A DNA stretch of 64,000 nucleotides from Patulibacter minatonensis DSM 18081 (GTDB taxonomy: Bacteria > Actinomycetota > Thermoleophilia > Solirubrobacterales > Solirubrobacteraceae): assembly GCF_000519325.1 (NCBI RefSeq), contig NZ_KI912613.1, positions 4,872,171 through 4,936,170 on the forward strand. Direction: 5' to 3'. Made by a program: the position numbers and the translations under genes. The notes beneath the pieces are model-generated. The model was given only the letters and a program-made list of their open reading frames with translations, made no database searches and was not told the origin of the DNA. Of the stretch, positions 1 to 64,000 are shown piece after piece. Position 1 is the stretch's first letter; every line of letters starts with the position of its first letter.

Positions 1-243
1 GCCGTCGGCCGCGCCCGACCCGCCGCTGCCGTCCGCGTTCCCCGACCCGGCACCGCCGCCACCGGACGACGAGCTCCCACGCGACCCGGCACCGAAGGAC
101 CCGCCCTTCGACGCCCCCGCCCCGGTCGCCCCACCCGCCCCGTCGCCGGCCGACGCGGAGACCGCCACGCGCGCGGCCATCGCCCCGAGCAGCGCGGCGA
201 CGACGGCCCCGAGGACGAGGCGCACCCAAGGACGATCCAGCAC
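1..243 (-). CDS. N-terminus of a membrane-anchored protein, possibly ComEA (cut by window edge)
   Basis: Reading from a GTG at 243, the first 81 codons are open and run off the window edge. They encode a short N-terminus, one hydrophobic segment (about residues 7-27, rich in Val, Ala, Leu) and then a Gly/Ser/Ala-rich linker. The start is supported by a -10-like hexamer TAGCGT (251-256) seven bases upstream of the GTG, the spacing seen at several other starts here. A single anchor followed by a flexible linker directly downstream of leuS fits ComEA, the DNA-binding competence protein often encoded next to leuS in actinobacteria. The diagnostic helix-hairpin-helix region lies outside the window, so the name is an inference from position and architecture only. 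Confidence 0.4.
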   Translation of the reverse strand, partial: MLDRPWVRLVLGAVVAALLGAMAARVAVSASAGDGAGGATGAGASKGGSFGAGSRGSSSSGGGGAGSGNADGSGGSGAADG

Positions 244-375
244 CCCGACGACGCTACGGCGAGGCGCGTTGCACAGGACCCCGAGAGCGTCGCGGGATCG
301 TTCCGACTTCGCGCGGGCGACCGTGACCCTGCGGCGCTCAGGACCGGGGGCGACGGAGATCGGACGCAGGCGACG

Positions 376-411
376 ACTTCTGCGTTCTCGTCGCAGAGCG
401 ACGCCAACGCA
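376..411. repeat. 36-bp hairpin-forming repeat, copy 1
   Basis: This copy matches 458-493 at 35 of 36 positions. It can fold into a hairpin with outer arms TGCGTT/AACGCA, a 2-nt internal mismatch, inner arms CGTCG/CGACG and a CAGAG loop. The two copies are 82 bp apart in the same orientation. The arrangement resembles a REP-like or regulatory palindrome family; its function is unknown. Confidence 0.75.
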
Positions 412-457
412 TCAACGGACGCGCCTCCCCCGACGATGCCACCCCGCGGAACGGGCC

Positions 458-493
458 ACTTCTGCGTTCTCGTCGCAGAGCGACGCGAACGCA
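458..493. repeat. 36-bp hairpin-forming repeat, copy 2
   Basis: Second copy of the repeat at 376-411. Its single difference extends the outer stem by one pair, giving TGCGTTC/GAACGCA, so this copy is the more perfect hairpin (7 bp + 1 mismatch + 5 bp, CAGAG loop). Confidence 0.75.
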
Positions 494-740
494 CCATCGG
501 CCGGCCCTGCGCCATCAGCGGCGCCCCGTCCTGCCGGCGGGCCCCGCTGCCGTGACTGCGTCGCCCCGAGCGCCGCCGACGACGCCGTCGCCAACGCCGG
601 CGGGCGGCAGACGCCGCCGGATCAGCTCACGCACTCAGGGCCGGACGCCGCCGCCGGTGCCGCCGGGTCAGGTCACGCACCCGGGGCCGTTGCCGCCGCC
701 GGGGCGGCGGGTGCCGCCGCCGACGCGGCCGGCCGGACGC

Positions 741-3503
741 CTACCGCACCACCACGTTGACGAGCTTCCCCGGGACGACGATCACCTTCACGACCGTCTT
801 GCCCTCGAGGAACGGCTGCAGCTTCTCGCGGCCGAGCGCCAAGGACTCGAGCTCGTCCTTCGACGCGCCGGTCGGGGCCATCACGCGGTCGCGGACCTTG
901 CCCTGGACCTGGACGACGAGCTCGAACTCGTCGCGCTCCAGGTAGCGCTGCTCGGCCTCGGGCCACGGCTGCTCCCAGACCCGGGTGCCCGTCAGGCGCT
1001 CGTAGGCCTCGGCGGTCAGGTGCGGCGCGAACGGCTGCAGGAGCGTGTTGGCGGTGGTCAGCGCGAAGCGGATCGCGGCCCAGGCCTCGGCGTCGGCGAT
1101 CAGCGCGGCGTCGGTGTCCGCGGCCGTCGGGGAGACCGCGGCGTACCCGTCGCCCGCGCCGTCCGCGGCATCCCCCGCGTCGTTCGCGTTCGCGCCCTCG
1201 CGCGACGCCGCCCGCGCGGCGGCCGCCGTCGAAGCGCCCTCCGCGACGGCGTTCCGCCGCGACGACACCGCGTTGACGAGCTCCATCACCGCGGAGATCG
1301 CCGTGTTGAACGCGAAACGGCCGTCGAGGTCCTGCGTGACCTTGTCGATCGCCCAGTGCGCCTTGCGGACGAGCTCGAGGTCGTCGCCCTCGGGGGACTC
1401 CGGGGCCAGGATCCCCGCCACCACGGTGTTCGGCTCGGTCGCCGCGACGCCGGGATCGCGGTCGCCGGCGGCCTCGTCGCCCGGCCGTGCCGCGCCACGC
1501 ACGCCCGACGACCCGCCGACGCGCTCGGCGGCCTCGGCCGACAGCCGCCACAGGCGACCGAGGAACCGCGAGACGCCCTCGACGCCCTCGTCGGACCAGT
1601 CGGCGTCCTGGTCCGGCGGGCCCATGAAGCAGACGTACGTGCGCGCGGTGTCGACGCCGTAGCGGTCGATGATCGCCCGCGGCGCGACGACGTTCCCCTT
1701 GGACTTGGACATCTTCGCCCCGTCCTTGGTGATCATCCCCTGCGTGAACAGGTTCTGGAACGGCTCGTTCACGTCCAGGACGCCGAGGTCCGTGAGCGCC
1801 TTGCAGAAGAAGCGCGCGTAGAGCAGGTGCAGGATGGCGTGCTCGACGCCGCCGATGTACTGGTCGACCGGCATCCACCGGTTCGTGACCTTCGGGTCGA
1901 ACGGGGCGTCCGTGTTCAGCGCGTCGGTGTAGCGCAGGAAGTACCAGGACGAGTCGACGAAGGTGTCGAGCGTGTCGGTCTCGCGCTTGGCCGGGCCGCC
2001 GCAGGTCGGGCAGGTCGTGTTGACCCAGTCCTCGGCCGCAGCCAGGGGCGACCTGCCCTTCGGCTTGTAGTCCTCGACGTCGGGCAGGACGACCGGCAGC
2101 TGGTCCTCGGGCACCGGCACCATGCCGTGCTCGGGGCAGTGGATCACGGGGATCGGGCAGCCCCAGTAGCGCTGGCGCGAGACGAGCCAGTCGCGCAGGC
2201 GGAAGTTGATGGCCTCCTCGCCCTTACCCTCGCTCTTCAGCCAGTCGTTCATCGCCGCGAGCGCCTCGCGGTTGTGGCGCCCGTCGAAGTCGGGGTGCGA
2301 GTCGACGACCGGGCCGTCGCCGATGTAGGGCAGCGCCTCGGGCGACAGCTCCCACGCGGCGTCGTCGCCGAGATGCGAGTCGGGCGCGCCCTCGTTGGCA
2401 CCCTGAATGACGCGCTTGACCGGCAGCTCGTACGCCTGCGCGAAGTCGAAGTCGCGCTGGTCGTGGCCGGGGACGGCCATGATCGCGCCGGTGCCGTAGT
2501 CCATGAGGACGTAGTCGGCGACGTACATCGGCAGCCGGTCGCCGTTGACCGGATTGATGACGTGCCGGCCCAGCGGAACGCCGGTCTTCTCCTTGTCGGC
2601 CGCGCCGCGCTCGGTGCGCTCGGCGGTCAGCGCCTTCTGGACGTAGGCCCGGACGTCGGCCTCCTGCGGCGTGCCGGCGACCAGCGCCTCGACGTCCGGG
2701 TGCTCGGGGGCGAGCACGAAGAACGTCGCACCGAACAGCGTGTCCGGGCGCGTCGTGAAGACCTCGTAGTCGTCGCCCGTCTCCTCGCAGCGGAACGACA
2801 CGCGCGCGCCGGCCGAGCGGCCGATCCAGTTGCGCTGCATCGTCTTGACGTGCTCGGGCCACTGGATCGTGTCGAGGTCATCGATCAGCCGCTGGGCGTA
2901 GTCGGTGATCTTCAGGAACCACTGCTCGAGCTGGCGGATCTCGACCAGCGCGCCGGACCGCTCGCCGCGACCGTCGATGACCTGCTCGTTGGCGAGCACC
3001 GACTCCTCGACCGGGTCCCAGTTGACCGCGGCGCTGCGGCGCTCGACCAGCCCGCCGGCGAGCAGCTTCAGGAACAGCCACTGCGTCCAGCGGTAGTACT
3101 CGGGGCGGTGGGTGGCGAGCTCGCGCGACCAGTCGATCGACACGCCCCAGTCGCGGAACTGGCGCTGGAACGACGCGATCGACGCCTCCGTCGCGTCCCG
3201 CGGGTGCTGGCCGGTCTTGATCGCGTTGTTCTCCGCCGGCAGGCCGAACGCGTCGTAGCCCAGTGGGTGCAGGACGGTCTTGCCCTGGCGGCGCTTGAAG
3301 TGCGCGACCGCGTCACCGATCGAGTAGTTCTTCAGGTGCCCGACGTGCGGCTCGCCCGACGGGTACGGCAGCATCTCCAGCACGTACACCGGGTCGACGG
3401 CTGGATCGTCCAGCACCGCGTCGTCGACCTCCCAGGTCTTCTCCTCCGCCCACACCGCCTGCCAGCGGGGCTCGATCTCCTGAGGGTCGTAACGGTGCTC
3501 CAT
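741..3503 (-). CDS. leuS: leucyl-tRNA synthetase
   Basis: A class I aminoacyl-tRNA synthetase of 920 residues that charges tRNA-Leu in the cytoplasm. The HIGH signature appears as HVGH at residues 53-56 and the KMSKS loop at 597-601. The region between them holds the connective-polypeptide editing domain, and the conserved C-terminal domain ends in a Val-rich strand. The ATG at 3503 is preceded by GGTGGG at a suitable distance; longer upstream reading is rejected because the family N-terminus starts here. Two Ala/Gly/Asp/Glu-rich insertions of about 40 and 50 residues (near bases 1430-1545 and 1085-1265) interrupt the helical anticodon-binding region and explain a length above that of many bacterial LeuS proteins. 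Confidence 0.98.
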   Translation of the reverse strand: MEHRYDPQEIEPRWQAVWAEEKTWEVDDAVLDDPAVDPVYVLEMLPYPSGEPHVGHLKNYSIGDAVAHFKRRQGKTVLHPLGYDAFGLPAENNAIKTGQHPRDATEASIASFQRQFRDWGVSIDWSRELATHRPEYYRWTQWLFLKLLAGGLVERRSAAVNWDPVEESVLANEQVIDGRGERSGALVEIRQLEQWFLKITDYAQRLIDDLDTIQWPEHVKTMQRNWIGRSAGARVSFRCEETGDDYEVFTTRPDTLFGATFFVLAPEHPDVEALVAGTPQEADVRAYVQKALTAERTERGAADKEKTGVPLGRHVINPVNGDRLPMYVADYVLMDYGTGAIMAVPGHDQRDFDFAQAYELPVKRVIQGANEGAPDSHLGDDAAWELSPEALPYIGDGPVVDSHPDFDGRHNREALAAMNDWLKSEGKGEEAINFRLRDWLVSRQRYWGCPIPVIHCPEHGMVPVPEDQLPVVLPDVEDYKPKGRSPLAAAEDWVNTTCPTCGGPAKRETDTLDTFVDSSWYFLRYTDALNTDAPFDPKVTNRWMPVDQYIGGVEHAILHLLYARFFCKALTDLGVLDVNEPFQNLFTQGMITKDGAKMSKSKGNVVAPRAIIDRYGVDTARTYVCFMGPPDQDADWSDEGVEGVSRFLGRLWRLSAEAAERVGGSSGVRGAARPGDEAAGDRDPGVAATEPNTVVAGILAPESPEGDDLELVRKAHWAIDKVTQDLDGRFAFNTAISAVMELVNAVSSRRNAVAEGASTAAAARAASREGANANDAGDAADGAGDGYAAVSPTAADTDAALIADAEAWAAIRFALTTANTLLQPFAPHLTAEAYERLTGTRVWEQPWPEAEQRYLERDEFELVVQVQGKVRDRVMAPTGASKDELESLALGREKLQPFLEGKTVVKVIVVPGKLVNVVVR

Positions 3504-3691
3504 GCGCGACCCACCATGGTACGGGGGCGCGCGGGACGGGCCCCGCACGGTCGGGGCGCCCTCGCGGTTCGTGCCCGCGCGGTCGGGGCCTCGCTTCCCC
3601 CCGGTTCGTGCCCGAGAGGCCGAGTCTTCCGACGCCACTCGTGGCCGCGTGGCCGAGCAGCCCGATGCGGTTCGGGCCCCGCGCCCTGTCC

Positions 3692-4042
3692 CTACGACGC
3701 GACCTGCAGGCGCACCACGCGGGACCCGGAGGCGCAGCGCACACCCGTCCACCGGATGTAGCTCGGCGCGTCGCCGGCCCGCGTCCCGGTCACGCGGCAC
3801 CGCCACCGCCGGCCGCCGGAGGTGAAGCTCCGCCGGATCCGCCCGTCGCTGCGCCGGACCGCTCGCACGGCGACGCGGCGCGCCGTCACGCACGTGACGC
3901 CGGAGGCCCGGACCTCGAGGACGCCGTTCCCGTTCCCGGCGGCGTCGACCGGCGGGGCGCAGGAGACGGCGTCGGCCGACGCCGGCGCCGCCGCGGCGAG
4001 CAGCACGGCCAGGGCCATCACGACGATCGGGAGCCGGCGCAC
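3692..4042 (-). CDS. small secreted protein of unknown function
   Basis: The 116-residue product has a classic signal peptide (Arg-Arg, a run of Val/Ala/Leu, cleavage near the Ala-Ser-Ala-Asp at about residue 24) and a mature part with four cysteines that could form two disulfides. It starts at a GTG with a TAGGCT hexamer (4049-4054) exactly six bases upstream, which suggests a leaderless transcript and supports this start. It is transcribed in the same direction as leuS, about 190 bp upstream of it, and diverges from the coiled-coil gene at 4146. No recognisable enzymatic motif is present. Confidence 0.7.
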   Translation of the reverse strand: MRRLPIVVMALAVLLAAAAPASADAVSCAPPVDAAGNGNGVLEVRASGVTCVTARRVAVRAVRRSDGRIRRSFTSGGRRWRCRVTGTRAGDAPSYIRWTGVRCASGSRVVRLQVAS

Positions 4043-4145
4043 CGCCCGAGCCTAGCGGGGCCCTCGGGGCGTGCCCGTACGGCGTAGCCGTCCCCGGACC
4101 ACCCCGTGCGACCGGACGCCGGTCGGTCTGGGAGGGTAGGCGGCG

Positions 4146-5471
4146 ATGGCGGGAGCCCCCCGACCGCGCGAGCCGCGGCCCGATGACGACCTGGCCTGGC
4201 TGCCCCGCCGAGATGCACCCGCAGGGGACCAGGTCGCGCGGATCGTGCGCGCTGCGGAGGAGACCGCCGAGACCCTCCGCAACGACGCCGTCCGTGCCGC
4301 CGCCGCCCGTGTCCAGCAGGCGGAGGAGCGCGCCGACGCACGGATCGCCGAGGCCGAGCGCGCCGCCCGCATGCGCGTCGAGGCCGCCGAGGCGGAGGCC
4401 CGCGACCTCCTCGACGACGCCACCGCGTCGGCCGAGCGCCTGCTGGCCGACGAGCGCGCCCGGATCGCCGAGGAGCGCGCGCTCGCGCTGCAGGAGGCCG
4501 CCGACCGCGCCGAGGAGCTCCATGCGAAGGCCGTGCAGGAGGGCGAGGAGCGGCTCCGCGAGGCCGAGCGCGAGGCCGACCGGCTGGAGACCGACGCCCG
4601 GCTCGCGGTCAGCGAGGAGCGTTCCCGCGCGGACCAGGCGTCCACCGAGGTCACCCGCCTGGCCACCGAGCACGCGAAGGCGGTCCTCGAGCAGGCGAAG
4701 GCCGAGGCCTCCCGCCGGCTCCAGGAGGCCGACGACGCCGCGCACCGCCTGCGCGACAGCGCCGAGGACAACGCCCGCGCCGTCGAGGCCGCCGCCCGCG
4801 CCACCCGCGAGGAGGCGGTCCGCCTGGCCGCCGCGACGGAGGAGGAGGTCCACCAGCGCTCTTCCGCGTCCCTGCGCAAGGCCCGCGAGGTCGCCCGTCA
4901 CGTCCTCCAGGAGGGCGAGACCCTGGCCCAGGACCTCCGCGAGCTCGGCCGCTCCCTGGACGTCAACGCGAAGATCCTTCTCGACGACGTCCGCGCCAGT
5001 CACGCCGCTCTGATCGGTGCCCTGGACCGCGTCACCCCGAACGCCGGGGACCGGTCCGGCCGCACGCCGGCGAGGGCCCCGCAGGGCTACGACAAGAGCG
5101 AGTTCCGGCTCCCGCCGGGCGGGGGCGTGCCGGTCCGGCGGATCGGGTCGGAGGCCGGGCGGGACGACCGCGACGGCGCGTCGGACGACCGGCGCGGGGA
5201 CACCGACGGCGAGGGGCTCCCGTTCACCCGCGGCGACGGCGGCCCGCGCGCGCCGACACGGCGAGCGGACACCGGGATCTCGGGGTCCGGCGGGCGCAGC
5301 GACGCGGGTGGCGCGTCGGGCGCGAGGCGGGGCGAGACGAGCGGCGCATTGAGGCGAGGCGACGGCGGACGCGGCCCCGTCCGCGACCGCGAGTCGGGCG
5401 CCCGCCGCCCGCGCGAGGACAACGGTCCGAACCGGCCGCTGGAACCGCCGGAGTTCCTGCGGCAGGACTGA
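4146..5471 (+). CDS. long coiled-coil protein with disordered C-terminus
   Basis: The 441-residue product has a short charged N-terminus, then a nearly uninterrupted Ala/Glu/Arg-rich heptad region over about residues 25-270 that predicts a long coiled coil, followed by a Gly/Arg/Asp-rich tail. The pattern resembles DivIVA-type scaffolds or the dimerisation arm of ATP-synthase subunit b, but no DivIVA membrane-binding N-terminus or transmembrane helix is visible. The ATG follows GGAGG at a plausible distance. It is convergent with the AIM24 gene, with a 3-bp gap between stops. A cytoskeletal or cell-pole scaffold role is possible but not shown. Confidence 0.8.
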   Translation: MAGAPRPREPRPDDDLAWLPRRDAPAGDQVARIVRAAEETAETLRNDAVRAAAARVQQAEERADARIAEAERAARMRVEAAEAEARDLLDDATASAERLLADERARIAEERALALQEAADRAEELHAKAVQEGEERLREAEREADRLETDARLAVSEERSRADQASTEVTRLATEHAKAVLEQAKAEASRRLQEADDAAHRLRDSAEDNARAVEAAARATREEAVRLAAATEEEVHQRSSASLRKAREVARHVLQEGETLAQDLRELGRSLDVNAKILLDDVRASHAALIGALDRVTPNAGDRSGRTPARAPQGYDKSEFRLPPGGGVPVRRIGSEAGRDDRDGASDDRRGDTDGEGLPFTRGDGGPRAPTRRADTGISGSGGRSDAGGASGARRGETSGALRRGDGGRGPVRDRESGARRPREDNGPNRPLEPPEFLRQD

Positions 5472-5474
5472 GCG

Positions 5475-6251
5475 TCAGCCGAGCAGCTCCTCGATGACGT
5501 CTCCCGCGCCGTCCTTCTTCGGGAGGATCGGTCCCTCGCTCGGCTGGACGATCGCGACGCCGTCGCCCGCGAGGCGCAGCTGGAACATCTCGCCGGAGCC
5601 GCCCTTGAGGAACGACTTCGCGCTCTCGGACCTCGTGATTGAGGTCGTGAGCCCGGCCGACCAGCCGACGATCGCGTGGGTGTCGACGGACAAGGGTGCG
5701 TCCGGGGTCACGGGGATCACCATCGGCTGCCCGTCAGCGGTGATCGCCACCGAGCCGTCGCCGCCGAACGTGCTGGCGAACAGCCCACCCCCGGCCATTC
5801 CGGCGCCCTTGACCCGGGTGATCTCGTAGGTCACGCCGGCGTCGAACGCGAGCACGCACCGCCCCGCCACCGCGAGCCCGGCGTCGGCCGAGACGGGCAG
5901 GACGGCGACGTGCTTCGCGAGCTCCGCGAACCAGATCTCACCCCGACCGGCGACCTCCATCAGCGGCAGCCCCTCGCCGGTCACCGCCCGCTTGAGCAGC
6001 TTCTTCACGCCCTGCCCCTTGGTCGCGATCGTCAGGTCTCCGCGGTAGGCGACCATCGCACCCTGACGCGCCATCAGCGCCCCGTCGACCGTCGCCCGGA
6101 CGCAGTGCTGGTTCTCGACGGTCATGCCGGGGGCGGACGAGGTGCGGACCAGGGACCGGGTGAGGAAGTCCGCACCGGTCCCGGACGACTGCCCGCCCGC
6201 GTCGGCTGCCGCCGTCGTCATCGGTCCGAAGAGCGCGCGTTCCAACACCAT
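5475..6251 (-). CDS. AIM24 family protein
   Basis: The 258-residue product belongs to the AIM24/DUF124 beta-sandwich family. Features include the conserved core around 'VENQHCVRATVDG', alternating beta strands and Gly-rich turns, and the 'GEGLPLMEVAGRGEIWFAE' stretch typical of the family. The fungal namesake is needed for mitochondrial inner-membrane organisation; the bacterial role is unknown. I choose the ATG at 6251 over the internal ATG at residue 11 because a TAGGTT hexamer (6258-6263) lies exactly six bases upstream, pointing to a leaderless message. It is divergent from tRNA-Ala. Confidence 0.88.
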   Translation of the reverse strand: MVLERALFGPMTTAAADAGGQSSGTGADFLTRSLVRTSSAPGMTVENQHCVRATVDGALMARQGAMVAYRGDLTIATKGQGVKKLLKRAVTGEGLPLMEVAGRGEIWFAELAKHVAVLPVSADAGLAVAGRCVLAFDAGVTYEITRVKGAGMAGGGLFASTFGGDGSVAITADGQPMVIPVTPDAPLSVDTHAIVGWSAGLTTSITRSESAKSFLKGGSGEMFQLRLAGDGVAIVQPSEGPILPKKDGAGDVIEELLG

Positions 6252-6424
6252 GACCCGAACCTACGACCGGTCGGGCTCGCCGCCATCGGCCACGAGCAGG
6301 TCGTTCAACCGACTTTCGGCCACCGCGGGAGACCGGTACACCGCCGAAGGTCGGGGGTCCTCTTCCCGACCGCCCGCCACCCGCCCGACGCCCGGCCGCA
6401 CGACGCCCGGAACACCGCCCGTGG

Positions 6425-6430
6425 TACCTT
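6425..6430 (+). promoter_or_regulatory. -10-like hexamer for tRNA-Ala
   Basis: TACCTT lies 12 bases before the first base of the tRNA, at a normal distance for a -10 element. No clear -35 is seen. Confidence 0.4.
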
Positions 6431-6442
6431 GCTCGTCGCGCT

Positions 6443-6515
6443 GGGGCTATAGCTCAGCTGGAAGAGCGCCTGCATGGCATGCAGGAGGTCGACGGTTCGA
6501 GCCCGTCTAGCTCCA
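6443..6515 (+). tRNA. tRNA-Ala (anticodon GGC)
   Basis: The 73-nt sequence folds into a standard cloverleaf. The acceptor arms GGGGCTA and TAGCTCC pair, the D arm is GCTC/GAGC, the anticodon stem is CCTGC/GCAGG with loop ATGGCAT (anticodon GGC at 6476-6478), and the T arm contains GGTTCGAGCC. The discriminator is A and CCA is not encoded. A strong hairpin terminator follows. Confidence 0.97.
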
Positions 6516-6533
6516 CCTCAGCGACACCACCGG

Positions 6534-6562
6534 AACCCCCGTCACCGACGGGGGTTTCCTCG
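6534..6562 (+). terminator. intrinsic terminator after tRNA-Ala
   Basis: A perfect 10-bp stem AACCCCCGTC / GACGGGGGTT with an ACC loop is followed by a T-rich run (tttcctcgtt). It starts 19 bases after the tRNA end. Confidence 0.9.
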
Positions 6563-6636
6563 TTCTAGAGGCAAATCAGGCGGCCCGTCGGAGGTATCGC
6601 CAACGCAGGGCGTAGTACGAGGGCGTAGTGCGTCGT

Positions 6637-6954
6637 TCAAGGCCGCTTCGGGTCGACGAGGACGAGCCGGCCGTCCGGCAGCCGGTAGACCTGGCCGACC
6701 GGCTCACCGCGACCGGTGACCCGCGAGGGCGAGGACGGGGTGCTCAGCGTGCGTTCGGTCGGGGTCGGCGAGCGTTCCGAGGTCCGGGTCCGCGGCACGA
6801 TCCTCCCGTCGTCGTCCATCGCGAGACTGAGACCCGCGACGAGGAAGGCGACCGCCAGGACGAGGCCGAGGTCGAACAGGTTGACGAGCCCGTCCAGCGG
6901 GTCGCCCGTGTCGCTGTCGACGCCGCCGTGGCGTCCGAGGCCGATGCGGCTCAT
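6637..6954 (-). CDS. DUF2149 family protein
   Basis: The 105-residue product has an N-terminus with 'DPLDGLVNLFDLGLVLAVAF', one transmembrane helix (about residues 28-47) and a C-terminal segment ending in a 'YRLPDGRLVLVD' strand, the hallmarks of DUF2149. Topologically this mimics ExbD/TolR: a short cytoplasmic end, one helix, then an extracytoplasmic domain. It is the last gene of the riboswitch-controlled operon and its ATG overlaps the stop of the ExbB-like gene (ATGA), so the two are probably made as a pair. DUF2149 is known mostly from neighbourhoods with MotA/TolQ/ExbB proteins and cobalt/cobalamin genes; the biochemical role is not established. Confidence 0.85.
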   Translation of the reverse strand: MSRIGLGRHGGVDSDTGDPLDGLVNLFDLGLVLAVAFLVAGLSLAMDDDGRIVPRTRTSERSPTPTERTLSTPSSPSRVTGRGEPVGQVYRLPDGRLVLVDPKRP

Positions 6955-7577
6955 CGGCCTGTCGCCTCGCCGCTGGTTCGGGCGGCACGCTCGAGCGCGG
7001 CGAGGTCCTCGGTGGCGATCCGGGTGCGCACCAGCGTGAGCGCGAACGCCGCGGTGCCGACGAGGATGCCGATGACCGTGGCGGCGAACGCGGTGCGGAG
7101 GTCGCCGGCGAGCGCGGCGACGTCGCCGCGGCCGAGGGCCGCGATGCCGGGACCGAGCGGGATCAGCGTGCCCATCAGGCCGACGGCGGGACCGGCGCGG
7201 ACGAGCATCCTGGTCCGGTCGAGGCGTCGCTGGACGCCCAGCTCGTAGTCGGCGAGGGCGTCCTCGACGGCCTCGGGACGACCGGTGGCCCGGGCCTCGG
7301 CCATGTCGCGGATCGCCCGCTCGGTCAGGGCACCCGGGGCGGCGCGCGCGATCTCCGGGGCCCGGCCCGGGTCGGCGAGGGCGCCAGCGGCGACGGCGAG
7401 CAGCCGCGGACGGGCAGGCCGCAGGCGCCGGGCGGCCTCGGCGGCGGCGCGGCCCAGCTCGAGGATGAGCAGGAGCCCGAGTGCGAGGGCGAGCACGTGG
7501 ACCGGCGTCTGCAGCGCGGAAGCGACGTCGGTGAGCGCGTCGGTGACGACGTCGGCAAGCGGCGCGGCGGGGGTCAT
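6951..7577 (-). CDS. MotA/TolQ/ExbB-like membrane protein
   Basis: The 208-residue product has an N-terminal transmembrane helix (about residues 24-42), a long charged cytoplasmic helical region and two C-terminal helices containing the family pattern 'AGPAVGLMGTLIPLGPGIAAL' and 'AFAATVIGILVGTAAFAL'. This matches the proton-channel core of ExbB/TolQ/MotA proteins, which use the proton-motive force to drive a partner. Its ATG overlaps the stop of the upstream EcfS gene and its stop overlaps the DUF2149 start. Finding an ExbB-like motor inside an ECF transporter operon is unusual, because ECF uptake is normally powered by ATP alone. Confidence 0.85.
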   Translation of the reverse strand: MTPAAPLADVVTDALTDVASALQTPVHVLALALGLLLILELGRAAAEAARRLRPARPRLLAVAAGALADPGRAPEIARAAPGALTERAIRDMAEARATGRPEAVEDALADYELGVQRRLDRTRMLVRAGPAVGLMGTLIPLGPGIAALGRGDVAALAGDLRTAFAATVIGILVGTAAFALTLVRTRIATEDLAALERAARTSGEATGR

Positions 7578-8209
7578 ACGGGGCTCCGAGGTGGGATGAC
7601 GGCGGGTTCGAAACGCCCTTCGCGGCGGGCACGGGACCGGCGGATCGCGACGAGCATGGCCGGCCCGAACGCGAGCGCGAACGCGACGTTGCCGGCGGCG
7701 TGCGCGCCGTCGAACGGGGCCGACGAGGCCGCGACGGCGACGAGCTCGCCGGTCCCTGCGCCGGTCGCGCCGAGCCAGACCGAGACGTTCATGATGGTTC
7801 CGAAGACGAGGCCCGCGAGACCGCAGACGACGGCGAGGGTCAAGCGGCCGACGTGGTCGCGGACCAGCAGCCCCAGTCCGGCGCCGAGCAGTCCGCAGCA
7901 CCCCCAGGCGAGCATCTGCCAGGCGGTCCATGGCCCTTGGCCGAAGGCGACGTTCGAGACGACCGCGGCGACCGCCCCGACGGCGAACCCGGGAGCGGCA
8001 CCGAGTGCGAGACCGGCGAGGACGACGACGTCGGTCGTGGGCTGCACGTTCGGCACCGGCGCCAGCGCGAGCCGGCCTACGGCAGCGAGCGCGGCCAGCG
8101 TCGCGACGAGGGCGAGGACGCGGGAGGGCGGACGCGTGCGCTCGTACCACCAGGCCATCAGGACGAGCGCGAGGACCACCAGCGCGGTCGCGGGGAGCGT
8201 CGGGCTCAC
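7574..8209 (-). CDS. ECF transporter substrate-binding (S) component, probably cobalamin-type
   Basis: The 211-residue hydrophobic protein has about six transmembrane helices. It carries the 'PNVQPTTDVVVLAGLALG' and 'GAVAAVVSNVAFGQGPWTAWQMLAWG' segments typical of ECF S components of the cobalamin/CbrT-like type. It would bind substrate in the membrane and dock onto the EcfT/EcfA module encoded just upstream. Translation starts at a GTG that overlaps the stop of the ATPase gene (GTGA), and its stop overlaps the ExbB-like ATG. Cobalamin specificity is inferred from the riboswitch and the DUF4430/toroid genes rather than from binding residues. Confidence 0.82.
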   Translation of the reverse strand: MSPTLPATALVVLALVLMAWWYERTRPPSRVLALVATLAALAAVGRLALAPVPNVQPTTDVVVLAGLALGAAPGFAVGAVAAVVSNVAFGQGPWTAWQMLAWGCCGLLGAGLGLLVRDHVGRLTLAVVCGLAGLVFGTIMNVSVWLGATGAGTGELVAVAASSAPFDGAHAAGNVAFALAFGPAMLVAIRRSRARREGRFEPAVIPPRSPV

Positions 8210-9897
8210 GGGGCGCTGCGCTCCGCGGCGCGCGACGCTCGGCCGGTCGTCGAGCGTGTCCGGGCCTGCAGGACCGCAGCTCCCGCGTCCGGGGTCAGGG
8301 CGTCGGCCCGGCCCAGGATCCGAGCGGTCTGCGTTGCGAAATACCACCCGCGACCGAGGAGCGCCCCCGGCGGACCGTCGGCGAGCACGCGCCCACCACC
8401 GAGCAGGACGACGCGGTCGGCGGCCTCGGCGGCGAACTCGACGTCGTGGGTGGCGACGACGATCGCCGTTCCGGCGGCCGACAACCGGTCGATCTCGATG
8501 AGGAGCGCGGACCGGGCGGCGGCGTCCATGCCGCGGGTCGGCTCGTCGAGGCCGAGGAGCGCGGGGGGCGTCGCGCCACCGAGGACGACCGCGAGGGCGA
8601 GCCTCTGGCGCTGCCCGCCGGAGAGGTCGCGCGGATGACGGTCCGCGAGGTGGTCCAGGCCGACGAGCTGCAGGGCGGCACTCGTCGTCTCGTCGCCGAC
8701 GCGGTCGTGCAGGAGCACGTCGCCGGGGTGCTGCGGCAGGAGCGCGGCGGTCCCGGCGCACTGCACGCGGCCGCGCGTCGGGCGGTCGAGGTCGGCCATC
8801 AGCCGCAGCAGCGAGGACTTTCCCGCGCCGTTGCGGCCCATCAGCGCGACGCGTTCGCCCGGCCCCACGTCCAGGTCGACACCCGCGAGGACGACCGGAC
8901 CGTCGGAGATCTCCCGCCACGCGGCGCGGAGGCGGATCGCCGGGTCCACCGCGCGTGCGCGACGGCCCTTGGTCGTCGCGGCCCGGCCTCGTGTCGTCGT
9001 GTCCTCGACGCGGTCGGCCGACCCGACGTCGTGCGCGATCGCCAGCCGGGCGTCTCGGACGCCGACCGGGAGTGGGCGGCGACCCGCGGCGTGGAACAGT
9101 CGCGCGGCCGGGGACAGCAGTCCGGGGTCGTGGTCCGCGGCCCAGTCCAGGAACGCCCCCGGCGTCGCGTCGCAGGCGACGCGTCCGGCGCGCAGCGCGA
9201 TCACGCGATCGGCGTGGTGCAGGCAGCGGTCGAGCCGGTGCTCGGCGAGGAGGACCGCGGTGCCGTGCTCCTCGTTCAGCCGACGGAGGAGCCAGACGAG
9301 CTCGTCGCCGGCGACCGGGTCCAGCTGGGCGGTCGGCTCGTCGAGGAGGAACAGCCGGAGGCCGTCGGACGGGCCGCCGCGCGCACCGGCGACGAGCGCG
9401 GCGCCGAGTGCGACGCGCTGCAGCTCGCCGCCGGAGAGCTCGTTCGTGCGGCGCTCGAGCAGCGGTTCGATGGAGAGCGCGAGCGCGACCTCCTCGACCG
9501 CCTGGGCGACCGTGGCCTCGTCCTCGCCGCGGAGGCGCAGCGGCAGCGCCAGCTCGGCCCGTACGGTGTTCATGACGACCTGGGTCTCCGGGTCCTGCAG
9601 CACCGTTCCGACGACGGCCGCCAGCGCGGATGGCCCGGCGTCGCGGGTGTCGACGCCGGCCACGCGCACGTGACCCTGCAGCACGCCGCCGACGTGGTGC
9701 GGAAGCAGACCGCAGCAGGCGTGCAGCAGCGTCGACTTCCCGGACCCCGACGCACCGGCGACGACGACGAACTCCCCGGGTCGGACGGTGAACGAGACGT
9801 CCTCCAGCGACGGGACGGCAGCGCCGGCGTGCGTCGCGGTCACGTGCTCGAGCTCGAGCACGGGGGTACCGGCCGTCACCCGGGCGAGGGCGTTCAC
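8206..9897 (-). CDS. ECF transporter ATPase, two ATP-binding domains fused
   Basis: The 563-residue protein contains two ABC ATPase domains, equivalent to EcfA1 and EcfA2 joined in one chain. Domain 1 has Walker A GASGSGKST (48-56), signature LSGGELQR and Walker B with LFLLDEPT. Domain 2 has Walker A GRNGAGKSS (near residue 350), signature LSGGQRQRLA and Walker B with LLGLDEPTRG. Both domains look catalytically intact. The GTG start at 9897 overlaps the stop of the EcfT gene (GTGA). It powers the uptake transporter formed with the neighbouring EcfT and EcfS proteins. Confidence 0.95.
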   Translation of the reverse strand: MNALARVTAGTPVLELEHVTATHAGAAVPSLEDVSFTVRPGEFVVVAGASGSGKSTLLHACCGLLPHHVGGVLQGHVRVAGVDTRDAGPSALAAVVGTVLQDPETQVVMNTVRAELALPLRLRGEDEATVAQAVEEVALALSIEPLLERRTNELSGGELQRVALGAALVAGARGGPSDGLRLFLLDEPTAQLDPVAGDELVWLLRRLNEEHGTAVLLAEHRLDRCLHHADRVIALRAGRVACDATPGAFLDWAADHDPGLLSPAARLFHAAGRRPLPVGVRDARLAIAHDVGSADRVEDTTTRGRAATTKGRRARAVDPAIRLRAAWREISDGPVVLAGVDLDVGPGERVALMGRNGAGKSSLLRLMADLDRPTRGRVQCAGTAALLPQHPGDVLLHDRVGDETTSAALQLVGLDHLADRHPRDLSGGQRQRLALAVVLGGATPPALLGLDEPTRGMDAAARSALLIEIDRLSAAGTAIVVATHDVEFAAEAADRVVLLGGGRVLADGPPGALLGRGWYFATQTARILGRADALTPDAGAAVLQARTRSTTGRASRAAERSAP

Positions 9898-10871
9898 GGC
9901 CCCGTTCCCCGTCGGTCCGCGAGCGGGGCGACGAGCGGCAGCACCAGCGCGACCGCGAAGAGGGCCGCCGACGACGCCGGGCGACCGGAGAGCTCGGGGT
10001 CCGTGCCGAGGCGCAGCGCGCCGGTCGCGATCCCTGCCGCGGTGACCGCGACCAGCAGGACGGCCGAGCCGGCCAGCGCGAGGTCGTGGCGCGACCACGG
10101 ACGACGAGCACGCGGTGCCCGACCCCGCGCCGCCGGGGGCAGTCCGTGGCCGCGGAGCTCGAGGGTCGCGGACAGGTCGGAGGCGCGCTCGAGGACGGAG
10201 CCGGTGACGGCACGCACGACGAGCAGACGGGCGCCGCGGTCGTCGGTGGCGCCGGGCGTCCCGGCGGGCCGGGAGCGCCGGGCGTCCGCCATCCGTGCGC
10301 CGTCACGGACGAGGACCGGGGCGATCCGTAGCGCGAGGGAGGCGGTGAGCGCGCCCGCGGGCCACCGGCGGTGGGCTGCGAGCAGCAGCGCGTCGAGGTC
10401 GACGGTCGCCGCCGCGATCGCGGTCGCCACGAACACGATCGCGAGCCGCAGCGCGAGGGCACCGGCGGCGACGAGCGCCTCGAGGGTGATGTCGACGGCC
10501 CCGAGGACGGGGAGCGTCCCGAGCCGCGCGAGGACGGTCAGGCCGTGGCGGTCCACGAGCACCTGGAGCACGACCAGGACGACGAGCATCGGGACCGCGA
10601 AGCGTGCGATCCGGCGCAGCCGCGCGGCGGCGCCGACCCGGGCGGCGACGCCCACGACGGCGGCCAGCGTCGCGGCGAGCGCCACTGGGTGCGAGATCGC
10701 GAGCGCGACGACCGCGACGGCTGCGCACCAGGCGGCGGAAACCACCGGGCGGGCAGCGCTCAGGGCCGAGCCCCGGCGCGTCGTCCCGGACGCCCGCGCC
10801 CCGACCGTCGGCGGAGCGTCGCTCGGCCGAGATGCCGCGGCGGGTGCTTCGGTCGCGCTCGTGCCGATCAT
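9894..10871 (-). CDS. ECF transporter transmembrane (T) component, CbiQ/EcfT family
   Basis: The 325-residue membrane protein has a Pro/Ala-rich N-terminal extension and about five or six helices. It carries the EcfT coupling region 'LRIAPVLVRDGARMADARR', which in this family contacts the ATPases. A second Arg-rich element ('SATLELRGHGLP') lies further on, as in CbiQ proteins. It links the S component to the fused ATPase. The ATG overlaps the stop of the DUF4430 lipoprotein gene (ATGA) and its stop overlaps the ATPase GTG, so the three are translationally coupled. Confidence 0.92.
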   Translation of the reverse strand: MIGTSATEAPAAASRPSDAPPTVGARASGTTRRGSALSAARPVVSAAWCAAVAVVALAISHPVALAATLAAVVGVAARVGAAARLRRIARFAVPMLVVLVVLQVLVDRHGLTVLARLGTLPVLGAVDITLEALVAAGALALRLAIVFVATAIAAATVDLDALLLAAHRRWPAGALTASLALRIAPVLVRDGARMADARRSRPAGTPGATDDRGARLLVVRAVTGSVLERASDLSATLELRGHGLPPAARGRAPRARRPWSRHDLALAGSAVLLVAVTAAGIATGALRLGTDPELSGRPASSAALFAVALVLPLVAPLADRRGTGP

Positions 10872-11767
10872 CGTTCCGGCCCGGTCGGGAGCGGCGACGT
10901 GCGGTCGCCGCGGACGAGGACCGCGAAGCGCCCGCGGAGCGTCGGCTCGCGCAGCGCGGCGGCGGCCGCGGTCGCGTCGGCCTCGGTCGCACCGGTCACG
11001 AGCCAGGTCACCCCGGAGCCGCGGGGGCGCATCGCGGCGACGAGCCCCCAGCGTCGCAGCAGCGGACCGGAACGCCCGGCCGCGTCGTAGGCGGCGAGGC
11101 CGCCCCGCACCGGGACCGCGAGGACTCCGGAGGCGCGGGGCCCGCGGGCGAACGCCCGAGCACCGTCCTCACGGCGCAGTGCCGGCCAGGCGCCGACCAG
11201 CACACGGACCGTCGCGGACGGGGACCGGTCGTCGAGAGCGCGCGGCTGCGTCGCGACGCCTGCCGCGCGGAGCCGGTCGACGGTCGTCCGACAGGCCTCG
11301 CCGGCGGGGTCGGCGCACGCGAGGTCGGGGCGCGCGCCGTCACCCCGGAGCGGGGCGGGGAACGATCCGACGACCGCGCCGACCGCCGCGAGCCCCGTCT
11401 CCTGGCGGTCCCACCAGATGTGGTCGCCGTCGTGCACGCGGATGCTCGTGGCTCCCTTCTCCGCCTGGACGCCGTTGACGAAGTAGATCCAGTCCCGGGT
11501 CCGACCGTCCGCGCGCTCGCCGCCCTCGCGGCCGCTGACCGCGGTGACGAACGCGCCGCCGTACGCCGTGTCGACCCGGGCGTTGCGGCGGAGGAGCCGC
11601 ATGATGGTGTCCTCGCCCTCGATCTTCGGGGTGGCGCTCTGGAGGATGGTCCTGCGACCGAAGCCGTCGGTCACCCGCAGCGTCACGTCCGTCGGGGTCT
11701 CCCCCGCGCCCAGACCGCAGCCGGTCAGGAGGAGCGCGAGCAGGACGACGAAGAGCGGACGCCTCAC
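10868..11767 (-). CDS. DUF4430 lipoprotein (intrinsic-factor beta-domain family), putative cobalamin binder
   Basis: The 299-residue product begins with a lipoprotein signal; the lipobox LLTGC places the lipidated Cys at about residue 17. Next comes a DUF4430 domain over about residues 28-130, recognisable by 'DWIYFVNGVQAEKGA' and 'VHDGDHIWWDRQE'. DUF4430 is the family of the C-terminal beta domain of animal intrinsic factor and transcobalamin, which caps bound vitamin B12. The remaining half contains two cysteines and an alpha/beta region I do not recognise. The GTG start overlaps the stop of the toroid gene, so the two may be made as partners. A cobalamin-binding role is inferred from the family plus riboswitch control. 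Confidence 0.85.
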   Translation of the reverse strand: MRRPLFVVLLALLLTGCGLGAGETPTDVTLRVTDGFGRRTILQSATPKIEGEDTIMRLLRRNARVDTAYGGAFVTAVSGREGGERADGRTRDWIYFVNGVQAEKGATSIRVHDGDHIWWDRQETGLAAVGAVVGSFPAPLRGDGARPDLACADPAGEACRTTVDRLRAAGVATQPRALDDRSPSATVRVLVGAWPALRREDGARAFARGPRASGVLAVPVRGGLAAYDAAGRSGPLLRRWGLVAAMRPRGSGVTWLVTGATEADATAAAAALREPTLRGRFAVLVRGDRTSPLPTGPER

Positions 11768-13557
11768 GACGCCACCTCCCGCGGGACCCGTCGCTCGAGG
11801 CCGGCGCCGGCCGCGAACACCAGGACCGCCAGTCCGCCGAGACCGATCGACGCCCACGGCGTGCTCGAGTCGCCCGCCCGTGCCGACCGTAGACCCGGGG
11901 CGATCGCGCGCTCGCGCTCGGTGCCCTGCGTGCCCCGCGGCTCCTGGACGATCGCGCCCGAGACCGCAGTGCCGGCTGGGTCCTCCGCCTTCGCGCGCTC
12001 CCCGTTCTGGACGCCGCCGTCGTCGCCGGGACCGCTGGCGGCGGCCGTACCGGTCGCGCCCTTCCGGCCCTGGGTGCCTCGCCGTGCGGCCTGGTCGCGC
12101 TCGGTGTCGCGGGCCCCGCCGGGCGTCGCCCCGCGGCTCTGCGGCTGCGGCCGACTGAAGAGCGGCGCGCCTCGACCGCCGCCACCGCCCGACACGACGC
12201 CTCCGTCGTCGGACGAGGAGCCCGCGTCGCCCCGCTCGGCCTCCTCGCGCAGCTCGCGCCGTGCGGCGACCTTCTCGGATCGCGCCTGCTTCGCTGCGGC
12301 CCGGCGCGCCTCGCGACGGACCACGGCCTCGCGCGGCGGCGCCGGGACGGGCCATGCCTGGCCCGCGAACGCCGGCGCCGCGTAGGCGGTCATCCAGGTC
12401 GGGTTGAGGTCGCGGCTCTCGCGCCAGCGGATGCTGCCCTCGCGACGCTGGAGCGTGCCCAGGAACTCGAGCGGGTCCCTGCCGCCTTTCCGCCACGTCG
12501 CCGGGTCGGTGCCGGTCGCCCACAGGGCCTGGACGACCCACGGCGTCGTACCGGCGTTGGACTCGCCGGGCCGCTCGTCGGCAAGATCTCCGGCCTGCCA
12601 CCCGCCGTCGGGCTGCTGGTGGTCCTTCAGCCACGCGAGCGCGCGACGGACCGCGGCGGTGCCGCACCGACGGGCGACGCAGAGCGCCTGGATCGCGGCG
12701 CCGGTCATGTCGACGTTCGTGCCATCGCCGGGTCGGACCGCGGGCCAGGTGCCGTCGGGGCGCTGCATCGCCTCGACGGCGCTGGCGGCCCGGGCGATCG
12801 GGGCCTTCGTGTCGGTGCCGCCTGCGCCGGCGAGGAAGAAGATCGCGAAGATCGTGTCGTTGACGCCAGGGTTCTGCCCGTCCCGGACGTGCGGGAACCA
12901 GCCCGGTGGGACCGGCTTCGCGGGCACCCGGGCGGTCGACGAGGAACTGCCGTCGGTCGGGAGTGCCCCGGGCCCGACCGGGGGTGCCGCCGCGGACAGG
13001 TCCGGTGCCGCCCCCGACGACTGCTCGGGAGCGGAATCGGAAGGCGGCTGCCACGCGCTCTGCGACTGCCGATCCATCAGCGACCGGACGTAGTCGCGAC
13101 CGCCGAAGCTCCGCGGGTCCATGCCGGCGGCGTTGATGAACATGCCGATGCGCTCGAACTCCGTCGTCACCGGCGGGCGGCCGCCGGAGGTGATCGGCCC
13201 CGCGGACTCGAGGTACGTCGCGACGCTGCGCGTCCTGGACCCCGGCGCCTTCTGGTCCTGCGGGTTGATGCCGGCCGCCGCCAGCCCGATCCCGACCCAC
13301 GCGCTGATCAGCGGGTCGGACGCGGCACCTGGGGTACCGCCGTAGCCGCCGTCGTCGTTCTGGGTGTCCTGGAGGAACCGCACGATGCGGTCCAGCCGGG
13401 CGCCCTCCCGCGCGCTCGGCGCGGGGTGCTTTCCGGCGGCGTCGACCGCATCGGTCCCGCCGACGAACGACGCCGACGCGGAGGCGATGGCGAGCGCCAT
13501 GGCCGCCGCTGCCAGGCGGCGACGAGGGCGCGGCCCGGCGGGGCGGCGGAGCGGCAC
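11764..13557 (-). CDS. anchored alpha/alpha-toroid protein (squalene-cyclase/prenyltransferase repeat; intrinsic-factor alpha-domain-like)
   Basis: The 597-residue product has a signal peptide and then repeats of the toroid type over about residues 50-410, including 'DTQNDDGGYGG', 'FIFFLAGAGG'-like helices, 'MQRPDGTWPAV' and 'LKDHQQPDGGWQAG'. After a long low-complexity, charged linker it ends in one transmembrane helix and a short basic tail, so the toroid would be displayed outside the cell. Automated pipelines would probably call this a prenyltransferase or squalene oxidase repeat protein, but export, anchoring and B12 control fit the related alpha domain of intrinsic factor better. It starts at a GTG seven bases after the preceding stop. 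Confidence 0.88.
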   Translation of the reverse strand: MPLRRPAGPRPRRRLAAAAMALAIASASASFVGGTDAVDAAGKHPAPSAREGARLDRIVRFLQDTQNDDGGYGGTPGAASDPLISAWVGIGLAAAGINPQDQKAPGSRTRSVATYLESAGPITSGGRPPVTTEFERIGMFINAAGMDPRSFGGRDYVRSLMDRQSQSAWQPPSDSAPEQSSGAAPDLSAAAPPVGPGALPTDGSSSSTARVPAKPVPPGWFPHVRDGQNPGVNDTIFAIFFLAGAGGTDTKAPIARAASAVEAMQRPDGTWPAVRPGDGTNVDMTGAAIQALCVARRCGTAAVRRALAWLKDHQQPDGGWQAGDLADERPGESNAGTTPWVVQALWATGTDPATWRKGGRDPLEFLGTLQRREGSIRWRESRDLNPTWMTAYAAPAFAGQAWPVPAPPREAVVRREARRAAAKQARSEKVAARRELREEAERGDAGSSSDDGGVVSGGGGGRGAPLFSRPQPQSRGATPGGARDTERDQAARRGTQGRKGATGTAAASGPGDDGGVQNGERAKAEDPAGTAVSGAIVQEPRGTQGTERERAIAPGLRSARAGDSSTPWASIGLGGLAVLVFAAGAGLERRVPREVAS

Positions 13558-13564
13558 CCGGGCC

Positions 13565-15214
13565 TCAGGGTCCGACGGCGAGACCGTCGGCCCGGACCAC
13601 GCCCGAGAGCACGCGGACCCGCACGGCGGAACCGCGGCGACGGTCGCGGGCGCGGAGCACGACGGTCCGGCCGTCGGCGTGCGCGGGGACGGTCAGGCGC
13701 TGCGGACGCGCCCGGCCGGAACGCACCTCGACGACGGCCTTGCGCCGGTCGGAGCGGACGACCAGCGCCGGACGGCCGGCGGGCAACGTGACGCGCAGCG
13801 ACGTGCCGCGGCCCATCCGCGTGACGGTCTTCCGCCACGCCAGCGGGTCGTCCTCACGAGCGATGCGACCGGAGAAGCGGACCTGCCGGACCCGCTCGTC
13901 GATCGGCACGACGACACGTCCGATCGGCCGGAGCACCGCACCGCCTGTCGGGGCGACGAAGCGGGCCCTCAGGTCGACCGTGCGACCGAACGGCACGTCG
14001 AGGAGCGCCGAGCTCTGCACCGTGCCGCTCTTCGCCGTCCTCCACCGCGGCTGCGCGACTCCCGGGACGCGGTACTCGATGCGCCAGCCCTTCATCGCGG
14101 CTCCGCCGAGGACGGTCCACCGGACGCCGACGAGCGCCGCGGGGTTGCCGTCGGTGGTGACGCGCAGCCCCTGCACGGTGAGGCCGCCGACCCGGAAGCC
14201 CTTGCCCGACGGTGCCGCCGCGCCGACGGTCAGCGCGCCGCTGCCGGTCGGTGTCGGGGCGGGCGAGGGAACGGTGCTGGGCGGCGGAACGCGCGTGGCG
14301 GTGTCCGCCGACGGGGTCGCGCCGCAGCCCGCGCCGGCCGCGTCGGTGACGCAGACGTCGAGCCGGTTGGAGCGCACGAAGCCGGTGCCCTCGGCCTTGA
14401 CCCGCTTCCAGCCCGGCGTCGACCACGACAGGGTCGCGTGGCCGGCGGCGTCGGAGACGACGGTCGCCGGGTCGGTGCTCTGGATCGTCTGCACGCCGTT
14501 CGCGGCGGTCGTGACCGGCGAGACGCGCACGCCCGCGGCAGGCTTGCGGTATCCGGCGGCACCGATGTCGCCGGTCGACTCGTTGCGGATCGTCGTGACG
14601 CCGAACGGCTGCCCGAGCCCGACGGTGAAACTGCTCTTCGCCGCGGCGGTGGGCGGGGCGCCCTCGACGTCGGACGTCGGCTCCCCCACGCCCTGCGGAC
14701 CGTCGAGCCGGAGCAGGTCCCGGTTGTTGAACGCGTCGTAGACCCAGAGCGTCTGGTCGCCCGGGTTCAGGCCGTACTGGCAGCCGCCGACGGAGGTGTA
14801 GATCCCGTTGACGAGGATGCCCCAGTAGGCGGCGGTCCCGGCGTCCTCGGCGTCCGGTCCGAAGCGTTGGATGAAGTAGTCGTCGAAGCCGGGGTACCAC
14901 TGACCGTCGAAGTCCTGGCCGATGCTGCGCATCGCGTCCTCGGACGCGGCGGTCGGGGTCGGCCCGGGCGTCGCGTGGGCGCCGTTGTTCGTGCCGTCGC
15001 ACTTCCGGGCCTCGGTGTCCGACGACGCACGGATCGCGTGGCCGTCGGTGCGGATCGTGCCCTCGAAGAGCGTCGTGCTCTTCCCCTCGATCCTCACGCG
15101 CTGGTCCGACGGCGCGGCGCGTGCCGGTCCGGCGCCGACGGCGGCGGCGGCGACGACGAGGGTGCTTACGATGAGAGCGGCGACGACTGAGCGTCCCGCG
15201 ATGGAGCGAGCCAT
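13565..15214 (-). CDS. secreted protein with DUF4430-like domain, first gene of the B12 operon
   Basis: The 549-residue product has a signal peptide (cleavage near residue 34). An N-terminal domain resembling DUF4430 follows, with 'YWGILVNGIYTSVGGCQYG' and 'NPGDQTLWVYDAF' near residues 130-170 and paired cysteines. After it come a bacterial Ig-like region ending in a paired-Cys segment (VCVTDAAGAGC), a Pro/Thr linker and a beta-rich C-terminal half. No C-terminal anchor is visible. It directly follows the minus-strand cobalamin riboswitch. The ATG has a strong Shine-Dalgarno (GGGGAGAAGG) that lies in a hairpin, so control is probably translational. The likely role is extracellular cobalamin capture, by inference. 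Confidence 0.8.
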   Translation of the reverse strand: MARSIAGRSVVAALIVSTLVVAAAAVGAGPARAAPSDQRVRIEGKSTTLFEGTIRTDGHAIRASSDTEARKCDGTNNGAHATPGPTPTAASEDAMRSIGQDFDGQWYPGFDDYFIQRFGPDAEDAGTAAYWGILVNGIYTSVGGCQYGLNPGDQTLWVYDAFNNRDLLRLDGPQGVGEPTSDVEGAPPTAAAKSSFTVGLGQPFGVTTIRNESTGDIGAAGYRKPAAGVRVSPVTTAANGVQTIQSTDPATVVSDAAGHATLSWSTPGWKRVKAEGTGFVRSNRLDVCVTDAAGAGCGATPSADTATRVPPPSTVPSPAPTPTGSGALTVGAAAPSGKGFRVGGLTVQGLRVTTDGNPAALVGVRWTVLGGAAMKGWRIEYRVPGVAQPRWRTAKSGTVQSSALLDVPFGRTVDLRARFVAPTGGAVLRPIGRVVVPIDERVRQVRFSGRIAREDDPLAWRKTVTRMGRGTSLRVTLPAGRPALVVRSDRRKAVVEVRSGRARPQRLTVPAHADGRTVVLRARDRRRGSAVRVRVLSGVVRADGLAVGP

Positions 15215-15225
15215 GGTGTCCTTCT

Positions 15226-15242
15226 CCCCTAGTCCCGAGGGG
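15226..15242 (-). promoter_or_regulatory. Shine-Dalgarno-sequestering hairpin of the riboswitch expression platform
   Basis: In the minus-strand RNA, CCCCT (15242-15238) can pair with AGGGG (15230-15226), which forms part of the ribosome-binding site of the first operon gene. The loop is seven bases. This suggests that ligand-bound RNA hides the ribosome-binding site. Confidence 0.6.
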
Positions 15243-15263
15243 CGTTCGACGTGGGGCGGACCG

Positions 15264-15447
15264 GGCAGGTCTCCTGGCTCACGACTGGGGTCCCGCCGCG
15301 CCTTCCCAGGAGACCCTCCTCCCAGTGGCTGCACGTGGCGTGCGGCGGTCCTGATCGCTCACAGTGGCGGGTCCGCGCCGGTCTTGCACCGGTCTTCCCT
15401 TCACCACGTTCCGCTGATGTTCGCGCTGAAGGTAGCACGGACACCTG
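15264..15447 (-). ncRNA. cobalamin riboswitch controlling the minus-strand B12 operon
   Basis: Read on the minus strand, the RNA shows the conserved cobalamin riboswitch core in order: GGGAAGACCGGTGCAAG, ACCGGCGCGGACCCGCCACT, then GCCACTG, GGGAAGG and finally GAGCCAGGAGACCTGCC. The ends pair through CAGGT (15447-15443) and ACCTG (15270-15266), giving helix P1. It lies 50 bases upstream of the first operon ATG. Adenosylcobalamin-type ligands repress such elements, so the whole downstream unit is expected to be induced by B12 shortage. Confidence 0.96.
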
Positions 15448-15474
15448 GCGCGTCGGCCTGCTACGTTGCTGCCG

Positions 15475-15620
15475 TCACGAGCGGGGAACTCCGGTGGGAA
15501 TCCGGGGCTGACGCGCAGCGGTATGGGGGACGAGCGACTCTCGTTGCCACTGGAACAGGGCTCCGTCCTGGTCCGGGAAGGCGAGTCGTGAGGACGATCC
15601 CGAGCCCGAACATCCGCTCG
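15475..15620 (+). ncRNA. second, divergent cobalamin riboswitch controlling the collagen-stalk toroid gene
   Basis: On the plus strand the conserved elements occur in order: GGGGAACTCCGGTGGGAA, TCCGGGGCTGACGCGCAGCG, GGTATGGGGGACGAGCG, GCCACTGG, CCGGGAAGGCG, then GAGCCCGAACATC. This is a complete cobalamin riboswitch core. A -10-like TACGTT (15462-15467, preceded by TG) lies just upstream. The aptamer ends about 110 bases before the start codon of the next gene. Only about 28 bp separate it from the 5' end of the minus-strand riboswitch. Confidence 0.94.
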
Positions 15621-15727
15621 GACGTCATAGGCCATCCGTCTCGCGAAAGGACGGCGTCCGTGCAGACGCGCCGCCCTCCGCGGACCGCGTCCTCCGCGTG
15701 TCGTCGTCCCAGAACAGGAGCAACGAC

Positions 15728-18013
15728 ATGCGTTCAACGAGCAGCCTCCGGCTGCGCACCCTCGGCATCGCCGCGGTCCTCACCGCGGCCGCCCTCCCGG
15801 CCGCGGCCGGCGCGGCACCCGCCACCCAGGCGGAGATCGACACCGCCGTCCAGAACGGCGCCGGCTGGGTCGTGAACCAGCAGGGCCGGACCACGACCGG
15901 AGCGCCCGGCGGAGCCACGAACGGCTCGCTCCCCGGCTTCCAGGGCAACTGGGTCATCACCTCGCTCGCCGCAGCGGGGATCAACGCCGCCGACGTCCAG
16001 AACCCGGGCGTCACCCAGAGCCTCCAGGATTGGCAGCAGGGGACCTACCCCGGAAGCTACGCGACGCTCCCGAACACCAACTCCGCCGGCGCGTTCGGTC
16101 GCGAGGCCCTGATCTCCTCCTCGGCCGGGATCCAGGTCACGAAGGTCACGCAGGACCTGAACATGACCGCGTCGCTGGCCAGTCGGTGGCGCAAGGCCAA
16201 CGGCGACTTCGGGGCGTTCGCACCCAACAGCGACGGCTTCGCGCTGCTGGCCACGAACAGCCTGTTCCTGCCCAAGGGCGTGCGGCAGAAGATCGTCGCC
16301 AACCTCCTGGCCGCGCAGAAGACGTCGACGACGCCGGACGCCCAGGGACGCACCGCGGTCGGCGGCTGGTCGTTCACCGCCGGCGCCACCGGCAACGGCG
16401 ACATCGACATGACCGGTGCCGTCCTCTCGATGGTGTGCCAGGAGGGCATGACGCCAGCCGACGCGCCGGTCGCGAAGGGCATCGACTTCCTGAAGCGTCG
16501 CCTGAACCCGACGACCGGCGGCTTCGGCGTCGCGAACGAGAACAGCATCCCGCCGAACAACCTGCCGTCCGCCGGCTGGGCGCTGATCGGCCTGAAGGCC
16601 TGCGGTGTCGATCCGCAGAGCGCCGAATGGACGACCCCGAACGACCAGAACCCGGTGAAGTTCATCCTCGGTCTGCAGCGCCTGTCCGGCACGAACACGA
16701 ACCCCGGCGAGGTCGGCTACGGCAGCTTCAAGTACGCCCCGACGACCGCGTATCCGGCGGGCGGCACCGACATGAACTCGGCCGAGGTCGCCGTCCGCGC
16801 GCTCTCGAACTTCCGCTGGTCGGCCCCCGCACCGGTCCGCGCGAACCCCACGAACCCTCGCCTGCGGCCCGCTCCCACGGTGACCGACGGCACGACCGTC
16901 CCGATCGCGCTGAGCGTCGACGCCGGCGACGGCGACGTGCGCTTCTGCGCCGTGCGGATCCCGTCAGGCGCGCCGCTGACCGACGTCCTGACCGCCGCGA
17001 AGGCGGCCTCGATTCCGACGGGCTGCGTCGACGACTTCACGACCTCCAAGGGCGTCGTGACGTCCGTCAACGGGAAGACTCTGCCCCCGGGGGCTCGCTG
17101 GCAGGTCCGCTTCCAGGCCAGCGCGCCGCAGCTCGCGGGTACGCAGGCAGTGCGCTTCGGTGGCGTCGTCGCGCTGGAGGTCGGCACCCCGGTCGCGGCT
17201 CCGGCGCCGGTGACGTTCGCCGAGCAGCCGCAGTCGACGATCTCGGCGGCCCGGACGGTGACGTTCACCGCCGGGCAGGACGCGATCGACGTGGCGCGCG
17301 CGTCGATCACCGGCACGCACGTCAGCGACTTCCTGGTGACCCGCGACGGGTGCGCCGAGGCCACCCTGAACACGAACGACACCTGCTCGATCGACATCCG
17401 GTTCGCACCGGGCGAGGCTGGTGCGCGCGCGGCCGCGGTGCGTCTGATCGGTGCGGGCGGCCAGCCGGTCTCCGCCGACGTCGCGCTGACCGGCACCGGT
17501 GGGGCACTCCCGAAGGGCGACACTGGCGCGCCGGGCACCCCGGGGACGAACGGTGCGCCGGGCGCGTCAGGCACGCAGGGCACGCCGGGGTCCGACGGCG
17601 CCAACGGCACGGACGGTGCAGACGGCTCGAACGGCACGAACGGTGCAGACGGCAAGAACGGCGCGCCAGGCGTCGCAGGGGCCACGGGCCCTGCCGGTCC
17701 CGCCGGTCTCGCGGGTGCCAAGGGCGACCGCGGCAACCGAGGCCCGGAGGGCGCCGACGCCGCCGTGCGATGCCGCCTGGTCCGAGGCAGCGCGTCGCGC
17801 ATCACCTGCACGGTTTCCGGCGAGAACGCCACGAACCGGACCGTCCGGGCCCGGTTGACTCGTCACGGCCGGACGTACGCGACCGGCACGGTGCGGCGCA
17901 CCCGGACGGAGCTCCGCCGCACCAGCGGCCGACGCCTCGTCGCCGGCTCGTACACGCTCCGCGTCGGTGCCGGCCGCCAGGCCTCGGCCCTGAAGGTCGT
18001 CGTCCCGCGTTGA
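15728..18013 (+). CDS. secreted alpha/alpha-toroid protein with collagen-like stalk, B12-regulated
   Basis: The 761-residue product begins with a signal peptide (cleavage near residue 30). A toroid domain follows over about residues 35-370, with repeat landmarks such as 'NGAGWVVNQQGR', 'GGWSFTAGATGNGDIDMTGA' and 'RRLNPTTGGFGV'. Two beta domains come next, the second (about 500-595) being of the choice-of-anchor/ASH type. A collagen-like Gly-X-Y segment spans about residues 597-680, and a 75-residue beta domain ends the chain. The ATG has AGGAG seven bases upstream. It lies behind its own cobalamin riboswitch and diverges from the B12 uptake operon, so it is probably a secreted or wall-associated capture protein. 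No LPXTG motif or transmembrane anchor is visible. Confidence 0.88.
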   Translation: MRSTSSLRLRTLGIAAVLTAAALPAAAGAAPATQAEIDTAVQNGAGWVVNQQGRTTTGAPGGATNGSLPGFQGNWVITSLAAAGINAADVQNPGVTQSLQDWQQGTYPGSYATLPNTNSAGAFGREALISSSAGIQVTKVTQDLNMTASLASRWRKANGDFGAFAPNSDGFALLATNSLFLPKGVRQKIVANLLAAQKTSTTPDAQGRTAVGGWSFTAGATGNGDIDMTGAVLSMVCQEGMTPADAPVAKGIDFLKRRLNPTTGGFGVANENSIPPNNLPSAGWALIGLKACGVDPQSAEWTTPNDQNPVKFILGLQRLSGTNTNPGEVGYGSFKYAPTTAYPAGGTDMNSAEVAVRALSNFRWSAPAPVRANPTNPRLRPAPTVTDGTTVPIALSVDAGDGDVRFCAVRIPSGAPLTDVLTAAKAASIPTGCVDDFTTSKGVVTSVNGKTLPPGARWQVRFQASAPQLAGTQAVRFGGVVALEVGTPVAAPAPVTFAEQPQSTISAARTVTFTAGQDAIDVARASITGTHVSDFLVTRDGCAEATLNTNDTCSIDIRFAPGEAGARAAAVRLIGAGGQPVSADVALTGTGGALPKGDTGAPGTPGTNGAPGASGTQGTPGSDGANGTDGADGSNGTNGADGKNGAPGVAGATGPAGPAGLAGAKGDRGNRGPEGADAAVRCRLVRGSASRITCTVSGENATNRTVRARLTRHGRTYATGTVRRTRTELRRTSGRRLVAGSYTLRVGAGRQASALKVVVPR

Positions 18014-18064
18014 GCGGCTAGCACGGGATCGCGAGCTCCCCGCCGCAGACCGGACCGGATACCG

Positions 18065-18086
18065 GGCGCGTCGTTCGCGACGCGCC
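18065..18086 (+). terminator. hairpin downstream of the toroid-collagen gene
   Basis: A perfect 9-bp stem GGCGCGTCG / CGACGCGCC closed by a TTCG tetraloop lies about 50 bases after the stop codon. There is no T-run, so it may be a terminator of the GC-rich type or an RNA 3'-end stabiliser. Confidence 0.5.
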
Positions 18087-18131
18087 GACCCGGGCTGCGG
18101 CTGGAGCGGCTCCTCACCGCAGCGGCGAGCC

Positions 18132-18356
18132 GTGCTGGGTTTGAGAGACAGCGTTGGGTCTGGTTTCGGGGAATCTAGTCTGCGCCGGTCGGGGTCGGCG
18201 GGGCGGGGCGCTGGGCGAGCCCGGAGGGCGAGTCCAGCGCCCCGCGACGCGTACGCCAAGGGCCAGAGGATCACGGGCTCGGTGCGGACCTCGGGATCGC
18301 CCTACGGCGACGTCACGTGCGACTCGGGCACGCAGACGTTCACGCTGAAGCGCTGA
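18132..18356 (+). pseudogene. possible remnant of a secreted-protein C-terminus
   Basis: The frame ends in a protein-like stretch ('GQRITGSVRTSGSPYGDVTC' and then a short strand before the stop), while the upstream half is Arg/Ser/Gly-rich and looks like out-of-frame sequence. No convincing start or ribosome-binding site is seen. It may be a decayed gene end. The surrounding 18087-18540 holds nothing else I can support. Confidence 0.25.
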
Positions 18357-18540
18357 CCTGCTGACCACGGAGGAGCGCGGATCGAGGACGGTCGGCACCC
18401 ACCGGCCGTCGTCGCGGATCGGGCGTCGACACGCCGGGAGCGACGTCGCAGCTCGCCGGCCAGCGGCACGAGGGCGTCGCGACGCCGCCCGTGCGAGCCG
18501 GTGTACGCAACTTCCTCCGCCGGCCCGGGTTCCCACTGCG

Positions 18541-19557
18541 ATGACGCACTCCCGAACCCCCGCCCTGGTGGCCGCACCGCTCGCCGGTGCCGCCCTCGTC
18601 GCCCTGCTCACCGCATCGACCGCGTCGGCCGCCGACCCGACGGTCATCGGGCAGTCGTTGCAGCCCGCGACGGTCGAGACCGCGCTGGTGGCGAGCATCG
18701 GCAACGCCCGGACCGCGTGGGCGACGCAGGACACGAGCCCGGGGCCGGGCGATGCCCCGGTCGTCCTCTGGACGACGGGATCATCCGACGGCCCGCGCAA
18801 GCTCGCGACCCTGACGGACGCGGCGAACAACGGCGTGGACGGCCTCGAGGTCGGGAGCGCGAAGGGCGGCGTGCCCGTCGCGTTCGTCGCCACGGAGCGT
18901 GCGAAGGACGACGCTCGCGATGACCTGCGACTCGTCCGCCTGGACACCGGGGCCGTGCACCGCATCCGGTCGACGTACCGCGGCCGGGAGATCGGCGGCG
19001 TCGGCATCGACCGCGGACGGCTCTACTTCACGACCCACCCGGCGAAGACGACGTCGCGCGAGCACTCGGTCCTCTGGCGCGCGACGCTGACCGGGACCAC
19101 GATCGGATCCGCGAAGAAGATCCGCACCTCGGCGCCCCGCGAGACCTGGCTCCGGGTGCTCGCCGACGGGGGCCGCGTGGCCGTCGAGAGCACGACCCCG
19201 GTCACGAACGGCGGGGGCGTCTACGCCCACCAGCGCTGGGCCTTCGGCACCCCCCGCGGCACGTGGCGGCGCACGCCGTTCGCGATCGCGTCGAACGGTT
19301 CCTTCTCGCCGATCCACGCCGCCGGCATCGACGGCACCCGCCTCATCACCGTGCGGGACCGGGTCGACGGGCAGGTCGTGACCAGCCTCCCGCTGTCGCG
19401 GAAGGACGAGACCGCCCGCATCACCGTCGGGCCCGACAGCGGGGACCTCGCCCAGCTCGTCCCGGCGTACCTCCCGGGCACCGGCGAGCTCCTGACCCGC
19501 AGCCTGGACGCCTCGGCGGCCCCCGCGATCGGGTACACGGAGAACCTCTTCCCGTAG
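18541..19557 (+). CDS. secreted protein of unknown function, probable beta-propeller-like fold
   Basis: The 338-residue product has a signal peptide (hydrophobic core followed by ASA near residue 30). Its mature chain is made of repeated strand-turn-strand units such as 'DDLRLVRLDTGAVHRI', 'GGVGIDRGRLYFTTH' and 'LLTRSLDASA'. That pattern is common in TolB/WD-like propellers, but no family-specific motif is recognised. There is no cysteine-rich or catalytic signature. The start is chosen as the first ATG giving a complete signal peptide; no strong ribosome-binding site is visible. Confidence 0.75.
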   Translation: MTHSRTPALVAAPLAGAALVALLTASTASAADPTVIGQSLQPATVETALVASIGNARTAWATQDTSPGPGDAPVVLWTTGSSDGPRKLATLTDAANNGVDGLEVGSAKGGVPVAFVATERAKDDARDDLRLVRLDTGAVHRIRSTYRGREIGGVGIDRGRLYFTTHPAKTTSREHSVLWRATLTGTTIGSAKKIRTSAPRETWLRVLADGGRVAVESTTPVTNGGGVYAHQRWAFGTPRGTWRRTPFAIASNGSFSPIHAAGIDGTRLITVRDRVDGQVVTSLPLSRKDETARITVGPDSGDLAQLVPAYLPGTGELLTRSLDASAAPAIGYTENLFP

Positions 19558-19710
19558 GGCGTCCGACAGCCGAAATCCTAGGGTCCGTGTCTAGGGGTCG
19601 AGGCATTGTGCGGCGCGCGGGGCGACGCGAAGCTGCGACGGACGCTCCCCCGCCCGCGAGGTCGGCCGGCGGAGCGAGCCCGACCTCGAGAAGAAGTGGT
19701 GTCCCCCGAC

Positions 19711-21138
19711 ATGAAGCACATGAAGAACGTCCTGCGGGCCGCCGCCGTGGCGGCAGCCCTCGGCGCCGCGGTCCCGGCGACCGCATCAGCCGCGACCGGC
19801 TCGATCCAGGGCACCGTCACCGCGGCCGCCGACGGCGGCGCGGTGTCGCAGTACACGGTCGACCTCTACGGCTCGAACCGGGTCAAGATCTCGTCGGTCT
19901 GCACCGACGGCACCGGGAAGTACGCGTTCTCGGGCCTCTCGAGCGGCTCGTACTACGTCTCGTACTCCGGCGATCCGGCGACCTGCGCACGGACGGGCTA
20001 CGCCCGCACCTGGTACGCGAACCGGCTGAACGCGAAGAACGCGACGGCCGTCGACGTGGTCGACGGCGCGGATCGCCCGAACATCGACGCGGCGCTCCAG
20101 ACCGAGGCGACGATCAGCGGCACGGTGACCGAGGCCGCGGGGAACGCGGGGCTCCCGGGCGTCTCGGCCCGCGTGTTCGACACCGACGGCGACGAGGTCA
20201 GCCGCGCCTGCACCGCGGCGAACGGCACCTATCGGGTCCACCGCCTGGCTCCCCTGCCGTGTCTGGTCCAGTTCGTCGCCGATCCCTCCTGTGGCCCGGT
20301 CGGCGCCTACGCGGCCCGCTACTACCGGACCGCGGACCTGGCCGGATCCGAGACGGCCGGCGGCGCCTCGGCCGTGGTCTCGGACTACGGCCAGGACAAG
20401 GGCGGGATCGACGTCCGCCTCGCGCTCCCCGGCCAGGCCCAGCGCACCCTCGCCGTGACCGTGACCGGGTCCGGGTTCGTCGGGGGCGCCGGCGGCGGCA
20501 TCTCGTGCCCCGGCACGTGCTCGGCCACCCGTCCGCAGGGCACCGTCGTCACGCTCACGCCGACCGCGGCACCCGGGTGGACGTTCACCGGCTGGACCGG
20601 CGCCTGCGCCGGTGCAGGCGCGTGCTCGGTGACGCTCGACGGCGACAAGGCCGTCGGCGCGACGTTCGCGACCACCGACCCCGGCGTGCCCGGCGGGGCC
20701 GCACCCGGTGGCGGTGCCGGGGCCGCGGGTGGCGGGACGACCGGCGGCGGGAGCACCACGCCTCCCGTGGTGGTCCCGCCCACGACCACGACGCCGACCC
20801 CCGGGGGCTCCGGCATCGCCGGGACGAAGCCCAAGTGCTCGGTCGCCGCGCCCTCGAGGGTCAAGCACGGCCGGTTCACCGTCGCGGTCCGCTGCGACCG
20901 GAAGGCCAAGCTCGTCGTCGGCGGCACCGTGAAGCTCAAGGTCGGCAGGAAGACGACGACCGTGAAGCTCGCGACGGCGACGAGCACGGCCACCACGAAG
21001 ACGGTGACGATCAGGCTGCCGGCGAAAGCGGCCCGTGCCCTGAAGGCGAAGGCCAAGCTGTCGGCGGCGCTCACCCTGCGCGCCACCACGGGCGCGGGGA
21101 CCACGACGGTCGGGAGGAAGGTCGCGCGGATCAGGTAG
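19711..21138 (+). CDS. secreted carboxypeptidase-regulatory-like / InlB-B-repeat protein
   Basis: The 475-residue product has a signal peptide (cleavage near ASA at about residue 27) followed by two carboxypeptidase regulatory-like beta-sandwich domains (about 30-115 and 125-235). A divergent InlB B-repeat follows (about 250-320, with 'TLTPTAAPGWTFTGWTGAC'). A Gly/Thr/Pro-rich spacer leads to a Lys-rich C-terminal beta domain. These are adhesion or surface-display modules without catalytic residues. An in-frame GTG at 19696 is an alternative start, but the ATG at 19711 gives a normal signal peptide. It is not in an obvious operon. Confidence 0.8.
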   Translation: MKHMKNVLRAAAVAAALGAAVPATASAATGSIQGTVTAAADGGAVSQYTVDLYGSNRVKISSVCTDGTGKYAFSGLSSGSYYVSYSGDPATCARTGYARTWYANRLNAKNATAVDVVDGADRPNIDAALQTEATISGTVTEAAGNAGLPGVSARVFDTDGDEVSRACTAANGTYRVHRLAPLPCLVQFVADPSCGPVGAYAARYYRTADLAGSETAGGASAVVSDYGQDKGGIDVRLALPGQAQRTLAVTVTGSGFVGGAGGGISCPGTCSATRPQGTVVTLTPTAAPGWTFTGWTGACAGAGACSVTLDGDKAVGATFATTDPGVPGGAAPGGGAGAAGGGTTGGGSTTPPVVVPPTTTTPTPGGSGIAGTKPKCSVAAPSRVKHGRFTVAVRCDRKAKLVVGGTVKLKVGRKTTTVKLATATSTATTKTVTIRLPAKAARALKAKAKLSAALTLRATTGAGTTTVGRKVARIR

Positions 21139-21302
21139 CCGGTCCCCCGCGCGGCCGTCCCTCACCGGAGGCCGCGGCGCGCAGCGAGGAGTCCGGTACC
21201 TGCGGGGTCGCCCCGGCCCGGAGGCGACTCCCGGCCGGGTGGCGCCTCCCCGCTCGAACTCGGCCGGCCCTCAGGTGGTGAGGGCCTAGGATCCCCGGGG
21301 AG

Positions 21303-24146
21303 ATGGCCGATCCCCCGAGTCCCCCTCGACTGCTCGAGCGCGGCCCGGAGCTCGACCTGCTCGACGGCGCCGTCGATCGCGCTGCCGCAGGCCGGCCCGG
21401 CCTGATCCTGATCGAGGGCCCCGGAGGCATCGGCAAGACCCGGTTGCTGACGGCGGCACGCGACCGCGCGATCGCGGCCGGGATGCTCGTGCTCGAGGCC
21501 CGTGGCAGCGAACGGGAGCACCGTCTGCCGTTCGGAGTCGTCGACCAGCTGTTCCCCGACCGGCGCGATGCCCGGTCGGGACCGACCGCGGCGGACCCGG
21601 GCGACGAGTCGTTCGTCGTCCTCGCCTCCCTCTTCCGCGAGACCGAAGCACTCGCGGTGCAGCGTCCGGTGATGCTCCTGATCGACGACCTGCACCTCTG
21701 CGACGAGCCGTCGCTGCTGTTCCTCGGGTACCTCACGCGTCGGCTCGGTCGTCTGCGGGCATCCGTGCTGGCCACGCTGCGGCCGTTCGAGCGCTCCGCG
21801 TCGGCCGCACTGCTCGGCGAGCTCGTCGGGGATCCGCTCACGACGTCGGTCCGGCCGGCCGCACTCAGCGACGCGGCCACGGCGGAGCTCTTGGAGGGCG
21901 CGCTCGACCAGGATGCGGACGCGACGTTCGCGGCGGCGTGCAGGGAGGCCACGGGTGGCAACCCGCTGCTCCTCGGCGAGCTCGTCAAGACGCTGCGGTC
22001 GGAGGCGGTCTCGCCGGTGGCCCGCGAGCTCGACGCGGTGAACGCGCTCGGCCCGCGGGCGGTGCTGCGGACCGTGCTCGTCCGCCTGGCCGGACTGCCG
22101 GCCGGGGCGACCGAGCTGGCGCGCGCGCTCGCGGTGCTCGGGAAGACCGCCGACCTGTCGCTCGCGGCCGCACTCGCCGGGCTCGACCCGGACGCCGCCG
22201 GCGCCGCGGCCACCGCGCTGATCGGCGCGGAGATCCTCGCCGACCAGGCCGGCACGACCTTCGTGCACCCGCTCGTCGAGTCCGCGATCTACGAGGACCT
22301 CCCCGCGCCGCAGCGGTCGCTGACGCACGGCGCCGCCGCCGACCTGCTCCGCGACCGCGGAAGGAGCGCGAACGCGATCGCCGCGCACCTCGTCCTGGCG
22401 CCACCCGACGGCCGGGCGGGGTCGTGCGACGTGCTCGCCGAGGCGGCCCGCGCCTCGCTGCACGCCGGCGCGCCCGCCGACGCCGCCCTGTTCCTCCGTC
22501 GTGCGATCGCCGAACCACCGCCCGAGGATCGTCGCGCCGAGTTCGCCGCGGCGCTCGCCCGGGCGACGATGCTCGTCGACGGCCCTGCGGCCGAACTCGA
22601 CCTGCGCGAGGCGCTGCGGCTCACCGACGACCCGGCCGAGCGCGTGTCGCTCCTGATCGACCTCGCCCGGCTGTTGATGTTCATCGACCGGGTCGACGAG
22701 AGCGTGCCGCTGCTGGAGCAGGCCGCCGCCGAGCTCCCGCCGGGGGCCGAGGACCTCGGTCGGATCGTCGCGACGACGACCCTGATGGCCCCGCTCTTCG
22801 ACCCGACGGTCACGCCGCCGGCAGACGTCGTCGCGCTCGGCCGCCGCCTGCCGCTGCAGCCCGGGATCGGCGCGAAGATGCTCGCCGCCCAGTCGGCCCG
22901 GAACTGGGCGTTCGACGGCGGGGCGGCCGACGACTGCGCCGCCCTCGCACTCGCCGCGCTGGACGGGGGCGACCTGGTGCGGGCCGACAGTGTGTTCCTC
23001 GCCGTCTCGGCGGTCTTCGTCCTCGAGATCGCCGACCGCCCCGAGGCCGACGCCGGTTGGGCCGCGATCGAGCGCGAGTGCGAGCTGCACGGCTCCCACC
23101 AGGCGCGGGTCGCGCTCAGCCTCTTCCGGGGCTACGGCCTCGTCCGCCGGGGCGAGCTGGCCGCCGCCGACGCGGCGCTCGACGACGCGCTCGAGGCGGC
23201 ACGCGACTGGAACGCCGTGCAGGGCGGCGTCCACGCCGCGGCGTTCCGGGCGCGCGTGCGGATCGAGCGCGACGACCTGGCCGGCGCCCGCGAGGCGCTG
23301 GAGAGCGTCCCGGCCCCGGACCGCCAGACCGACGAGGCCCGCATGTGGCTCGACAGCCGCGTCGCGTTGTTGAACGCGGAGTCGCGCCACGACGAGGCGC
23401 TCGCCGCGGCCGCCGAGCTCGAGCGCCGGTTCGCGTTCCTCCCCCACCTCCTCGACACCCCGGCGCTCGCGCACCGCGCCGTCGCGCTGCACGGACTCGG
23501 CCGCGACGCCGAGGCGCTCGTCGCCGCGCAGGGCGCGCTGGCGCAGGCGCGCACGTGGGGGTCACCCGGACTGGTCGGGCAGGCGCTGCGGATCCTCGGC
23601 AGCATCGAGGTCGGCGCGGCCGGCGGGACCGGGATCGCCGGCGCCGGGACCGTCAAGGCGAGCGATGGCGGGAGCGCCGAGGCGAGCGAGGGCGGGAGCG
23701 CCGAGACCGCCGAACCCGGGATCCCCCGGCTCCGTCAGGCGGTGGCGACGACCGACGGCACCCGGGCGCGCCTCGAGCACGCCAGGGCGCAGGTGGAGCT
23801 CGGTGCCGCGCTGCGCGCCGCGGACGCCACCGCCGACGCACGGCTCGCCCTCCGCGCCGGCCTCGAGCTCGCCGCGCGGCTCGGCGCGGGAGTCCTGGAG
23901 GCGCGGGCCCGTCGCGAGCTGTACGCCGCCGGCGGACGCCCGCGGACCACCGCGCTGACCGGCCCGGGATCGCTCACCGAGGCCGAGCGCCGGGTGGTCG
24001 AGCTGGCCGCCGACGGGCTCACGAACCGCGCGATCGGGGAGGCGCTGTTCGTGACGCGCAAGACCGTCGAGCTGCACCTCAGCAACGCGTACCGCAAGCT
24101 CGGCGTCGCCGGCCGGGGCGGGCTGGCCGGGGCGCTCAGGGCCTGA
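21303..24146 (+). CDS. LAL-type LuxR transcriptional regulator with AAA ATPase domain
   Basis: The 947-residue product is a large ATP-binding LuxR-family regulator. It has Walker A GPGGIGKT (39-46) and a Walker B-like 'MLLIDDLHLCD' (around 125), a long TPR-like helical middle and a C-terminal LuxR helix-turn-helix (about 890-935, 'NRAIGEALFVTRKTVELHLS'). A low-complexity Gly/Ala/Ser/Glu insertion lies near residue 780. A TAGGAT hexamer (21287-21292) ten bases before the ATG suggests a very short leader. The ligand and targets are unknown. It is convergent with the MpaB-like gene. Confidence 0.93.
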   Translation: MADPPSPPRLLERGPELDLLDGAVDRAAAGRPGLILIEGPGGIGKTRLLTAARDRAIAAGMLVLEARGSEREHRLPFGVVDQLFPDRRDARSGPTAADPGDESFVVLASLFRETEALAVQRPVMLLIDDLHLCDEPSLLFLGYLTRRLGRLRASVLATLRPFERSASAALLGELVGDPLTTSVRPAALSDAATAELLEGALDQDADATFAAACREATGGNPLLLGELVKTLRSEAVSPVARELDAVNALGPRAVLRTVLVRLAGLPAGATELARALAVLGKTADLSLAAALAGLDPDAAGAAATALIGAEILADQAGTTFVHPLVESAIYEDLPAPQRSLTHGAAADLLRDRGRSANAIAAHLVLAPPDGRAGSCDVLAEAARASLHAGAPADAALFLRRAIAEPPPEDRRAEFAAALARATMLVDGPAAELDLREALRLTDDPAERVSLLIDLARLLMFIDRVDESVPLLEQAAAELPPGAEDLGRIVATTTLMAPLFDPTVTPPADVVALGRRLPLQPGIGAKMLAAQSARNWAFDGGAADDCAALALAALDGGDLVRADSVFLAVSAVFVLEIADRPEADAGWAAIERECELHGSHQARVALSLFRGYGLVRRGELAAADAALDDALEAARDWNAVQGGVHAAAFRARVRIERDDLAGAREALESVPAPDRQTDEARMWLDSRVALLNAESRHDEALAAAAELERRFAFLPHLLDTPALAHRAVALHGLGRDAEALVAAQGALAQARTWGSPGLVGQALRILGSIEVGAAGGTGIAGAGTVKASDGGSAEASEGGSAETAEPGIPRLRQAVATTDGTRARLEHARAQVELGAALRAADATADARLALRAGLELAARLGAGVLEARARRELYAAGGRPRTTALTGPGSLTEAERRVVELAADGLTNRAIGEALFVTRKTVELHLSNAYRKLGVAGRGGLAGALRA

Positions 24147-24182
24147 CCGATCCCCGGACGTCGCCCGCGCTCCCGGGGACTC

Positions 24183-25355
24183 CTAGCCGACCGCCGCCCG
24201 CTCCGCCACCTCCGCCGGCACCGGCGCCGACGGCGTGAAGACGACCTGCGACTGGTCGTGGCCCAGCTCGGCGTAGAGCTCGCGCGGGGTCGGCGCCTCG
24301 TGGCGGCGGTAGGTCTCCTCGGGGCTCAGGACCTCGGAGGAGCGGGCCGGGATGCCGGCGAGGACCTGGCCCGCGACCGGGACGGTGTTCGGCGAGAGGG
24401 CCGACAGGAGGATGAGCTTCGCGCGGACCGACTTGTCGACCAGGGCGAAGGTGGCCTTCATGATCGGGCGGATCGCGACGTCGACCCAGCGAGGTTGGCT
24501 CAGGTTCGCGAGCCGGCGCTGGTAGCGGGGCATCGTCGAGAGGACCGCCGCGCGGAACATCCAGCCGGCGACGGTGAAGACCGGCTGGAAGACCCGCGGC
24601 ACGTCCGGCGCGAACGGGCCGAGGTCCATCAGGTGGGCCATCGCCTCCTGCGTGGCCTCGGACGCGGCCAGGCGCGGGCGCATGCGGTCGAAGTACTCGC
24701 GCACGCCGGCGCGGGTGATCGGCACCGTCTCGGGGTCGATCGTCTGCGCGTGGGCGGCGACGCGGCACTCCGCCCAGTACTGCGCCTCGTCCGCGGCGGA
24801 CAGGCGGCCCGGGCCGAAGACCTCGTACGTGTAGAGGATCGAGTGCCACGCCGTCATGTGGATGTACAGCTGCTGCTCGGGGTTGTTCGGATCCGAGAGC
24901 AGCCCCGAGACGGGGTCCGGCGCGGCGACGCGGGCGTGGACGCGGGTGAGGATCCCGGACGCCTTGGCGATCGACGCCGAGTCGCCGAAGAGGCACGTCG
25001 CGAAGTAGCGCAGCGTGCGGTCGTAGCGGACCTTCGGCTGCTGGTAGATCTTGCTGGAGACCTTCACCGGCGCGATGAGGAACGGGTCGAGCTCCTCCAC
25101 CACGACCGCGCGGCTGAAGCCGACGGTCATGCCCGTCGGGTACACCCACACGCGCCAGGCGACGGAGTCGGGGCCGAACCAGCCGTAGTCCTCCATCGGC
25201 GTGAGGTCGCGGGCACGCGGTGCGCGACGGCGGGCCTTCGCGTCGCCGGTCGTCGCCGGACCGGTGGCCGCGGGGCGGGCCGTGGCCCGTGCGGTCGCGG
25301 GCGGGTCGCCGAGCGGCGCGGCCTCGGGGGTCTCGGGAACGGTGGGCGTGGCCAT
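24183..25355 (-). CDS. MpaB/DUF2236 family oxygenase-like protein
   Basis: The 390-residue product has an Ala/Pro/Arg-rich N-terminal extension of about 50 residues and then the DUF2236 core. The core starts at 'GWFGPDSVAWRVWVYPTG', continues through 'GFSRAVVVEELDPFL' and includes conserved His/Arg motifs near 'YIHMTAWHSILYTYEVFGPG'. The family includes latex-clearing rubber oxygenase and MpaB, a haem-dependent oxygenase that cleaves a prenyl chain. The substrate here is unknown. The ATG follows AGGAGG-type sequence. A strong palindrome 49 bases upstream (25404-25429) suggests repressor control. Confidence 0.88.
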   Translation of the reverse strand: MATPTVPETPEAAPLGDPPATARATARPAATGPATTGDAKARRRAPRARDLTPMEDYGWFGPDSVAWRVWVYPTGMTVGFSRAVVVEELDPFLIAPVKVSSKIYQQPKVRYDRTLRYFATCLFGDSASIAKASGILTRVHARVAAPDPVSGLLSDPNNPEQQLYIHMTAWHSILYTYEVFGPGRLSAADEAQYWAECRVAAHAQTIDPETVPITRAGVREYFDRMRPRLAASEATQEAMAHLMDLGPFAPDVPRVFQPVFTVAGWMFRAAVLSTMPRYQRRLANLSQPRWVDVAIRPIMKATFALVDKSVRAKLILLSALSPNTVPVAGQVLAGIPARSSEVLSPEETYRRHEAPTPRELYAELGHDQSQVVFTPSAPVPAEVAERAAVG

Positions 25356-25403
25356 GGGGTCCTCCTGGGCGGTCGTCGGGCTCGGCGATGGCTGCCTACC
25401 CGA

Positions 25404-25429
25404 CCGTAGGTACGGGAGCGTACATACGG
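25404..25429. promoter_or_regulatory. palindromic operator-like site upstream of the MpaB-like gene
   Basis: Arms CCGTAGGTACG and CGTACATACGG are inverted with one mismatch around a GGAG spacer (26 bp in all). The size and symmetry fit a TetR-family dimer site. It lies 49-74 bp upstream of the MpaB-like start. Confidence 0.65.
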
Positions 25430-25532
25430 ACCCGTAGCTTCGTCAAGCGCCTCGGAGCCTCGCTCGATCCCGGCGGACCGACGGCCCGTGTGGAGCGGCG
25501 CCCGCCGGCGGGTCGGCCCGACGCCGCCCGCC

Positions 25533-25850
25533 TCAGCGCTTCCAGCCGGTCGCGCGGCGACGGAGCTGGAGGATGCGGGCGCCGGCGGCGATCGCGACGA
25601 TCAGGCCACCGGCGACGGCGGCGAGGAGCAGCGCGACGCCGACGGGCACGCGGCCGTTCCAGCCGAGGAACTCGATCGTGACCCGGTCGAGGTTCTGCAG
25701 GATGAAGACGAGCAGGATCGCGAGGATGACGCCGCCGAGGATGGCGAACCACATCGCGGCGTTCGTACGGGAGCCGGTGGGCTTCTCGTGCGTCGGGTCC
25801 GGACGACCGGACGTCGGGGACTGCTCGGCGGTGGTGGTGTCGGTGCTCAT
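25533..25850 (-). CDS. LapA-domain (DUF1049) membrane protein
   Basis: The 105-residue product has a polar 30-residue N-terminus and two transmembrane helices separated by a short loop with the LapA hallmark 'ILQNLDRVTIEFLGWNGRVP', then a basic cytoplasmic tail. LapA proteins help organise the envelope in Gram-negatives; the role in actinobacteria is unknown. It lies in a minus-strand group of small envelope or stress genes. The start is the first ATG of the frame. Confidence 0.88.
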   Translation of the reverse strand: MSTDTTTAEQSPTSGRPDPTHEKPTGSRTNAAMWFAILGGVILAILLVFILQNLDRVTIEFLGWNGRVPVGVALLLAAVAGGLIVAIAAGARILQLRRRATGWKR

Positions 25851-25903
25851 TGGTTCTTCGGGTGGTCGTGGTGCCGGCCCGCGGGTGCGGACCGGTCGGG
25901 TGC

Positions 25904-26206
25904 TCAGCGGCCGCGGCGCCTGGAGTGCCGGACCTTGCCGACGACCGCCACCTGGGCGGCGTGCCGGGCGAGGAGCTTCAGGTCGAGCTGGGCGACCAGG
26001 CGCCGCAGCTCGCGCTGCTCGCGGTCGGTCAATCGGCTCCGCCTGCCCCGACTGCGCCGCACGAGCTCGACGAGACGCCGACGCTCGCGGCCGGAGAGCC
26101 GGGAGGTCCAGTGCCGGTGGCCCTCCCGCGCGACGTCCGCGACGACGAGCCACGGGACGGCCCTGCCACCGGCGCGCCGGGCGGAAGCGCTGCGGAAGAG
26201 GCTCAC
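25904..26206 (-). CDS. small basic conserved-looking protein
   Basis: The 100-residue product is Arg-rich, with a helical pattern 'SGRERRRLVELVRRSRGR' and 'LTDREQRELRRLVAQL' that suggests a nucleic-acid-binding or scaffold helix bundle. The Leu heptads and Arg spacing look evolved rather than random, and there are stop-free flanks consistent with coding. I recognise no named family. It sits between LapA and another small gene on the same strand. Confidence 0.6.
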   Translation of the reverse strand: MSLFRSASARRAGGRAVPWLVVADVAREGHRHWTSRLSGRERRRLVELVRRSRGRRSRLTDREQRELRRLVAQLDLKLLARHAAQVAVVGKVRHSRRRGR

Positions 26207-26246
26207 GCGCGGGACCGCGTCGGCGTCCCGGTGGTGAAACGGCGCA

Positions 26247-26393
26247 TCATCGCCGTCCGAGGTTCTTGACGCGGTCGAGCCTCGAGGGCTTCTGCGGGGC
26301 GGTGCCGGTCAGCCGGTGCTGGAACTTGCGAGCCAGCGGCGGGGCGATCAGCTTGAGGATCTGCCACGTGATGCGGCCGAGGATCTTGTACAC
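26247..26393 (-). CDS. 48-residue membrane-associated small protein
   Basis: From a GTG at 26393, preceded by GGAGA at seven bases, the frame encodes 48 residues. A hydrophobic/amphipathic N-terminal helix ('ILGRITWQILKLIAPPLA') is followed by a basic tail. The hydrophobic part is short for a transmembrane span, so peripheral membrane association is possible. The function is unknown. It is co-directional with the neighbouring small genes. Confidence 0.5.
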   Translation of the reverse strand: MYKILGRITWQILKLIAPPLARKFQHRLTGTAPQKPSRLDRVKNLGRR

Positions 26394-26579
26394 GGAGGGT
26401 CTCCGGGAGGTGGAACGAGTGGTCCGGTTCGCGGCGCGCGACGATGTCGAGCGATCCACGGGGTCCGGGGATGACGGTCGTCGCGGGTGACGACCGGGTG
26501 CGGGGACCGCGCCGGGCTGCGCGCCCGGCGCGGGCGGCGCGCCGGGGGACGCGCGCCGCTCCGCCCCGCGAGGGGGCTG

Positions 26580-26738
26580 CTAGTCCTTCTTCAGGACGTC
26601 CTTGACCTTGTCGGTGACCTTCTCGGCGGTCTCCTTGACCTTGTCGACGGCCTGGTCGACCTGGCCCTCGCGCTTGAGGTCGTCGTTCCCGGTCACCTTG
26701 CCGGTCGTCTCCTTGGCCTTGCCTGCGATGTCCGTCAT
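26580..26738 (-). CDS. CsbD-like stress protein
   Basis: The 52-residue product is a CsbD-family protein: 'GKAKETTGKVTGNDDLKREG' followed by Lys/Asp/Val-rich repeats. Such proteins are small, highly charged and induced in general stress, with unknown biochemistry. The ATG has AGGAGA at the expected distance. A longer in-frame ATG 13 codons upstream is less likely because it lacks this ribosome-binding site. Confidence 0.88.
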   Translation of the reverse strand: MTDIAGKAKETTGKVTGNDDLKREGQVDQAVDKVKETAEKVTDKVKDVLKKD

Positions 26739-26820
26739 GTCGTCTCCTGTGGTCGTGTCGATGGGGAACTGCATGTTCGACCGGCCCCGCGCGAAAAAGT
26801 TCCGCACGAGCCCGTCGGGA

Positions 26821-27015
26821 TCAGATCCAGCGGTGCGGCTTGTGACGCGGGAGCCACTCGACGCCGCTGACGCTCTCGCGCTCCAGCGCGGCGTCGACCT
26901 CCGGGTGGGACTGACCGACCGCGCCGATGCCGCGATCGGCGTCGCGGTCCTCCCGCGACCCGACCGCGGGATGCGCGGTCGTGGCTGACGTGGCACTGCC
27001 GAGAACCTGGAACAT
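26821..27015 (-). CDS. possible small hydrophilic protein
   Basis: From the ATG at 27015, with AAGGA upstream, the frame encodes 64 residues. The composition is unlike random high-GC translation (Glu, Asp and Trp present, with a 'VEWLPRHKPHRWI' end). No family is recognised and coding status is uncertain. It lies just upstream of csbD on the same strand. Confidence 0.4.
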   Translation of the reverse strand: MFQVLGSATSATTAHPAVGSREDRDADRGIGAVGQSHPEVDAALERESVSGVEWLPRHKPHRWI

Positions 27016-27211
27016 CCTGAACGTCCTTGGTCGAGCGCCGGACCCCCGATGGGCCGGTCGTTGCAAGGGGAACTACCCACGACCGGTCCCGCGCACGCAC
27101 CCTCAGGAGATCTTCATGCGACCGTCGGGACGTCGTGATGTGGCCCGCGTCCCGTCGGCGCGACGAGCCGGCGTCGGGGACGACGTCCGCGGTGGTGCGG
27201 AAGGCCGCCCG

Positions 27212-28015
27212 TCAGCGCGCCAGGACCGTCAGCAGCTCGCGCGCGAAGCCGACGACGCGTGCCGGGTCGTACTCGTCGGGCGCCGCGATCAGCTGCCGGG
27301 AGCCCTCCTCGCAGATCGCCAGGAGCGCGAGCGGGAGGAACTCCCGGTCGAATCGGGCGATCTGCGGCCGGACCGCGGCGAGATCGTCGAGCATGACGCG
27401 CAGGTGTCCGAGGACGACGTCCCGGCCGGCCTGGATCGACGCCTTCAGCGCCTCCGGCGGCCCGTCCGGCGGGAACAGGATCAGGCGCCACGTCGTGGGG
27501 TCGCGCTGGATGGCCACCGCGATCGCCTCGACCCACCGCAACGACGCGGCGAGCGGGTCGCCGCCGGCCGCCCCGGTGGCCGGCAGCGCCTCGGCGAGAG
27601 TCGACAGGGCGCGGCCGAACTCCCGCTCGAGCAGCGCCGACAGCAGCTCGGTCCGGTTCGGATAGGCGTTGTAGACGACGGTCTTCGCCAGCGCGGCACG
27701 GCGCGCGACGGCCTCCATCGTCACTGCCGCGAACCCGCCGTCGGCAATGAGGTCGAGCGTAGCGTCGAGCACCTCGCGGCGCCGGACCTCGATCGGCTGC
27801 CGGCTGCGCCGGGGTCGGGTGGTCGGCGGCTCGGCGATCGGAGGATCGTAGCCGCGCCGTCGACGACGACCGCGTTCACGTGGACCGGCCCTCCCCCGCC
27901 GAGGTCGTCCGCCGGCGGCGTGCCGCCTCAGCGCGGCGTCGTCCTGCGCAGGGTCGTGTCCGCGTTCCGTGCGCCGGACGCCGCGCGGTCGAGGGCCGTC
28001 CCGTGAAGCGTGCAC
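27212..28015 (-). CDS. TetR/AcrR family transcriptional regulator
   Basis: The C-terminal 200 residues are a typical TetR repressor: an N-terminal helix-turn-helix ('FAAVTMEAVARRAALAKTVV', then 'YNAYPNRTELL') followed by an all-helical ligand domain. The start is uncertain. I place it at a GTG (28015) with GAGGTGG upstream, but the first 60 or so residues are Arg/Pro-rich and the true start may be further in, close to the HTH. It is divergent from the FTR1 gene and could control that gene or the MpaB-like gene; neither is shown. Confidence 0.8.
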   Translation of the reverse strand: MHASRDGPRPRGVRRTERGHDPAQDDAALRRHAAGGRPRRGRAGPRERGRRRRRGYDPPIAEPPTTRPRRSRQPIEVRRREVLDATLDLIADGGFAAVTMEAVARRAALAKTVVYNAYPNRTELLSALLEREFGRALSTLAEALPATGAAGGDPLAASLRWVEAIAVAIQRDPTTWRLILFPPDGPPEALKASIQAGRDVVLGHLRVMLDDLAAVRPQIARFDREFLPLALLAICEEGSRQLIAAPDEYDPARVVGFARELLTVLAR

Positions 28016-28133
28016 CCCCCCACCACCTCGAAGGTACGTCCACGGCTCCCGCATCCCCGCGGTCGACCGAGGCGCCCACGAACCACCGAGAGCGCCTGTG
28101 CGCCACTCATCTCGCACTCATCGAGTTCGGACG

Positions 28134-28159
28134 TAGGGTGCCCTGCGCAGGGCGCCCTA
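28134..28159. promoter_or_regulatory. iron-box-like palindrome upstream of the FTR1 gene
   Basis: The site consists of TAGGGTGCCC, a self-complementary TGCGCA and GGGCGCCCTA (12 of 13 positions symmetric). It ends two bases before the GGAG ribosome-binding site of the FTR1 gene, so a bound repressor would block transcription or the start region. The AGGG...CCCTA edges resemble half-sites of DtxR/IdeR boxes (TTAGG...CCTAA), a fitting regulator for an iron permease. Confidence 0.65.
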
Positions 28160-28170
28160 AGGAGACCTCG

Positions 28171-29181
28171 ATGTCCGCTACACCCCTCGCCACCGACGGC
28201 ACCGCACGCGCCGAGTCCCGGACCGACTCGCGCTGGTTCTACGCGTGGCTGGTGGTCGTGCTCGGGCTCCTCGCGTTCGCGGTGGTCGCCGGCTGGAACG
28301 CCGCCGGCGGGACGGTCGACCCCACCGACGCCGGCCGCACCCTGAGCCGGACGACCGTCGTCGTCAACAGCGCGGTGCTCGTGCTCCGCGAGGGCCTCGA
28401 GTGCGTCCTGGTCCTCGCCGCGATCACGGCCGGGCTCCGCGGCCCCGCGGCCGGGCAGCGACGGCCGATCGCGATCGGCGGCGGCGTCGCGCTCCTGCTG
28501 TCGGTCGTCACCTGGTTCGCGGCCGTGTGGGTCATCGGGGCCTTCGGCGGCACCGGACTGAACGTGCAGGCGGCGACCGGGATCCCCGCGATCCTCGTGC
28601 TGCTGGTGATCATGAACTGGTTCTTCCACGACACCTACTGGACCGGGTGGATCAAGCGGCACAACCGGAAGAAGAAGGGCCTGCTGCACGCCGACGCGGG
28701 CAGCCCGCGGCTGTTGCTCGGCCTCGGGCTGCTCGGCTTCAGCGCCGTCTACCGCGAGGGCTTCGAGATCGTGCTCTTCCTGCAGTCGCTGCGGGTCGGG
28801 TACGGCTCGTCGGTCGTCCTGGAGGGCGTGACGCTCGGCCTCCTCTTCACCACCGCCGCCGGGATCGTGACCTTCGTCCTGCACCGGAAGCTGCCGTACA
28901 AGAAGCTCCTCATCATCACCTTCGCGCTGCTCGTGCTGGTGCTGTTCGTGATGGTCGGCGAGCAGGTCAACGAGATGCAGCTCGCCGGCTGGATCGGCAC
29001 CTCGACGTTCTGGGACAGCCCCGGGTGGCTCGGCACCTGGTTCTCGGTCTTCGGCAACTGGGAGACCGTGATCGGCCAGACCGTCGCCGTCGGCGCGGTG
29101 GTCGGCTCGTACGTCGTCGCCCGCGAGGTCCAGGTCAAGGGGCCGCAGCGGCGCGCACGGCGCGCGGCCGCCGGCGCCTGA
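28171..29181 (+). CDS. FTR1 family iron permease
   Basis: The 336-residue product has about seven transmembrane helices and two REGxE iron-handling motifs, REGLE (73-77) and REGFE (195-199), the defining feature of FTR1/EfeU proteins that import ferric iron. There is no periplasmic partner gene nearby. The ATG has GGAG seven bases upstream. A palindrome (28134-28159) immediately upstream suggests iron-dependent control. Confidence 0.93.
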   Translation: MSATPLATDGTARAESRTDSRWFYAWLVVVLGLLAFAVVAGWNAAGGTVDPTDAGRTLSRTTVVVNSAVLVLREGLECVLVLAAITAGLRGPAAGQRRPIAIGGGVALLLSVVTWFAAVWVIGAFGGTGLNVQAATGIPAILVLLVIMNWFFHDTYWTGWIKRHNRKKKGLLHADAGSPRLLLGLGLLGFSAVYREGFEIVLFLQSLRVGYGSSVVLEGVTLGLLFTTAAGIVTFVLHRKLPYKKLLIITFALLVLVLFVMVGEQVNEMQLAGWIGTSTFWDSPGWLGTWFSVFGNWETVIGQTVAVGAVVGSYVVAREVQVKGPQRRARRAAAGA

Positions 29182-29234
29182 CCAGCGGCGCCGCCGACGC
29201 CTGAGCACGGGGCGACGGGGCGACGGGGCGACCC

Positions 29235-29438
29235 TCAGCCCTCCCCGTCGACCTTGCGCAACACCTCCAGGAGCGCCTGCCGGTCCGGGCCGGAGAGCGC
29301 GGCGAAGAGGTCCTCGGCCGCCTCGGCGTAGCGCGAGCGCCACCGCTGCGCCTCCGTCGCGCCGTCCGCCGAGGCCTCGAGCAGCATGGCCCGGCGATCC
29401 GTCGGGTCGCTCACCGAGCAGCAACGGCGTTCCACCAT
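29235..29438 (-). pseudogene. truncated MarR family regulator (C-terminal fragment)
   Basis: The frame encodes the end of a MarR repressor: the wing ('VERR...DPTDRRAMLL') and the C-terminal dimerisation helices ('ALSGPDRQALLEVLRKV'). The N-terminal helices and recognition helix are missing, and upstream sequence in the frame does not resemble the family. It appears to have been cut at about 29438, next to a gene of lower GC content. Confidence 0.7.
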
Positions 29439-29571
29439 CGGCTGTCGAACGGTCGTCCGCCTCCATCGCGATCTGAACGCAGGATGGCGATGCACGAGGG
29501 CGCGCGGCTACGCCGTAGCCTGGCGCGCAGGACCGGTCGGCCCGCGACCGAGACACACCAGGAGGAATGAC

Positions 29572-30498
29572 ATGAAGACATGGATGGCCTGCGCGAGCAC
29601 GGTCCTCGTCGTCGGCGCCACCGGATGCGGCGGCGCTGACAAACCATCGACCTCGGGCAGCGACCGGGAACAGATCAAGGCCCTCACGGCGAGCCTCCAG
29701 ACCGCGATCCGCTCGAAGGACTGGGACACGTTCTGCTCGCTGGCGACGCTCGAGCTCAGGACACAGATCAAGTTCGCGGCGGCCCTCATCAGCGAGAAGG
29801 AGAACCCGAGTTGCGCAGACGGCCTGTCTGCCGCGGCCGCCGAGGAAGACGTCTCCGACGCGTCCTACGACCTCTCTCGCCTCGAGATCATCGGTGACTC
29901 AGCGATCGCGAAGAGCGCATCGAAGGACGACGACGGCGAGCCCGAGGACATCTCGTTCGAAAAGAAAGGCGGGCGTTGGCTGGTCGCAGCCGATCCCGAC
30001 GAAGAAGGCGGCTTCTCGTCGGACGACGACGCCGCGACGACGACCACGGAGGCAGCGAAGGCGACACCCGCACAGATCGGAAGCCCAGCGACCGACGACG
30101 GGCTCACGTTCACCGTCCGCTCGCTCCGCCAGGTCTCGTCGATCGCCGCCGACGAGTACAGCTCGCCGTTGAAGCCGAAGCCTGACGAGGACCTGTACCT
30201 GCTCAGGGTCAAGGTGACGAACGACTCGAAGGACGGTGCCGATCCGTTCTGCGGCGGCGGCTCCGCGAAGCTGGTCGATAGCCAGGAGCGGAACATCGAC
30301 TTCGACTCGCAAGAGGCGCTGAACCTCCCCGGCAACGACTTCTGCGGCAGCGAGATCCAGCCGGGTCTGTCGAAGAGGTACAAGCTGCCGTTCCGCGTCG
30401 CCAAGGGCTCGACCATCGCAACCGTCGTCCTGTGGAACGGGTCCGCCGGCGACGACAGCGACGGCACCGGCACCCACGTCGCCGTGGACGCGCCGTAG
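29572..30498 (+). CDS. DUF4352-type lipoprotein
   Basis: The 308-residue product has a lipoprotein signal with the lipobox ATGC (Cys at about residue 19). An N-terminal helical region ('QIKALTASLQTAIRSKDWDT') follows, then a Thr/Ala linker and a DUF4352-like immunoglobulin-fold domain (about 175-300) containing two cysteines. The ATG follows AGGAGG. Its third-codon GC and overall GC are clearly lower than the neighbours (codons such as GAA, AAA and TCA are used), suggesting a different origin. No partner genes are adjacent. Confidence 0.85.
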   Translation: MKTWMACASTVLVVGATGCGGADKPSTSGSDREQIKALTASLQTAIRSKDWDTFCSLATLELRTQIKFAAALISEKENPSCADGLSAAAAEEDVSDASYDLSRLEIIGDSAIAKSASKDDDGEPEDISFEKKGGRWLVAADPDEEGGFSSDDDAATTTTEAAKATPAQIGSPATDDGLTFTVRSLRQVSSIAADEYSSPLKPKPDEDLYLLRVKVTNDSKDGADPFCGGGSAKLVDSQERNIDFDSQEALNLPGNDFCGSEIQPGLSKRYKLPFRVAKGSTIATVVLWNGSAGDDSDGTGTHVAVDAP

Positions 30499-30837
30499 TC
30501 GCGCGTCGCGCGAGCGCGTGCGGACACCGAGCGGTGCGGCGGGGCCGTACCGCTCGCCGCCGGACCCTGCCCAGAAGCGGCGACCCCGGCACCGGGCGTC
30601 AAGCCGCGCGGACGCATCTCCGACCCGGCCGTGGGCGCCTCCACGGGGTCAGCACCGGCTCGCCCGATCATCCGTCCACGGGCCCAACGTTCGTCGAGGA
30701 TCCCGCCTGCGTGAGGCGTACGCTGCGGTCCTCTCTGCACTCCGGCGCGCCATCGGCGCGGACCGTCCCCGACGCCCCGGGACCCCGGGCGCCGCCCGGC
30801 CCGCAGGCGACCGGAGGACCCGACACCCGGAGGCCGC
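30499..30837. other. intergenic region
   Basis: The only structure I see is a terminator-like hairpin at 30529-30555 (GAGCGGT/ACCGCTC plus an inner CGG/CCG) about 30 bases after the lipoprotein stop, without a T-run. The rest is GC-rich sequence with no supported gene; the GGAGG ribosome-binding site of the next gene is at its end. Confidence 0.5.
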
Positions 30838-32277
30838 ATGACCCCTTCAGATCCGTTCCTCGTGGTGTTCGACGGCAAGGACGGCCACGCGCGCCGGGTC
30901 GCGCGGGACATCGCGGACACGGTCCGGCGCGCGGGCTTCGCGGTCGCCACAGGCGACGTCGACGGCGAGGAGGCCCGGGACCCGGGGTCGGCGTCGGTGA
31001 TCACGGCCGTCGCGACCGTCGAGCGCGGCGGGACCACGGGGCGCGTCGGCGCCTGGCTCGCCCGGCACCACCGGCTGACGAACGTCGCCCCGTCGTTCCT
31101 CGTCGCGATCTCCCTCCGGGCCGCCTCGTCGGACGCCGCGGAGCGCACCGGGGCGCTCACCGACGCCGGGGAGGTCCTGCGCCGGTCCGGGTCGCTGCAG
31201 ACCCGCATCCACCTCGTCGGCGGGGTCCTCGACTACCCGCGGGCCGGGGTCGTCGGCCGCGCGAAGCTCCGCCGCGAGGCCGAGCGCCTCGGACTCGCGA
31301 CCGACACGACGGCGGTCGTCGAGTACACCGACCGGGGCGACGTCCGCCGGTTCGCCGAGGGCCTGCTCGAGCTCGTCGGCGTCGTCCGCGCCGTCCCCGC
31401 GCCCGCCGCACCCGGGCGCGGCCCGTCGCCGTCGGGAGCGTCGGCGGACGCAGGGTCGCGCGGCGGCGGGGGGTCGCCGCCCGCGCCCGTGACCGTCCGC
31501 CCGATCGGGACGATCGAGACCCTGCGGTCCGTGACCACCGCCCTCCGCGCGAGCGAGACCTCGACGCATGCCGTCCGGCCGGCGGGTCCGCCGGCCGAAG
31601 CCGTCCCGCCCGCCCGCGCCACGCCGATGGCCCGCGGACGCGCTTCGTCGCCCTCCGACGCCGCGCGCGCACCCCGCTCCGCCGCCGCGCCGCGCGCCGA
31701 TGCCCGGTCGACGTCGCCCGCGGTCACCCGTCCGCACGCCGGCACCGGGCGGACCGTCGCAGGCGTCGACGCCGCTTCGGGGCTCTGGGACGAGGAGCGG
31801 ATCGCCGTCGAGATCGGTCGCTGCTCGAGGGAGGCCCACCGGTACGGCTTCGAGATGACCCTGCTCGCGCTGACGGTCGACGGCGACCCCGGGCCGGATG
31901 CGGCCCTGACGCGCACGGTCGCCTCGGTCGTCCGCCGCGCGATCCGGTCGTGCGACCACTGCGCACGGCTGGCGGACGGGACGTTCGTCGTGCTCCTCCC
32001 GCACACCAGCACCGGGGCCGGTTCGGTCGTCGCCCTGCGCCTGGCCCGGGAGATCGAGTCGCACCTCGGCGGGGGCGCGGACGGGCTCGGCGTCGGCGTG
32101 GCGACGCTCGCGCCGACCCCCGGGACCCCGGCGTCGACATGGCTCTCCCGTGCCCGCGCGGCGATGACGGAGGCCCGGGAGGCGGCGGACACCGTCGTCG
32201 TCGTCGACCGCTCGTGGCAGCGCGACGACGCCGGCGGGACCCCGGGCGCGCCGGCGCTCGCTCCCGCGCCGCGCTGA
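30838..32277 (+). CDS. flavodoxin (HemG-like) domain fused to a degenerate GGDEF domain
   Basis: The 479-residue product has two parts. Residues 1-185 resemble the flavodoxin fold of HemG/flavodoxin_5: an FMN-loop-like 'FDGKDGHARRVA' at about 11-22, 'GGVLDYPRAG' and 'VVEYTDRGDVRRFAEGLLEL'. A long Pro/Ala/Arg linker follows. Residues 320-470 resemble a GGDEF domain, but the active-site loop reads ADGTF (379-383) instead of GGDEF, so it is unlikely to make cyclic di-GMP and may bind a nucleotide or a partner. The ATG follows GGAGG. I know of no characterised protein with this combination. It may be a redox-sensing signalling protein, by inference. Confidence 0.75.
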   Translation: MTPSDPFLVVFDGKDGHARRVARDIADTVRRAGFAVATGDVDGEEARDPGSASVITAVATVERGGTTGRVGAWLARHHRLTNVAPSFLVAISLRAASSDAAERTGALTDAGEVLRRSGSLQTRIHLVGGVLDYPRAGVVGRAKLRREAERLGLATDTTAVVEYTDRGDVRRFAEGLLELVGVVRAVPAPAAPGRGPSPSGASADAGSRGGGGSPPAPVTVRPIGTIETLRSVTTALRASETSTHAVRPAGPPAEAVPPARATPMARGRASSPSDAARAPRSAAAPRADARSTSPAVTRPHAGTGRTVAGVDAASGLWDEERIAVEIGRCSREAHRYGFEMTLLALTVDGDPGPDAALTRTVASVVRRAIRSCDHCARLADGTFVVLLPHTSTGAGSVVALRLAREIESHLGGGADGLGVGVATLAPTPGTPASTWLSRARAAMTEAREAADTVVVVDRSWQRDDAGGTPGAPALAPAPR

Positions 32278-32345
32278 GGCGCGGACGACGGCAGCGGATC
32301 GCCCCAGGTCGGGCGCCGTCCGCCCGCCGCCCGACACTGCAGGGG

Positions 32346-33527
32346 ATGAGCGTCGAGAAGGAGGGCGGAGCGCCCGGGCCGGGCGGCGTGGTGTTCCGGC
32401 GCCCGGCCGCCGGCGACCGCCGGTCCGCGCGACCGGTCCTCGGTGCGACGACGACGCCGTGGGTCCTCGACCTGATCGCGCGGTTCCGGGGTGCGACGGA
32501 CGCGATGCTGGTCTGCCCGCACCTCGCCGAGGACCCGGGGGAGGGTGCGGTGTGGCTCGCGGCGGTCCCGGACCTGCGGAGCTGCCGACGCGCGGCGTGC
32601 ACGGAGGCCGTCGCCGCCACGCTCGAGGAGCGGCTCGGCCGTCCGGGGCGGGACGAGCCGACGCGGTGCACGACCTGCGGGCGAGTGGACGTGCCCGTCC
32701 GCGGCGTCGGCGTCGCCGTGGGGCACACGATGCTCCGCGGGACGGTGTGCGAGGACTGCCTCGCCGCGAAGCCGGTCCCCACGCCGCCGGCGGCGGTCGA
32801 GCCGGAGGAGGCGGTGGCCCGGCGCGCGGCGACGATCGGCGACGAGCCCATCGCGGTCCGGCGCGGGTCGTCCGCCGCCGCGGAGGAGCACCGGCCGTCG
32901 CCGGAGGATCAGGGGTGGCGTGCACTGCGGCGCGGGTGCCTGATGGCCGAGGCCTGTTGCCGGTCGACGGCCGCCCCGCTCGACCCCGATCGCGCCGTGA
33001 TCGGCGGCCTGCTCGTCCGGGCCGCGAAGCTCGCCCGGGGACTGATCGACGCGCCCCGCGGGGACGGCTCGCTCCTGCAGGAGGAGGCGTTCCGGTCGCT
33101 CGTCCGCACGACGACGACCCTGTGGTGGCTCGTCCGCGAGGGGTCGGACGACGACCTCGCCGCGTTCCGGGACGCCAGCTCGCGGGCGTGGGGCGCGGAC
33201 GATCTCGGAGACCGCCTGGAGGCGCTGGGACGCGCGGACGACCTGGCGGTGCTGCTCGGGCCGGATCCGGACGTCGCGCCCGGCTCGTGGCGGGAACTCA
33301 TCGCCGGCCACCTCTCCCCCGCCCCCGACGGCTTCGGGCTCCACCTCGCGCACCGGCCGGTCACCCCGATGGCCGCGCTCGTCGCCGGCGAGCACCTGTC
33401 GCTCGCGAGCGCCGACGTCGCCGCCCGCATGCCGACCGACCTCGACCCCGACGACCTGCGGCGGCTCGCGGAGGAGGTCTCCGAGCTGCGCGCCGTCGTC
33501 GCCCGGTCCGCGGACGACCTGCGATGA
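32346..33527 (+). CDS. Cys-rich (zinc-ribbon-like) N-terminus with a helical domain, unknown function
   Basis: The 393-residue product has CxxC-type pairs near residues 115-118 (TRCTTCGR) and 139-142 (VCEDC) and other cysteines near 57 and 79, which suggest zinc binding. A linker leads to an all-helical C-terminal domain (about 200-390) containing 'EEAFRSLVRTTTTLWWLV', reminiscent of DUF5677-type helical proteins. It lies 68 bp after the flavodoxin/GGDEF gene on the same strand, so the two may be cotranscribed. No clean ribosome-binding site supports the start. Confidence 0.7.
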   Translation: MSVEKEGGAPGPGGVVFRRPAAGDRRSARPVLGATTTPWVLDLIARFRGATDAMLVCPHLAEDPGEGAVWLAAVPDLRSCRRAACTEAVAATLEERLGRPGRDEPTRCTTCGRVDVPVRGVGVAVGHTMLRGTVCEDCLAAKPVPTPPAAVEPEEAVARRAATIGDEPIAVRRGSSAAAEEHRPSPEDQGWRALRRGCLMAEACCRSTAAPLDPDRAVIGGLLVRAAKLARGLIDAPRGDGSLLQEEAFRSLVRTTTTLWWLVREGSDDDLAAFRDASSRAWGADDLGDRLEALGRADDLAVLLGPDPDVAPGSWRELIAGHLSPAPDGFGLHLAHRPVTPMAALVAGEHLSLASADVAARMPTDLDPDDLRRLAEEVSELRAVVARSADDLR

Positions 33528-33584
33528 GTTCTCCGCCGGGCGACGGTCTGCACCGGTACATCCCGCCCCGTACCGGAACGCCCC

Positions 33585-33848
33585 ATGTCGACCACGACCA
33601 TCACCGACCACTCGTGCTCCCCCGATGAGCGCCGCGCCCCTTGGCCCGCCCTCCTGCAGCGGACCTGCGGGCGCGTCCCGATCACGGGCGAACCGGTCGA
33701 CGGGTACCTGATCGCCGGAGCGCTGCTCCTGGCCGTCGCAGCGACGGGCCTCGTCACCGACCTGCTCGGCTCCGCGCTCTGCGGCGTGGTGGCGGTCTGC
33801 GCGATCCTGCTGCTGCGGTGCTCGGGTCGCACCGCCACGACCCGCTGA
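33585..33848 (+). CDS. small membrane protein
   Basis: The 87-residue product has a polar N-terminus of about 40 residues and two closely spaced hydrophobic segments (about 41-78). No family is recognised. It follows the Cys-rich gene after 57 bp on the same strand. Confidence 0.5.
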   Translation: MSTTTITDHSCSPDERRAPWPALLQRTCGRVPITGEPVDGYLIAGALLLAVAATGLVTDLLGSALCGVVAVCAILLLRCSGRTATTR

Positions 33849-33914
33849 GCGATCCCGGACCCGCTCCGCGGGCGTCCCGCACCGCGGGGCCACGACTCCG
33901 CGGCGGCGCGACGA

Positions 33915-34754
33915 TCAGGCGCGCTGCAGCGCGATGCGCCCGGCGTGGTCCCAGACGGCGGCGGCCAGCGCGGTGTCCGTCGCCGGGGCGATCAGCGGCT
34001 GCTCGAGGTGCTCGAACCAGTACCGCCCGCTGACCCCGTCCAGCTCGGGGTCGACGACGAGCCGGACCACGGGGCGAGCGCCCTCGTCGGGGCTCGCCCA
34101 GGACTCCTTCATCCTCCGGACCTGGTCGCCCTCCGGACCCTCGCGGTCGCCGAGCCCGGTGCGGACGACCCCCGGGTGCAGCGCGGTGATCGTGACGCCG
34201 GTCCCCGCCCAGTGCTGGGCGAAGCGCGGGACGAGCAGGAGGTTGGCGAGCTTCGTGTCGCAGTAGGTGCCCATCTCCGAGAAGTCCTCGCCCGTGGGCG
34301 TCCGCTCGAGGTCGACGGTCCCCTTGATGTACAGCCCGGCGCTGACCTGGACGACCCGCGCACCGCCGCCCTCCGCCAGCCGGTCGGCGAGCCGGTGGTT
34401 CAGCACGAACGGGGCGACGTGGTTGACCGCGAACGCCTGCTCGAGCCCGTCGCCGGTGATCACGCGCTCCGTCGGCCAGATCCCCGCGTTCTGGACCAGC
34501 GCGTCGATGCTCGGGCAGGCGTCGAGGATCGCGTCGGCCGCCGCGTTCGCCCCGGCGATGGTCGAGAGGTCCGCGACGACGAGGTCGCGGTCCGGGTCGA
34601 GCCCGAGCTCGTGACACGCCGCAGCCCCGGACCCCCGGTCCCGCACGGCGAGCACGACGCGGTGGCCGGCCACGAGCAGCTGCTCGGCGACGGCGCGGCC
34701 GATCCCGCGGTTGGCTCCTGTGACGACGGCGGTCGGGCGGTCGGACGTGCTCAT
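33915..34754 (-). CDS. short-chain dehydrogenase/reductase
   Basis: The 279-residue Rossmann enzyme has the cofactor motif TGANRGIG (12-19), the NAG motif ('VQNAGIWP') and the catalytic pair Tyr164-xxx-Lys168 (YCDTK). The substrate is unknown; the length and 'LHPGVVRTGLG' are typical of the retinol-dehydrogenase-like subgroup. A TACGGT hexamer (34761-34766) six bases before the ATG suggests a leaderless transcript. A perfect palindrome lies further upstream (34788-34802), and it diverges from parB. Confidence 0.92.
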   Translation of the reverse strand: MSTSDRPTAVVTGANRGIGRAVAEQLLVAGHRVVLAVRDRGSGAAACHELGLDPDRDLVVADLSTIAGANAAADAILDACPSIDALVQNAGIWPTERVITGDGLEQAFAVNHVAPFVLNHRLADRLAEGGGARVVQVSAGLYIKGTVDLERTPTGEDFSEMGTYCDTKLANLLLVPRFAQHWAGTGVTITALHPGVVRTGLGDREGPEGDQVRRMKESWASPDEGARPVVRLVVDPELDGVSGRYWFEHLEQPLIAPATDTALAAAVWDHAGRIALQRA

Positions 34755-34787
34755 GGCGGGACCGTACCAGCGACTAGATCATTTTTC

Positions 34788-34802
34788 TAGAACAATGTTC
34801 TA
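34788..34802. promoter_or_regulatory. perfect palindrome between SDR and parB genes
   Basis: TAGAACA-A-TGTTCTA is a perfect inverted repeat in an AT-rich island that is unusual for this window. It sits near the -35 region of the SDR promoter and about 65 bp upstream of a TACAGT -10-like element (34866-34871) of parB. It is probably the binding site of a dimeric repressor not encoded next to it. Confidence 0.65.
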
Positions 34803-34901
34803 TCGTGGTTCTCGGGCTTCCGGAGGGGTCGCGGCGGCGTCCGCCCGCGCCCGCCGGACGCCCCTCTACAGTGCCCTCCTCGATGACGAGGAAGGTGCTG
34901 C

Positions 34902-36083
34902 ATGTCGGTTGACGATCTCCAGAAGGGCGAGGAGGCGGTCGCGCAGCTGCACGCCGAGCGGGCGGAGCAGGAGCGCGAGCGGCTGGCGGCCGAGCTGGCC
35001 GAGGAGCCGGTGTTCGACACCGCGAGCAAGGACCGGGTGCGCCAGGTCGTGCGGGTGGACCGGATCGCCGCGGACCGCAACATCCGCCCGGACCTCCCCG
35101 AGATCCACGAGCTCGCGCTGTCGATCCGGCAGCGCGGACTGCTGACGCCCCCGCTCGTCCGTAGGAAGCCGGGCGGCGACGGGGAGTTCCTGCTCGTCGC
35201 CGGCCACCGCCGGCACGCGGCGCTCGTCGCGCTGGGGTGGGAGACGACGCCGGTGGACGAGATCGTCGACCTCGACGAGGACGAAGCGTTCGAGATCCAG
35301 CTCCTGGAGAACGTGCAGCGCGTCCAGCTCGAGCCGCTGCAGGCCGCTCGCGGGCTGCGCCTCCTGATGAAGCGCCGCGAGGGGGCCAGCGCCGCCGAGG
35401 TCGCGCGGTCGATCGGCCTGTCGCCGTCGTGGGTGCGTCGGCACCTGAAGCTCCTCGAGCTGCCCGACGAGGTCCAGCAGCGGGTCTCCGACGGCGACCT
35501 GTCGCTGACGATCGCCGACCTGCTGCGCCGCCAGACCGACAAGGGCGCGATCACGAGCAAGCAGGCGATCGACTACGCCGGCGCGGTCGCGCAGGGCGAC
35601 ATGACGCCCGCCGAGATCCGGGAGACGTTCGGCGAGACCCGCGGGCCGAAGGCCCCGGCACCCGTCAAGGGCGTCTTCCGTCCCGGCGACGGGCCGGAGC
35701 CTCGCGGCGACGACAACCGGCACGAGGGCTCGACCGCCGATCCGGCGTCGCGCGAGTACGCCGTGCCGGACTACAGCCCCGTGCGCACGCAGGGCGACGG
35801 CGCGGACGGCGCCCCCGCGGCGTGGGACTCCAGCGCACCCCGGACGTCGCTCGCCGGTGAGGCGTCGGACGGCCAGGTGGCCGCGCAGCTGGACCGCTAC
35901 CTCGTCCGCTGGCTGACCGAGAAGCAGAAGGCCGTCGGCGACGCGATCGAGCTCCCCGCCGACCTCGATGAGCTGGGCGGCCCCGACCTGACCGCCTACG
36001 TGCGTCGCTGCGCGCAGGCGCTGATGCGGGCGGACGGGCCGGCCGCGGCGGCGCACCCGGACGCGGTCAACCGGGTGCTCTGA
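34902..36083 (+). CDS. ParB/RepB/Spo0J family protein (orphan)
   Basis: The 393-residue product has a charged N-terminal helix, the ParB N-domain with box II-like GHRRHAA (101-107) and ENVQR (136-140), and the helix-turn-helix region 'SAAEVARSIGLSPSWVRRHL'. A disordered linker and a C-terminal helical segment follow. ParB proteins are CTP-dependent DNA clamps that bind parS. There is no parA next to it and no parS consensus noticed nearby, so it is probably not the chromosomal segregation ParB. The ATG is preceded by GAGGAAGG. Confidence 0.9.
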   Translation: MSVDDLQKGEEAVAQLHAERAEQERERLAAELAEEPVFDTASKDRVRQVVRVDRIAADRNIRPDLPEIHELALSIRQRGLLTPPLVRRKPGGDGEFLLVAGHRRHAALVALGWETTPVDEIVDLDEDEAFEIQLLENVQRVQLEPLQAARGLRLLMKRREGASAAEVARSIGLSPSWVRRHLKLLELPDEVQQRVSDGDLSLTIADLLRRQTDKGAITSKQAIDYAGAVAQGDMTPAEIRETFGETRGPKAPAPVKGVFRPGDGPEPRGDDNRHEGSTADPASREYAVPDYSPVRTQGDGADGAPAAWDSSAPRTSLAGEASDGQVAAQLDRYLVRWLTEKQKAVGDAIELPADLDELGGPDLTAYVRRCAQALMRADGPAAAAHPDAVNRVL

Positions 36084-36123
36084 GGCGGGGCCCCGCACCC
36101 TCGCCGCGGGGTCCGAGCCCGGA

Positions 36124-36858
36124 TCACCTCGCGAGCGCGACCCCGGTGACCCGCTCGAGCGTCGCGACGAGCTCGTCCTGGAACGCCTCGTCGTAGACGG
36201 CCGGATGCGGGTCCCGGCGCTCCTGGTGGTACCAGTAGCCGCCGGTCGTGCGGGCCTCGGGGTCGTCGCTCGTGGCGAGCCATTCCTGCGTGCGGTGCCC
36301 CAGTCGCAGATCGTCGGGCGCGCTCGGGCCGCCCATCCGCGTCGGCACCCACCCGGGGTCGACGGCGTTGACGAGCACGTCGGGCCACCGGCGCGCGACG
36401 GCCATCGCCAGCGTCGTCACGAGGAGCTTCGAGTCGGAGTACGACGCGGTGCCGGTACGCCCGGACCAGTCGAGCCCGTCGAGCGTCGGGCGACCGCCGG
36501 TGTGCATGCCGCTGCTCAGGACGACCAGCCGCGCGGGGCGCTCCAGCAGCGCGGTCAGGAGGTACGGCGCGACGACGTTGACGGGCAGGATCGCCGATCC
36601 GGTGTAGACGCCGGCGTTCTGGATCACGGTGTCCGGGCGGCCGACGCGTGCGAGCTGCTCGGCGACCGCGCGCGTGCCGTCCGGGCCGCCGAGGTCCCCG
36701 ACGACGACCTCGGCGCCGCGCGCGACGAGCCCGGCGACCGCGTCCCGGCGGTGCTCGCCGCGCACGTGGACGACGACGTGGTGGCCCTCGTCCAGGAGCG
36801 TGCTCGCGGCGGCGTGCCCGAGCCCGTCGGCGGACCCGGTGACGACGACGCGACTCAC
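36124..36858 (-). CDS. short-chain dehydrogenase/reductase
   Basis: The 244-residue product has the cofactor loop TGSADGLG (7-14), the NAG motif ('IQNAGVYTG') and catalytic Tyr140/Lys144 (YSDSK). It starts at a GTG. It lies 37 bp downstream of the quinone-oxidoreductase-like gene on the same strand and is probably cotranscribed with it. The substrate is unknown. Confidence 0.9.
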   Translation of the reverse strand: MSRVVVTGSADGLGHAAASTLLDEGHHVVVHVRGEHRRDAVAGLVARGAEVVVGDLGGPDGTRAVAEQLARVGRPDTVIQNAGVYTGSAILPVNVVAPYLLTALLERPARLVVLSSGMHTGGRPTLDGLDWSGRTGTASYSDSKLLVTTLAMAVARRWPDVLVNAVDPGWVPTRMGGPSAPDDLRLGHRTQEWLATSDDPEARTTGGYWYHQERRDPHPAVYDEAFQDELVATLERVTGVALAR

Positions 36859-36895
36859 GACGTGGTCCCCCTGGGAGCGACGCCCCGCGCGCCGC

Positions 36896-37846
36896 TCACG
36901 AGGCGTCCCCCGCGAACGTGATCACCAGACGCCCGCGCACGCCGCCCTCGTCCTGCCGCCGGTGGGCGTCGGCCGCGCGCTCGGCCGGGAAGGTCTCCGC
37001 GACGGTCAGGGGCAGCGTGCCGGCCGACGCGAGCTCCCGCAGGTGCTCGAGCGCGGCGGTGTCCTCCAGGCGGGTGCGGACGAACACCGTGTGCCGCACG
37101 ATCCCGCGCTCGGTCTCGTCCTGCTGCCCGCGGACGACGGCCCAGCCGCCGCCGTCGCGGATCGCCGGGAACAGCGGCGGCCCGATCAGCGCCGTGTCGA
37201 GCGCCCCGTCGACGCCGTCCGGCACCAGCGCGAGGACGCGGTCGGCGAGTCCGTCCCCGCGGTCGACGACGTCGTCCGCCCCGTGTCCGCGGACGAGGTC
37301 GTGCTCGTCGGGCCGGGCGTCCGCGACGACGCGCAGTCCGCGCTCCTTGGCGAGGGGGATCATCAGGGTCGCGAGCCACCCCGCGCCGCCCGTCACCAGC
37401 AGCGTCGCGCCGCCCGGCAGGTCGAGCTGGTCGAGCGCCTCGATCGCGGTCAGCCCGTTCATCGGGAGCGTCGACGCCTGCAGCAGCGTGGCCCCGTCCG
37501 GGATCGCCACGACCGACGCCGCGGGCACCACGAGCGACGACTGGTACGCCCCGCCGTCGGGCCGCGCGGGCAGCACCGCGGCCATCACGCGGTCGCCGAC
37601 GGCCAGGCGGTCGACGTCCGGGCCGACCGCGTCGACGATCCCGGCGGCGTCCATCCCCGGGACGATCGGCGACGACGGCTCGGCGGACCGCGACGCCGCA
37701 CCGCTGCGGGTCAGGAGGTCCGTCGGGTTGACCGCCGCGGCGGCGACCGCGATCCGGACCTCGCCGGCACCGGGCTCCCGCGTCGCACGGTCCTCGAGCG
37801 TCAGCACGTCGGGGTCGCCGAAGGTCGGAACGGTGATGGCGGTCAT
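36896..37846 (-). CDS. NADP-dependent quinone-oxidoreductase-like (MDR) protein
   Basis: The 316-residue product is a zinc-independent medium-chain reductase: a GroES-like N-domain ('GAGEVRIAVAAAAVNPTDLL'), then a Rossmann domain whose nucleotide loop reads 'VTGGAGWLATLMIPLAK'. It lacks the structural zinc cysteine cluster. The family reduces quinones or activated alkenes with NADPH. A TAGCGT hexamer (37853-37858) six bases before the ATG suggests a leaderless start. It heads a two-gene unit with the SDR at 36124. Confidence 0.9.
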   Translation of the reverse strand: MTAITVPTFGDPDVLTLEDRATREPGAGEVRIAVAAAAVNPTDLLTRSGAASRSAEPSSPIVPGMDAAGIVDAVGPDVDRLAVGDRVMAAVLPARPDGGAYQSSLVVPAASVVAIPDGATLLQASTLPMNGLTAIEALDQLDLPGGATLLVTGGAGWLATLMIPLAKERGLRVVADARPDEHDLVRGHGADDVVDRGDGLADRVLALVPDGVDGALDTALIGPPLFPAIRDGGGWAVVRGQQDETERGIVRHTVFVRTRLEDTAALEHLRELASAGTLPLTVAETFPAERAADAHRRQDEGGVRGRLVITFAGDAS

Positions 37847-37967
37847 GGGCCGACGCTAGCGAGCGGCCGCCGCGGGCCCGTCGGCGCGGGCGCATGCCGC
37901 GCGGCCGACGTCCCGGCCGCGGACGAGACCGCCACGACGCGCGCCGGCCCCGCACGACGCCCCTCGG

Positions 37968-38660
37968 TCACCAGGCGACGGCCCCCTGGTCGTCGAAGTA
38001 CTCGCCCGTCGGGCCGTCGGGCCCGAGCGTCGCCGCCCGGACGATGACCTCGGCGCCCTGCTCGACCGTCCGGTGGCCCTCGAAGTCGTTGAGGGCCGTG
38101 GCGGTGAAGCCCGGGCAGACGGCGTTGACGCGGTACCGCGGGAGGGCACGGGCGAGCTTCAGGGTCACCATGTTCAGGGCGGACTTCGACGTCGGGTAGT
38201 CGAGGCCGTCGTACGCCGACTGGCCCGAGCCGTCCGTGGCGGTCTGCGACAGCGAGGCGAGGCTGCTGGAGACGTTGACGACGACCGGCGCCGGGGAAGC
38301 GTCGAGGAGGTCGCGGAAGGCGAGGGTCAGGCGGACGGGCCCGATGACGTTCGTGGCGAGGAGATCCACCATCTCGGCCGGGTCGGTGTCGAGCACCGGG
38401 CGGCGGGTGGCGCTGATGCCGGCGTTGTTGACGAGGACGTCGAGCCCGCCCGCGTCGGCGACGGTGGCGCGGGCCGCGGCGACCGACGCGTCGTCGGTCA
38501 CGTCGAGCGCGACGAACCGGGCGCCGAGCTCGTCGGCGGCGGCGCGTCCGGCGGCGGGGTCGCGGGCGCCCACCCAGACGTCGTGGCCCAGCTCGACGAG
38601 GCGGCGGGCGGTCTCGCGACCGAGGCCCTTGTTGGCTCCGGAGATCAGGATCGTGGTCAT
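37968..38660 (-). CDS. short-chain dehydrogenase/reductase
   Basis: The 230-residue product has the loop SGANKGLG (7-14), 'VNNAGIS' and catalytic Tyr155/Lys159 (YPTSK). It resembles the carbonyl-reductase-like SDRs often found beside MmyB-type regulators. It is divergent from the XRE regulator gene, 102 bp apart, a typical regulator/target arrangement. A GACCGT hexamer six bases before the ATG may be the -10. Confidence 0.92.
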   Translation of the reverse strand: MTTILISGANKGLGRETARRLVELGHDVWVGARDPAAGRAAADELGARFVALDVTDDASVAAARATVADAGGLDVLVNNAGISATRRPVLDTDPAEMVDLLATNVIGPVRLTLAFRDLLDASPAPVVVNVSSSLASLSQTATDGSGQSAYDGLDYPTSKSALNMVTLKLARALPRYRVNAVCPGFTATALNDFEGHRTVEQGAEVIVRAATLGPDGPTGEYFDDQGAVAW

Positions 38661-38762
38661 GCATCCACGGTCCCGCGGCCGCCGGGACGGGACAAGGGAC
38701 CGCCGCAGCCGGGTACTCGCAGGGCCACCTTCGCCGCGGCCGGGGCTGGGACACTGGGGACC

Positions 38763-39584
38763 ATGGACGACGACCTCGGGGCGTGCCTGCGCGCCTGGCG
38801 CGACCGGCTCCCGCCTGACGAGATCGGCCTGCGGGCAGGGGGTCGGCGCCGCGCGCCCGGGCTGCGCCGGCAGGAGGTCGCCGAGCTCGCGGGGCTGTCG
38901 GTCGAGTACCTGGCCCGGCTCGAGCAGGGTCGTGCCGCCCGGCCGTCCGCGGCGGTCCTCGGTCCGCTCGCCCGGGCGCTCCGGCTCTCCGACGCCGAGC
39001 GCGACCACCTGCTCGCGCTGGCCGGCCACGCGCCCGGATCGTCGCGCGTGTCGCCGCACATGACGCCCGGGATCATGCGGATCCTCGACCGCCTGGACGG
39101 CACCCCGGTGCACGTCTCCGACGACCGCTACACGGTGGTGCACGCCAACCGCCTGGCGATCGCGGTCCTCGGCGACGACCTCGTCGGCACGAACTACGCG
39201 CGGACGATGTTCCTCGGCGGCGGGCTGCGGATCCGCGACGACGACGGCCACCACGACGACTTCCGGACGCGGATCGTCGCCGAGCTGCGGCGGTCGCTGA
39301 CGACCTCGCCCCGCAGCGCCGCCGTCCGCGAGCTCGTCGACGAGCTGCTCGACGCGAGTCCCGACTTCGCCGAGCGGTGGGCGCGGGCCGAGGTCGGCGG
39401 CACCGGCTCGCGCCGCAAGGTCGTCGACCACCCGGAGGTCGGGCGCTTCACCGTCGACTGCGACGTGCTGCACGTCGAGGACTCGTCGCTGAAGCTCATC
39501 GTCTACACGGCGCAGCACGGCACCCCCGACGCCGACGCCCTGGCGCTCCTGTCGACGATCGGGAGCCAGCGCTTCTCGGGGTGA
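38763..39584 (+). CDS. XRE-type regulator with MmyB-like ligand domain
   Basis: The 273-residue product has an N-terminal helix-turn-helix ('LRRQEVAELAGLSVEYLARL', 'EQGRAARPSAAVL') and a PAS-like MmyB ligand-binding domain ('VHVSDDRYTVVHANRLAIAV'). The family often regulates the divergently placed SDR gene. A GACACT hexamer seven bases before the ATG may be its -10. The spacer contains GGTCCC (38669-38674) and GGGACC (38696-38701) in inverted orientation, possible operator half-sites. Confidence 0.93.
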   Translation: MDDDLGACLRAWRDRLPPDEIGLRAGGRRRAPGLRRQEVAELAGLSVEYLARLEQGRAARPSAAVLGPLARALRLSDAERDHLLALAGHAPGSSRVSPHMTPGIMRILDRLDGTPVHVSDDRYTVVHANRLAIAVLGDDLVGTNYARTMFLGGGLRIRDDDGHHDDFRTRIVAELRRSLTTSPRSAAVRELVDELLDASPDFAERWARAEVGGTGSRRKVVDHPEVGRFTVDCDVLHVEDSSLKLIVYTAQHGTPDADALALLSTIGSQRFSG

Positions 39585-39655
39585 GATCCGGGGCGGGGCC
39601 CGCGCCGGACGCCCCGCCGGCGTCCGGCGGGGCGTCGTGGGCGGAGGGTGCCGTC

Positions 39656-42600
39656 CTACCGCGTGACCCGCACCGCGATCGTCCGCGTGACCGTGCGACC
39701 ACCGACCGCGAAGGCGACCTTCACGGCGTGCGTGCCGACCTTCGTGGTGCGCAGGACGCGCAGCCGCAGCACGAGGGTGCGCGCCTTGCCGGGCTCGATC
39801 GAGTGGACGACGACGCGCTTGGCACCGGTCGTCCGGAGGCCCTTCGCGGTCGTGATCCGGGCACCGAACCGGCCGACCTCCGCGGTCGTGTCGTTGGCGA
39901 GCTCCAGCTTCAGGGTCACGAGCCGGCCGCGGCGCGCCGCGACCTTCGAGCGCGACGCGACGATCGCGAACGTGCCGTCCCTGCCCGCCGGACCCTGTGC
40001 CCCCTGCGGGCCCGTGGCGCCGTCCTTGCCGTCGGTGCCGTTCGTCCCGGCCGCGCCGTCCTTGCCGTTGGAGCCGGCCGCGCCGTCCTTCCCGTTCGTC
40101 CCGGCGGCGCCGGTGTCACCCTTCGGACCCGCAGCGCCCGTGTCACCCTTCGGACCCGCGGTCGCCGCCGTGCTGGCCGCGGTCAGGGACACCGTCGTCG
40201 GGCTGCCCGCGACGTTCGACGGGATCACGAGGGCCGCGGCCGACGTCGCCGTCGCGCGGCCGGGCGAGAACCGCACCTGCACCTTGCACGTCGCCCCCGG
40301 GGCGATCGACTGGTCGGTGCACCGATCGCTGGTGAGCAGGAAGTCGCCCGCGGACGCCTCGTCGGCCTCGCGGATCGAGACGCGGCCGATCGTGACCGCC
40401 GCGTCGCCGCTGTTGGTCAGCGTGACCCACTGGCCGGGGCCGGTCGTGCCGACCTCCTGGGCCGGGAACGACGGGGTGTCCGTGGTCAGCTTCGGGCCGA
40501 CCGCGGCGTTCTTGATCGTGCCCGGGGACGCGATCTCGTCGTGGGCGAGGAACGCGCCGCGCTGACCGACGACGCTGAGCGTCGAGATCACCGGGAGCGG
40601 CAGCGTGAAGCTCCCGCGACCCTCGGCGTTGTCGAACGAGACCTTGTCGGTCGACGCGCCGAACGCGACGCCGGTGACGCGGTCGCCCGACCCGTTGAAC
40701 AGGTTGACCGCGTCGGCCGTGGTGCTGAGCCCGACACCGCCGCCGCTGTAGAAGCCGATCTGGAACCCGGCCGGGACGCTCGAGCCGAACCAGGCGGACT
40801 TGAACGCCGCGACCTTCGTCGCGTCGCCCTCGAGGAAGATCGCGGACTGGCCCGGTGCGAGCGTGCCGACGCCGCTGAGCGCGACCGCCGACGCGAAGGC
40901 GTTGGAGTTGTCGTCGACCTTCCACCCGGTCAGGTCGACCGTGCGGTTGCTGGTGTTCGTGACCTCCCACCAGTCGGCGGCGTAGGTCGCGTCGGAGCTG
41001 CCCCACGGGGCGACCTCGGTCACCGCGACGGGGGTCGGGACGGGTGCGACGCCCGGGGACCCGGTCTCGCCGCCCACCGTGCTCGCGCCGTTCTGGCCCG
41101 CGGTGCTGAGGGTCGCGACCTTCGGCAGCGGCGCCACGGTGCCCCCGAGCCCGGCGGTGTTGTCGAACGTGCGACCGCTGGTCGACGCGTCGAAGGCGAT
41201 GCCCGTGACGCGCGTGCCCGTGGCGTCGAAGACGTTGACCTGGTCACCCCCGGTGCCGAGGCCGATCCCGCCGCCGCTGTAGGTCCCGATCTGGAAGCCG
41301 GCCGGGACGCTCGAGCCGAACCACGCGGACTTGAAGGCGTCGGCCTGCGTGGCCGTCCCCTCGATGAAGACGGCGGACTGCCCCGGCGCCAGGCGCGGGA
41401 CCCCGTTGAGCGCGACCGCGCTGGCGGCGGACGCCGAGTCGTCGTCGACCTTCCAGCCCGTGAGGTCGATCGTCGTCGTGCCGGTGTTCGTGAGCTCCCA
41501 CCAGTCGGCGGCGTACGGGCTGTTGCCGCTGCTCCAGGGCGAGACCTCGGAGACGATCACCGACGGTGCCTGGCCCCCGCCCGCGACGGGCGTGACGTTC
41601 AGCGTGTACGGGGTGCTCGTCGCGTCGGGCGTGGTGCCGACCGCGGGGTCGTCGACCGCGACGCTGACGGTGTAGCTGCTCTTCGTCGCGGCGTTCAGGG
41701 TCGTGCCGGCCTTCAGGTACAGCCCGGTGCTCTCGACCTCGAAGCTCGACGCGTCGGGGCCGGTCACGGAGAGCTGGTTCGTGCCGATGCCGTCGTCGGT
41801 GACCGAGACGTCGGCGACCTTCACGCGGGTCGCGGTGCTCGAGTTCTCGGCGATCGACGCCGTGCGGTTCGTGAGCGCGACGGCCGTCGGCGCGAGGTTC
41901 GTCGCCGTCGACGGCGCGTAGACCCAGAGCTGCGGGTGGTCGATGTCGCCGCCACCCTCCTCGCTCACCGTGTAGATGCGCCCGGCGTCGTCCATCGTGA
42001 CGCCCTCGTGCGTCTGGTCGGGGATCGACTTCGGGGTGTCGGCGTCGCCGACGATGGTCAGCGTGCCGGACACGTTGCCGGAGCGGTCGACCTTGACGAT
42101 CTTCCCCGACTCCTGGCTGATCAGGAGCATGCGGTCCTTGTCGGGACCGGTCAGGCCGCTGAGGTTCGACAGCGAGAAGACGTCCGAGATGTCGGTCGTC
42201 GGGACGAGCGCCGGGTCGAAGAGATCGGTCGATCCGGTCGCGGTCGGCGAGCCGTTGGTCGCGGTGCCGGCGTCCCAGTCGATGCCGGTCTGGAAGAGGC
42301 CCTTCGGGTCCTTCTCCTTCGCGACGAGGAACCCGCCCGTCTTCGGGTCGTTGCTGACGCCCTCGAAGCCGACGTTGCCGATCGTGGTGCCGAGCTTGAC
42401 GGTCTTCGTCTGCGCGCGCGTGAGCGTCGTGCCGGGTGCGTACGTGAACCGCACGAGTTGCCGGTCGCGCTCCTCGGTCATGACGAACTGCCCGTTCCCG
42501 ATGTAGGTGATGCCCTCGTTGTCGTAGAAGGTCGTGCCCTGCGGGCTGCTGCCCGCCGCGAGCGTCATCGAGTCGATCAGCGCACCGTTGGTCTTGCTCA

Positions 42601-42910
42601 CCTGCGTGACGGACGTGCCGCCGTCGCCGACGACGAACAGCGAGTCGGTGTCCCAGTTGTAGGCGACGCCCGACGCCTCCTGGGCGAGCAGGCTGCCCGC
42701 CGGGGCGACGGTGCGGGTCGGCTCCGGCAGGTCGTACCTGCCGACGCGGACGTAGGTCGAGAGGTCCACGCCGCTCAGGGGCGCCGCGGACGCCGCGGCG
42801 ATCGGCTGCGCGGCGAGCGCCGAGGCCGTGGCGGCGAGGCCGACGGCCACGGCGCGGACCGCGCGGCGGCGGGATGATCGGTGGGTGACGACGCGGGCGG
42901 GGTCGTTCAT
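39656..42910 (-). CDS. large secreted multidomain protein: SdiA-regulated-like propeller, two lamin-tail domains, collagen-like segment
   Basis: The 1084-residue product starts with a signal peptide (cleavage after ASA near residue 42). A propeller-like SdiA-regulated domain follows (about 45-330, 'EASGVAYNWDTDSLFVVGDG', 'EGITYIGNGQFVMTEE'), then a cadherin-like strand region (about 340-445). Two copies of a lamin-tail domain lie at about 450-620 and 627-790 and share long near-identical stretches. A choice-of-anchor domain, a collagen-like Gly-X-Y run (about 917-970) and a C-terminal beta domain end the chain. The ATG has AGGAG. It is probably a surface or matrix protein; lamin-tail domains often accompany secreted nucleases or phosphatases, but no catalytic module is seen here. 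Confidence 0.88.
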   Translation of the reverse strand: MNDPARVVTHRSSRRRAVRAVAVGLAATASALAAQPIAAASAAPLSGVDLSTYVRVGRYDLPEPTRTVAPAGSLLAQEASGVAYNWDTDSLFVVGDGGTSVTQVSKTNGALIDSMTLAAGSSPQGTTFYDNEGITYIGNGQFVMTEERDRQLVRFTYAPGTTLTRAQTKTVKLGTTIGNVGFEGVSNDPKTGGFLVAKEKDPKGLFQTGIDWDAGTATNGSPTATGSTDLFDPALVPTTDISDVFSLSNLSGLTGPDKDRMLLISQESGKIVKVDRSGNVSGTLTIVGDADTPKSIPDQTHEGVTMDDAGRIYTVSEEGGGDIDHPQLWVYAPSTATNLAPTAVALTNRTASIAENSSTATRVKVADVSVTDDGIGTNQLSVTGPDASSFEVESTGLYLKAGTTLNAATKSSYTVSVAVDDPAVGTTPDATSTPYTLNVTPVAGGGQAPSVIVSEVSPWSSGNSPYAADWWELTNTGTTTIDLTGWKVDDDSASAASAVALNGVPRLAPGQSAVFIEGTATQADAFKSAWFGSSVPAGFQIGTYSGGGIGLGTGGDQVNVFDATGTRVTGIAFDASTSGRTFDNTAGLGGTVAPLPKVATLSTAGQNGASTVGGETGSPGVAPVPTPVAVTEVAPWGSSDATYAADWWEVTNTSNRTVDLTGWKVDDNSNAFASAVALSGVGTLAPGQSAIFLEGDATKVAAFKSAWFGSSVPAGFQIGFYSGGGVGLSTTADAVNLFNGSGDRVTGVAFGASTDKVSFDNAEGRGSFTLPLPVISTLSVVGQRGAFLAHDEIASPGTIKNAAVGPKLTTDTPSFPAQEVGTTGPGQWVTLTNSGDAAVTIGRVSIREADEASAGDFLLTSDRCTDQSIAPGATCKVQVRFSPGRATATSAAALVIPSNVAGSPTTVSLTAASTAATAGPKGDTGAAGPKGDTGAAGTNGKDGAAGSNGKDGAAGTNGTDGKDGATGPQGAQGPAGRDGTFAIVASRSKVAARRGRLVTLKLELANDTTAEVGRFGARITTAKGLRTTGAKRVVVHSIEPGKARTLVLRLRVLRTTKVGTHAVKVAFAVGGRTVTRTIAVRVTR

Positions 42911-43113
42911 ACAGGCTCCTTCGCGAGGCGTCGCACGATGCGGACGCCGGGACGGGCGGACGCTACGACGGCCGCATCGCCACGCTGTGAACCGGTCGTC
43001 ATCGCCGCGCCAACAGGTGGTGACGCGCCACGTCGCTCCCGCGCCGTCCGGAGCGGGTGCGCCGGACCGCGGGCGGCCGCCCGCCACCCCGCGAGACCGT
43101 AGGGTTGGGGTGG

Positions 43114-45918
43114 ATGACCGGCGGACTGCGGGAACGCGACGGGACGCTCGCCCTGGTCTCGGCCGCCCTGGAGCGCGCACGGGACGGCCGCGGCGGTGCG
43201 GTGGTCGTGGTCGGGGACGCGGGGACCGGGAAGACCTCGGTGCTCGAGGCCGCCCGCCGCGCGGCGGGCGGGACCGCGACGGTCGCCGTCCGGGCGGAGG
43301 AGATGGAGACCGGCGTCCCGTTCGGCGTCCTCGACGCGCTGCTCCGCGCCCTCGGCGACGCACCGGGCGCCGGCGACGGACCGGACGCCGTGGACCCGAC
43401 GGTGCCCTTCGTCCGCGCGCTCCGACGGCTCGAGCGGCACGACGGGCCGCTGCTCGTCACGCTCGACGACCTGCACTGGGCGGACGAGGACTCGCTCCGG
43501 GTCGTGGCGTTCCTCGTCCGGCGCCTCGCGGCGCTGCCCGTGACGTTCGTCGGGGCGCTGCGGGCCTGGCCGCCGCACGCCCACGACCTCGTGCACGCGC
43601 TCGAGGCCGACGGCGCGGTCGACGTCGCACGCCTGGGACCCCTCTCGCGCGACGCGAGCCGTGCGCTGCTCGTCGAGCGCGCCGGGCGGGAGCTCCCGAC
43701 GTCCGTCGCCCGACGGGTGTGGGAGCTGTGCGGGGGCAACCCGCTCCTCACCGGGTACGTGGGCACCGCGCTGGGCCGGGGCGAGGACCCGCTCGGCGAC
43801 CGCGCCGTCGCCCCACCGGCCGAGGTCGTCCCGCACGACCCGGGCGTCCCCGGCGGTCCCGGCACCCGGCTGCTCGTCGGGCGCTTCGCGGGCCTGGACG
43901 ACGACGCACTGCGGCTCGCGCGGACCGCGGGCCTGCTGGGGACGAGCTTCCGGCCGGAGGTCGCGGTCGACGTGGCCGGCCTCCCCGCGCCGCGGTCCCA
44001 GCGGGCGCTCGAGGCGCTCGTCGGGTCCGGGCTCGTGCGGGAGGACGGCCACGACCGGCTCCGGTTCCTCCACCCGCTGCTCGTCCGCGCGCTCCACGAC
44101 GACGTCGCACCGGCCGTTCGACGGCACCTCCACGGGCGTGCGTTCCGGGAGCTGGCCCGCCGCGGGCTGTCGGCGGAGGCCGTCGAGCACGCGGTCCGCG
44201 CCGACCTCTCCGGCGACCGCGACGCCGCGGGCCTGCTCGAGCGCGTCGGCCGCGGTGCGCTGCGGGACGGGGCGATCGAGGCGGCCGTGCGGCACCTCGG
44301 GACCGCCGTCCGCTTCCTCGGCGACGACGCCGGAGCCGCGCTCCGCACGGCGCACGCCGAGGCGCTGTGCGCGGCGGGACGGGCCGCCGACGGCGCCGAC
44401 GCCTGCGGCCGGGTGCTCGCGGACGCGGAGCTCGGGTGGTCGGCGCGGATCGACGCGCTGACGCTCCTGGGGCGCTGCCGCTACCTGACCGGCGACCCGG
44501 AGGGCGGGGCCGCCGCGCTCGAGGACGCGGTCGTGCTCGCCGCCGAGCACGACCCCGCCCGCGCCGTCGGACCGCTCCTGGACCAGACGTCGAGCGTCTG
44601 GGTCGCCGAGGGGCCCGCCGCGGCGCTGCCGCTGGCCACGCGCGCCCGCGGACTGGCCCGCGACGCCGCCCCCGACGTGCGCGACGCGGCACTCGCCCAT
44701 TGGGGCAGCCTGGCCGCGGAGTGCGGCGAGGTCGACGGGATCGTCACGACGCGCGAGCTGGCGCGGAGCGGCCGGCGACCACGGGTCGACGACGTCCCGG
44801 TGTCCGAGCTCGTCTCGCCGCTCGCCGTCGTCTACCCGGTCGCCCACGGCGCCCAGTACGACGAGCGGCTCGACGACTGCCTGAACGCCCTGGAGCTCGT
44901 CCGGGGCCGGCTCGACGACGCGGGCGCGGCGGGCTCCGCGGCGATGGTCAACCTCTTCCTCGGCAACCACCTGCTCCGGCGCGGACGGCTCGACGAGGCG
45001 CTCCGGGCGGCCGACCTCGCCGGCCTGTTCTCGGAGCTCACTCCGTTGACGATCCCGGTCGCCGCGGCGCTCCGGGCGCAGGCGCTGGTGTGGTCGGGGC
45101 GCGCGGACGAGGGGCTCGCCGAGGCGGAGCGGGCGCTGCGGCTCGCCCCCGGCGCCTGGCTGATCCGGCTGTGGTCGGCGATCCCGCGCGGCCTGCACCT
45201 GCTGTGGGCGGGCGACGGCGCGAGCTCCGACGCGTTCCTCGACGTCGAGCAGATCGTCGACGCCGTCGGGATCCGCGAGCCGAACCACACGCAGTGGACC
45301 GGGCACGCCGTCGCGGCCCACCTGCTCGCCGGCCGCGACGCCGACGCCCGGCGGGTCCTGCACCGCCAGGCCGAGGCCGCGGACGGGCACCCGACGCGCT
45401 GGCCGGCGTTCGTCCGCGACCTGTCGCACGGGCGGATCGCCGAGCACGACGGCGAGGACGAGGCGGCGCTCGCCGCCTACGAGCGGGCGCTGGCCGGCCT
45501 CGGCGACGTCGACCTGCCGCTGCAGCGGGCCGAGGCGCTCCTCGCCGGCGGCGCGCTGCTGCGACGGACGCGCGCGTCCGTCGCGGCGCGGCCGTGGTTG
45601 GCCGAGGCGCTCCGGATCGCCGACGCCCACGGCGCGCGCCCCATCGCCGATCCCGCGGCGGTCGAGCTGCGCCTCGCGGGCGGCCGGCGACGACGCGCCC
45701 ACGACCGCGACCGGCTGACGGCGGCGGAGCTGCGCGTCGCCCGGGCCGCCGCCGACGGGCAGAGCAACGCCGAGATCGCGGCGGTCCTGCACCTCTCGAC
45801 GAACACGGTCGCCACCCACCTCAAGCGCGTCTACGCGAAGCTCGGCGTCGCCGGGCGCCACCGGCTGCGCGACCTGCACCTCGACGCGCACGCGGCGGAG
45901 GCCGCCGCCGGACCGTAG
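43114..45918 (+). CDS. LAL-type LuxR transcriptional regulator with AAA ATPase domain
   Basis: The 934-residue product has Walker A GDAGTGKT (34-41), Walker B 'LLVTLDDLHWADED' and a long helical repeat region. A C-terminal LuxR helix-turn-helix ('NAEIAAVLHLSTNTVATHLK') completes it. A TAGGGT hexamer (43100-43105) eight bases before the ATG suggests a nearly leaderless message. It is convergent with the pcaD end of the aromatic operon. Targets are unknown. Confidence 0.93.
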   Translation: MTGGLRERDGTLALVSAALERARDGRGGAVVVVGDAGTGKTSVLEAARRAAGGTATVAVRAEEMETGVPFGVLDALLRALGDAPGAGDGPDAVDPTVPFVRALRRLERHDGPLLVTLDDLHWADEDSLRVVAFLVRRLAALPVTFVGALRAWPPHAHDLVHALEADGAVDVARLGPLSRDASRALLVERAGRELPTSVARRVWELCGGNPLLTGYVGTALGRGEDPLGDRAVAPPAEVVPHDPGVPGGPGTRLLVGRFAGLDDDALRLARTAGLLGTSFRPEVAVDVAGLPAPRSQRALEALVGSGLVREDGHDRLRFLHPLLVRALHDDVAPAVRRHLHGRAFRELARRGLSAEAVEHAVRADLSGDRDAAGLLERVGRGALRDGAIEAAVRHLGTAVRFLGDDAGAALRTAHAEALCAAGRAADGADACGRVLADAELGWSARIDALTLLGRCRYLTGDPEGGAAALEDAVVLAAEHDPARAVGPLLDQTSSVWVAEGPAAALPLATRARGLARDAAPDVRDAALAHWGSLAAECGEVDGIVTTRELARSGRRPRVDDVPVSELVSPLAVVYPVAHGAQYDERLDDCLNALELVRGRLDDAGAAGSAAMVNLFLGNHLLRRGRLDEALRAADLAGLFSELTPLTIPVAAALRAQALVWSGRADEGLAEAERALRLAPGAWLIRLWSAIPRGLHLLWAGDGASSDAFLDVEQIVDAVGIREPNHTQWTGHAVAAHLLAGRDADARRVLHRQAEAADGHPTRWPAFVRDLSHGRIAEHDGEDEAALAAYERALAGLGDVDLPLQRAEALLAGGALLRRTRASVAARPWLAEALRIADAHGARPIADPAAVELRLAGGRRRRAHDRDRLTAAELRVARAAADGQSNAEIAAVLHLSTNTVATHLKRVYAKLGVAGRHRLRDLHLDAHAAEAAAGP

Positions 45919-45930
45919 GCCGCCCGTCCC

Positions 45931-46701
45931 TCAGGCCGAGAGGTGGTGGAGCATCGCCTCCGCGACGACGTCCGGCCGCTCGAGCGGCGCGAGGTGCGAG
46001 GCGCCCGGCACCACCGCGAGGCGTGCACCGGGGATGCCGTCGGTGAGCGGGCGGAGGTGGTCCTCGAGCGTGGTCGCCGGGTCGTCGGCGCCGGCCAGGA
46101 CGAGCGTCGGGGCGGTGATCCGCCGCAGGTCGGCGCGGAGGTCCATCGCCCCGATCGCCGAGGCGCAGCCCGCGTACCCCGCGGCCGGGGTGGTCGAGAC
46201 GGTCCGTCGCAACGCGGCCTCGGTGCCCGGGTGGGCGGCGCGGAACGCGGGCGTCACCCAGCGGTCGATCGAGCCGTCGGCCAGCACGGACGTGCCGTCC
46301 CGCAGGACTGCCTCGACGCGGGGGTCCCACATCCCGGGACCGCCCAGGTGCGCAGCGGTGCAACAGAGGACGAGTCGGTCGACCCGGTCGGGCGCGTGGA
46401 TCCCGAGCCACTGGGCGACCATCCCGCCGAGGGACACCCCGGCGACGTGCGGCGCACCGAGCCCCAGGGCGTCCTGCAGGGCGAGGACGTCGTCGGCCAG
46501 GTCCGCGAGGGCGTAGGGCGGCGCCGGTGCCGGGCTCGCGCCGTGGCCGCGCAGGTCGACGAGCACCGGCCGCAGGCCGGCCGCGCGAAGGCGCTCCGCG
46601 ACGGGGCGCCAGACCTCGCGGTCGGTCCCGATGGAGTGCAGGAGCAGGACCGCCGGCGCGTCCGCGGGACCCTCCTTCTCGTGGGCGAGCACGACGGTCA
46701 C
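45931..46701 (-). CDS. pcaD: 3-oxoadipate enol-lactonase
   Basis: The 256-residue alpha/beta hydrolase has the nucleophile elbow GVSLGG (Ser90), the oxyanion strand 'LLLHSIGTD' and the C-terminal catalytic His in 'GASHLAPLERPD'. It would hydrolyse beta-ketoadipate enol-lactone to beta-ketoadipate, linking the muconolactone isomerase step to the CoA-transferase. It is the last gene of the catechol operon, six bases after pcaF. Confidence 0.88.
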   Translation of the reverse strand: MTVVLAHEKEGPADAPAVLLLHSIGTDREVWRPVAERLRAAGLRPVLVDLRGHGASPAPAPPYALADLADDVLALQDALGLGAPHVAGVSLGGMVAQWLGIHAPDRVDRLVLCCTAAHLGGPGMWDPRVEAVLRDGTSVLADGSIDRWVTPAFRAAHPGTEAALRRTVSTTPAAGYAGCASAIGAMDLRADLRRITAPTLVLAGADDPATTLEDHLRPLTDGIPGARLAVVPGASHLAPLERPDVVAEAMLHHLSA

Positions 46702-46707
46702 GGGCGC

Positions 46708-47898
46708 TCACGCATGCAGCACGACCGCCAGGCCCTGCCCGACGCCGATGCAGATCGCCGCGAGGCCCCAGCCACCGCCGTTCGCGTGGAGCTGGTGCGC
46801 GAGCCGGCCGACGATCCGCCCGCCCGACGCGCCGAGCGGGTGCCCGATCGCGATCGCGCCGCCGTGGACGTTCAGGACGTCCGGGTCGAGCTCCGGCCAG
46901 CCCCGCAGGCACGCCAGCGACTGGGCGGCGAACGCCTCGTTGAGCTCCACCGCGGCGAGCTCGCCCCAGCCGATGCCGGCGCGGCGCAGGGCCGCGTTCG
47001 CCGCCTCGACGGGGCCGTAGCCGAAGACGTCCGGATCGATGCCGGTCGCGGCACGGGAGACGATCCGGGCGAGCGGGTCGCGCCCGAGCGTGCTCGCGGC
47101 CGCCTCGCTCCCGAGCAGCACCATCGACGCGCCGTCGTTGAGCGGCGACGCGTTGCCGGCGGTCACCGTGCCGTCCTCGCGGAACGCGGGCTCCAGGGTC
47201 GCGAGCTTCTCGAGCGTCGTCGTCTCGCGGATCGCCTCGTCGCGCTCGAGCGGGACGCCGGGAACCGCGACGATCTCGTCCGCGAACACCCCGTCGGCCC
47301 ACGCCTTCGCGGCGCGCTGATGGCTGCCGTGCGCGAACGCGTCCTGCTCCTGACGGGTCACGCCGTGGATCGCCGCGAGCTTCTCGGTGCTCTCGCCGAG
47401 CGAGATCGTCCACTGCTCGGGCATCGCCGGGTTGACCATCCGCCAGCCGAGCGTCGTCGAGTGCAGCGTCTCGTGGCCGGCCGGATAGGGCCGCGAGGGC
47501 TTCTGCAGCACCCACGGCGCACGGCTCATCGACTCGACGCCGCCGGCGACGACGACCTCCGCGTCTCCGGTCTCGATCGCGCGGGCAGCCTGGATCGTGG
47601 CCTCGAGGCTCGACCCGCACAGCCGGTTGACGGTGACGCCGGGGATGCTCGTCGGCAGGCCGGCGAGCAGCACGGCCATGCGCGCGACGTCGCGGTTGTC
47701 CTCCCCCGCCTGGTTCGCGCCGCCGAGCACGACGTCGGCGATCCGCGCGGGGTCGAGGTCGGGGGACCGCTCCAGGAGCGCCGTCAGGGTGCTCGCGGCG
47801 AGGTCGTCGGGCCGGACGCCGGCGAGGGCGCCGCCGAACCGGCCGAACGGGGTGCGGACCGCGTCCAGGACGTAGGCGGCGGAGGACGACGTGGTCAC
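46708..47898 (-). CDS. pcaF: beta-ketoadipyl-CoA thiolase
   Basis: The 396-residue thiolase has the acyl-binding Cys94 (NRLCGSSLEA), the catalytic His in 'GGAIAIGHPLGASGGR' and a second Cys in 'ICIGVGQG'. It would split beta-ketoadipyl-CoA into succinyl-CoA and acetyl-CoA, the last step of the pathway. It starts at a GTG four bases after the pcaJ stop. General acetyl-CoA acyltransferases are similar; the operon context decides the name. Confidence 0.9.
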   Translation of the reverse strand: MTTSSSAAYVLDAVRTPFGRFGGALAGVRPDDLAASTLTALLERSPDLDPARIADVVLGGANQAGEDNRDVARMAVLLAGLPTSIPGVTVNRLCGSSLEATIQAARAIETGDAEVVVAGGVESMSRAPWVLQKPSRPYPAGHETLHSTTLGWRMVNPAMPEQWTISLGESTEKLAAIHGVTRQEQDAFAHGSHQRAAKAWADGVFADEIVAVPGVPLERDEAIRETTTLEKLATLEPAFREDGTVTAGNASPLNDGASMVLLGSEAAASTLGRDPLARIVSRAATGIDPDVFGYGPVEAANAALRRAGIGWGELAAVELNEAFAAQSLACLRGWPELDPDVLNVHGGAIAIGHPLGASGGRIVGRLAHQLHANGGGWGLAAICIGVGQGLAVVLHA

Positions 47899-47902
47899 GC
47901 CG

Positions 47903-48700
47903 TCACCGTCCCACGAGCTCCCGCAGCGCGGTGAGCTCCTCCGCCGTGGGCTCGGCCGTGCGACGCGGGTCGTCGGCGACCCGCAGGTCCCAGCCGGTCC
48001 GCTCGCGGGCCTGCTGCACGGTGGCCCCGGGCAGCAGCTCCACGAGGACGAGCTCCTTCGTGACGGGGTCCGGCTGAAGCACGCCGAGGTCGGTGATGAC
48101 CGCGGACGGGCCGCGGCCCCGCAGGCCGAGGCCCTCGCGCGTGATGCCCGCGGGCTCGCCCGGGATCGACCCGAGGACGCCGTCGGGGTCGGCGTGCCCG
48201 ACGGTCGTGACGAAGTCCAGGCGCTCCACGAACGTGCGGGTGGTGTGCGGGACGATGACGACGACCTCGCCGCAGCCGCCGGCGATCTCCGGGGCGCCGC
48301 CCGCTCCGGGCAGCCGCGTGCGGGGCGCGTCGTACTCGCCGATGACCGTCGAGTTGAGGTTCGCGTAGCGGTCGACCTGTGCGGCGCCGAGGAACGCGAC
48401 GTCGATCCGGCCCGCCTGCACCCAGTAGGCGAACATCTCGGGGACCGCCACGACGGCGTCGGCGGTCTCGGCCAGCTCGCCGTCGCCGATCGACAGCGGG
48501 ACCCGGCGCGGCTTCGCGCCGATCGTGCCGGACTCGTAGACGAGCACGAGCGCGGGGTTGTGGACCTCGCGCGCCAGGATCGCCGCGGTCGACGGCCTGC
48601 CGACGCCGATGAAGACGACCTTCGCGGACGTGAGGCGGCGGGCGGCGACGATCGTCTGGACCTCGCCGGTGGTGGCCGGGGCCTGCTTCACGGTGCTCAT
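47903..48700 (-). CDS. pcaJ: 3-oxoadipate CoA-transferase, beta subunit
   Basis: The 265-residue product is the catalytic subunit of a family I CoA-transferase, with Glu56 in 'VYESGTIG' at the position of the catalytic glutamate. With the alpha subunit encoded upstream it would move CoA from succinyl-CoA to beta-ketoadipate. The C-terminal part ('PGATVQQARERTGWDLRVAD') is typical. The 76-bp gap to pcaI is the largest in the operon. Confidence 0.87.
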   Translation of the reverse strand: MSTVKQAPATTGEVQTIVAARRLTSAKVVFIGVGRPSTAAILAREVHNPALVLVYESGTIGAKPRRVPLSIGDGELAETADAVVAVPEMFAYWVQAGRIDVAFLGAAQVDRYANLNSTVIGEYDAPRTRLPGAGGAPEIAGGCGEVVVIVPHTTRTFVERLDFVTTVGHADPDGVLGSIPGEPAGITREGLGLRGRGPSAVITDLGVLQPDPVTKELVLVELLPGATVQQARERTGWDLRVADDPRRTAEPTAEELTALRELVGR

Positions 48701-48776
48701 GCGCTGGTCCTCCTGCGCTGGTTCGTGGTGCCGTTGCGCCCGTGCGGGCGGGAGTCGGCGGGCCGGGCGACGCGGC

Positions 48777-49595
48777 TCATGTCACGGGGGCCGACGCGTC
48801 GAGCACGTGCTCGTCCATCCAGGCGGCGAACGTGTCGCGGTCGCGGGAGACGCGGTCCCACTCGCGGTAGGCGGCGTTGTCGCGATCGGTGATCCCGTGC
48901 GCGTAGGAGGGCTGCGACCCGCCCGGGGCCTCGGCCACCGCGTCGATCGTCCAGCCCGGCAGGACGACGCCGCCGGGTCGCGGCACGAGCTCGTCGACGA
49001 TCCGCTCGACCGTCACGAGCGAGCGCGTCGCGGCCAGGACCGCCTCCTTCTGCACCCCCGGGATGCCCCAGAGCTGCACATTGCCCTGCCGGTCGGCCTC
49101 CTGCGCGTGGACGATCGAGACGTCCGGGTGCAGCGCCGGGACGGCCGCGAGGACCTCGCCGGTGAACGGGCAGGTGACGCGCTCGACGCGCGTCCGGGCC
49201 TCGAGGTCGGTGCCGCGGTAGCCGCGCAGGACCGCGAACGGCAGGTCCGACGCACCGGCCAGGTACCGGTTCGCCATCCCGGCGTGGCTGTGCTCCTCGA
49301 TCTCGATCGGGTGCGGCCAGCCGTGCTCGATCGCGTCGCGGAAGCGGTGCAGCGACCCGACGCCCGGGTTGCCACCGTAGGAGAACACGAGCTTCCGCGC
49401 CGCGCCGACGCCGACCATCTGGTCGTAGAGCACGTCGGGCGTCATCCGGATCAGCTCGAGGTCGCGGCGCCCCTGGCGGAGGATCTCGTGGCCGGCCCGG
49501 AACGGGATCAGGTGCGTGAAGCCCTCCAGCGCGACCGCGTCGCCGTCGCGGACGAGCCCGGCGACGGCGGAGCGCAGGTCCGTGACCTCAGCCAT
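48777..49595 (-). CDS. pcaI: 3-oxoadipate CoA-transferase, alpha subunit
   Basis: The 272-residue product is the alpha subunit of a family I CoA-transferase, with 'DGDAVALEGFTHLIPFRAGH' at the N-terminus and the CoA-binding Gly-rich loop 'SYGGNPGVGSLHRFR'. It pairs with the beta subunit downstream. Its ATG lies eight bases inside the end of the esterase gene, so the two are translationally coupled. Confidence 0.87.
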   Translation of the reverse strand: MAEVTDLRSAVAGLVRDGDAVALEGFTHLIPFRAGHEILRQGRRDLELIRMTPDVLYDQMVGVGAARKLVFSYGGNPGVGSLHRFRDAIEHGWPHPIEIEEHSHAGMANRYLAGASDLPFAVLRGYRGTDLEARTRVERVTCPFTGEVLAAVPALHPDVSIVHAQEADRQGNVQLWGIPGVQKEAVLAATRSLVTVERIVDELVPRPGGVVLPGWTIDAVAEAPGGSQPSYAHGITDRDNAAYREWDRVSRDRDTFAAWMDEHVLDASAPVT

Positions 49596-50286
49596 TCGTG
49601 CTCGGGACCGCGACGTCCTGGAGGACGCGGGCGACCTTCGCCGCGACGGTCACCTGCGGGAAGTGGCCCGAGCTCAGGTGGACGACGTGGTCGGCGGCGC
49701 CGGACATCCCGACCTGCGCGGGCGCGGGGATCGCCTGGTCGTCGTCGCACACGACGTAGGTCGTCGGGTGCGGGTGGGTCCGGCCGGTGGTCTCCGACGC
49801 GAACGAGGAGAGGCTGTGCGGCCGCAGCCTCGCGGAGAGCTCCGCGGAGCGGTCGGCGTCGAGGTCCGCGCACATGATCCGCCGCGCCCACACCGGGTCG
49901 GAGGTGACGCTGATCGTGCCGTCGCCGTTGTCGGCCGCCCACTCCGGGGCGGCACCGAGGATCGAGAACATCGACGCCCCGGGGGCCGGCGGCCAGAACG
50001 CGGTCAGGTAGACGCTGTGGACGATCCGCGGGTGGTCGGCGACCTCGTTGACGACCATGCCGCCGTACGAGTGGCCGACGAGGACGACCGGGCCGTCGAC
50101 GTCGTCGATCGCCGCGCGGACGGCCGCCGCGTCCGCGTGGAGGTCGCCGAGCGCGGCCGCGTCGTCGCCCGTCGACGGCAGCTCGATCGTCACCGCCGGA
50201 CCGTCCAGGTGCGGGAGGAGGTCCTCCCACGCCCAGGCGCCGCACCAGGCGCCGGGGACGAGGACGTAGGTCGGGGTCTCGCTCAT
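49588..50286 (-). CDS. SABP2/methylesterase-like alpha/beta hydrolase, putative methyl salicylate esterase
   Basis: The 232-residue product belongs to the hydroxynitrile-lyase/methylesterase branch of alpha/beta hydrolases: N-terminal 'VLVPGAWCGAWAWEDLLPHL', nucleophile Ser73 in GHSYGG and a C-terminal His in 'SSGHFPQV'. The plant protein SABP2 of this branch demethylates methyl salicylate. Sitting between a salicylate-hydroxylase-like gene and pcaI, with overlapping start and stop codons, it may release salicylate from an ester. A second enol-lactonase role is less likely because pcaD is present. Confidence 0.75.
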   Translation of the reverse strand: MSETPTYVLVPGAWCGAWAWEDLLPHLDGPAVTIELPSTGDDAAALGDLHADAAAVRAAIDDVDGPVVLVGHSYGGMVVNEVADHPRIVHSVYLTAFWPPAPGASMFSILGAAPEWAADNGDGTISVTSDPVWARRIMCADLDADRSAELSARLRPHSLSSFASETTGRTHPHPTTYVVCDDDQAIPAPAQVGMSGAADHVVHLSSGHFPQVTVAAKVARVLQDVAVPSTNG

Positions 50287-51467
50287 CGGGCTTCCTCCGT
50301 CTGCGCCGACAGGGCGACGCGGGTGTCGTGGCCGTGGATCCAGCCGAGGTCGTGGGTGAGGTTCGACAGCCCCGCGTCGCGGGCGGCGACGCCGGCGTCG
50401 TCCCGTGCGTGGAGCAGGTCGGCGGCGCGGCGGGTCCACGCCTGGACCCTGGCGGTGCGCGGGAGGCGGAGCGCCTCGTAGACCTCGATCGCGGGCACGG
50501 GGTCCTGCGGGTCGGCGTCGGCGAGGAGCGCGGCGAGCGTCGCGGCGTCCTCGATCGTCGTGTTGGCGCCCTGGCCGTTGTGGGGCAGCATCGCGTGCGC
50601 GGCGTCGCCGAGCAGGACGACGCGTCCGTCGTGCCAGGTGTCGAGCGGGTCGTGGTCGTGCAGCGCCCAGCGGGCGCCGTTCTCGGGGGCGCCGACCATC
50701 TCGGTCACGGCCGGGTGCCAGCCCGCGAAGGCCTGCAGCGCGTCGGCGGTCGTGCAGTCCTCGCGCCAGGTGTCGGACGTCCACCCCGGGACGCGGACGA
50801 CGGCGAGGAAGTTGACCGCCCGGCCGCCGTCGATGGCGTAGTGGAGGAGGTGCGCGCCGGGACCGGCCCAGAACTGGATCGCGTCGGGGTCCGGGAGCGA
50901 CGGAAGCTCCTCGACGGACACGATGCCGCGGTACCCGACGGTCCCGGAGAAGACGGCGTCGGACCCCAGGCCGAGCGCGCGCCGGGTGCGGGAGTGCACG
51001 CCGTCGGCGCCGACCACGACGTCCGCGCGGACGGACGCACCGTCGGCGAACCGGAGCGTCGCGCCGTCGTCGTCGTGCTCGACGCCGGCGCACGAGCGGC
51101 CGAGGTGCACGTGCTCGGGACCGAAGCGGTCGGCGAGCAGCTGCAGGAGCGGCACGCGGTGCACGCCGTAGTAGGGGGCGCCGAACGCCTCCCGGTAGGT
51201 CGGGCCGAGCGGGTCGTGCGCGACCGTCGCACCGGACAGGCCGTCGCGGATGAAGAGCGCGGAGGACTCGGTGGAGATCGCCGCGAGTCCGTCCTCCATC
51301 CCCAGCCGGTGCAGCTCGCGGACGCCGTTGGCCGACAGCGCGACGGCGGCCCCGACCTCCCGCAGCTCGTCGGCCTGCTCGAAGACGTCGACCTCGACGC
51401 CCTGCTCCCGGAGCGCGATCGCGAGCGTCAGCCCGCCGATCCCGCCCCCTGCGATCGCGACGCGCAC
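50283..51467 (-). CDS. FAD-dependent aromatic hydroxylase, probably salicylate 1-monooxygenase
   Basis: The 394-residue flavoprotein has the dinucleotide fold GGGIGG (7-12), the middle 'VVGADGVHSRTR' motif and the FAD-binding 'GDAAHAMLPHNGQGANTTIE'. This is the group A monooxygenase layout shared by salicylate 1-hydroxylase and 3-hydroxybenzoate 6-hydroxylase. Location beside catechol genes favours conversion of salicylate to catechol. Its ATG is six bases after catA and its stop overlaps the esterase ATG. Exact substrate specificity cannot be read from the sequence. Confidence 0.85.
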   Translation of the reverse strand: MRVAIAGGGIGGLTLAIALREQGVEVDVFEQADELREVGAAVALSANGVRELHRLGMEDGLAAISTESSALFIRDGLSGATVAHDPLGPTYREAFGAPYYGVHRVPLLQLLADRFGPEHVHLGRSCAGVEHDDDGATLRFADGASVRADVVVGADGVHSRTRRALGLGSDAVFSGTVGYRGIVSVEELPSLPDPDAIQFWAGPGAHLLHYAIDGGRAVNFLAVVRVPGWTSDTWREDCTTADALQAFAGWHPAVTEMVGAPENGARWALHDHDPLDTWHDGRVVLLGDAAHAMLPHNGQGANTTIEDAATLAALLADADPQDPVPAIEVYEALRLPRTARVQAWTRRAADLLHARDDAGVAARDAGLSNLTHDLGWIHGHDTRVALSAQTEEAR

Positions 51468-51473
51468 CGCGGC

Positions 51474-52265
51474 CTAGGCGACCGCGCCGGCGGTGTCGGG
51501 GGTGGACGCGTGGACCGTCGCCAGCGTGAAGTCGTAGGAGAACGAGCGCTCCGGGGCGTACGGACCGACCTCGGGCTTCACGACCAGCTCGTCCTTGACG
51601 GCGCCCGCGACGTCGTCGTCGAGGTGCTCGCCCTGGTCGAAGAACAGCTGCGTGACGAGCTCCTCGTGGCCCTCCGCCGTGACGATCACGTGGATGTGCG
51701 CCGGACGCCACGGGCTCCAGCCGGCGGCCTTGCACAGCCGCCCGGTCGGCCCCTCGGTGGGGATCGTGTACGGCGCCGGGAGGATCGTCCGGATCTCGAA
51801 GCGGCCCTCGTCGTCGGCGATCACCTTGCCGCGCAGGATGCCCTCGGGGAGCCGCGCGTCGAAGCCCGAGTAGAGGCCCTCGGCGTCGGCCTGCCAGGCG
51901 TCCAGGACGGCACCGGGCAGCGGCGTCCCGGAGGCGTCGACCACGCGCCCGGTCATGACGATCCGCTCGCCCTGCTCGTCCTCGCGGCGCGGCAGCTCGA
52001 ACGGCGCGGACAGCACCGGGGCGCCCTCCAGGTGGTACGGCCCGAGGATGGTGCCCTTGGAGCCCTCGCGGCCCTTGAAGGCGTTCTGCTCGACGGCGGA
52101 CTCGACGAAGACGTCGAGGAACAGCGGCCACTCGCCGGCCTCGCCGACGTCGATGAGCCACTGCTTCAGTGCGCCGAACTCCTCGTACGTGAGGTCGCTC
52201 GCGGCGATCTGCTCGTGGATGTGGCGCAGCAGGCCGCCGGCCAGCTCGTCGGTGCGGGTGCTCAT
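51474..52265 (-). CDS. catA: catechol 1,2-dioxygenase (intradiol ring cleavage)
   Basis: The 263-residue product has an N-terminal helical dimer linker and the intradiol beta core. The four iron ligands are visible: Tyr132 (EGLYSGF), Tyr166 (PAPYTIP), His190 and His192 (RPAHIH). It converts catechol to cis,cis-muconate. Hydroxyquinol or chlorocatechol dioxygenases are close relatives, but catB and catC in the same operon favour catechol. Its ATG overlaps the catC stop (ATGA). Confidence 0.92.
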   Translation of the reverse strand: MSTRTDELAGGLLRHIHEQIAASDLTYEEFGALKQWLIDVGEAGEWPLFLDVFVESAVEQNAFKGREGSKGTILGPYHLEGAPVLSAPFELPRREDEQGERIVMTGRVVDASGTPLPGAVLDAWQADAEGLYSGFDARLPEGILRGKVIADDEGRFEIRTILPAPYTIPTEGPTGRLCKAAGWSPWRPAHIHVIVTAEGHEELVTQLFFDQGEHLDDDVAGAVKDELVVKPEVGPYAPERSFSYDFTLATVHASTPDTAGAVA

Positions 52266-52561
52266 CGGGTGCTCCTGAGGTCGTCGTCGATCGCCGAGGG
52301 GTGACGGGCGAGAGGGGTGACGCGGATGTCCATGTACGGGAAGAGCGGCAGGCCGCTCAAGAGGTCGTGCAGCTCGTCGATCGAGTCGACGTCGAAGACG
52401 CTGACGTTCGCGTAGCGCCCCGCGACGCGCCAGAGGTGCACCCACCGGCCGTCGCGCTGGAGGTCCTGCGCGAGCGCCTTCTCGCGGGCCTTCAGCTCGG
52501 CCGCCGCGGCGGGGTCCATGTCGTGCGGGAGGGCGACGTCCATCGCCACGTGGAAGAGCAT
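52262..52561 (-). CDS. catC: muconolactone delta-isomerase
   Basis: The 99-residue product is full length for the family: 'MLFHVAMDVALPHDMDPAAA', a Lys/Glu-rich helix, 'WVHLWRVAGRYANVSVFDV' and 'PLFPYMDIRVTPLARHPS'. It isomerises muconolactone to beta-ketoadipate enol-lactone. Its ATG shares one base with the catB stop (TGATG), and its stop overlaps the catA ATG. Confidence 0.95.
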   Translation of the reverse strand: MLFHVAMDVALPHDMDPAAAAELKAREKALAQDLQRDGRWVHLWRVAGRYANVSVFDVDSIDELHDLLSGLPLFPYMDIRVTPLARHPSAIDDDLRSTR

Positions 52562-53709
52562 CAGCGATCGATCCGGTGGTGGGTGAGGCGCTCGTCGTCG
52601 ACCAGGGCCCCGAGCCCGGGCGTGGCCGGCAGCACGGCGTGGCCGCCCGTGATGTCCGGCGGCGCGACGACGAGGTCGTCGTGGAGGTCGGCGAAGTTCG
52701 TGACCTCGGCGGGGCGCCCCGCGGTGGCCGCGGAGGACGCCGCGAGCGCGATCGAGGCGAACGCGCCGATCGCGCCCTCGTACTGCGAGCCGACGACGAC
52801 CGGGACGCCGACGCCGTCGCAGAGCCCGACGATCCGCCGGGACTCCGAGAACCCGGTGCGGGCGGCCTTCACGCACACCTGGGAGACGGCGCCCTCGTGC
52901 AGCGCCGCCCGGACGGTCGGCAGGCTCGTGCAGCTCTCGTCGCCGACGAGCGGGACGGGCCACGCCTCCGCCAGTCGGCGCCGCCCCTCGGTGTCCGTGA
53001 CGTCGATCGGCTCCTCGATCGCGATCACGCCGAGCTCGAGCAGCCCGGGGGTCGCGGCGAGCGCCTGCTCGACGCTCCAGCCGCGGTTGGCGTCGACGTA
53101 GAGCCCGGCGTCGGGAAGCGCCTCGCGGACGGCGCGGACGGCGGCGACGTCGAGCTCGGGATCGCGCCCGACCTTGACCTTGAACGCCAGGACGCCGAAG
53201 CGCTCGAAGGCCTCGACGGCGTCGGCGGCCATCTCCTCCGGCGTGTCGAAGGAGACCATGTGCGCCACGGGCACCGCGTCGGCGAACCCGCCGAGCAGCC
53301 GGTGGACCGGGACGCCGAGCTCCTTGCCGCAGAGGTCCCAGATCGCGATGTCGAGCGCCCCGCGGGCCACCCGGTCGGCGCCGGGGACGTCGGCGCGGGA
53401 GGCGAGCAGCTCGCGGCGCATCGGGTCGATCCCGTGGAGGCGCGGCGCGAGGTCGCGCTCGATGCTCGCGACCATCGACTCCTGGGTGCCGCCGTAGGTG
53501 TAGGGCCGCGGTTGCGCCTCGGCGATCCCGACGTGCCCGGAGTCCGAGTGGATGCGGACGAGGACGTTGTCGGCGACCGTGATCTCGCCCGACGCGAAGC
53601 GCCCGGGCCGGCGGTAGGACAGCCGGACGGGGATCGCCTCGACGCGCACGATCCGGGTCGCGGTGGCTAGCGGGGCGGCTGCCGGGTGGGTGGCGTCGAG
53701 CGGGTCCAT
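52561..53709 (-). CDS. catB: muconate cycloisomerase
   Basis: The 382-residue enolase-superfamily enzyme has the catalytic Lys pair Lys177/Lys179 (AFKVKVG), metal ligands Asp206 (VDANRG), Glu232 (IEEP) and Asp257 (GDES), and the second base Lys281 (VKAARTG). It converts cis,cis-muconate to muconolactone. I start it at the ATG at 53709, preceded by GAGGGT; an upstream ATG would invade the divergent regulator promoter. It is the first gene of the operon. Confidence 0.93.
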   Translation of the reverse strand: MDPLDATHPAAAPLATATRIVRVEAIPVRLSYRRPGRFASGEITVADNVLVRIHSDSGHVGIAEAQPRPYTYGGTQESMVASIERDLAPRLHGIDPMRRELLASRADVPGADRVARGALDIAIWDLCGKELGVPVHRLLGGFADAVPVAHMVSFDTPEEMAADAVEAFERFGVLAFKVKVGRDPELDVAAVRAVREALPDAGLYVDANRGWSVEQALAATPGLLELGVIAIEEPIDVTDTEGRRRLAEAWPVPLVGDESCTSLPTVRAALHEGAVSQVCVKAARTGFSESRRIVGLCDGVGVPVVVGSQYEGAIGAFASIALAASSAATAGRPAEVTNFADLHDDLVVAPPDITGGHAVLPATPGLGALVDDERLTHHRIDR

Positions 53710-53762
53710 CGGGTGCACCCTCGTCGCTCGCTGTGCCGCGTGCAAGTCACAGTTCCGCTCGA

Positions 53763-53791
53763 TTGTGCGGCTTTTCCGCATGATCTAGGGT
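53763..53791 (+). promoter_or_regulatory. catR-type promoter with overlapping palindrome
   Basis: TTGTGC (53763-53768) and TAGGGT (53786-53791) form a -35/-10 pair with a 17-bp spacer, six bases before the LysR-type ATG. The palindrome TGCGG-CTTTT-CCGCA (53766-53780) overlaps the -35. It has the T-N11-A layout expected for a LysR-type site and could serve both autorepression and activation of divergent catB. Confidence 0.7.
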
Positions 53792-53797
53792 GGCCCG

Positions 53798-55805
<2,008 letters not shown>

Positions 55806-55928
55806 GCGGGGCGGGACCGGACCCGGGCGCCGCCGTCGGTCGCGGCGCCCCGACGACGTCGCGACCGGCACGCGCGGCACCCGTGAGGAGCGACGCATGC
55901 CCGCGACGCGGGCGGGTATCCCGGGCGC

Positions 55929-56720
55929 ATGCGCGTGCATCGGGCCCTGTCCCTCGCCGTCCTCGTCCCGGTCGTCGCCCTCGGAGCCTCCACAGCGGGT
56001 GCCGCCGACGGCGACGCGAAGGACCCCCGGCAGCTCCTGAAGGACGCCGCCGCGAGCCTCGCGAAGGTGAAGAGCTACCACGTCTCCGCGAGCTCGACCG
56101 ACGCGGACGGCACCCTCCGCTACACCGCCGACGTCCAGGCGTCCGGCAACGCGAACGTGACGCTGAAGGGCGCGAACGGGACGTTCCGGCTCCGAAAGGT
56201 CTCGTCGACGACCTACCTGAGCGGCGACGCCAGGTACTGGAGGAACGTCGGCGGCAAGCAGGGCGCCGCGCTCGCGAAGAAGCTCGCCGGCCGATGGATC
56301 AAGGTCGCGAAGGCGGACGCCAAGGAGTTCGCGGGGATCTTCACCGAGATCGCGCCCGAGCGGATCGCGTCGTGCCTCGTCGCTCCCGGGACGACGGGCA
56401 CGCTGACCGCCGGGAAGGCCTCCTCGGTCGGCGGCACGAAGGCCGATGTCCTCGTCGACGCCGGCGACGAGCCGGGAACCGCCCCCGGCAGGCTGTTCCT
56501 CGCGGCCTCCGGCGACCCGCTCCCGCTGCGCCTCCTCCAGACCGGCAAGGTGAAGCCGGGCGGCAAGGCGACCTCCTGCACGGACCCCGACGACACCTCG
56601 ACGGCGTCGGACCTGCGCTTCTCGAAGTTCGACGAGAAGCTCACGATCCGTGCGCCGAAGAAGGTCCTGAAGGCCCCGAGCACCGGGTCGGGCGGCGGCA
56701 GCACCGGCACGCCCGTCTGA
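55929..56720 (+). CDS. secreted LppX/LprG-like or LolA-like protein
   Basis: The 263-residue product has a signal peptide (cleavage near AGA at residue 25, no lipobox) and a mature domain beginning 'LLKDAAASLAKVKSYHVSAS', followed by long antiparallel strands. That pattern is seen in LppX/LprG and LolA-type lipid-binding half-barrels. Two cysteines may pair. It ends in a Gly/Ser tail. A TATCCC hexamer six bases before the ATG may be the -10. The ligand is unknown. Confidence 0.75.
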   Translation: MRVHRALSLAVLVPVVALGASTAGAADGDAKDPRQLLKDAAASLAKVKSYHVSASSTDADGTLRYTADVQASGNANVTLKGANGTFRLRKVSSTTYLSGDARYWRNVGGKQGAALAKKLAGRWIKVAKADAKEFAGIFTEIAPERIASCLVAPGTTGTLTAGKASSVGGTKADVLVDAGDEPGTAPGRLFLAASGDPLPLRLLQTGKVKPGGKATSCTDPDDTSTASDLRFSKFDEKLTIRAPKKVLKAPSTGSGGGSTGTPV

Positions 56721-56741
56721 CCGCCCGCCCCGGGCGGCGCG

Positions 56742-58280
56742 TCAGGCCTGCGCCGCCTGCGCCTTGTACTCGTCGACGAGCAGCCGCTTGTAGAGCTTGC
56801 CCGTGTCGTGCCGCGGGAGCTCGGCGCGGAAGTCGAGCGAGCGCGGGCACTTGACGTCGGCGAGGCGGGAGCGGCAGAGGGCGATCAGGCGCTCGGCCTC
56901 GGCGGCCTCGTCCTCCGGAGCGACCGGCTCGACCATCTGGACCACCGCGTGGACCTGCTCGCCGAAGTCCGCGTGCGGGATCCCGAAGACGGCGGCGTCG
57001 AGGACCGTGGGCTCGGAGATCAGGACGTTCTCGGCCTCCTGGGGGTACACGTTGACGCCGCCCGTGATGATCATGAAGCTCTTGCGGTCGGTCAGGTGGA
57101 GGAAGCCGTCCTCGTCCAGCCGGCCGATGTCGCCGGCCGTCGCCCAGCCCCGCGAGTCGTGCGCCTCGGCCGTCTTGACGGGATCGTTGTGGTATTCGAA
57201 CGGCGGCCCGTCGGAGAAGTAGACCGTCCCGATCTCGCCGACCGGGAGCTCCTGCCCGTCGTCACCGACGACGTGCGGGACGCCGATCGCCGCCTTGCCG
57301 ACCGTGCCCGGGTGCGAGAGCCACTGCTCGCTCGTCACCCAGGTCAGGCCGCAGGCCTCGGTCGACGCGTAGTACTCGTGGATGATCGGCCCGAGCCAGT
57401 CGATCATCTGCTGCTTCACGTCGACCGGGCACGGCGCGGCGGCGTGCATGACGACCTTCAGGCTCGAGAGGTCAGCGGCGGCACGGGTCTCCTCGGGGAG
57501 GCGGAGCAGCCGCACGAACATCGTCGGGACCATCTGGGTGTGCGTGACGCCGTGGTCCGCGATCGCCTGCAGCGCGGTCTCCGGTGTGAACTTCTCCATC
57601 ATCACGACGGTGCCGCCGAGCTGGTGGACGGCCATCGTGAAGCGCAGCGGCGCCGCGTGGTACTGCGGCGCGGGCGACAGGTAGACCGACTCCGGACCGA
57701 CGCCGAGCATGTCGCGGAGGATCGGGACGACGATGATCGGGGCCTCGTCGATCGGCACCGTCAGGTCCTTCGGCTTGATGCCCTTCGGCCGCCCGGTGGT
57801 GCCGGACGAGTAGAGCATGTCCTTGCCGCCGATCCGGACGCCCTCGATCGGCGTGGACGGGTGCTCCGCGGCGGCGTCCTCGACGGCGCGGTACCCGTCG
57901 ATCTCCCCGCCGACCGACAGCCGCGCGACGGTGTCGGGGACCAGGCCGTCGAGGGCGACGGCCGTCTCCGCGTACGCTGCGGAGACGACGAGCGCCCCGG
58001 CTCCGCAGTCCTGCACGATGTAGGCGATCTCCTCCGGCGTCAGGCGCGTGGAGATCGCGGTGTAGAGCAGCCCGGCGTAGTGGGCGCCCCACAGCAGCTC
58101 GAAGAACTCGATGGAGTTGTCGACGACGAGGGCGACGTGGTCGCCGGTCTCCAGGCCGAGCGAACGGAAGAGGTGCGAGACCCGGTTGGCGGCGGCGTCG
58201 AGCTCCCCGTAGGTGGCGCTGCGGCCCGAGACCGACAGGACGATCGCGGTGTTCTCGGGCGGATGGGCTCCGGGGTGCAT
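56742..58280 (-). CDS. AMP-dependent acyl-CoA synthetase/ligase
   Basis: The 512-residue ANL-superfamily enzyme has the phosphate-binding loop YSSGTTGRPKG (157-167), the 'YYASTEACGLTW' acyl-binding motif, 'GDIGRLDEDGFLHLTDR' and the C-terminal catalytic Lys495 (DTGKLYKR). It activates a carboxylic acid to its CoA thioester through an adenylate. The substrate (fatty or aromatic acid) is not readable. It is divergent from the LAL regulator at 58522. Confidence 0.93.
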   Translation of the reverse strand: MHPGAHPPENTAIVLSVSGRSATYGELDAAANRVSHLFRSLGLETGDHVALVVDNSIEFFELLWGAHYAGLLYTAISTRLTPEEIAYIVQDCGAGALVVSAAYAETAVALDGLVPDTVARLSVGGEIDGYRAVEDAAAEHPSTPIEGVRIGGKDMLYSSGTTGRPKGIKPKDLTVPIDEAPIIVVPILRDMLGVGPESVYLSPAPQYHAAPLRFTMAVHQLGGTVVMMEKFTPETALQAIADHGVTHTQMVPTMFVRLLRLPEETRAAADLSSLKVVMHAAAPCPVDVKQQMIDWLGPIIHEYYASTEACGLTWVTSEQWLSHPGTVGKAAIGVPHVVGDDGQELPVGEIGTVYFSDGPPFEYHNDPVKTAEAHDSRGWATAGDIGRLDEDGFLHLTDRKSFMIITGGVNVYPQEAENVLISEPTVLDAAVFGIPHADFGEQVHAVVQMVEPVAPEDEAAEAERLIALCRSRLADVKCPRSLDFRAELPRHDTGKLYKRLLVDEYKAQAAQA

Positions 58281-58521
58281 GGTCGACGGCTCCGTCGGGT
58301 CGCAGGGGTGGACCCCGACCCTCTCGCATCCGAGCGTCCGCGTGCCATGGACCGCGGGAGGGGTTCTCCTCTCCCGCACGGGCTATGCGGACCGGCTCCC
58401 GGCGCGCGACTCCGGGCGCCCGGTGCGCCGTGGGCCGCGGCCGCGGGCACTCCCCGCGCCGCCGGTGGCGTGCTCGGCTGACGCCTCGGGGCCACGCGGT
58501 ACCGGTGATAGCCTGCCCGCC

Positions 58522-61290
58522 GTGCTGGTGGGTCGCGACCACGAGCGGGCCACGATGCGTCGGCTCGTCGCCGACGCCCGGGAGGGACGGAGCGGCGTGC
58601 TCGTCCTGCACGGCGAGGCAGGCGTCGGCAAGAGCGCGTTGCTCGAGGACCTCGTCGCGGACGCCCCGGGCGTCCGGGTCCTCCGGGCCACCGGCCTCGA
58701 GCGCGAGGCGCATCTCGCGCACGCCGCGCTCGCCGAGCTGCTGGACCCGCTCCTGCACCTCCGGGACGGCCTCCCGCCCGCCCAGGCGCGGGCCCTCGGG
58801 TGCGCGCTGGCCCTCGAGGACGGGCAGGCGACGCCGTTCGCGGTCGCCGCCGGCGCGCTCAGCCTGCTGGCCGCCGGGGCCGAGGACGCCCCGACGCTCG
58901 TGGTCGTCGACGACCTGCAGTGGCTCGACGACGCCTCGCGGGGCGCGCTGCTCTTCGTCGCCCGCCGTCTGGACCGCGAAGGGCTCGCGGTCGTCCTCGC
59001 GGCCCGGGACGACGAGGGCCTCGACGTCCTCGATCTCGGCCTGCCGACGCTGCCGGTCACGGGCCTCGCCGCCGGGCCCGCCCTGCGGCTCCTCGACGAC
59101 GCCGGGATCGCCCCCGCGGTGGCCGAACGCCTCGTCGCCGCCACCGACGGGAGCCCGCTCGCGCTGCTCGAGATCCCGACGCTCCTGACGCCGGAGCAGC
59201 GGTCCGGCGCCGAGCCGCTCGACGACCCGCTGCCGATCGGACGCGACCTCGAGCACGCGTTCCGGCGCCGGATCGGGAGCCTGCCCGTCGACGCCCGCCG
59301 CGCGCTCGTCGTCGCGGCGTGCGCGGGCGACCTCCGCCCCGACGTCGTCCTCGACGCCGTGGTCGGCAGCGGTCTGGACCGCGATGCGCTCCTGCCGGCC
59401 GAGGAGGCCGGCGTGCTGCGGCTCGAGCTCCAGCGGATCGTGTTCCGTCATCCGCTCTTGCGCGCCGCGACGCTGGCCACGGCGTCGCCCGTCGCCCGGC
59501 GGGCCGCGCACCGGGCCCTGGCCGCCGTGCTGCCCGAGGACGGGACCGCGCGAGCGTGGCACCTCGGCGCCGCGGCGGAGGGCGCGGACCCGGAGGCCGC
59601 CGGCGCGCTCGCCGCCGCGGCCGCCGACGCCCGGGATCGCGGCGCGCCGGACGAGGCCGCGCGCGCATTCGCACGCGCCGCGGACCTGGAGCAGGACGGA
59701 GACGCCCGCGCCCGGCTCCTGCTCGAGGCGTCGGTGCTCGCCGCGCTGGCCTCCCGTGCGCCCGAGGCCGTCACCCACGCGCAGCGTGGTGCCGAGCTCG
59801 CCCGCGACGAGCTGCTGCGCGCGGACCTGCGCGCCGCCGGCGCCCGGGCCGACATCCGCACCGGCGCGGCGTTGTCGGGCCGCGAGGTCCTCGTGCAGGA
59901 GGGCGAGCGCCTGGTGGCGACGGACCCCGCGCGGGCCGGGATCTTCCTGCTGGAGGCCGCCGTCGTCGACATGGCCTCCGGCCGGCTGCGGCGCATGGTC
60001 GACGTCGGTGCACGAGCCGCCACGCTCGCCCGACACGCCGTTCCGCCGGTCGCCTTCCTCGCCGACACGATCGTGGCCGAGGCGCGGCTCGCGCTCGGGG
60101 AGTCCGCGGCCGGGGACGCGGCGCTCGCCGCCTCGGAGGACGTCCTGCGGGCGTTCGAGGTCGGGACCGGGCCGCCGCCGGTCGTCGCGATGGCCGCCCA
60201 CTCGTCCCTGTGGGTGGAGCGGTTCGAGCGGGCCGAGACGATCCTCGAGCGCCTGATCGGCCGCCTCCGCGACGCCAGCGCGGTCGCTGAGCTCGTCTAC
60301 CCGCTCGCCGTCCGGTCGCACCTGGCGTTCCGGCTCGGGCGACTGCCGTCCGCGCGGGCCGACGCCTCCGAGGCCGTCCGGCTGGGCGACGCCACCGGGC
60401 AGGAGCTTGTGGTCGCCCACGCCCTCGGTGCCCTGGCGGAGGTCGAGGCCGCGCTCGGCCACGACGAGGACGCCCGCGCGCACGCCGGTCGCTGCCTCGC
60501 GCTCGCGCAGGCGCAGGGCGCCGACGCCACCGCGATCTACGGCCACGGCGCCCTCGCGTTCCTCGCGTCCGGGCGCCGGGACCCCGAGGAGGCCGTCCGG
60601 CGGGCGCTCGCCGCGGCACGGTCCGAGGCCCGCACGGACAACGACGAGCCCGGCATCGTCCGCTGGGCCCCCGAGCTCGTCGAGGCGCTCTGGCGGCTCG
60701 GACGCCACGACGAGGCGCGGGAGCAGGTGGAGCGGCTGCAGCGGCAGGCCGACCGTCCGGGGCACACCTGGGCGCGGGCGGTCGTGCTGCGTTCGCGCGG
60801 GCTGCTCGCCCCCGACGACGACGTCGACGACCTGTTCGCGGCGGCTCTCGCGCTCCACGACCAGACCCCGCAGCCGCTCGAGGCCGGCCGGACGCGGCTC
60901 CTGCACGGCGAGCGGCTCCGGCGCGCGCGCCGCCCCGCCGACGCGCGCGGTCCGCTGCACGGCGCGCTGGCGACGTTCGAGCGCCTCGGGACGCCGGCGT
61001 GGATCGAGCGGGCCCGGACCGAGCTGCAGGCGTGCGGCGGCCAGGAGACGCCCGCGGTCGCGACCGTCGGAGCGGTCGAGGCGTCCGCCGCCGTCGCCGA
61101 GCTGACGCCGCAGGAGCTGCAGATCGCGCTGCACGCCGCGCGCGGGATGACCAACCGCGAGGTCGGCGCCGCGCTGTTCCTCGCCCCGAAGACCGTCGAG
61201 CACCACCTGAGCCGCACCTTCCGCAAGCTCGGCATCCGCCGCAGGGTCGAGCTGGCCGACGCCCTGCGCGCCGAGCCCGCCGTCGCGTGA
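58522..61290 (+). CDS. LAL-type LuxR transcriptional regulator with AAA ATPase domain
   Basis: The 922-residue product has Walker A GEAGVGKS (31-38), Walker B 'TLVVVDDLQWLDDAS', a TPR-like helical middle and a C-terminal LuxR helix-turn-helix ('NREVGAALFLAPKTVEHHLS'). I start it at the GTG at 58522 because a TAGCCT hexamer lies seven bases upstream and the family core begins with 'LVGRDHE' right after. It lies about 100 bp upstream of the MFS gene, and an 18-bp motif shared by the MFS and FAD-oxidase promoters makes both likely targets. Confidence 0.93.
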   Translation: MLVGRDHERATMRRLVADAREGRSGVLVLHGEAGVGKSALLEDLVADAPGVRVLRATGLEREAHLAHAALAELLDPLLHLRDGLPPAQARALGCALALEDGQATPFAVAAGALSLLAAGAEDAPTLVVVDDLQWLDDASRGALLFVARRLDREGLAVVLAARDDEGLDVLDLGLPTLPVTGLAAGPALRLLDDAGIAPAVAERLVAATDGSPLALLEIPTLLTPEQRSGAEPLDDPLPIGRDLEHAFRRRIGSLPVDARRALVVAACAGDLRPDVVLDAVVGSGLDRDALLPAEEAGVLRLELQRIVFRHPLLRAATLATASPVARRAAHRALAAVLPEDGTARAWHLGAAAEGADPEAAGALAAAAADARDRGAPDEAARAFARAADLEQDGDARARLLLEASVLAALASRAPEAVTHAQRGAELARDELLRADLRAAGARADIRTGAALSGREVLVQEGERLVATDPARAGIFLLEAAVVDMASGRLRRMVDVGARAATLARHAVPPVAFLADTIVAEARLALGESAAGDAALAASEDVLRAFEVGTGPPPVVAMAAHSSLWVERFERAETILERLIGRLRDASAVAELVYPLAVRSHLAFRLGRLPSARADASEAVRLGDATGQELVVAHALGALAEVEAALGHDEDARAHAGRCLALAQAQGADATAIYGHGALAFLASGRRDPEEAVRRALAAARSEARTDNDEPGIVRWAPELVEALWRLGRHDEAREQVERLQRQADRPGHTWARAVVLRSRGLLAPDDDVDDLFAAALALHDQTPQPLEAGRTRLLHGERLRRARRPADARGPLHGALATFERLGTPAWIERARTELQACGGQETPAVATVGAVEASAAVAELTPQELQIALHAARGMTNREVGAALFLAPKTVEHHLSRTFRKLGIRRRVELADALRAEPAVA

Positions 61291-61337
61291 GCCGGGTCAC
61301 GGACCGGGGTCCCGCCCGCGAGCACCGGGGTCGCCCC

Positions 61338-61381
61338 AGGGGCAACCCCCCGATGTGCGGACGCGGGCACCGTTCCACGAT
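61338..61381 (+). promoter_or_regulatory. shared 18-bp motif plus -10 upstream of the MFS gene
   Basis: AGGGGCAACCCCCCGATG (61338-61355) is identical to 63035-63052. It is followed by 20 bases, a -10-like CACGAT (61376-61381) and six bases to the ATG. The GGGG-CAA-CCCC core is palindromic, suited to a LuxR dimer bound next to or over the -35. Confidence 0.75.
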
Positions 61382-61387
61382 CGGTGC

Positions 61388-62797
61388 ATGCCCTCCACCA
61401 GCCCCGCCCCCTCCCGCGTCCTGACGGTCGCCGCCCTCGGCGCCGGCGTCGCGTTCGTCGACGCGACCATCGTCAACGTCGCGTTCCCCGACATCGGCCG
61501 CGACTTCCCCGGCGTCTCCCTCGACACGCTCTCCTGGGTCCTGAACGCCTACAACATCGTCTTCGCCGCGCTGCTCCTGCCCGCCGGGCGCCTGGCCGAC
61601 GTCCTCGGACGCCGGCGCATGTTCACGATAGGCGTGCTCCTCTTCACCCTCGCCTCGGGCCTCTGCGCCGTCGCACCCACCCTCCCGGTCCTGATCGGCG
61701 CCCGGGTGCTCCAGGCCGTCGGCTCGGCGATCCTCGTGCCCGCGTCGATGGCGCTGGTCGTCCAGGCCTACCAGCGGACGTCCCCGGCACGCGGGATCGC
61801 GCTGTGGAGCGCGATCGCCGCGCTGGCGGCGGGCCTCGGCCCGTCGCTCGGCGGACTCCTCGTCGAGGTCGACGGCTGGCGCCTGGCGTTCCTCGTCAAC
61901 CTGCCGATCGGTGCGCTCGTGCTCGCGCTGACGCGGGGATCGATCCCCGAGAGCCGCGGCACCGACCGACGGCTCCCCGACCTCGTCGCGTCCGGCCTGA
62001 TGGCGCTCTCGACCGCGAGCCTGACGCTCGGCATCGTCGAGGGCTCCGACTGGGGCTGGGACAGCCCGGCCGTCCTCGGCAGCTGGGTCGCGGCCGTCGT
62101 CCTCGGGCTCCTGGTCGTCGTGCGCGGCCGCGGTCGCGGCCGGGTGGCGCTGATCGACCCCCAGCTCGTCCGGGTGCGCTCGACCGCCGTGGCGAACGTC
62201 CTGACGGTCGTCGGCGCGGCCGGCTTCTACGGCTACATCCTCGTCAACGTCCTGTTCCTCACGACGATGTGGCACTGGTCGGTCCTCGACGCCGGCCTGG
62301 CGCTCACGCCCGGGCCGATCGTCGCCGCGGCCGTCGCCGGCCCGGCCGGCCGGGTCGCCGAGCGCGTCGGCGCGTTCCCCGTCATCGCCGCCGGGGCGCT
62401 CCTGTGGGCCGCCGGGATCGCGGTGCTCGTCACGGCGGTCGGCACGACGCCCGACCTGCTGGGCGAGTGGGTGCCCGCGATGCTCTTCCTGGGCGTCGGC
62501 GCGGGGACGTGCTTCCCGGTGATCGGCGGCGCGGCGGTCGCCGACGTCGACGCGGCCCGGTACGCCACGGCGACGGGCCTGAACTCGATCGCGCGGCAGC
62601 TCGGCGCCGTGATCGGGGTGGCCGTCGTCGTCGCCATCATCGGCGTCCCGACCACGCCCACCGCTGCGGCCGCCGCCTTCGACCACGCGTGGGAGTTCGC
62701 GGCGGGGTGCTTCGTCCTCGTCGCCCTGGGCTCGCCCGGCCTGCGGGTCCGGCGGGCGCGCGCCGCCGCCCGCCGCCGGGGGCTCGCCGAGGCCTGA
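61388..62797 (+). CDS. MFS transporter, DHA2 drug-exporter type
   Basis: The 469-residue membrane protein has about 14 helices. It carries the antiporter motifs of the DHA2 family: 'VDATIVNVAFPDIGRDF' in helix 1, motif A 'GRLADVLGRRRMF' and motif C-like 'AALAAGLGPSLGGLL' in helix 5. It probably exports hydrophobic compounds with proton antiport. I choose the ATG at 61388 rather than one 11 codons upstream because the latter lies inside the 18-bp promoter motif. Confidence 0.93.
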   Translation: MPSTSPAPSRVLTVAALGAGVAFVDATIVNVAFPDIGRDFPGVSLDTLSWVLNAYNIVFAALLLPAGRLADVLGRRRMFTIGVLLFTLASGLCAVAPTLPVLIGARVLQAVGSAILVPASMALVVQAYQRTSPARGIALWSAIAALAAGLGPSLGGLLVEVDGWRLAFLVNLPIGALVLALTRGSIPESRGTDRRLPDLVASGLMALSTASLTLGIVEGSDWGWDSPAVLGSWVAAVVLGLLVVVRGRGRGRVALIDPQLVRVRSTAVANVLTVVGAAGFYGYILVNVLFLTTMWHWSVLDAGLALTPGPIVAAAVAGPAGRVAERVGAFPVIAAGALLWAAGIAVLVTAVGTTPDLLGEWVPAMLFLGVGAGTCFPVIGGAAVADVDAARYATATGLNSIARQLGAVIGVAVVVAIIGVPTTPTAAAAAFDHAWEFAAGCFVLVALGSPGLRVRRARAAARRRGLAEA

Positions 62798-63034
62798 TCG
62801 TCGGTTGCCGGCGGGGGTCCGCCGAGGCCTGAACATCGGTCGCCGGTCCGCCCCGGCGATCACGCGCACGAGCGCCCGCCGGTCCGGCGGGCGCTCGTCG
62901 TCGTTCCGCCGGTGCGCGTCGTCGTCCCGCGGCCCCGAGGCGTCCGTCCGCGCGGGACGTCGGGTCCCGGCGGGACGACGCCGTCCGCAGACCACGGCTC
63001 CGCCGCGGTCGTCGGCCGTCGTCGCCGCGACAGG

Positions 63035-63078
63035 AGGGGCAACCCCCCGATGCCGCCCGGTCACGCCGGGGCCAGGAT
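63035..63078 (+). promoter_or_regulatory. shared 18-bp motif plus -10 upstream of the FAD oxidase gene
   Basis: AGGGGCAACCCCCCGATG (63035-63052) is followed by 20 bases, a -10-like CAGGAT (63073-63078) and seven bases to the ATG. The geometry is the same as at 61338-61381. The rest of the 288-bp gap after the MFS gene (62798-63034) holds nothing I can support. Confidence 0.75.
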
Positions 63079-63085
63079 CCTCGGC

Positions 63086-64000
63086 ATGTCCACGATCACC
63101 GCCCCGCCCACCACCCTCGACCTCGGCGCCGCCCTGCGCGAGTGCTGCACCGGCCCTGTCTCCTGCCCCGGCGATCCGGGGCACGACGAGGCCCGCCAGG
63201 CCTGGAACCTCTCCGTCGACCAGCGCCCCGAGGCCGTCGTCCGGGCCCGATCCACCGCCGACGTCGTCGCGACCGTCGAGCTCTGCCGGGCACGCGGGCT
63301 GCGGGTCGCGCCCCAGGCGACCGGCCACGGCGCCGCAGCCCTCGGCCCCCTCACCGGGGCCGTCCTCCTGCGCACCGACCTGATGCGCGACGTCGCCGTC
63401 GACCCGCAGGCCCGGACCGTCCGCGTCGCCGCCGGTGCCCGGTGGGACGACGTCCTCGCGGCGTCGGCGCCCCACGGTCTCGCGCCGCTGGCGGGCTCGG
63501 CCGGCGACGTCGGCGTCGTCGGCTTCTGCCTCGGTGGCGGCCTGTCGTTCCTCGGCCGCCGGCACGGCCTGGCCTGCGGCGACGTGCTCGGCGCCGACGT
63601 CGTCCTCGCCGACGGGTCGCTCGTCCACGCCCGGGCCGACGACCACGCGGAGCTGCTCTGGGCCCTGCGGGGCGGCAGCGGCGCGTTCGGCGTCGTCGTC
63701 GCGCTGGAGCTCGCCCTCCACCCCGTCCCCGAGCTGTCGGCCGGCGCGCTGTTCTGGCCGATCGAGCGGGCCCGCGAGGTCCTCGGGGCCTGGCGCGACT
63801 GGTGCGCCGTCGCCCCGGAGTCGATCAGCACCTCGGCGCGCCTCATGCGCTTCCCGCCGGACCCGGCCCTGCCCGAGCCGCTGCGCGGTGCGGCGCTCGT
63901 CGTCGTCGACGGCGCCTTCGTCGGCCCCGCCGCGGACGCGGAGGCCGTCGTCGCACCCCTCCGGGCGATCTGCCCGATGCTCGACACCTTCGGCCCCGCC
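63086..64000 (+). CDS. FAD-dependent oxidoreductase, berberine-bridge/6-hydroxynicotine-oxidase type (cut by window edge)
   Basis: The first 305 residues show a PCMH-type FAD-binding domain: 'RPEAVVRARSTADVVATVEL', the 'APQATGHGAAALG' loop whose His can carry covalent FAD, 'GSAGDVGVVGFCLGGGLSFL' and 'LRGGSGAFGVVVALEL'. The C-terminal berberine-bridge part lies outside the window. The cysteine position of bicovalent enzymes is occupied by Val/Gly-rich sequence, so single covalent attachment is more likely. Its promoter matches that of the MFS gene. Confidence 0.9.
   Translation, partial: MSTITAPPTTLDLGAALRECCTGPVSCPGDPGHDEARQAWNLSVDQRPEAVVRARSTADVVATVELCRARGLRVAPQATGHGAAALGPLTGAVLLRTDLMRDVAVDPQARTVRVAAGARWDDVLAASAPHGLAPLAGSAGDVGVVGFCLGGGLSFLGRRHGLACGDVLGADVVLADGSLVHARADDHAELLWALRGGSGAFGVVVALELALHPVPELSAGALFWPIERAREVLGAWRDWCAVAPESISTSARLMRFPPDPALPEPLRGAALVVVDGAFVGPAADAEAVVAPLRAICPMLDTFGPA

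What the first reader, a model, noticed from the sequence alone, without database searches (positions are those of the whole stretch)
6637..18013. A B12-controlled uptake locus with split intrinsic-factor-like capture proteins
Seen: nine genes flank two cobalamin riboswitches, including two exported alpha/alpha-toroid proteins, a DUF4430 lipoprotein, a second DUF4430-like secreted protein and a complete ECF transporter (T, fused A-A, S). Known: animal intrinsic factor, haptocorrin and transcobalamin consist of an alpha/alpha-barrel domain plus a DUF4430-type beta domain that close around B12. Inference: this bacterium encodes the two domains as separate exported proteins that together capture cobalamin and pass it to the ECF S component. 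Pipelines would probably label the toroids as prenyltransferases and hide the system.
Basis: partly seen in the sequence, partly recalled or inferred. Interest (0 to 1): 0.92.

Follow-up and report, generated by a model that had tools for sequence, protein, structure and literature searches.

The report
Bacterial intrinsic-factor-like vitamin B12 capture locus
This bacterium has a vitamin-B12-controlled gene cluster in which a proven type of B12 importer is encoded together with exported proteins built like the two halves of the human B12 carriers (intrinsic factor, transcobalamin), and the same gene partnership recurs across Gram-positive bacteria, so animals and bacteria probably catch B12 with related protein parts.

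Summary
In detail: nine genes and two divergent, overlapping cobalamin riboswitches lie at 6637-18013. The S component is a homologue of CbrT, the ECF B12 transporter of Lactobacillus delbrueckii with measured Cbl/Cbi uptake (PDB 6FNP, E 2e-18). The operon adds a DUF4430 lipoprotein, a second DUF4430 secreted protein, two exported alpha/alpha toroids, and a MotA/ExbB-DUF2149 pair. Of 80 loci fetched with the S component alone, 70 carry DUF4430, 61 a toroid and 61 an upstream cobalamin riboswitch. In Actinobacteria the toroid is often fused to the S component; in Firmicutes DUF4430 and toroid are fused in one sortase- or S-layer-anchored protein. A profile of those fusions matches transcobalamin-1 (E 1.2e-5) and the transcobalamin-2 beta domain. 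The toroid model is a 12-helix barrel, closer to squalene-hopene cyclases than to intrinsic factor, but it is exported and lacks DxDD. Best reading: surface capture of corrinoid between toroid and DUF4430 parts, handed to CbrT. Binding itself is untested. Only the lipoprotein had a prior annotation. Novelty: new variant of a known kind. The MotA-DUF2149 pair may be a proton motor for release; this is speculative.

The parts
15247..15463 (-). Cobalamin riboswitch of the leftward operon
   Evidence: RF00174, 73.4 bits, E 3.3e-16; conserved in L047 and L161
15429..15635 (+). Cobalamin riboswitch of toroid 2; overlaps the other by 35 nt; its B12 box is degenerate
   Evidence: RF00174, 67.4 bits, E 1.8e-14
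13565..15214 (-). Secreted protein with N-terminal DUF4430-like domain
   Evidence: Pfam PF14478 E 0.003; own DUF4430 HMM E 3.8e-8 over residues 110-161; one N-terminal hydrophobic segment
11764..13557 (-). Toroid 1: exported alpha/alpha toroid with C-terminal membrane anchor
   Evidence: SQHop_cyclase_C 8.6e-13; 12-helix model pTM 0.83; hydrophobic segments 15-33 and 569-587
10868..11767 (-). DUF4430 lipoprotein
   Evidence: PF14478 E 4e-14 and lipobox; only PDB matches of its family profile are transcobalamins
9894..10871 (-). ECF T component (CbiQ family)
   Evidence: PF02361 E 7.9e-10
8206..9897 (-). Fused ECF A-A ATPase
   Evidence: two ABC_tran stretches, E 1.9e-44; ECF_ATPase NCBIfam 4e-71, below cut-off
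7574..8209 (-). ECF S component, CbrT homologue
   Evidence: 6FNP chain A, phmmer E 2.1e-18, profile 1.4e-24; six hydrophobic segments
6951..7577 (-). MotA/ExbB-type membrane protein
   Evidence: PF01618 E 2.3e-7; same operon in L046, L047, L054, L058, L061, L063, L161
6637..6954 (-). DUF2149 protein, one TM helix with invariant Asp, ExbD-like layout
   Evidence: PF09919 E 1.5e-9; weak HHalign to E. coli ExbD, P 0.0014, probability 18%
15728..18013 (+). Toroid 2: secreted toroid, then a putative DUF4430-like beta domain, choice-of-anchor D and collagen repeats
   Evidence: PF01391 8.9e-14; choice_anch_D 6e-8; orthologue L161 hits SQHop_cyclase_C and toroid HMM; beta region vs DUF4430 HHalign P 8e-5, probability 61%
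16880..17182 (+). Putative divergent DUF4430-like domain inside toroid 2 (same order as intrinsic factor: alpha then beta)
   Evidence: HHalign P 8e-5; HMMER does not support it

Best explanation
This is a riboswitch-controlled corrinoid (vitamin B12) uptake system of a Gram-positive-type cell. When B12 is scarce the riboswitches let both operons be made. Exported toroid (alpha/alpha barrel) and DUF4430 (transcobalamin beta-type) parts, anchored by lipid, by a C-terminal helix or as secreted proteins, hold the corrinoid between them in the way intrinsic factor and transcobalamin do. The DUF4430 lipoprotein and membrane-tethered toroid 1 then pass it to the CbrT-like S component, which the T component and the fused A-A ATPase drive through the membrane. 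Shown here: regulation elements, homology of the S component to a proven B12 transporter, homology of DUF4430 to transcobalamin beta domains, toroid fold, export signals, conserved gene partnership, and natural fusions. Inferred: that the toroid and DUF4430 parts bind the corrinoid, that they do so together, the hand-over order, and that the riboswitches repress at high B12.
For: Riboswitches. CbrT homology of the S component, with Cbl/Cbi transport and nanomolar binding published for CbrT (PMC5997447). In 80 loci fetched by S alone: DUF4430 in 70, T in 76, toroid in 61, upstream cobalamin riboswitch in 61; most of the 19 without one lie on short or cut contigs. In 296 Actinomycetota genomes, 51 of 52 with DUF4430 also have this S component (Fisher p 6e-26), and 39 of 51 strong S genes have DUF4430 within 8 kb on the same strand. 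Fusions: S-toroid in 17 loci; DUF4430 and toroid in one frame in 26 loci, several with LPXTG-like or SLH-like anchors. Fusion profile hits transcobalamin-1 E 1.2e-5 and transcobalamin-2 beta domain E 2.2e-4. Foldseek of the fusion model: transcobalamin beta domain with cyanocobalamin (5np4) E 1.5e-4 and whole transcobalamin E 1.9e-4; its toroid aligns to intrinsic factor 3kq4 at Z 17.5, 3.3 A, 229 residues. DxDD is absent in both window toroids and in all 14 fusions.
Against: No binding was measured and no complex could be predicted. The toroid is closer in sequence and fold to squalene-hopene cyclases (Z 26.8) than to intrinsic factor, and 10 of 22 related toroids keep DxDD. The window toroid hits no eukaryotic cobalamin-binding Pfam model at E<=0.01. 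The genome also has a riboswitch-controlled BtuF-type binding protein, so this locus could serve another corrinoid. Nineteen of 80 S loci have no toroid detected.
Confidence: 0.77

Rival explanations
1. The toroids are exported enzymes of the squalene-cyclase/prenyltransferase superfamily acting on a lipid or cell-surface substrate, and sit in a B12 regulon for another reason.
For: Best sequence and fold matches are class II terpene cyclases; 10 of 22 related toroids keep a DxDD-like motif.
Against: The window toroids read NVDM and DIDM at that site and none of 14 fusions has DxDD; the proteins carry export signals and anchors; toroids are fused to a CbrT-type S component or to DUF4430; a terpene-cyclase role does not explain cobalamin riboswitches.
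Confidence: 0.06
2. The system imports a different corrinoid or cobalt species (cobinamide, other cobamides, incomplete corrinoids) rather than cobalamin; capture works as proposed.
For: CbrT also moves cobinamide (PMC5997447); the genome has BtuF-like proteins under their own cobalamin riboswitch, plus CobN and CbtA.
Against: Ligand preference cannot be read from sequence; CbrT binds cobalamin with nanomolar affinity.
Confidence: 0.2
3. The exported toroid and DUF4430 proteins are scaffolds or adhesins that position the transporter in the envelope without touching the ligand.
For: Toroid 2 and its Conexibacter neighbours carry collagen, choice-of-anchor and RCC1-like parts; many fusions have wall anchors.
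Against: DUF4430 is homologous to the cobalamin-binding beta domain of transcobalamin; the pairing of exactly these two domains recurs in both orders across phyla.
Confidence: 0.1
4. Extension of the best explanation: the MotA/ExbB-DUF2149 pair is a proton-driven motor that opens the capture proteins or releases the corrinoid to the transporter, as TonB-ExbB-ExbD does for BtuB in Gram-negatives.
For: Same operon in several families; in Conexibacter arvalis it travels with the toroid-DUF4430 capture module without the ECF genes; DUF2149 has one TM helix with an invariant Asp at the ExbD position.
Against: DUF2149-ExbD similarity is weak (probability 18%; no PDB hit); the pair also occurs beside a toroid or a PKD-domain protein without DUF4430 or riboswitch; most ECF loci lack it.
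Confidence: 0.2

Closest known systems
ECF-CbrT vitamin B12 transporter (Lactobacillus delbrueckii, PDB 6FNP)
   Same: Homologous S component (profile E 1.4e-24), T component and two ATPase domains.
   Different: Here the two ATPases are fused and dedicated; a DUF4430 lipoprotein and toroids are encoded with it, the toroid sometimes fused to S. L. delbrueckii CbrT shares one ECF module with other S components (PMC5997447).
Transcobalamin / intrinsic factor / haptocorrin (animals)
   Same: DUF4430 matches their beta domain; an alpha/alpha toroid of twelve helices pairs with it, in one chain in many relatives.
   Different: In the window the main pair is on separate anchored proteins; toroid sequence is nearer terpene cyclases; in most fusions the order is beta then alpha, or alpha then beta in some Clostridia.
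BtuG and BtuH of Bacteroides
   Same: Surface proteins for B12 capture controlled by cobalamin riboswitches next to a transporter (PMC8941943).
   Different: Different domains (beta-propeller, BtuH domain), Gram-negative outer membrane, BtuB/BtuFCD instead of ECF.
'Additional lipoprotein component of putative cobalamin ECF transporter' (annotation of K8Q211, L. rhamnosus; PMC9963975)
   Same: Existing annotation that links a lipoprotein to cobalamin ECF transporters.
   Different: Names only the lipoprotein; no toroid, no capture mechanism, no link to intrinsic factor found in the papers searched.
Squalene-hopene and drimenyl-diphosphate cyclases
   Same: Best fold and sequence matches of the toroid.
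   Different: The window toroids are exported and lack DxDD.

Membership tests
CbrT-type ECF cobalamin transporter | S component homologous to CbrT | tested here: met
   6FNP chain A E 2.1e-18 / 1.4e-24, only PDB hit of the profile
CbrT-type ECF cobalamin transporter | T component and two ATPase domains | tested here: met
   CbiQ 7.9e-10 and two ABC_tran stretches
CbrT-type ECF cobalamin transporter | Transports cobalamin or cobinamide | not testable with these tools
   needs an uptake assay
Cobalamin riboswitch regulon | RF00174 aptamer in front of the operon | tested here: met
   two over the gathering score
Transcobalamin/intrinsic factor family | Sequence match to the eukaryotic cobalamin-binding family over the alpha domain | tested here: not met
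   no such Pfam model among hits at E<=0.01; toroid hits terpene cyclases first
Transcobalamin/intrinsic factor family | Beta domain homologous to that of transcobalamin | tested here: met
   fusion profile E 1.2e-5 and 2.2e-4; the profile headed by the window lipoprotein finds only transcobalamins, best E 0.098; Foldseek E 1.5e-4
Transcobalamin/intrinsic factor family | Alpha6/alpha6 barrel | tested here: met
   12-helix model; fusion toroid to 3kq4 Z 17.5 over 229 residues
Transcobalamin/intrinsic factor family | Both domains in one chain | tested here: inconclusive
   separate for toroid 1 and the lipoprotein; toroid 2 may hold both (HHalign P 8e-5; not seen by HMMER); fused in relatives
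Transcobalamin/intrinsic factor family | Corrinoid bound at the domain interface | not testable with these tools
   no complex prediction or binding assay available
Class II terpene cyclase | DxDD catalytic motif | tested here: not met
   NVDM and DIDM in the two window toroids
Class II terpene cyclase | Cytosolic, membrane-monotopic enzyme | tested here: not met
   N-terminal export signals and C-terminal anchor by hydropathy only
ExbB-ExbD motor | MotA_ExbB channel protein | tested here: met
   PF01618 E 2.3e-7, over cut-off
ExbB-ExbD motor | ExbD/TolR-type partner | tested here: inconclusive
   DUF2149 aligns to ExbD over the TM helix, P 0.0014, probability 18%; no ExbD hit in the PDB sequence search

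The most novel reading that the evidence does not exclude
A Gram-positive, TonB-free B12 capture machine: transcobalamin-like surface clamps made of separate toroid and DUF4430 halves are opened by a proton-driven MotA/ExbB-DUF2149 motor and deliver the corrinoid to a CbrT ECF transporter; the animal B12 carriers derive from, or share an origin with, this bacterial pairing.
Probability: 0.17. Interest if true: 0.9.

Novelty: new variant of a known kind. Interest (0 to 1): 0.77.

Why it matters
How Gram-positive bacteria catch B12 outside the cell is poorly known; [quoted passage not shown] This locus and its relatives supply a testable capture system for a transporter whose core is already solved. 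They also give a concrete bacterial counterpart, with the same two-domain pairing, for the origin of intrinsic factor and transcobalamin. Genes that match only terpene-cyclase/prenyltransferase and DUF4430 models in many Firmicutes and Actinobacteria would get a function.

Tried and rejected
Plain sequence search of the window lipoprotein against the PDB found nothing useful; a family profile was needed. Intrinsic factor does not appear among the 50 best entries for the window toroid model; this absence is no proof of a different fold. DUF2149 as ExbD: PDB profile search gave no ExbD, HHalign was weak. Toroid 2 beta region as DUF4430: HMMER negative, HHalign P 8e-5 only. MotA-DUF2149 as a B12-only motor: dropped as a general rule, because the pair also sits next to a toroid or a PKD-domain protein without riboswitch. 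Chance reading frames as the source of 'fusions' in GC-rich genomes: judged unlikely for S-toroid because the join is in frame without a stop in all 17 loci counted, and for DUF4430-toroid because low-GC Firmicutes show it with signal peptide and wall anchor in the same frame; for long GC-rich frames a part of the counts could still be spurious. Structure prediction was limited to two monomers, so no complex was modelled. Literature searches found no paper on bacterial DUF4430 as a B12 binder; only open-licence papers were searched.
Full report
Observation. The window holds two cobalamin riboswitches over Rfam's gathering score, at 15247-15463 (-) and 15429-15635 (+); they point away from each other and overlap by 35 nt. 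Leftward run eight genes with touching, overlapping or closely spaced ends: secreted DUF4430-like protein, toroid 1, DUF4430 lipoprotein, ECF T, fused ECF A-A, ECF S, MotA/ExbB and DUF2149. Rightward runs toroid 2 with collagen repeats, most likely starting at the ATG at 15728 behind AGGAG. DUF4430 occurs nowhere else in the 5.52 Mb genome. A genome of the same genus has the same nine genes and both riboswitches (L047).

The transporter. The S component matches chain A of 6FNP, the CbrT S component of Lactobacillus delbrueckii, at E 2.1e-18 as a single sequence and 1.4e-24 as a family profile; nothing else in the PDB comes near. For ECF-CbrT, ATP-dependent uptake of cobalamin and cobinamide and nanomolar binding have been measured (PMC5997447). 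The other cobalamin riboswitches of this genome precede BtuF-like binding proteins, MetE and CbtA, with a weak one before CobN, so the riboswitch class is read correctly. It also means that this is probably not the only corrinoid uptake route of the cell.

Gene partnership elsewhere. I used only the S component to fetch loci from species genomes: 80 loci from Solirubrobacterales, Clostridia, Bacilli, Paenibacillus and a few archaeal bins. With HMMs built here, 76 have the T component on the same strand, 70 a DUF4430 gene, 61 a toroid gene, and 61 a cobalamin riboswitch upstream of the S gene, usually just before the first exported gene. Most loci without a riboswitch are on short or truncated contigs. 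The riboswitch model is no universal bell: it is silent in seven other loci searched with it. Its match to the window is by construction, but the Rfam result is independent. In 296 Actinomycetota genomes, 51 of the 52 with DUF4430 also have this S component (Fisher p 6e-26), and 39 of 51 strong S genes have DUF4430 within 8 kb on the same strand. These genomes share ancestry, so the p-value overstates independence.

Natural fusions. In 17 actinobacterial loci the S component continues in frame into a toroid; in the two examined there is an extra hydrophobic segment between and one at the end, so the toroid would be tethered outside. In 26 loci DUF4430 and toroid lie in one reading frame. Clear cases are short Firmicutes proteins such as L107 (530 aa) and L105 (609 aa): signal peptide, DUF4430, toroid, LPNTAT-type wall-anchor motif, with a riboswitch just upstream. 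L154 carries S-layer-type repeats instead, judged by eye. In several Clostridia the order is toroid then DUF4430, the order of intrinsic factor. A class relative, L039, has signal, DUF4430, linker and toroid; both domains are confirmed with Pfam.

Relation to the animal carriers. A profile of the Firmicutes fusions finds transcobalamin-1 (E 1.2e-5) and the transcobalamin-2 beta domain (E 2.2e-4) in the PDB by the DUF4430 part. A profile headed by the window lipoprotein is weaker (best E 0.098), but its only hits at E<=10 are transcobalamins. The predicted fusion (pLDDT 88.5, pTM 0.71) matches the transcobalamin beta domain bound to cyanocobalamin by Foldseek (E 1.5e-4) and whole transcobalamin (E 1.9e-4); its toroid aligns to intrinsic factor at Z 17.5, 3.3 A, 229 residues. 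The window toroid 1 model has twelve helices (pLDDT 82.6, pTM 0.83), and its best solved neighbours are squalene-hopene and drimenyl-diphosphate cyclases (Z about 26 to 27). The catalytic DxDD reads NVDM in toroid 1 and DIDM in toroid 2. It is absent in all 14 fusions but present in 10 of 22 sequences of the toroid 1 alignment. So the toroid belongs to the wide terpene-cyclase-like fold class and, by context, most likely serves as a binding half; it is not a member by sequence of the eukaryotic cobalamin-binding family.

Toroid 2 and the capture module. In Conexibacter arvalis (identified by matching contig length) a second locus has DUF2149, MotA, toroid 1 and the secreted DUF4430 protein behind one riboswitch and toroid 2, an RCC1-like collagen protein and another DUF4430 protein behind the divergent one; no ECF genes were found in that stretch. 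The ECF genes are on another contig, with an S-toroid fusion (L056). The window thus combines two modules: capture and transport. Toroid 2 may itself carry a divergent DUF4430-like domain after its barrel (HHalign P 8e-5, probability 61%), but HMMER does not see it.

The MotA-DUF2149 pair. MotA, with DUF2149 where the contig reaches that far, lies in the same operon in the window, L046, L047, L054, L058, L061, L063 and L161. DUF2149 is a single TM helix with an invariant Asp followed by a small outer part, like ExbD, but the detected similarity is weak. The pair also appears next to a toroid or a PKD-domain protein without riboswitch or DUF4430 nearby. A proton-driven release step is possible, not shown.

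Mechanism and confidence. Shown: riboswitches, CbrT homology, transcobalamin beta-domain homology of the DUF4430 family, barrel fold, export and anchoring signals, conserved partnership and fusions. Inferred: corrinoid binding between toroid and DUF4430, and hand-over to CbrT. I put 0.77 on B12/corrinoid capture and delivery as stated; ligand preference stays open.

Novelty. An annotation 'additional lipoprotein component of putative cobalamin ECF transporter' exists for a Lactobacillus protein (PMC9963975). Of six open papers that mention DUF4430, none appears to treat it as a bacterial B12 binder (only two were opened, the other four are judged by title and abstract). The toroid pairing, the S-toroid fusions and the wall-anchored DUF4430-toroid proteins behind cobalamin riboswitches were not found described. 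Papers outside the open library were not searched. I file it as a new variant of a known kind.

Noticed in passing
G000:C1:1490001-1510000 (L158), L159, L160: Other cobalamin riboswitches of the genome precede BtuF-like binding proteins (PF01497), MetE, CbtA and, weakly, CobN.
   Followed up: partly
L161 (G107:C4:108001-125000): Conexibacter arvalis has a second locus, without ECF genes, with the same divergent riboswitch pair, plus an RCC1-repeat/collagen protein and an extra secreted DUF4430 protein.
   Followed up: partly
L165, L166, L169; L164: Cassettes of toroid-MotA-DUF2149, or PKD protein-MotA-DUF2149, without DUF4430 or cobalamin riboswitch: the motor-like pair seems to serve exported proteins more widely.
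   Followed up: partly
L039:3350-5578: A single exported protein with DUF4430, a linker and a toroid in a class relative, overlapping another DUF4430 reading frame.
   Followed up: partly
window 15429-15463: The two divergent riboswitches share 35 nt of DNA, so their outer stems are encoded on opposite strands of the same stretch.
   Followed up: no
window 15600-15620: The + strand riboswitch has a degenerate B12 box (GAGCCCGAACATCCGC) although the rest of the core is kept.
   Followed up: no
L109, L157: CbrT-type S components with DUF4430 genes occur in contigs assigned to archaea (Euryarchaeota, Nitrososphaerota bins); binning errors not excluded.
   Followed up: no
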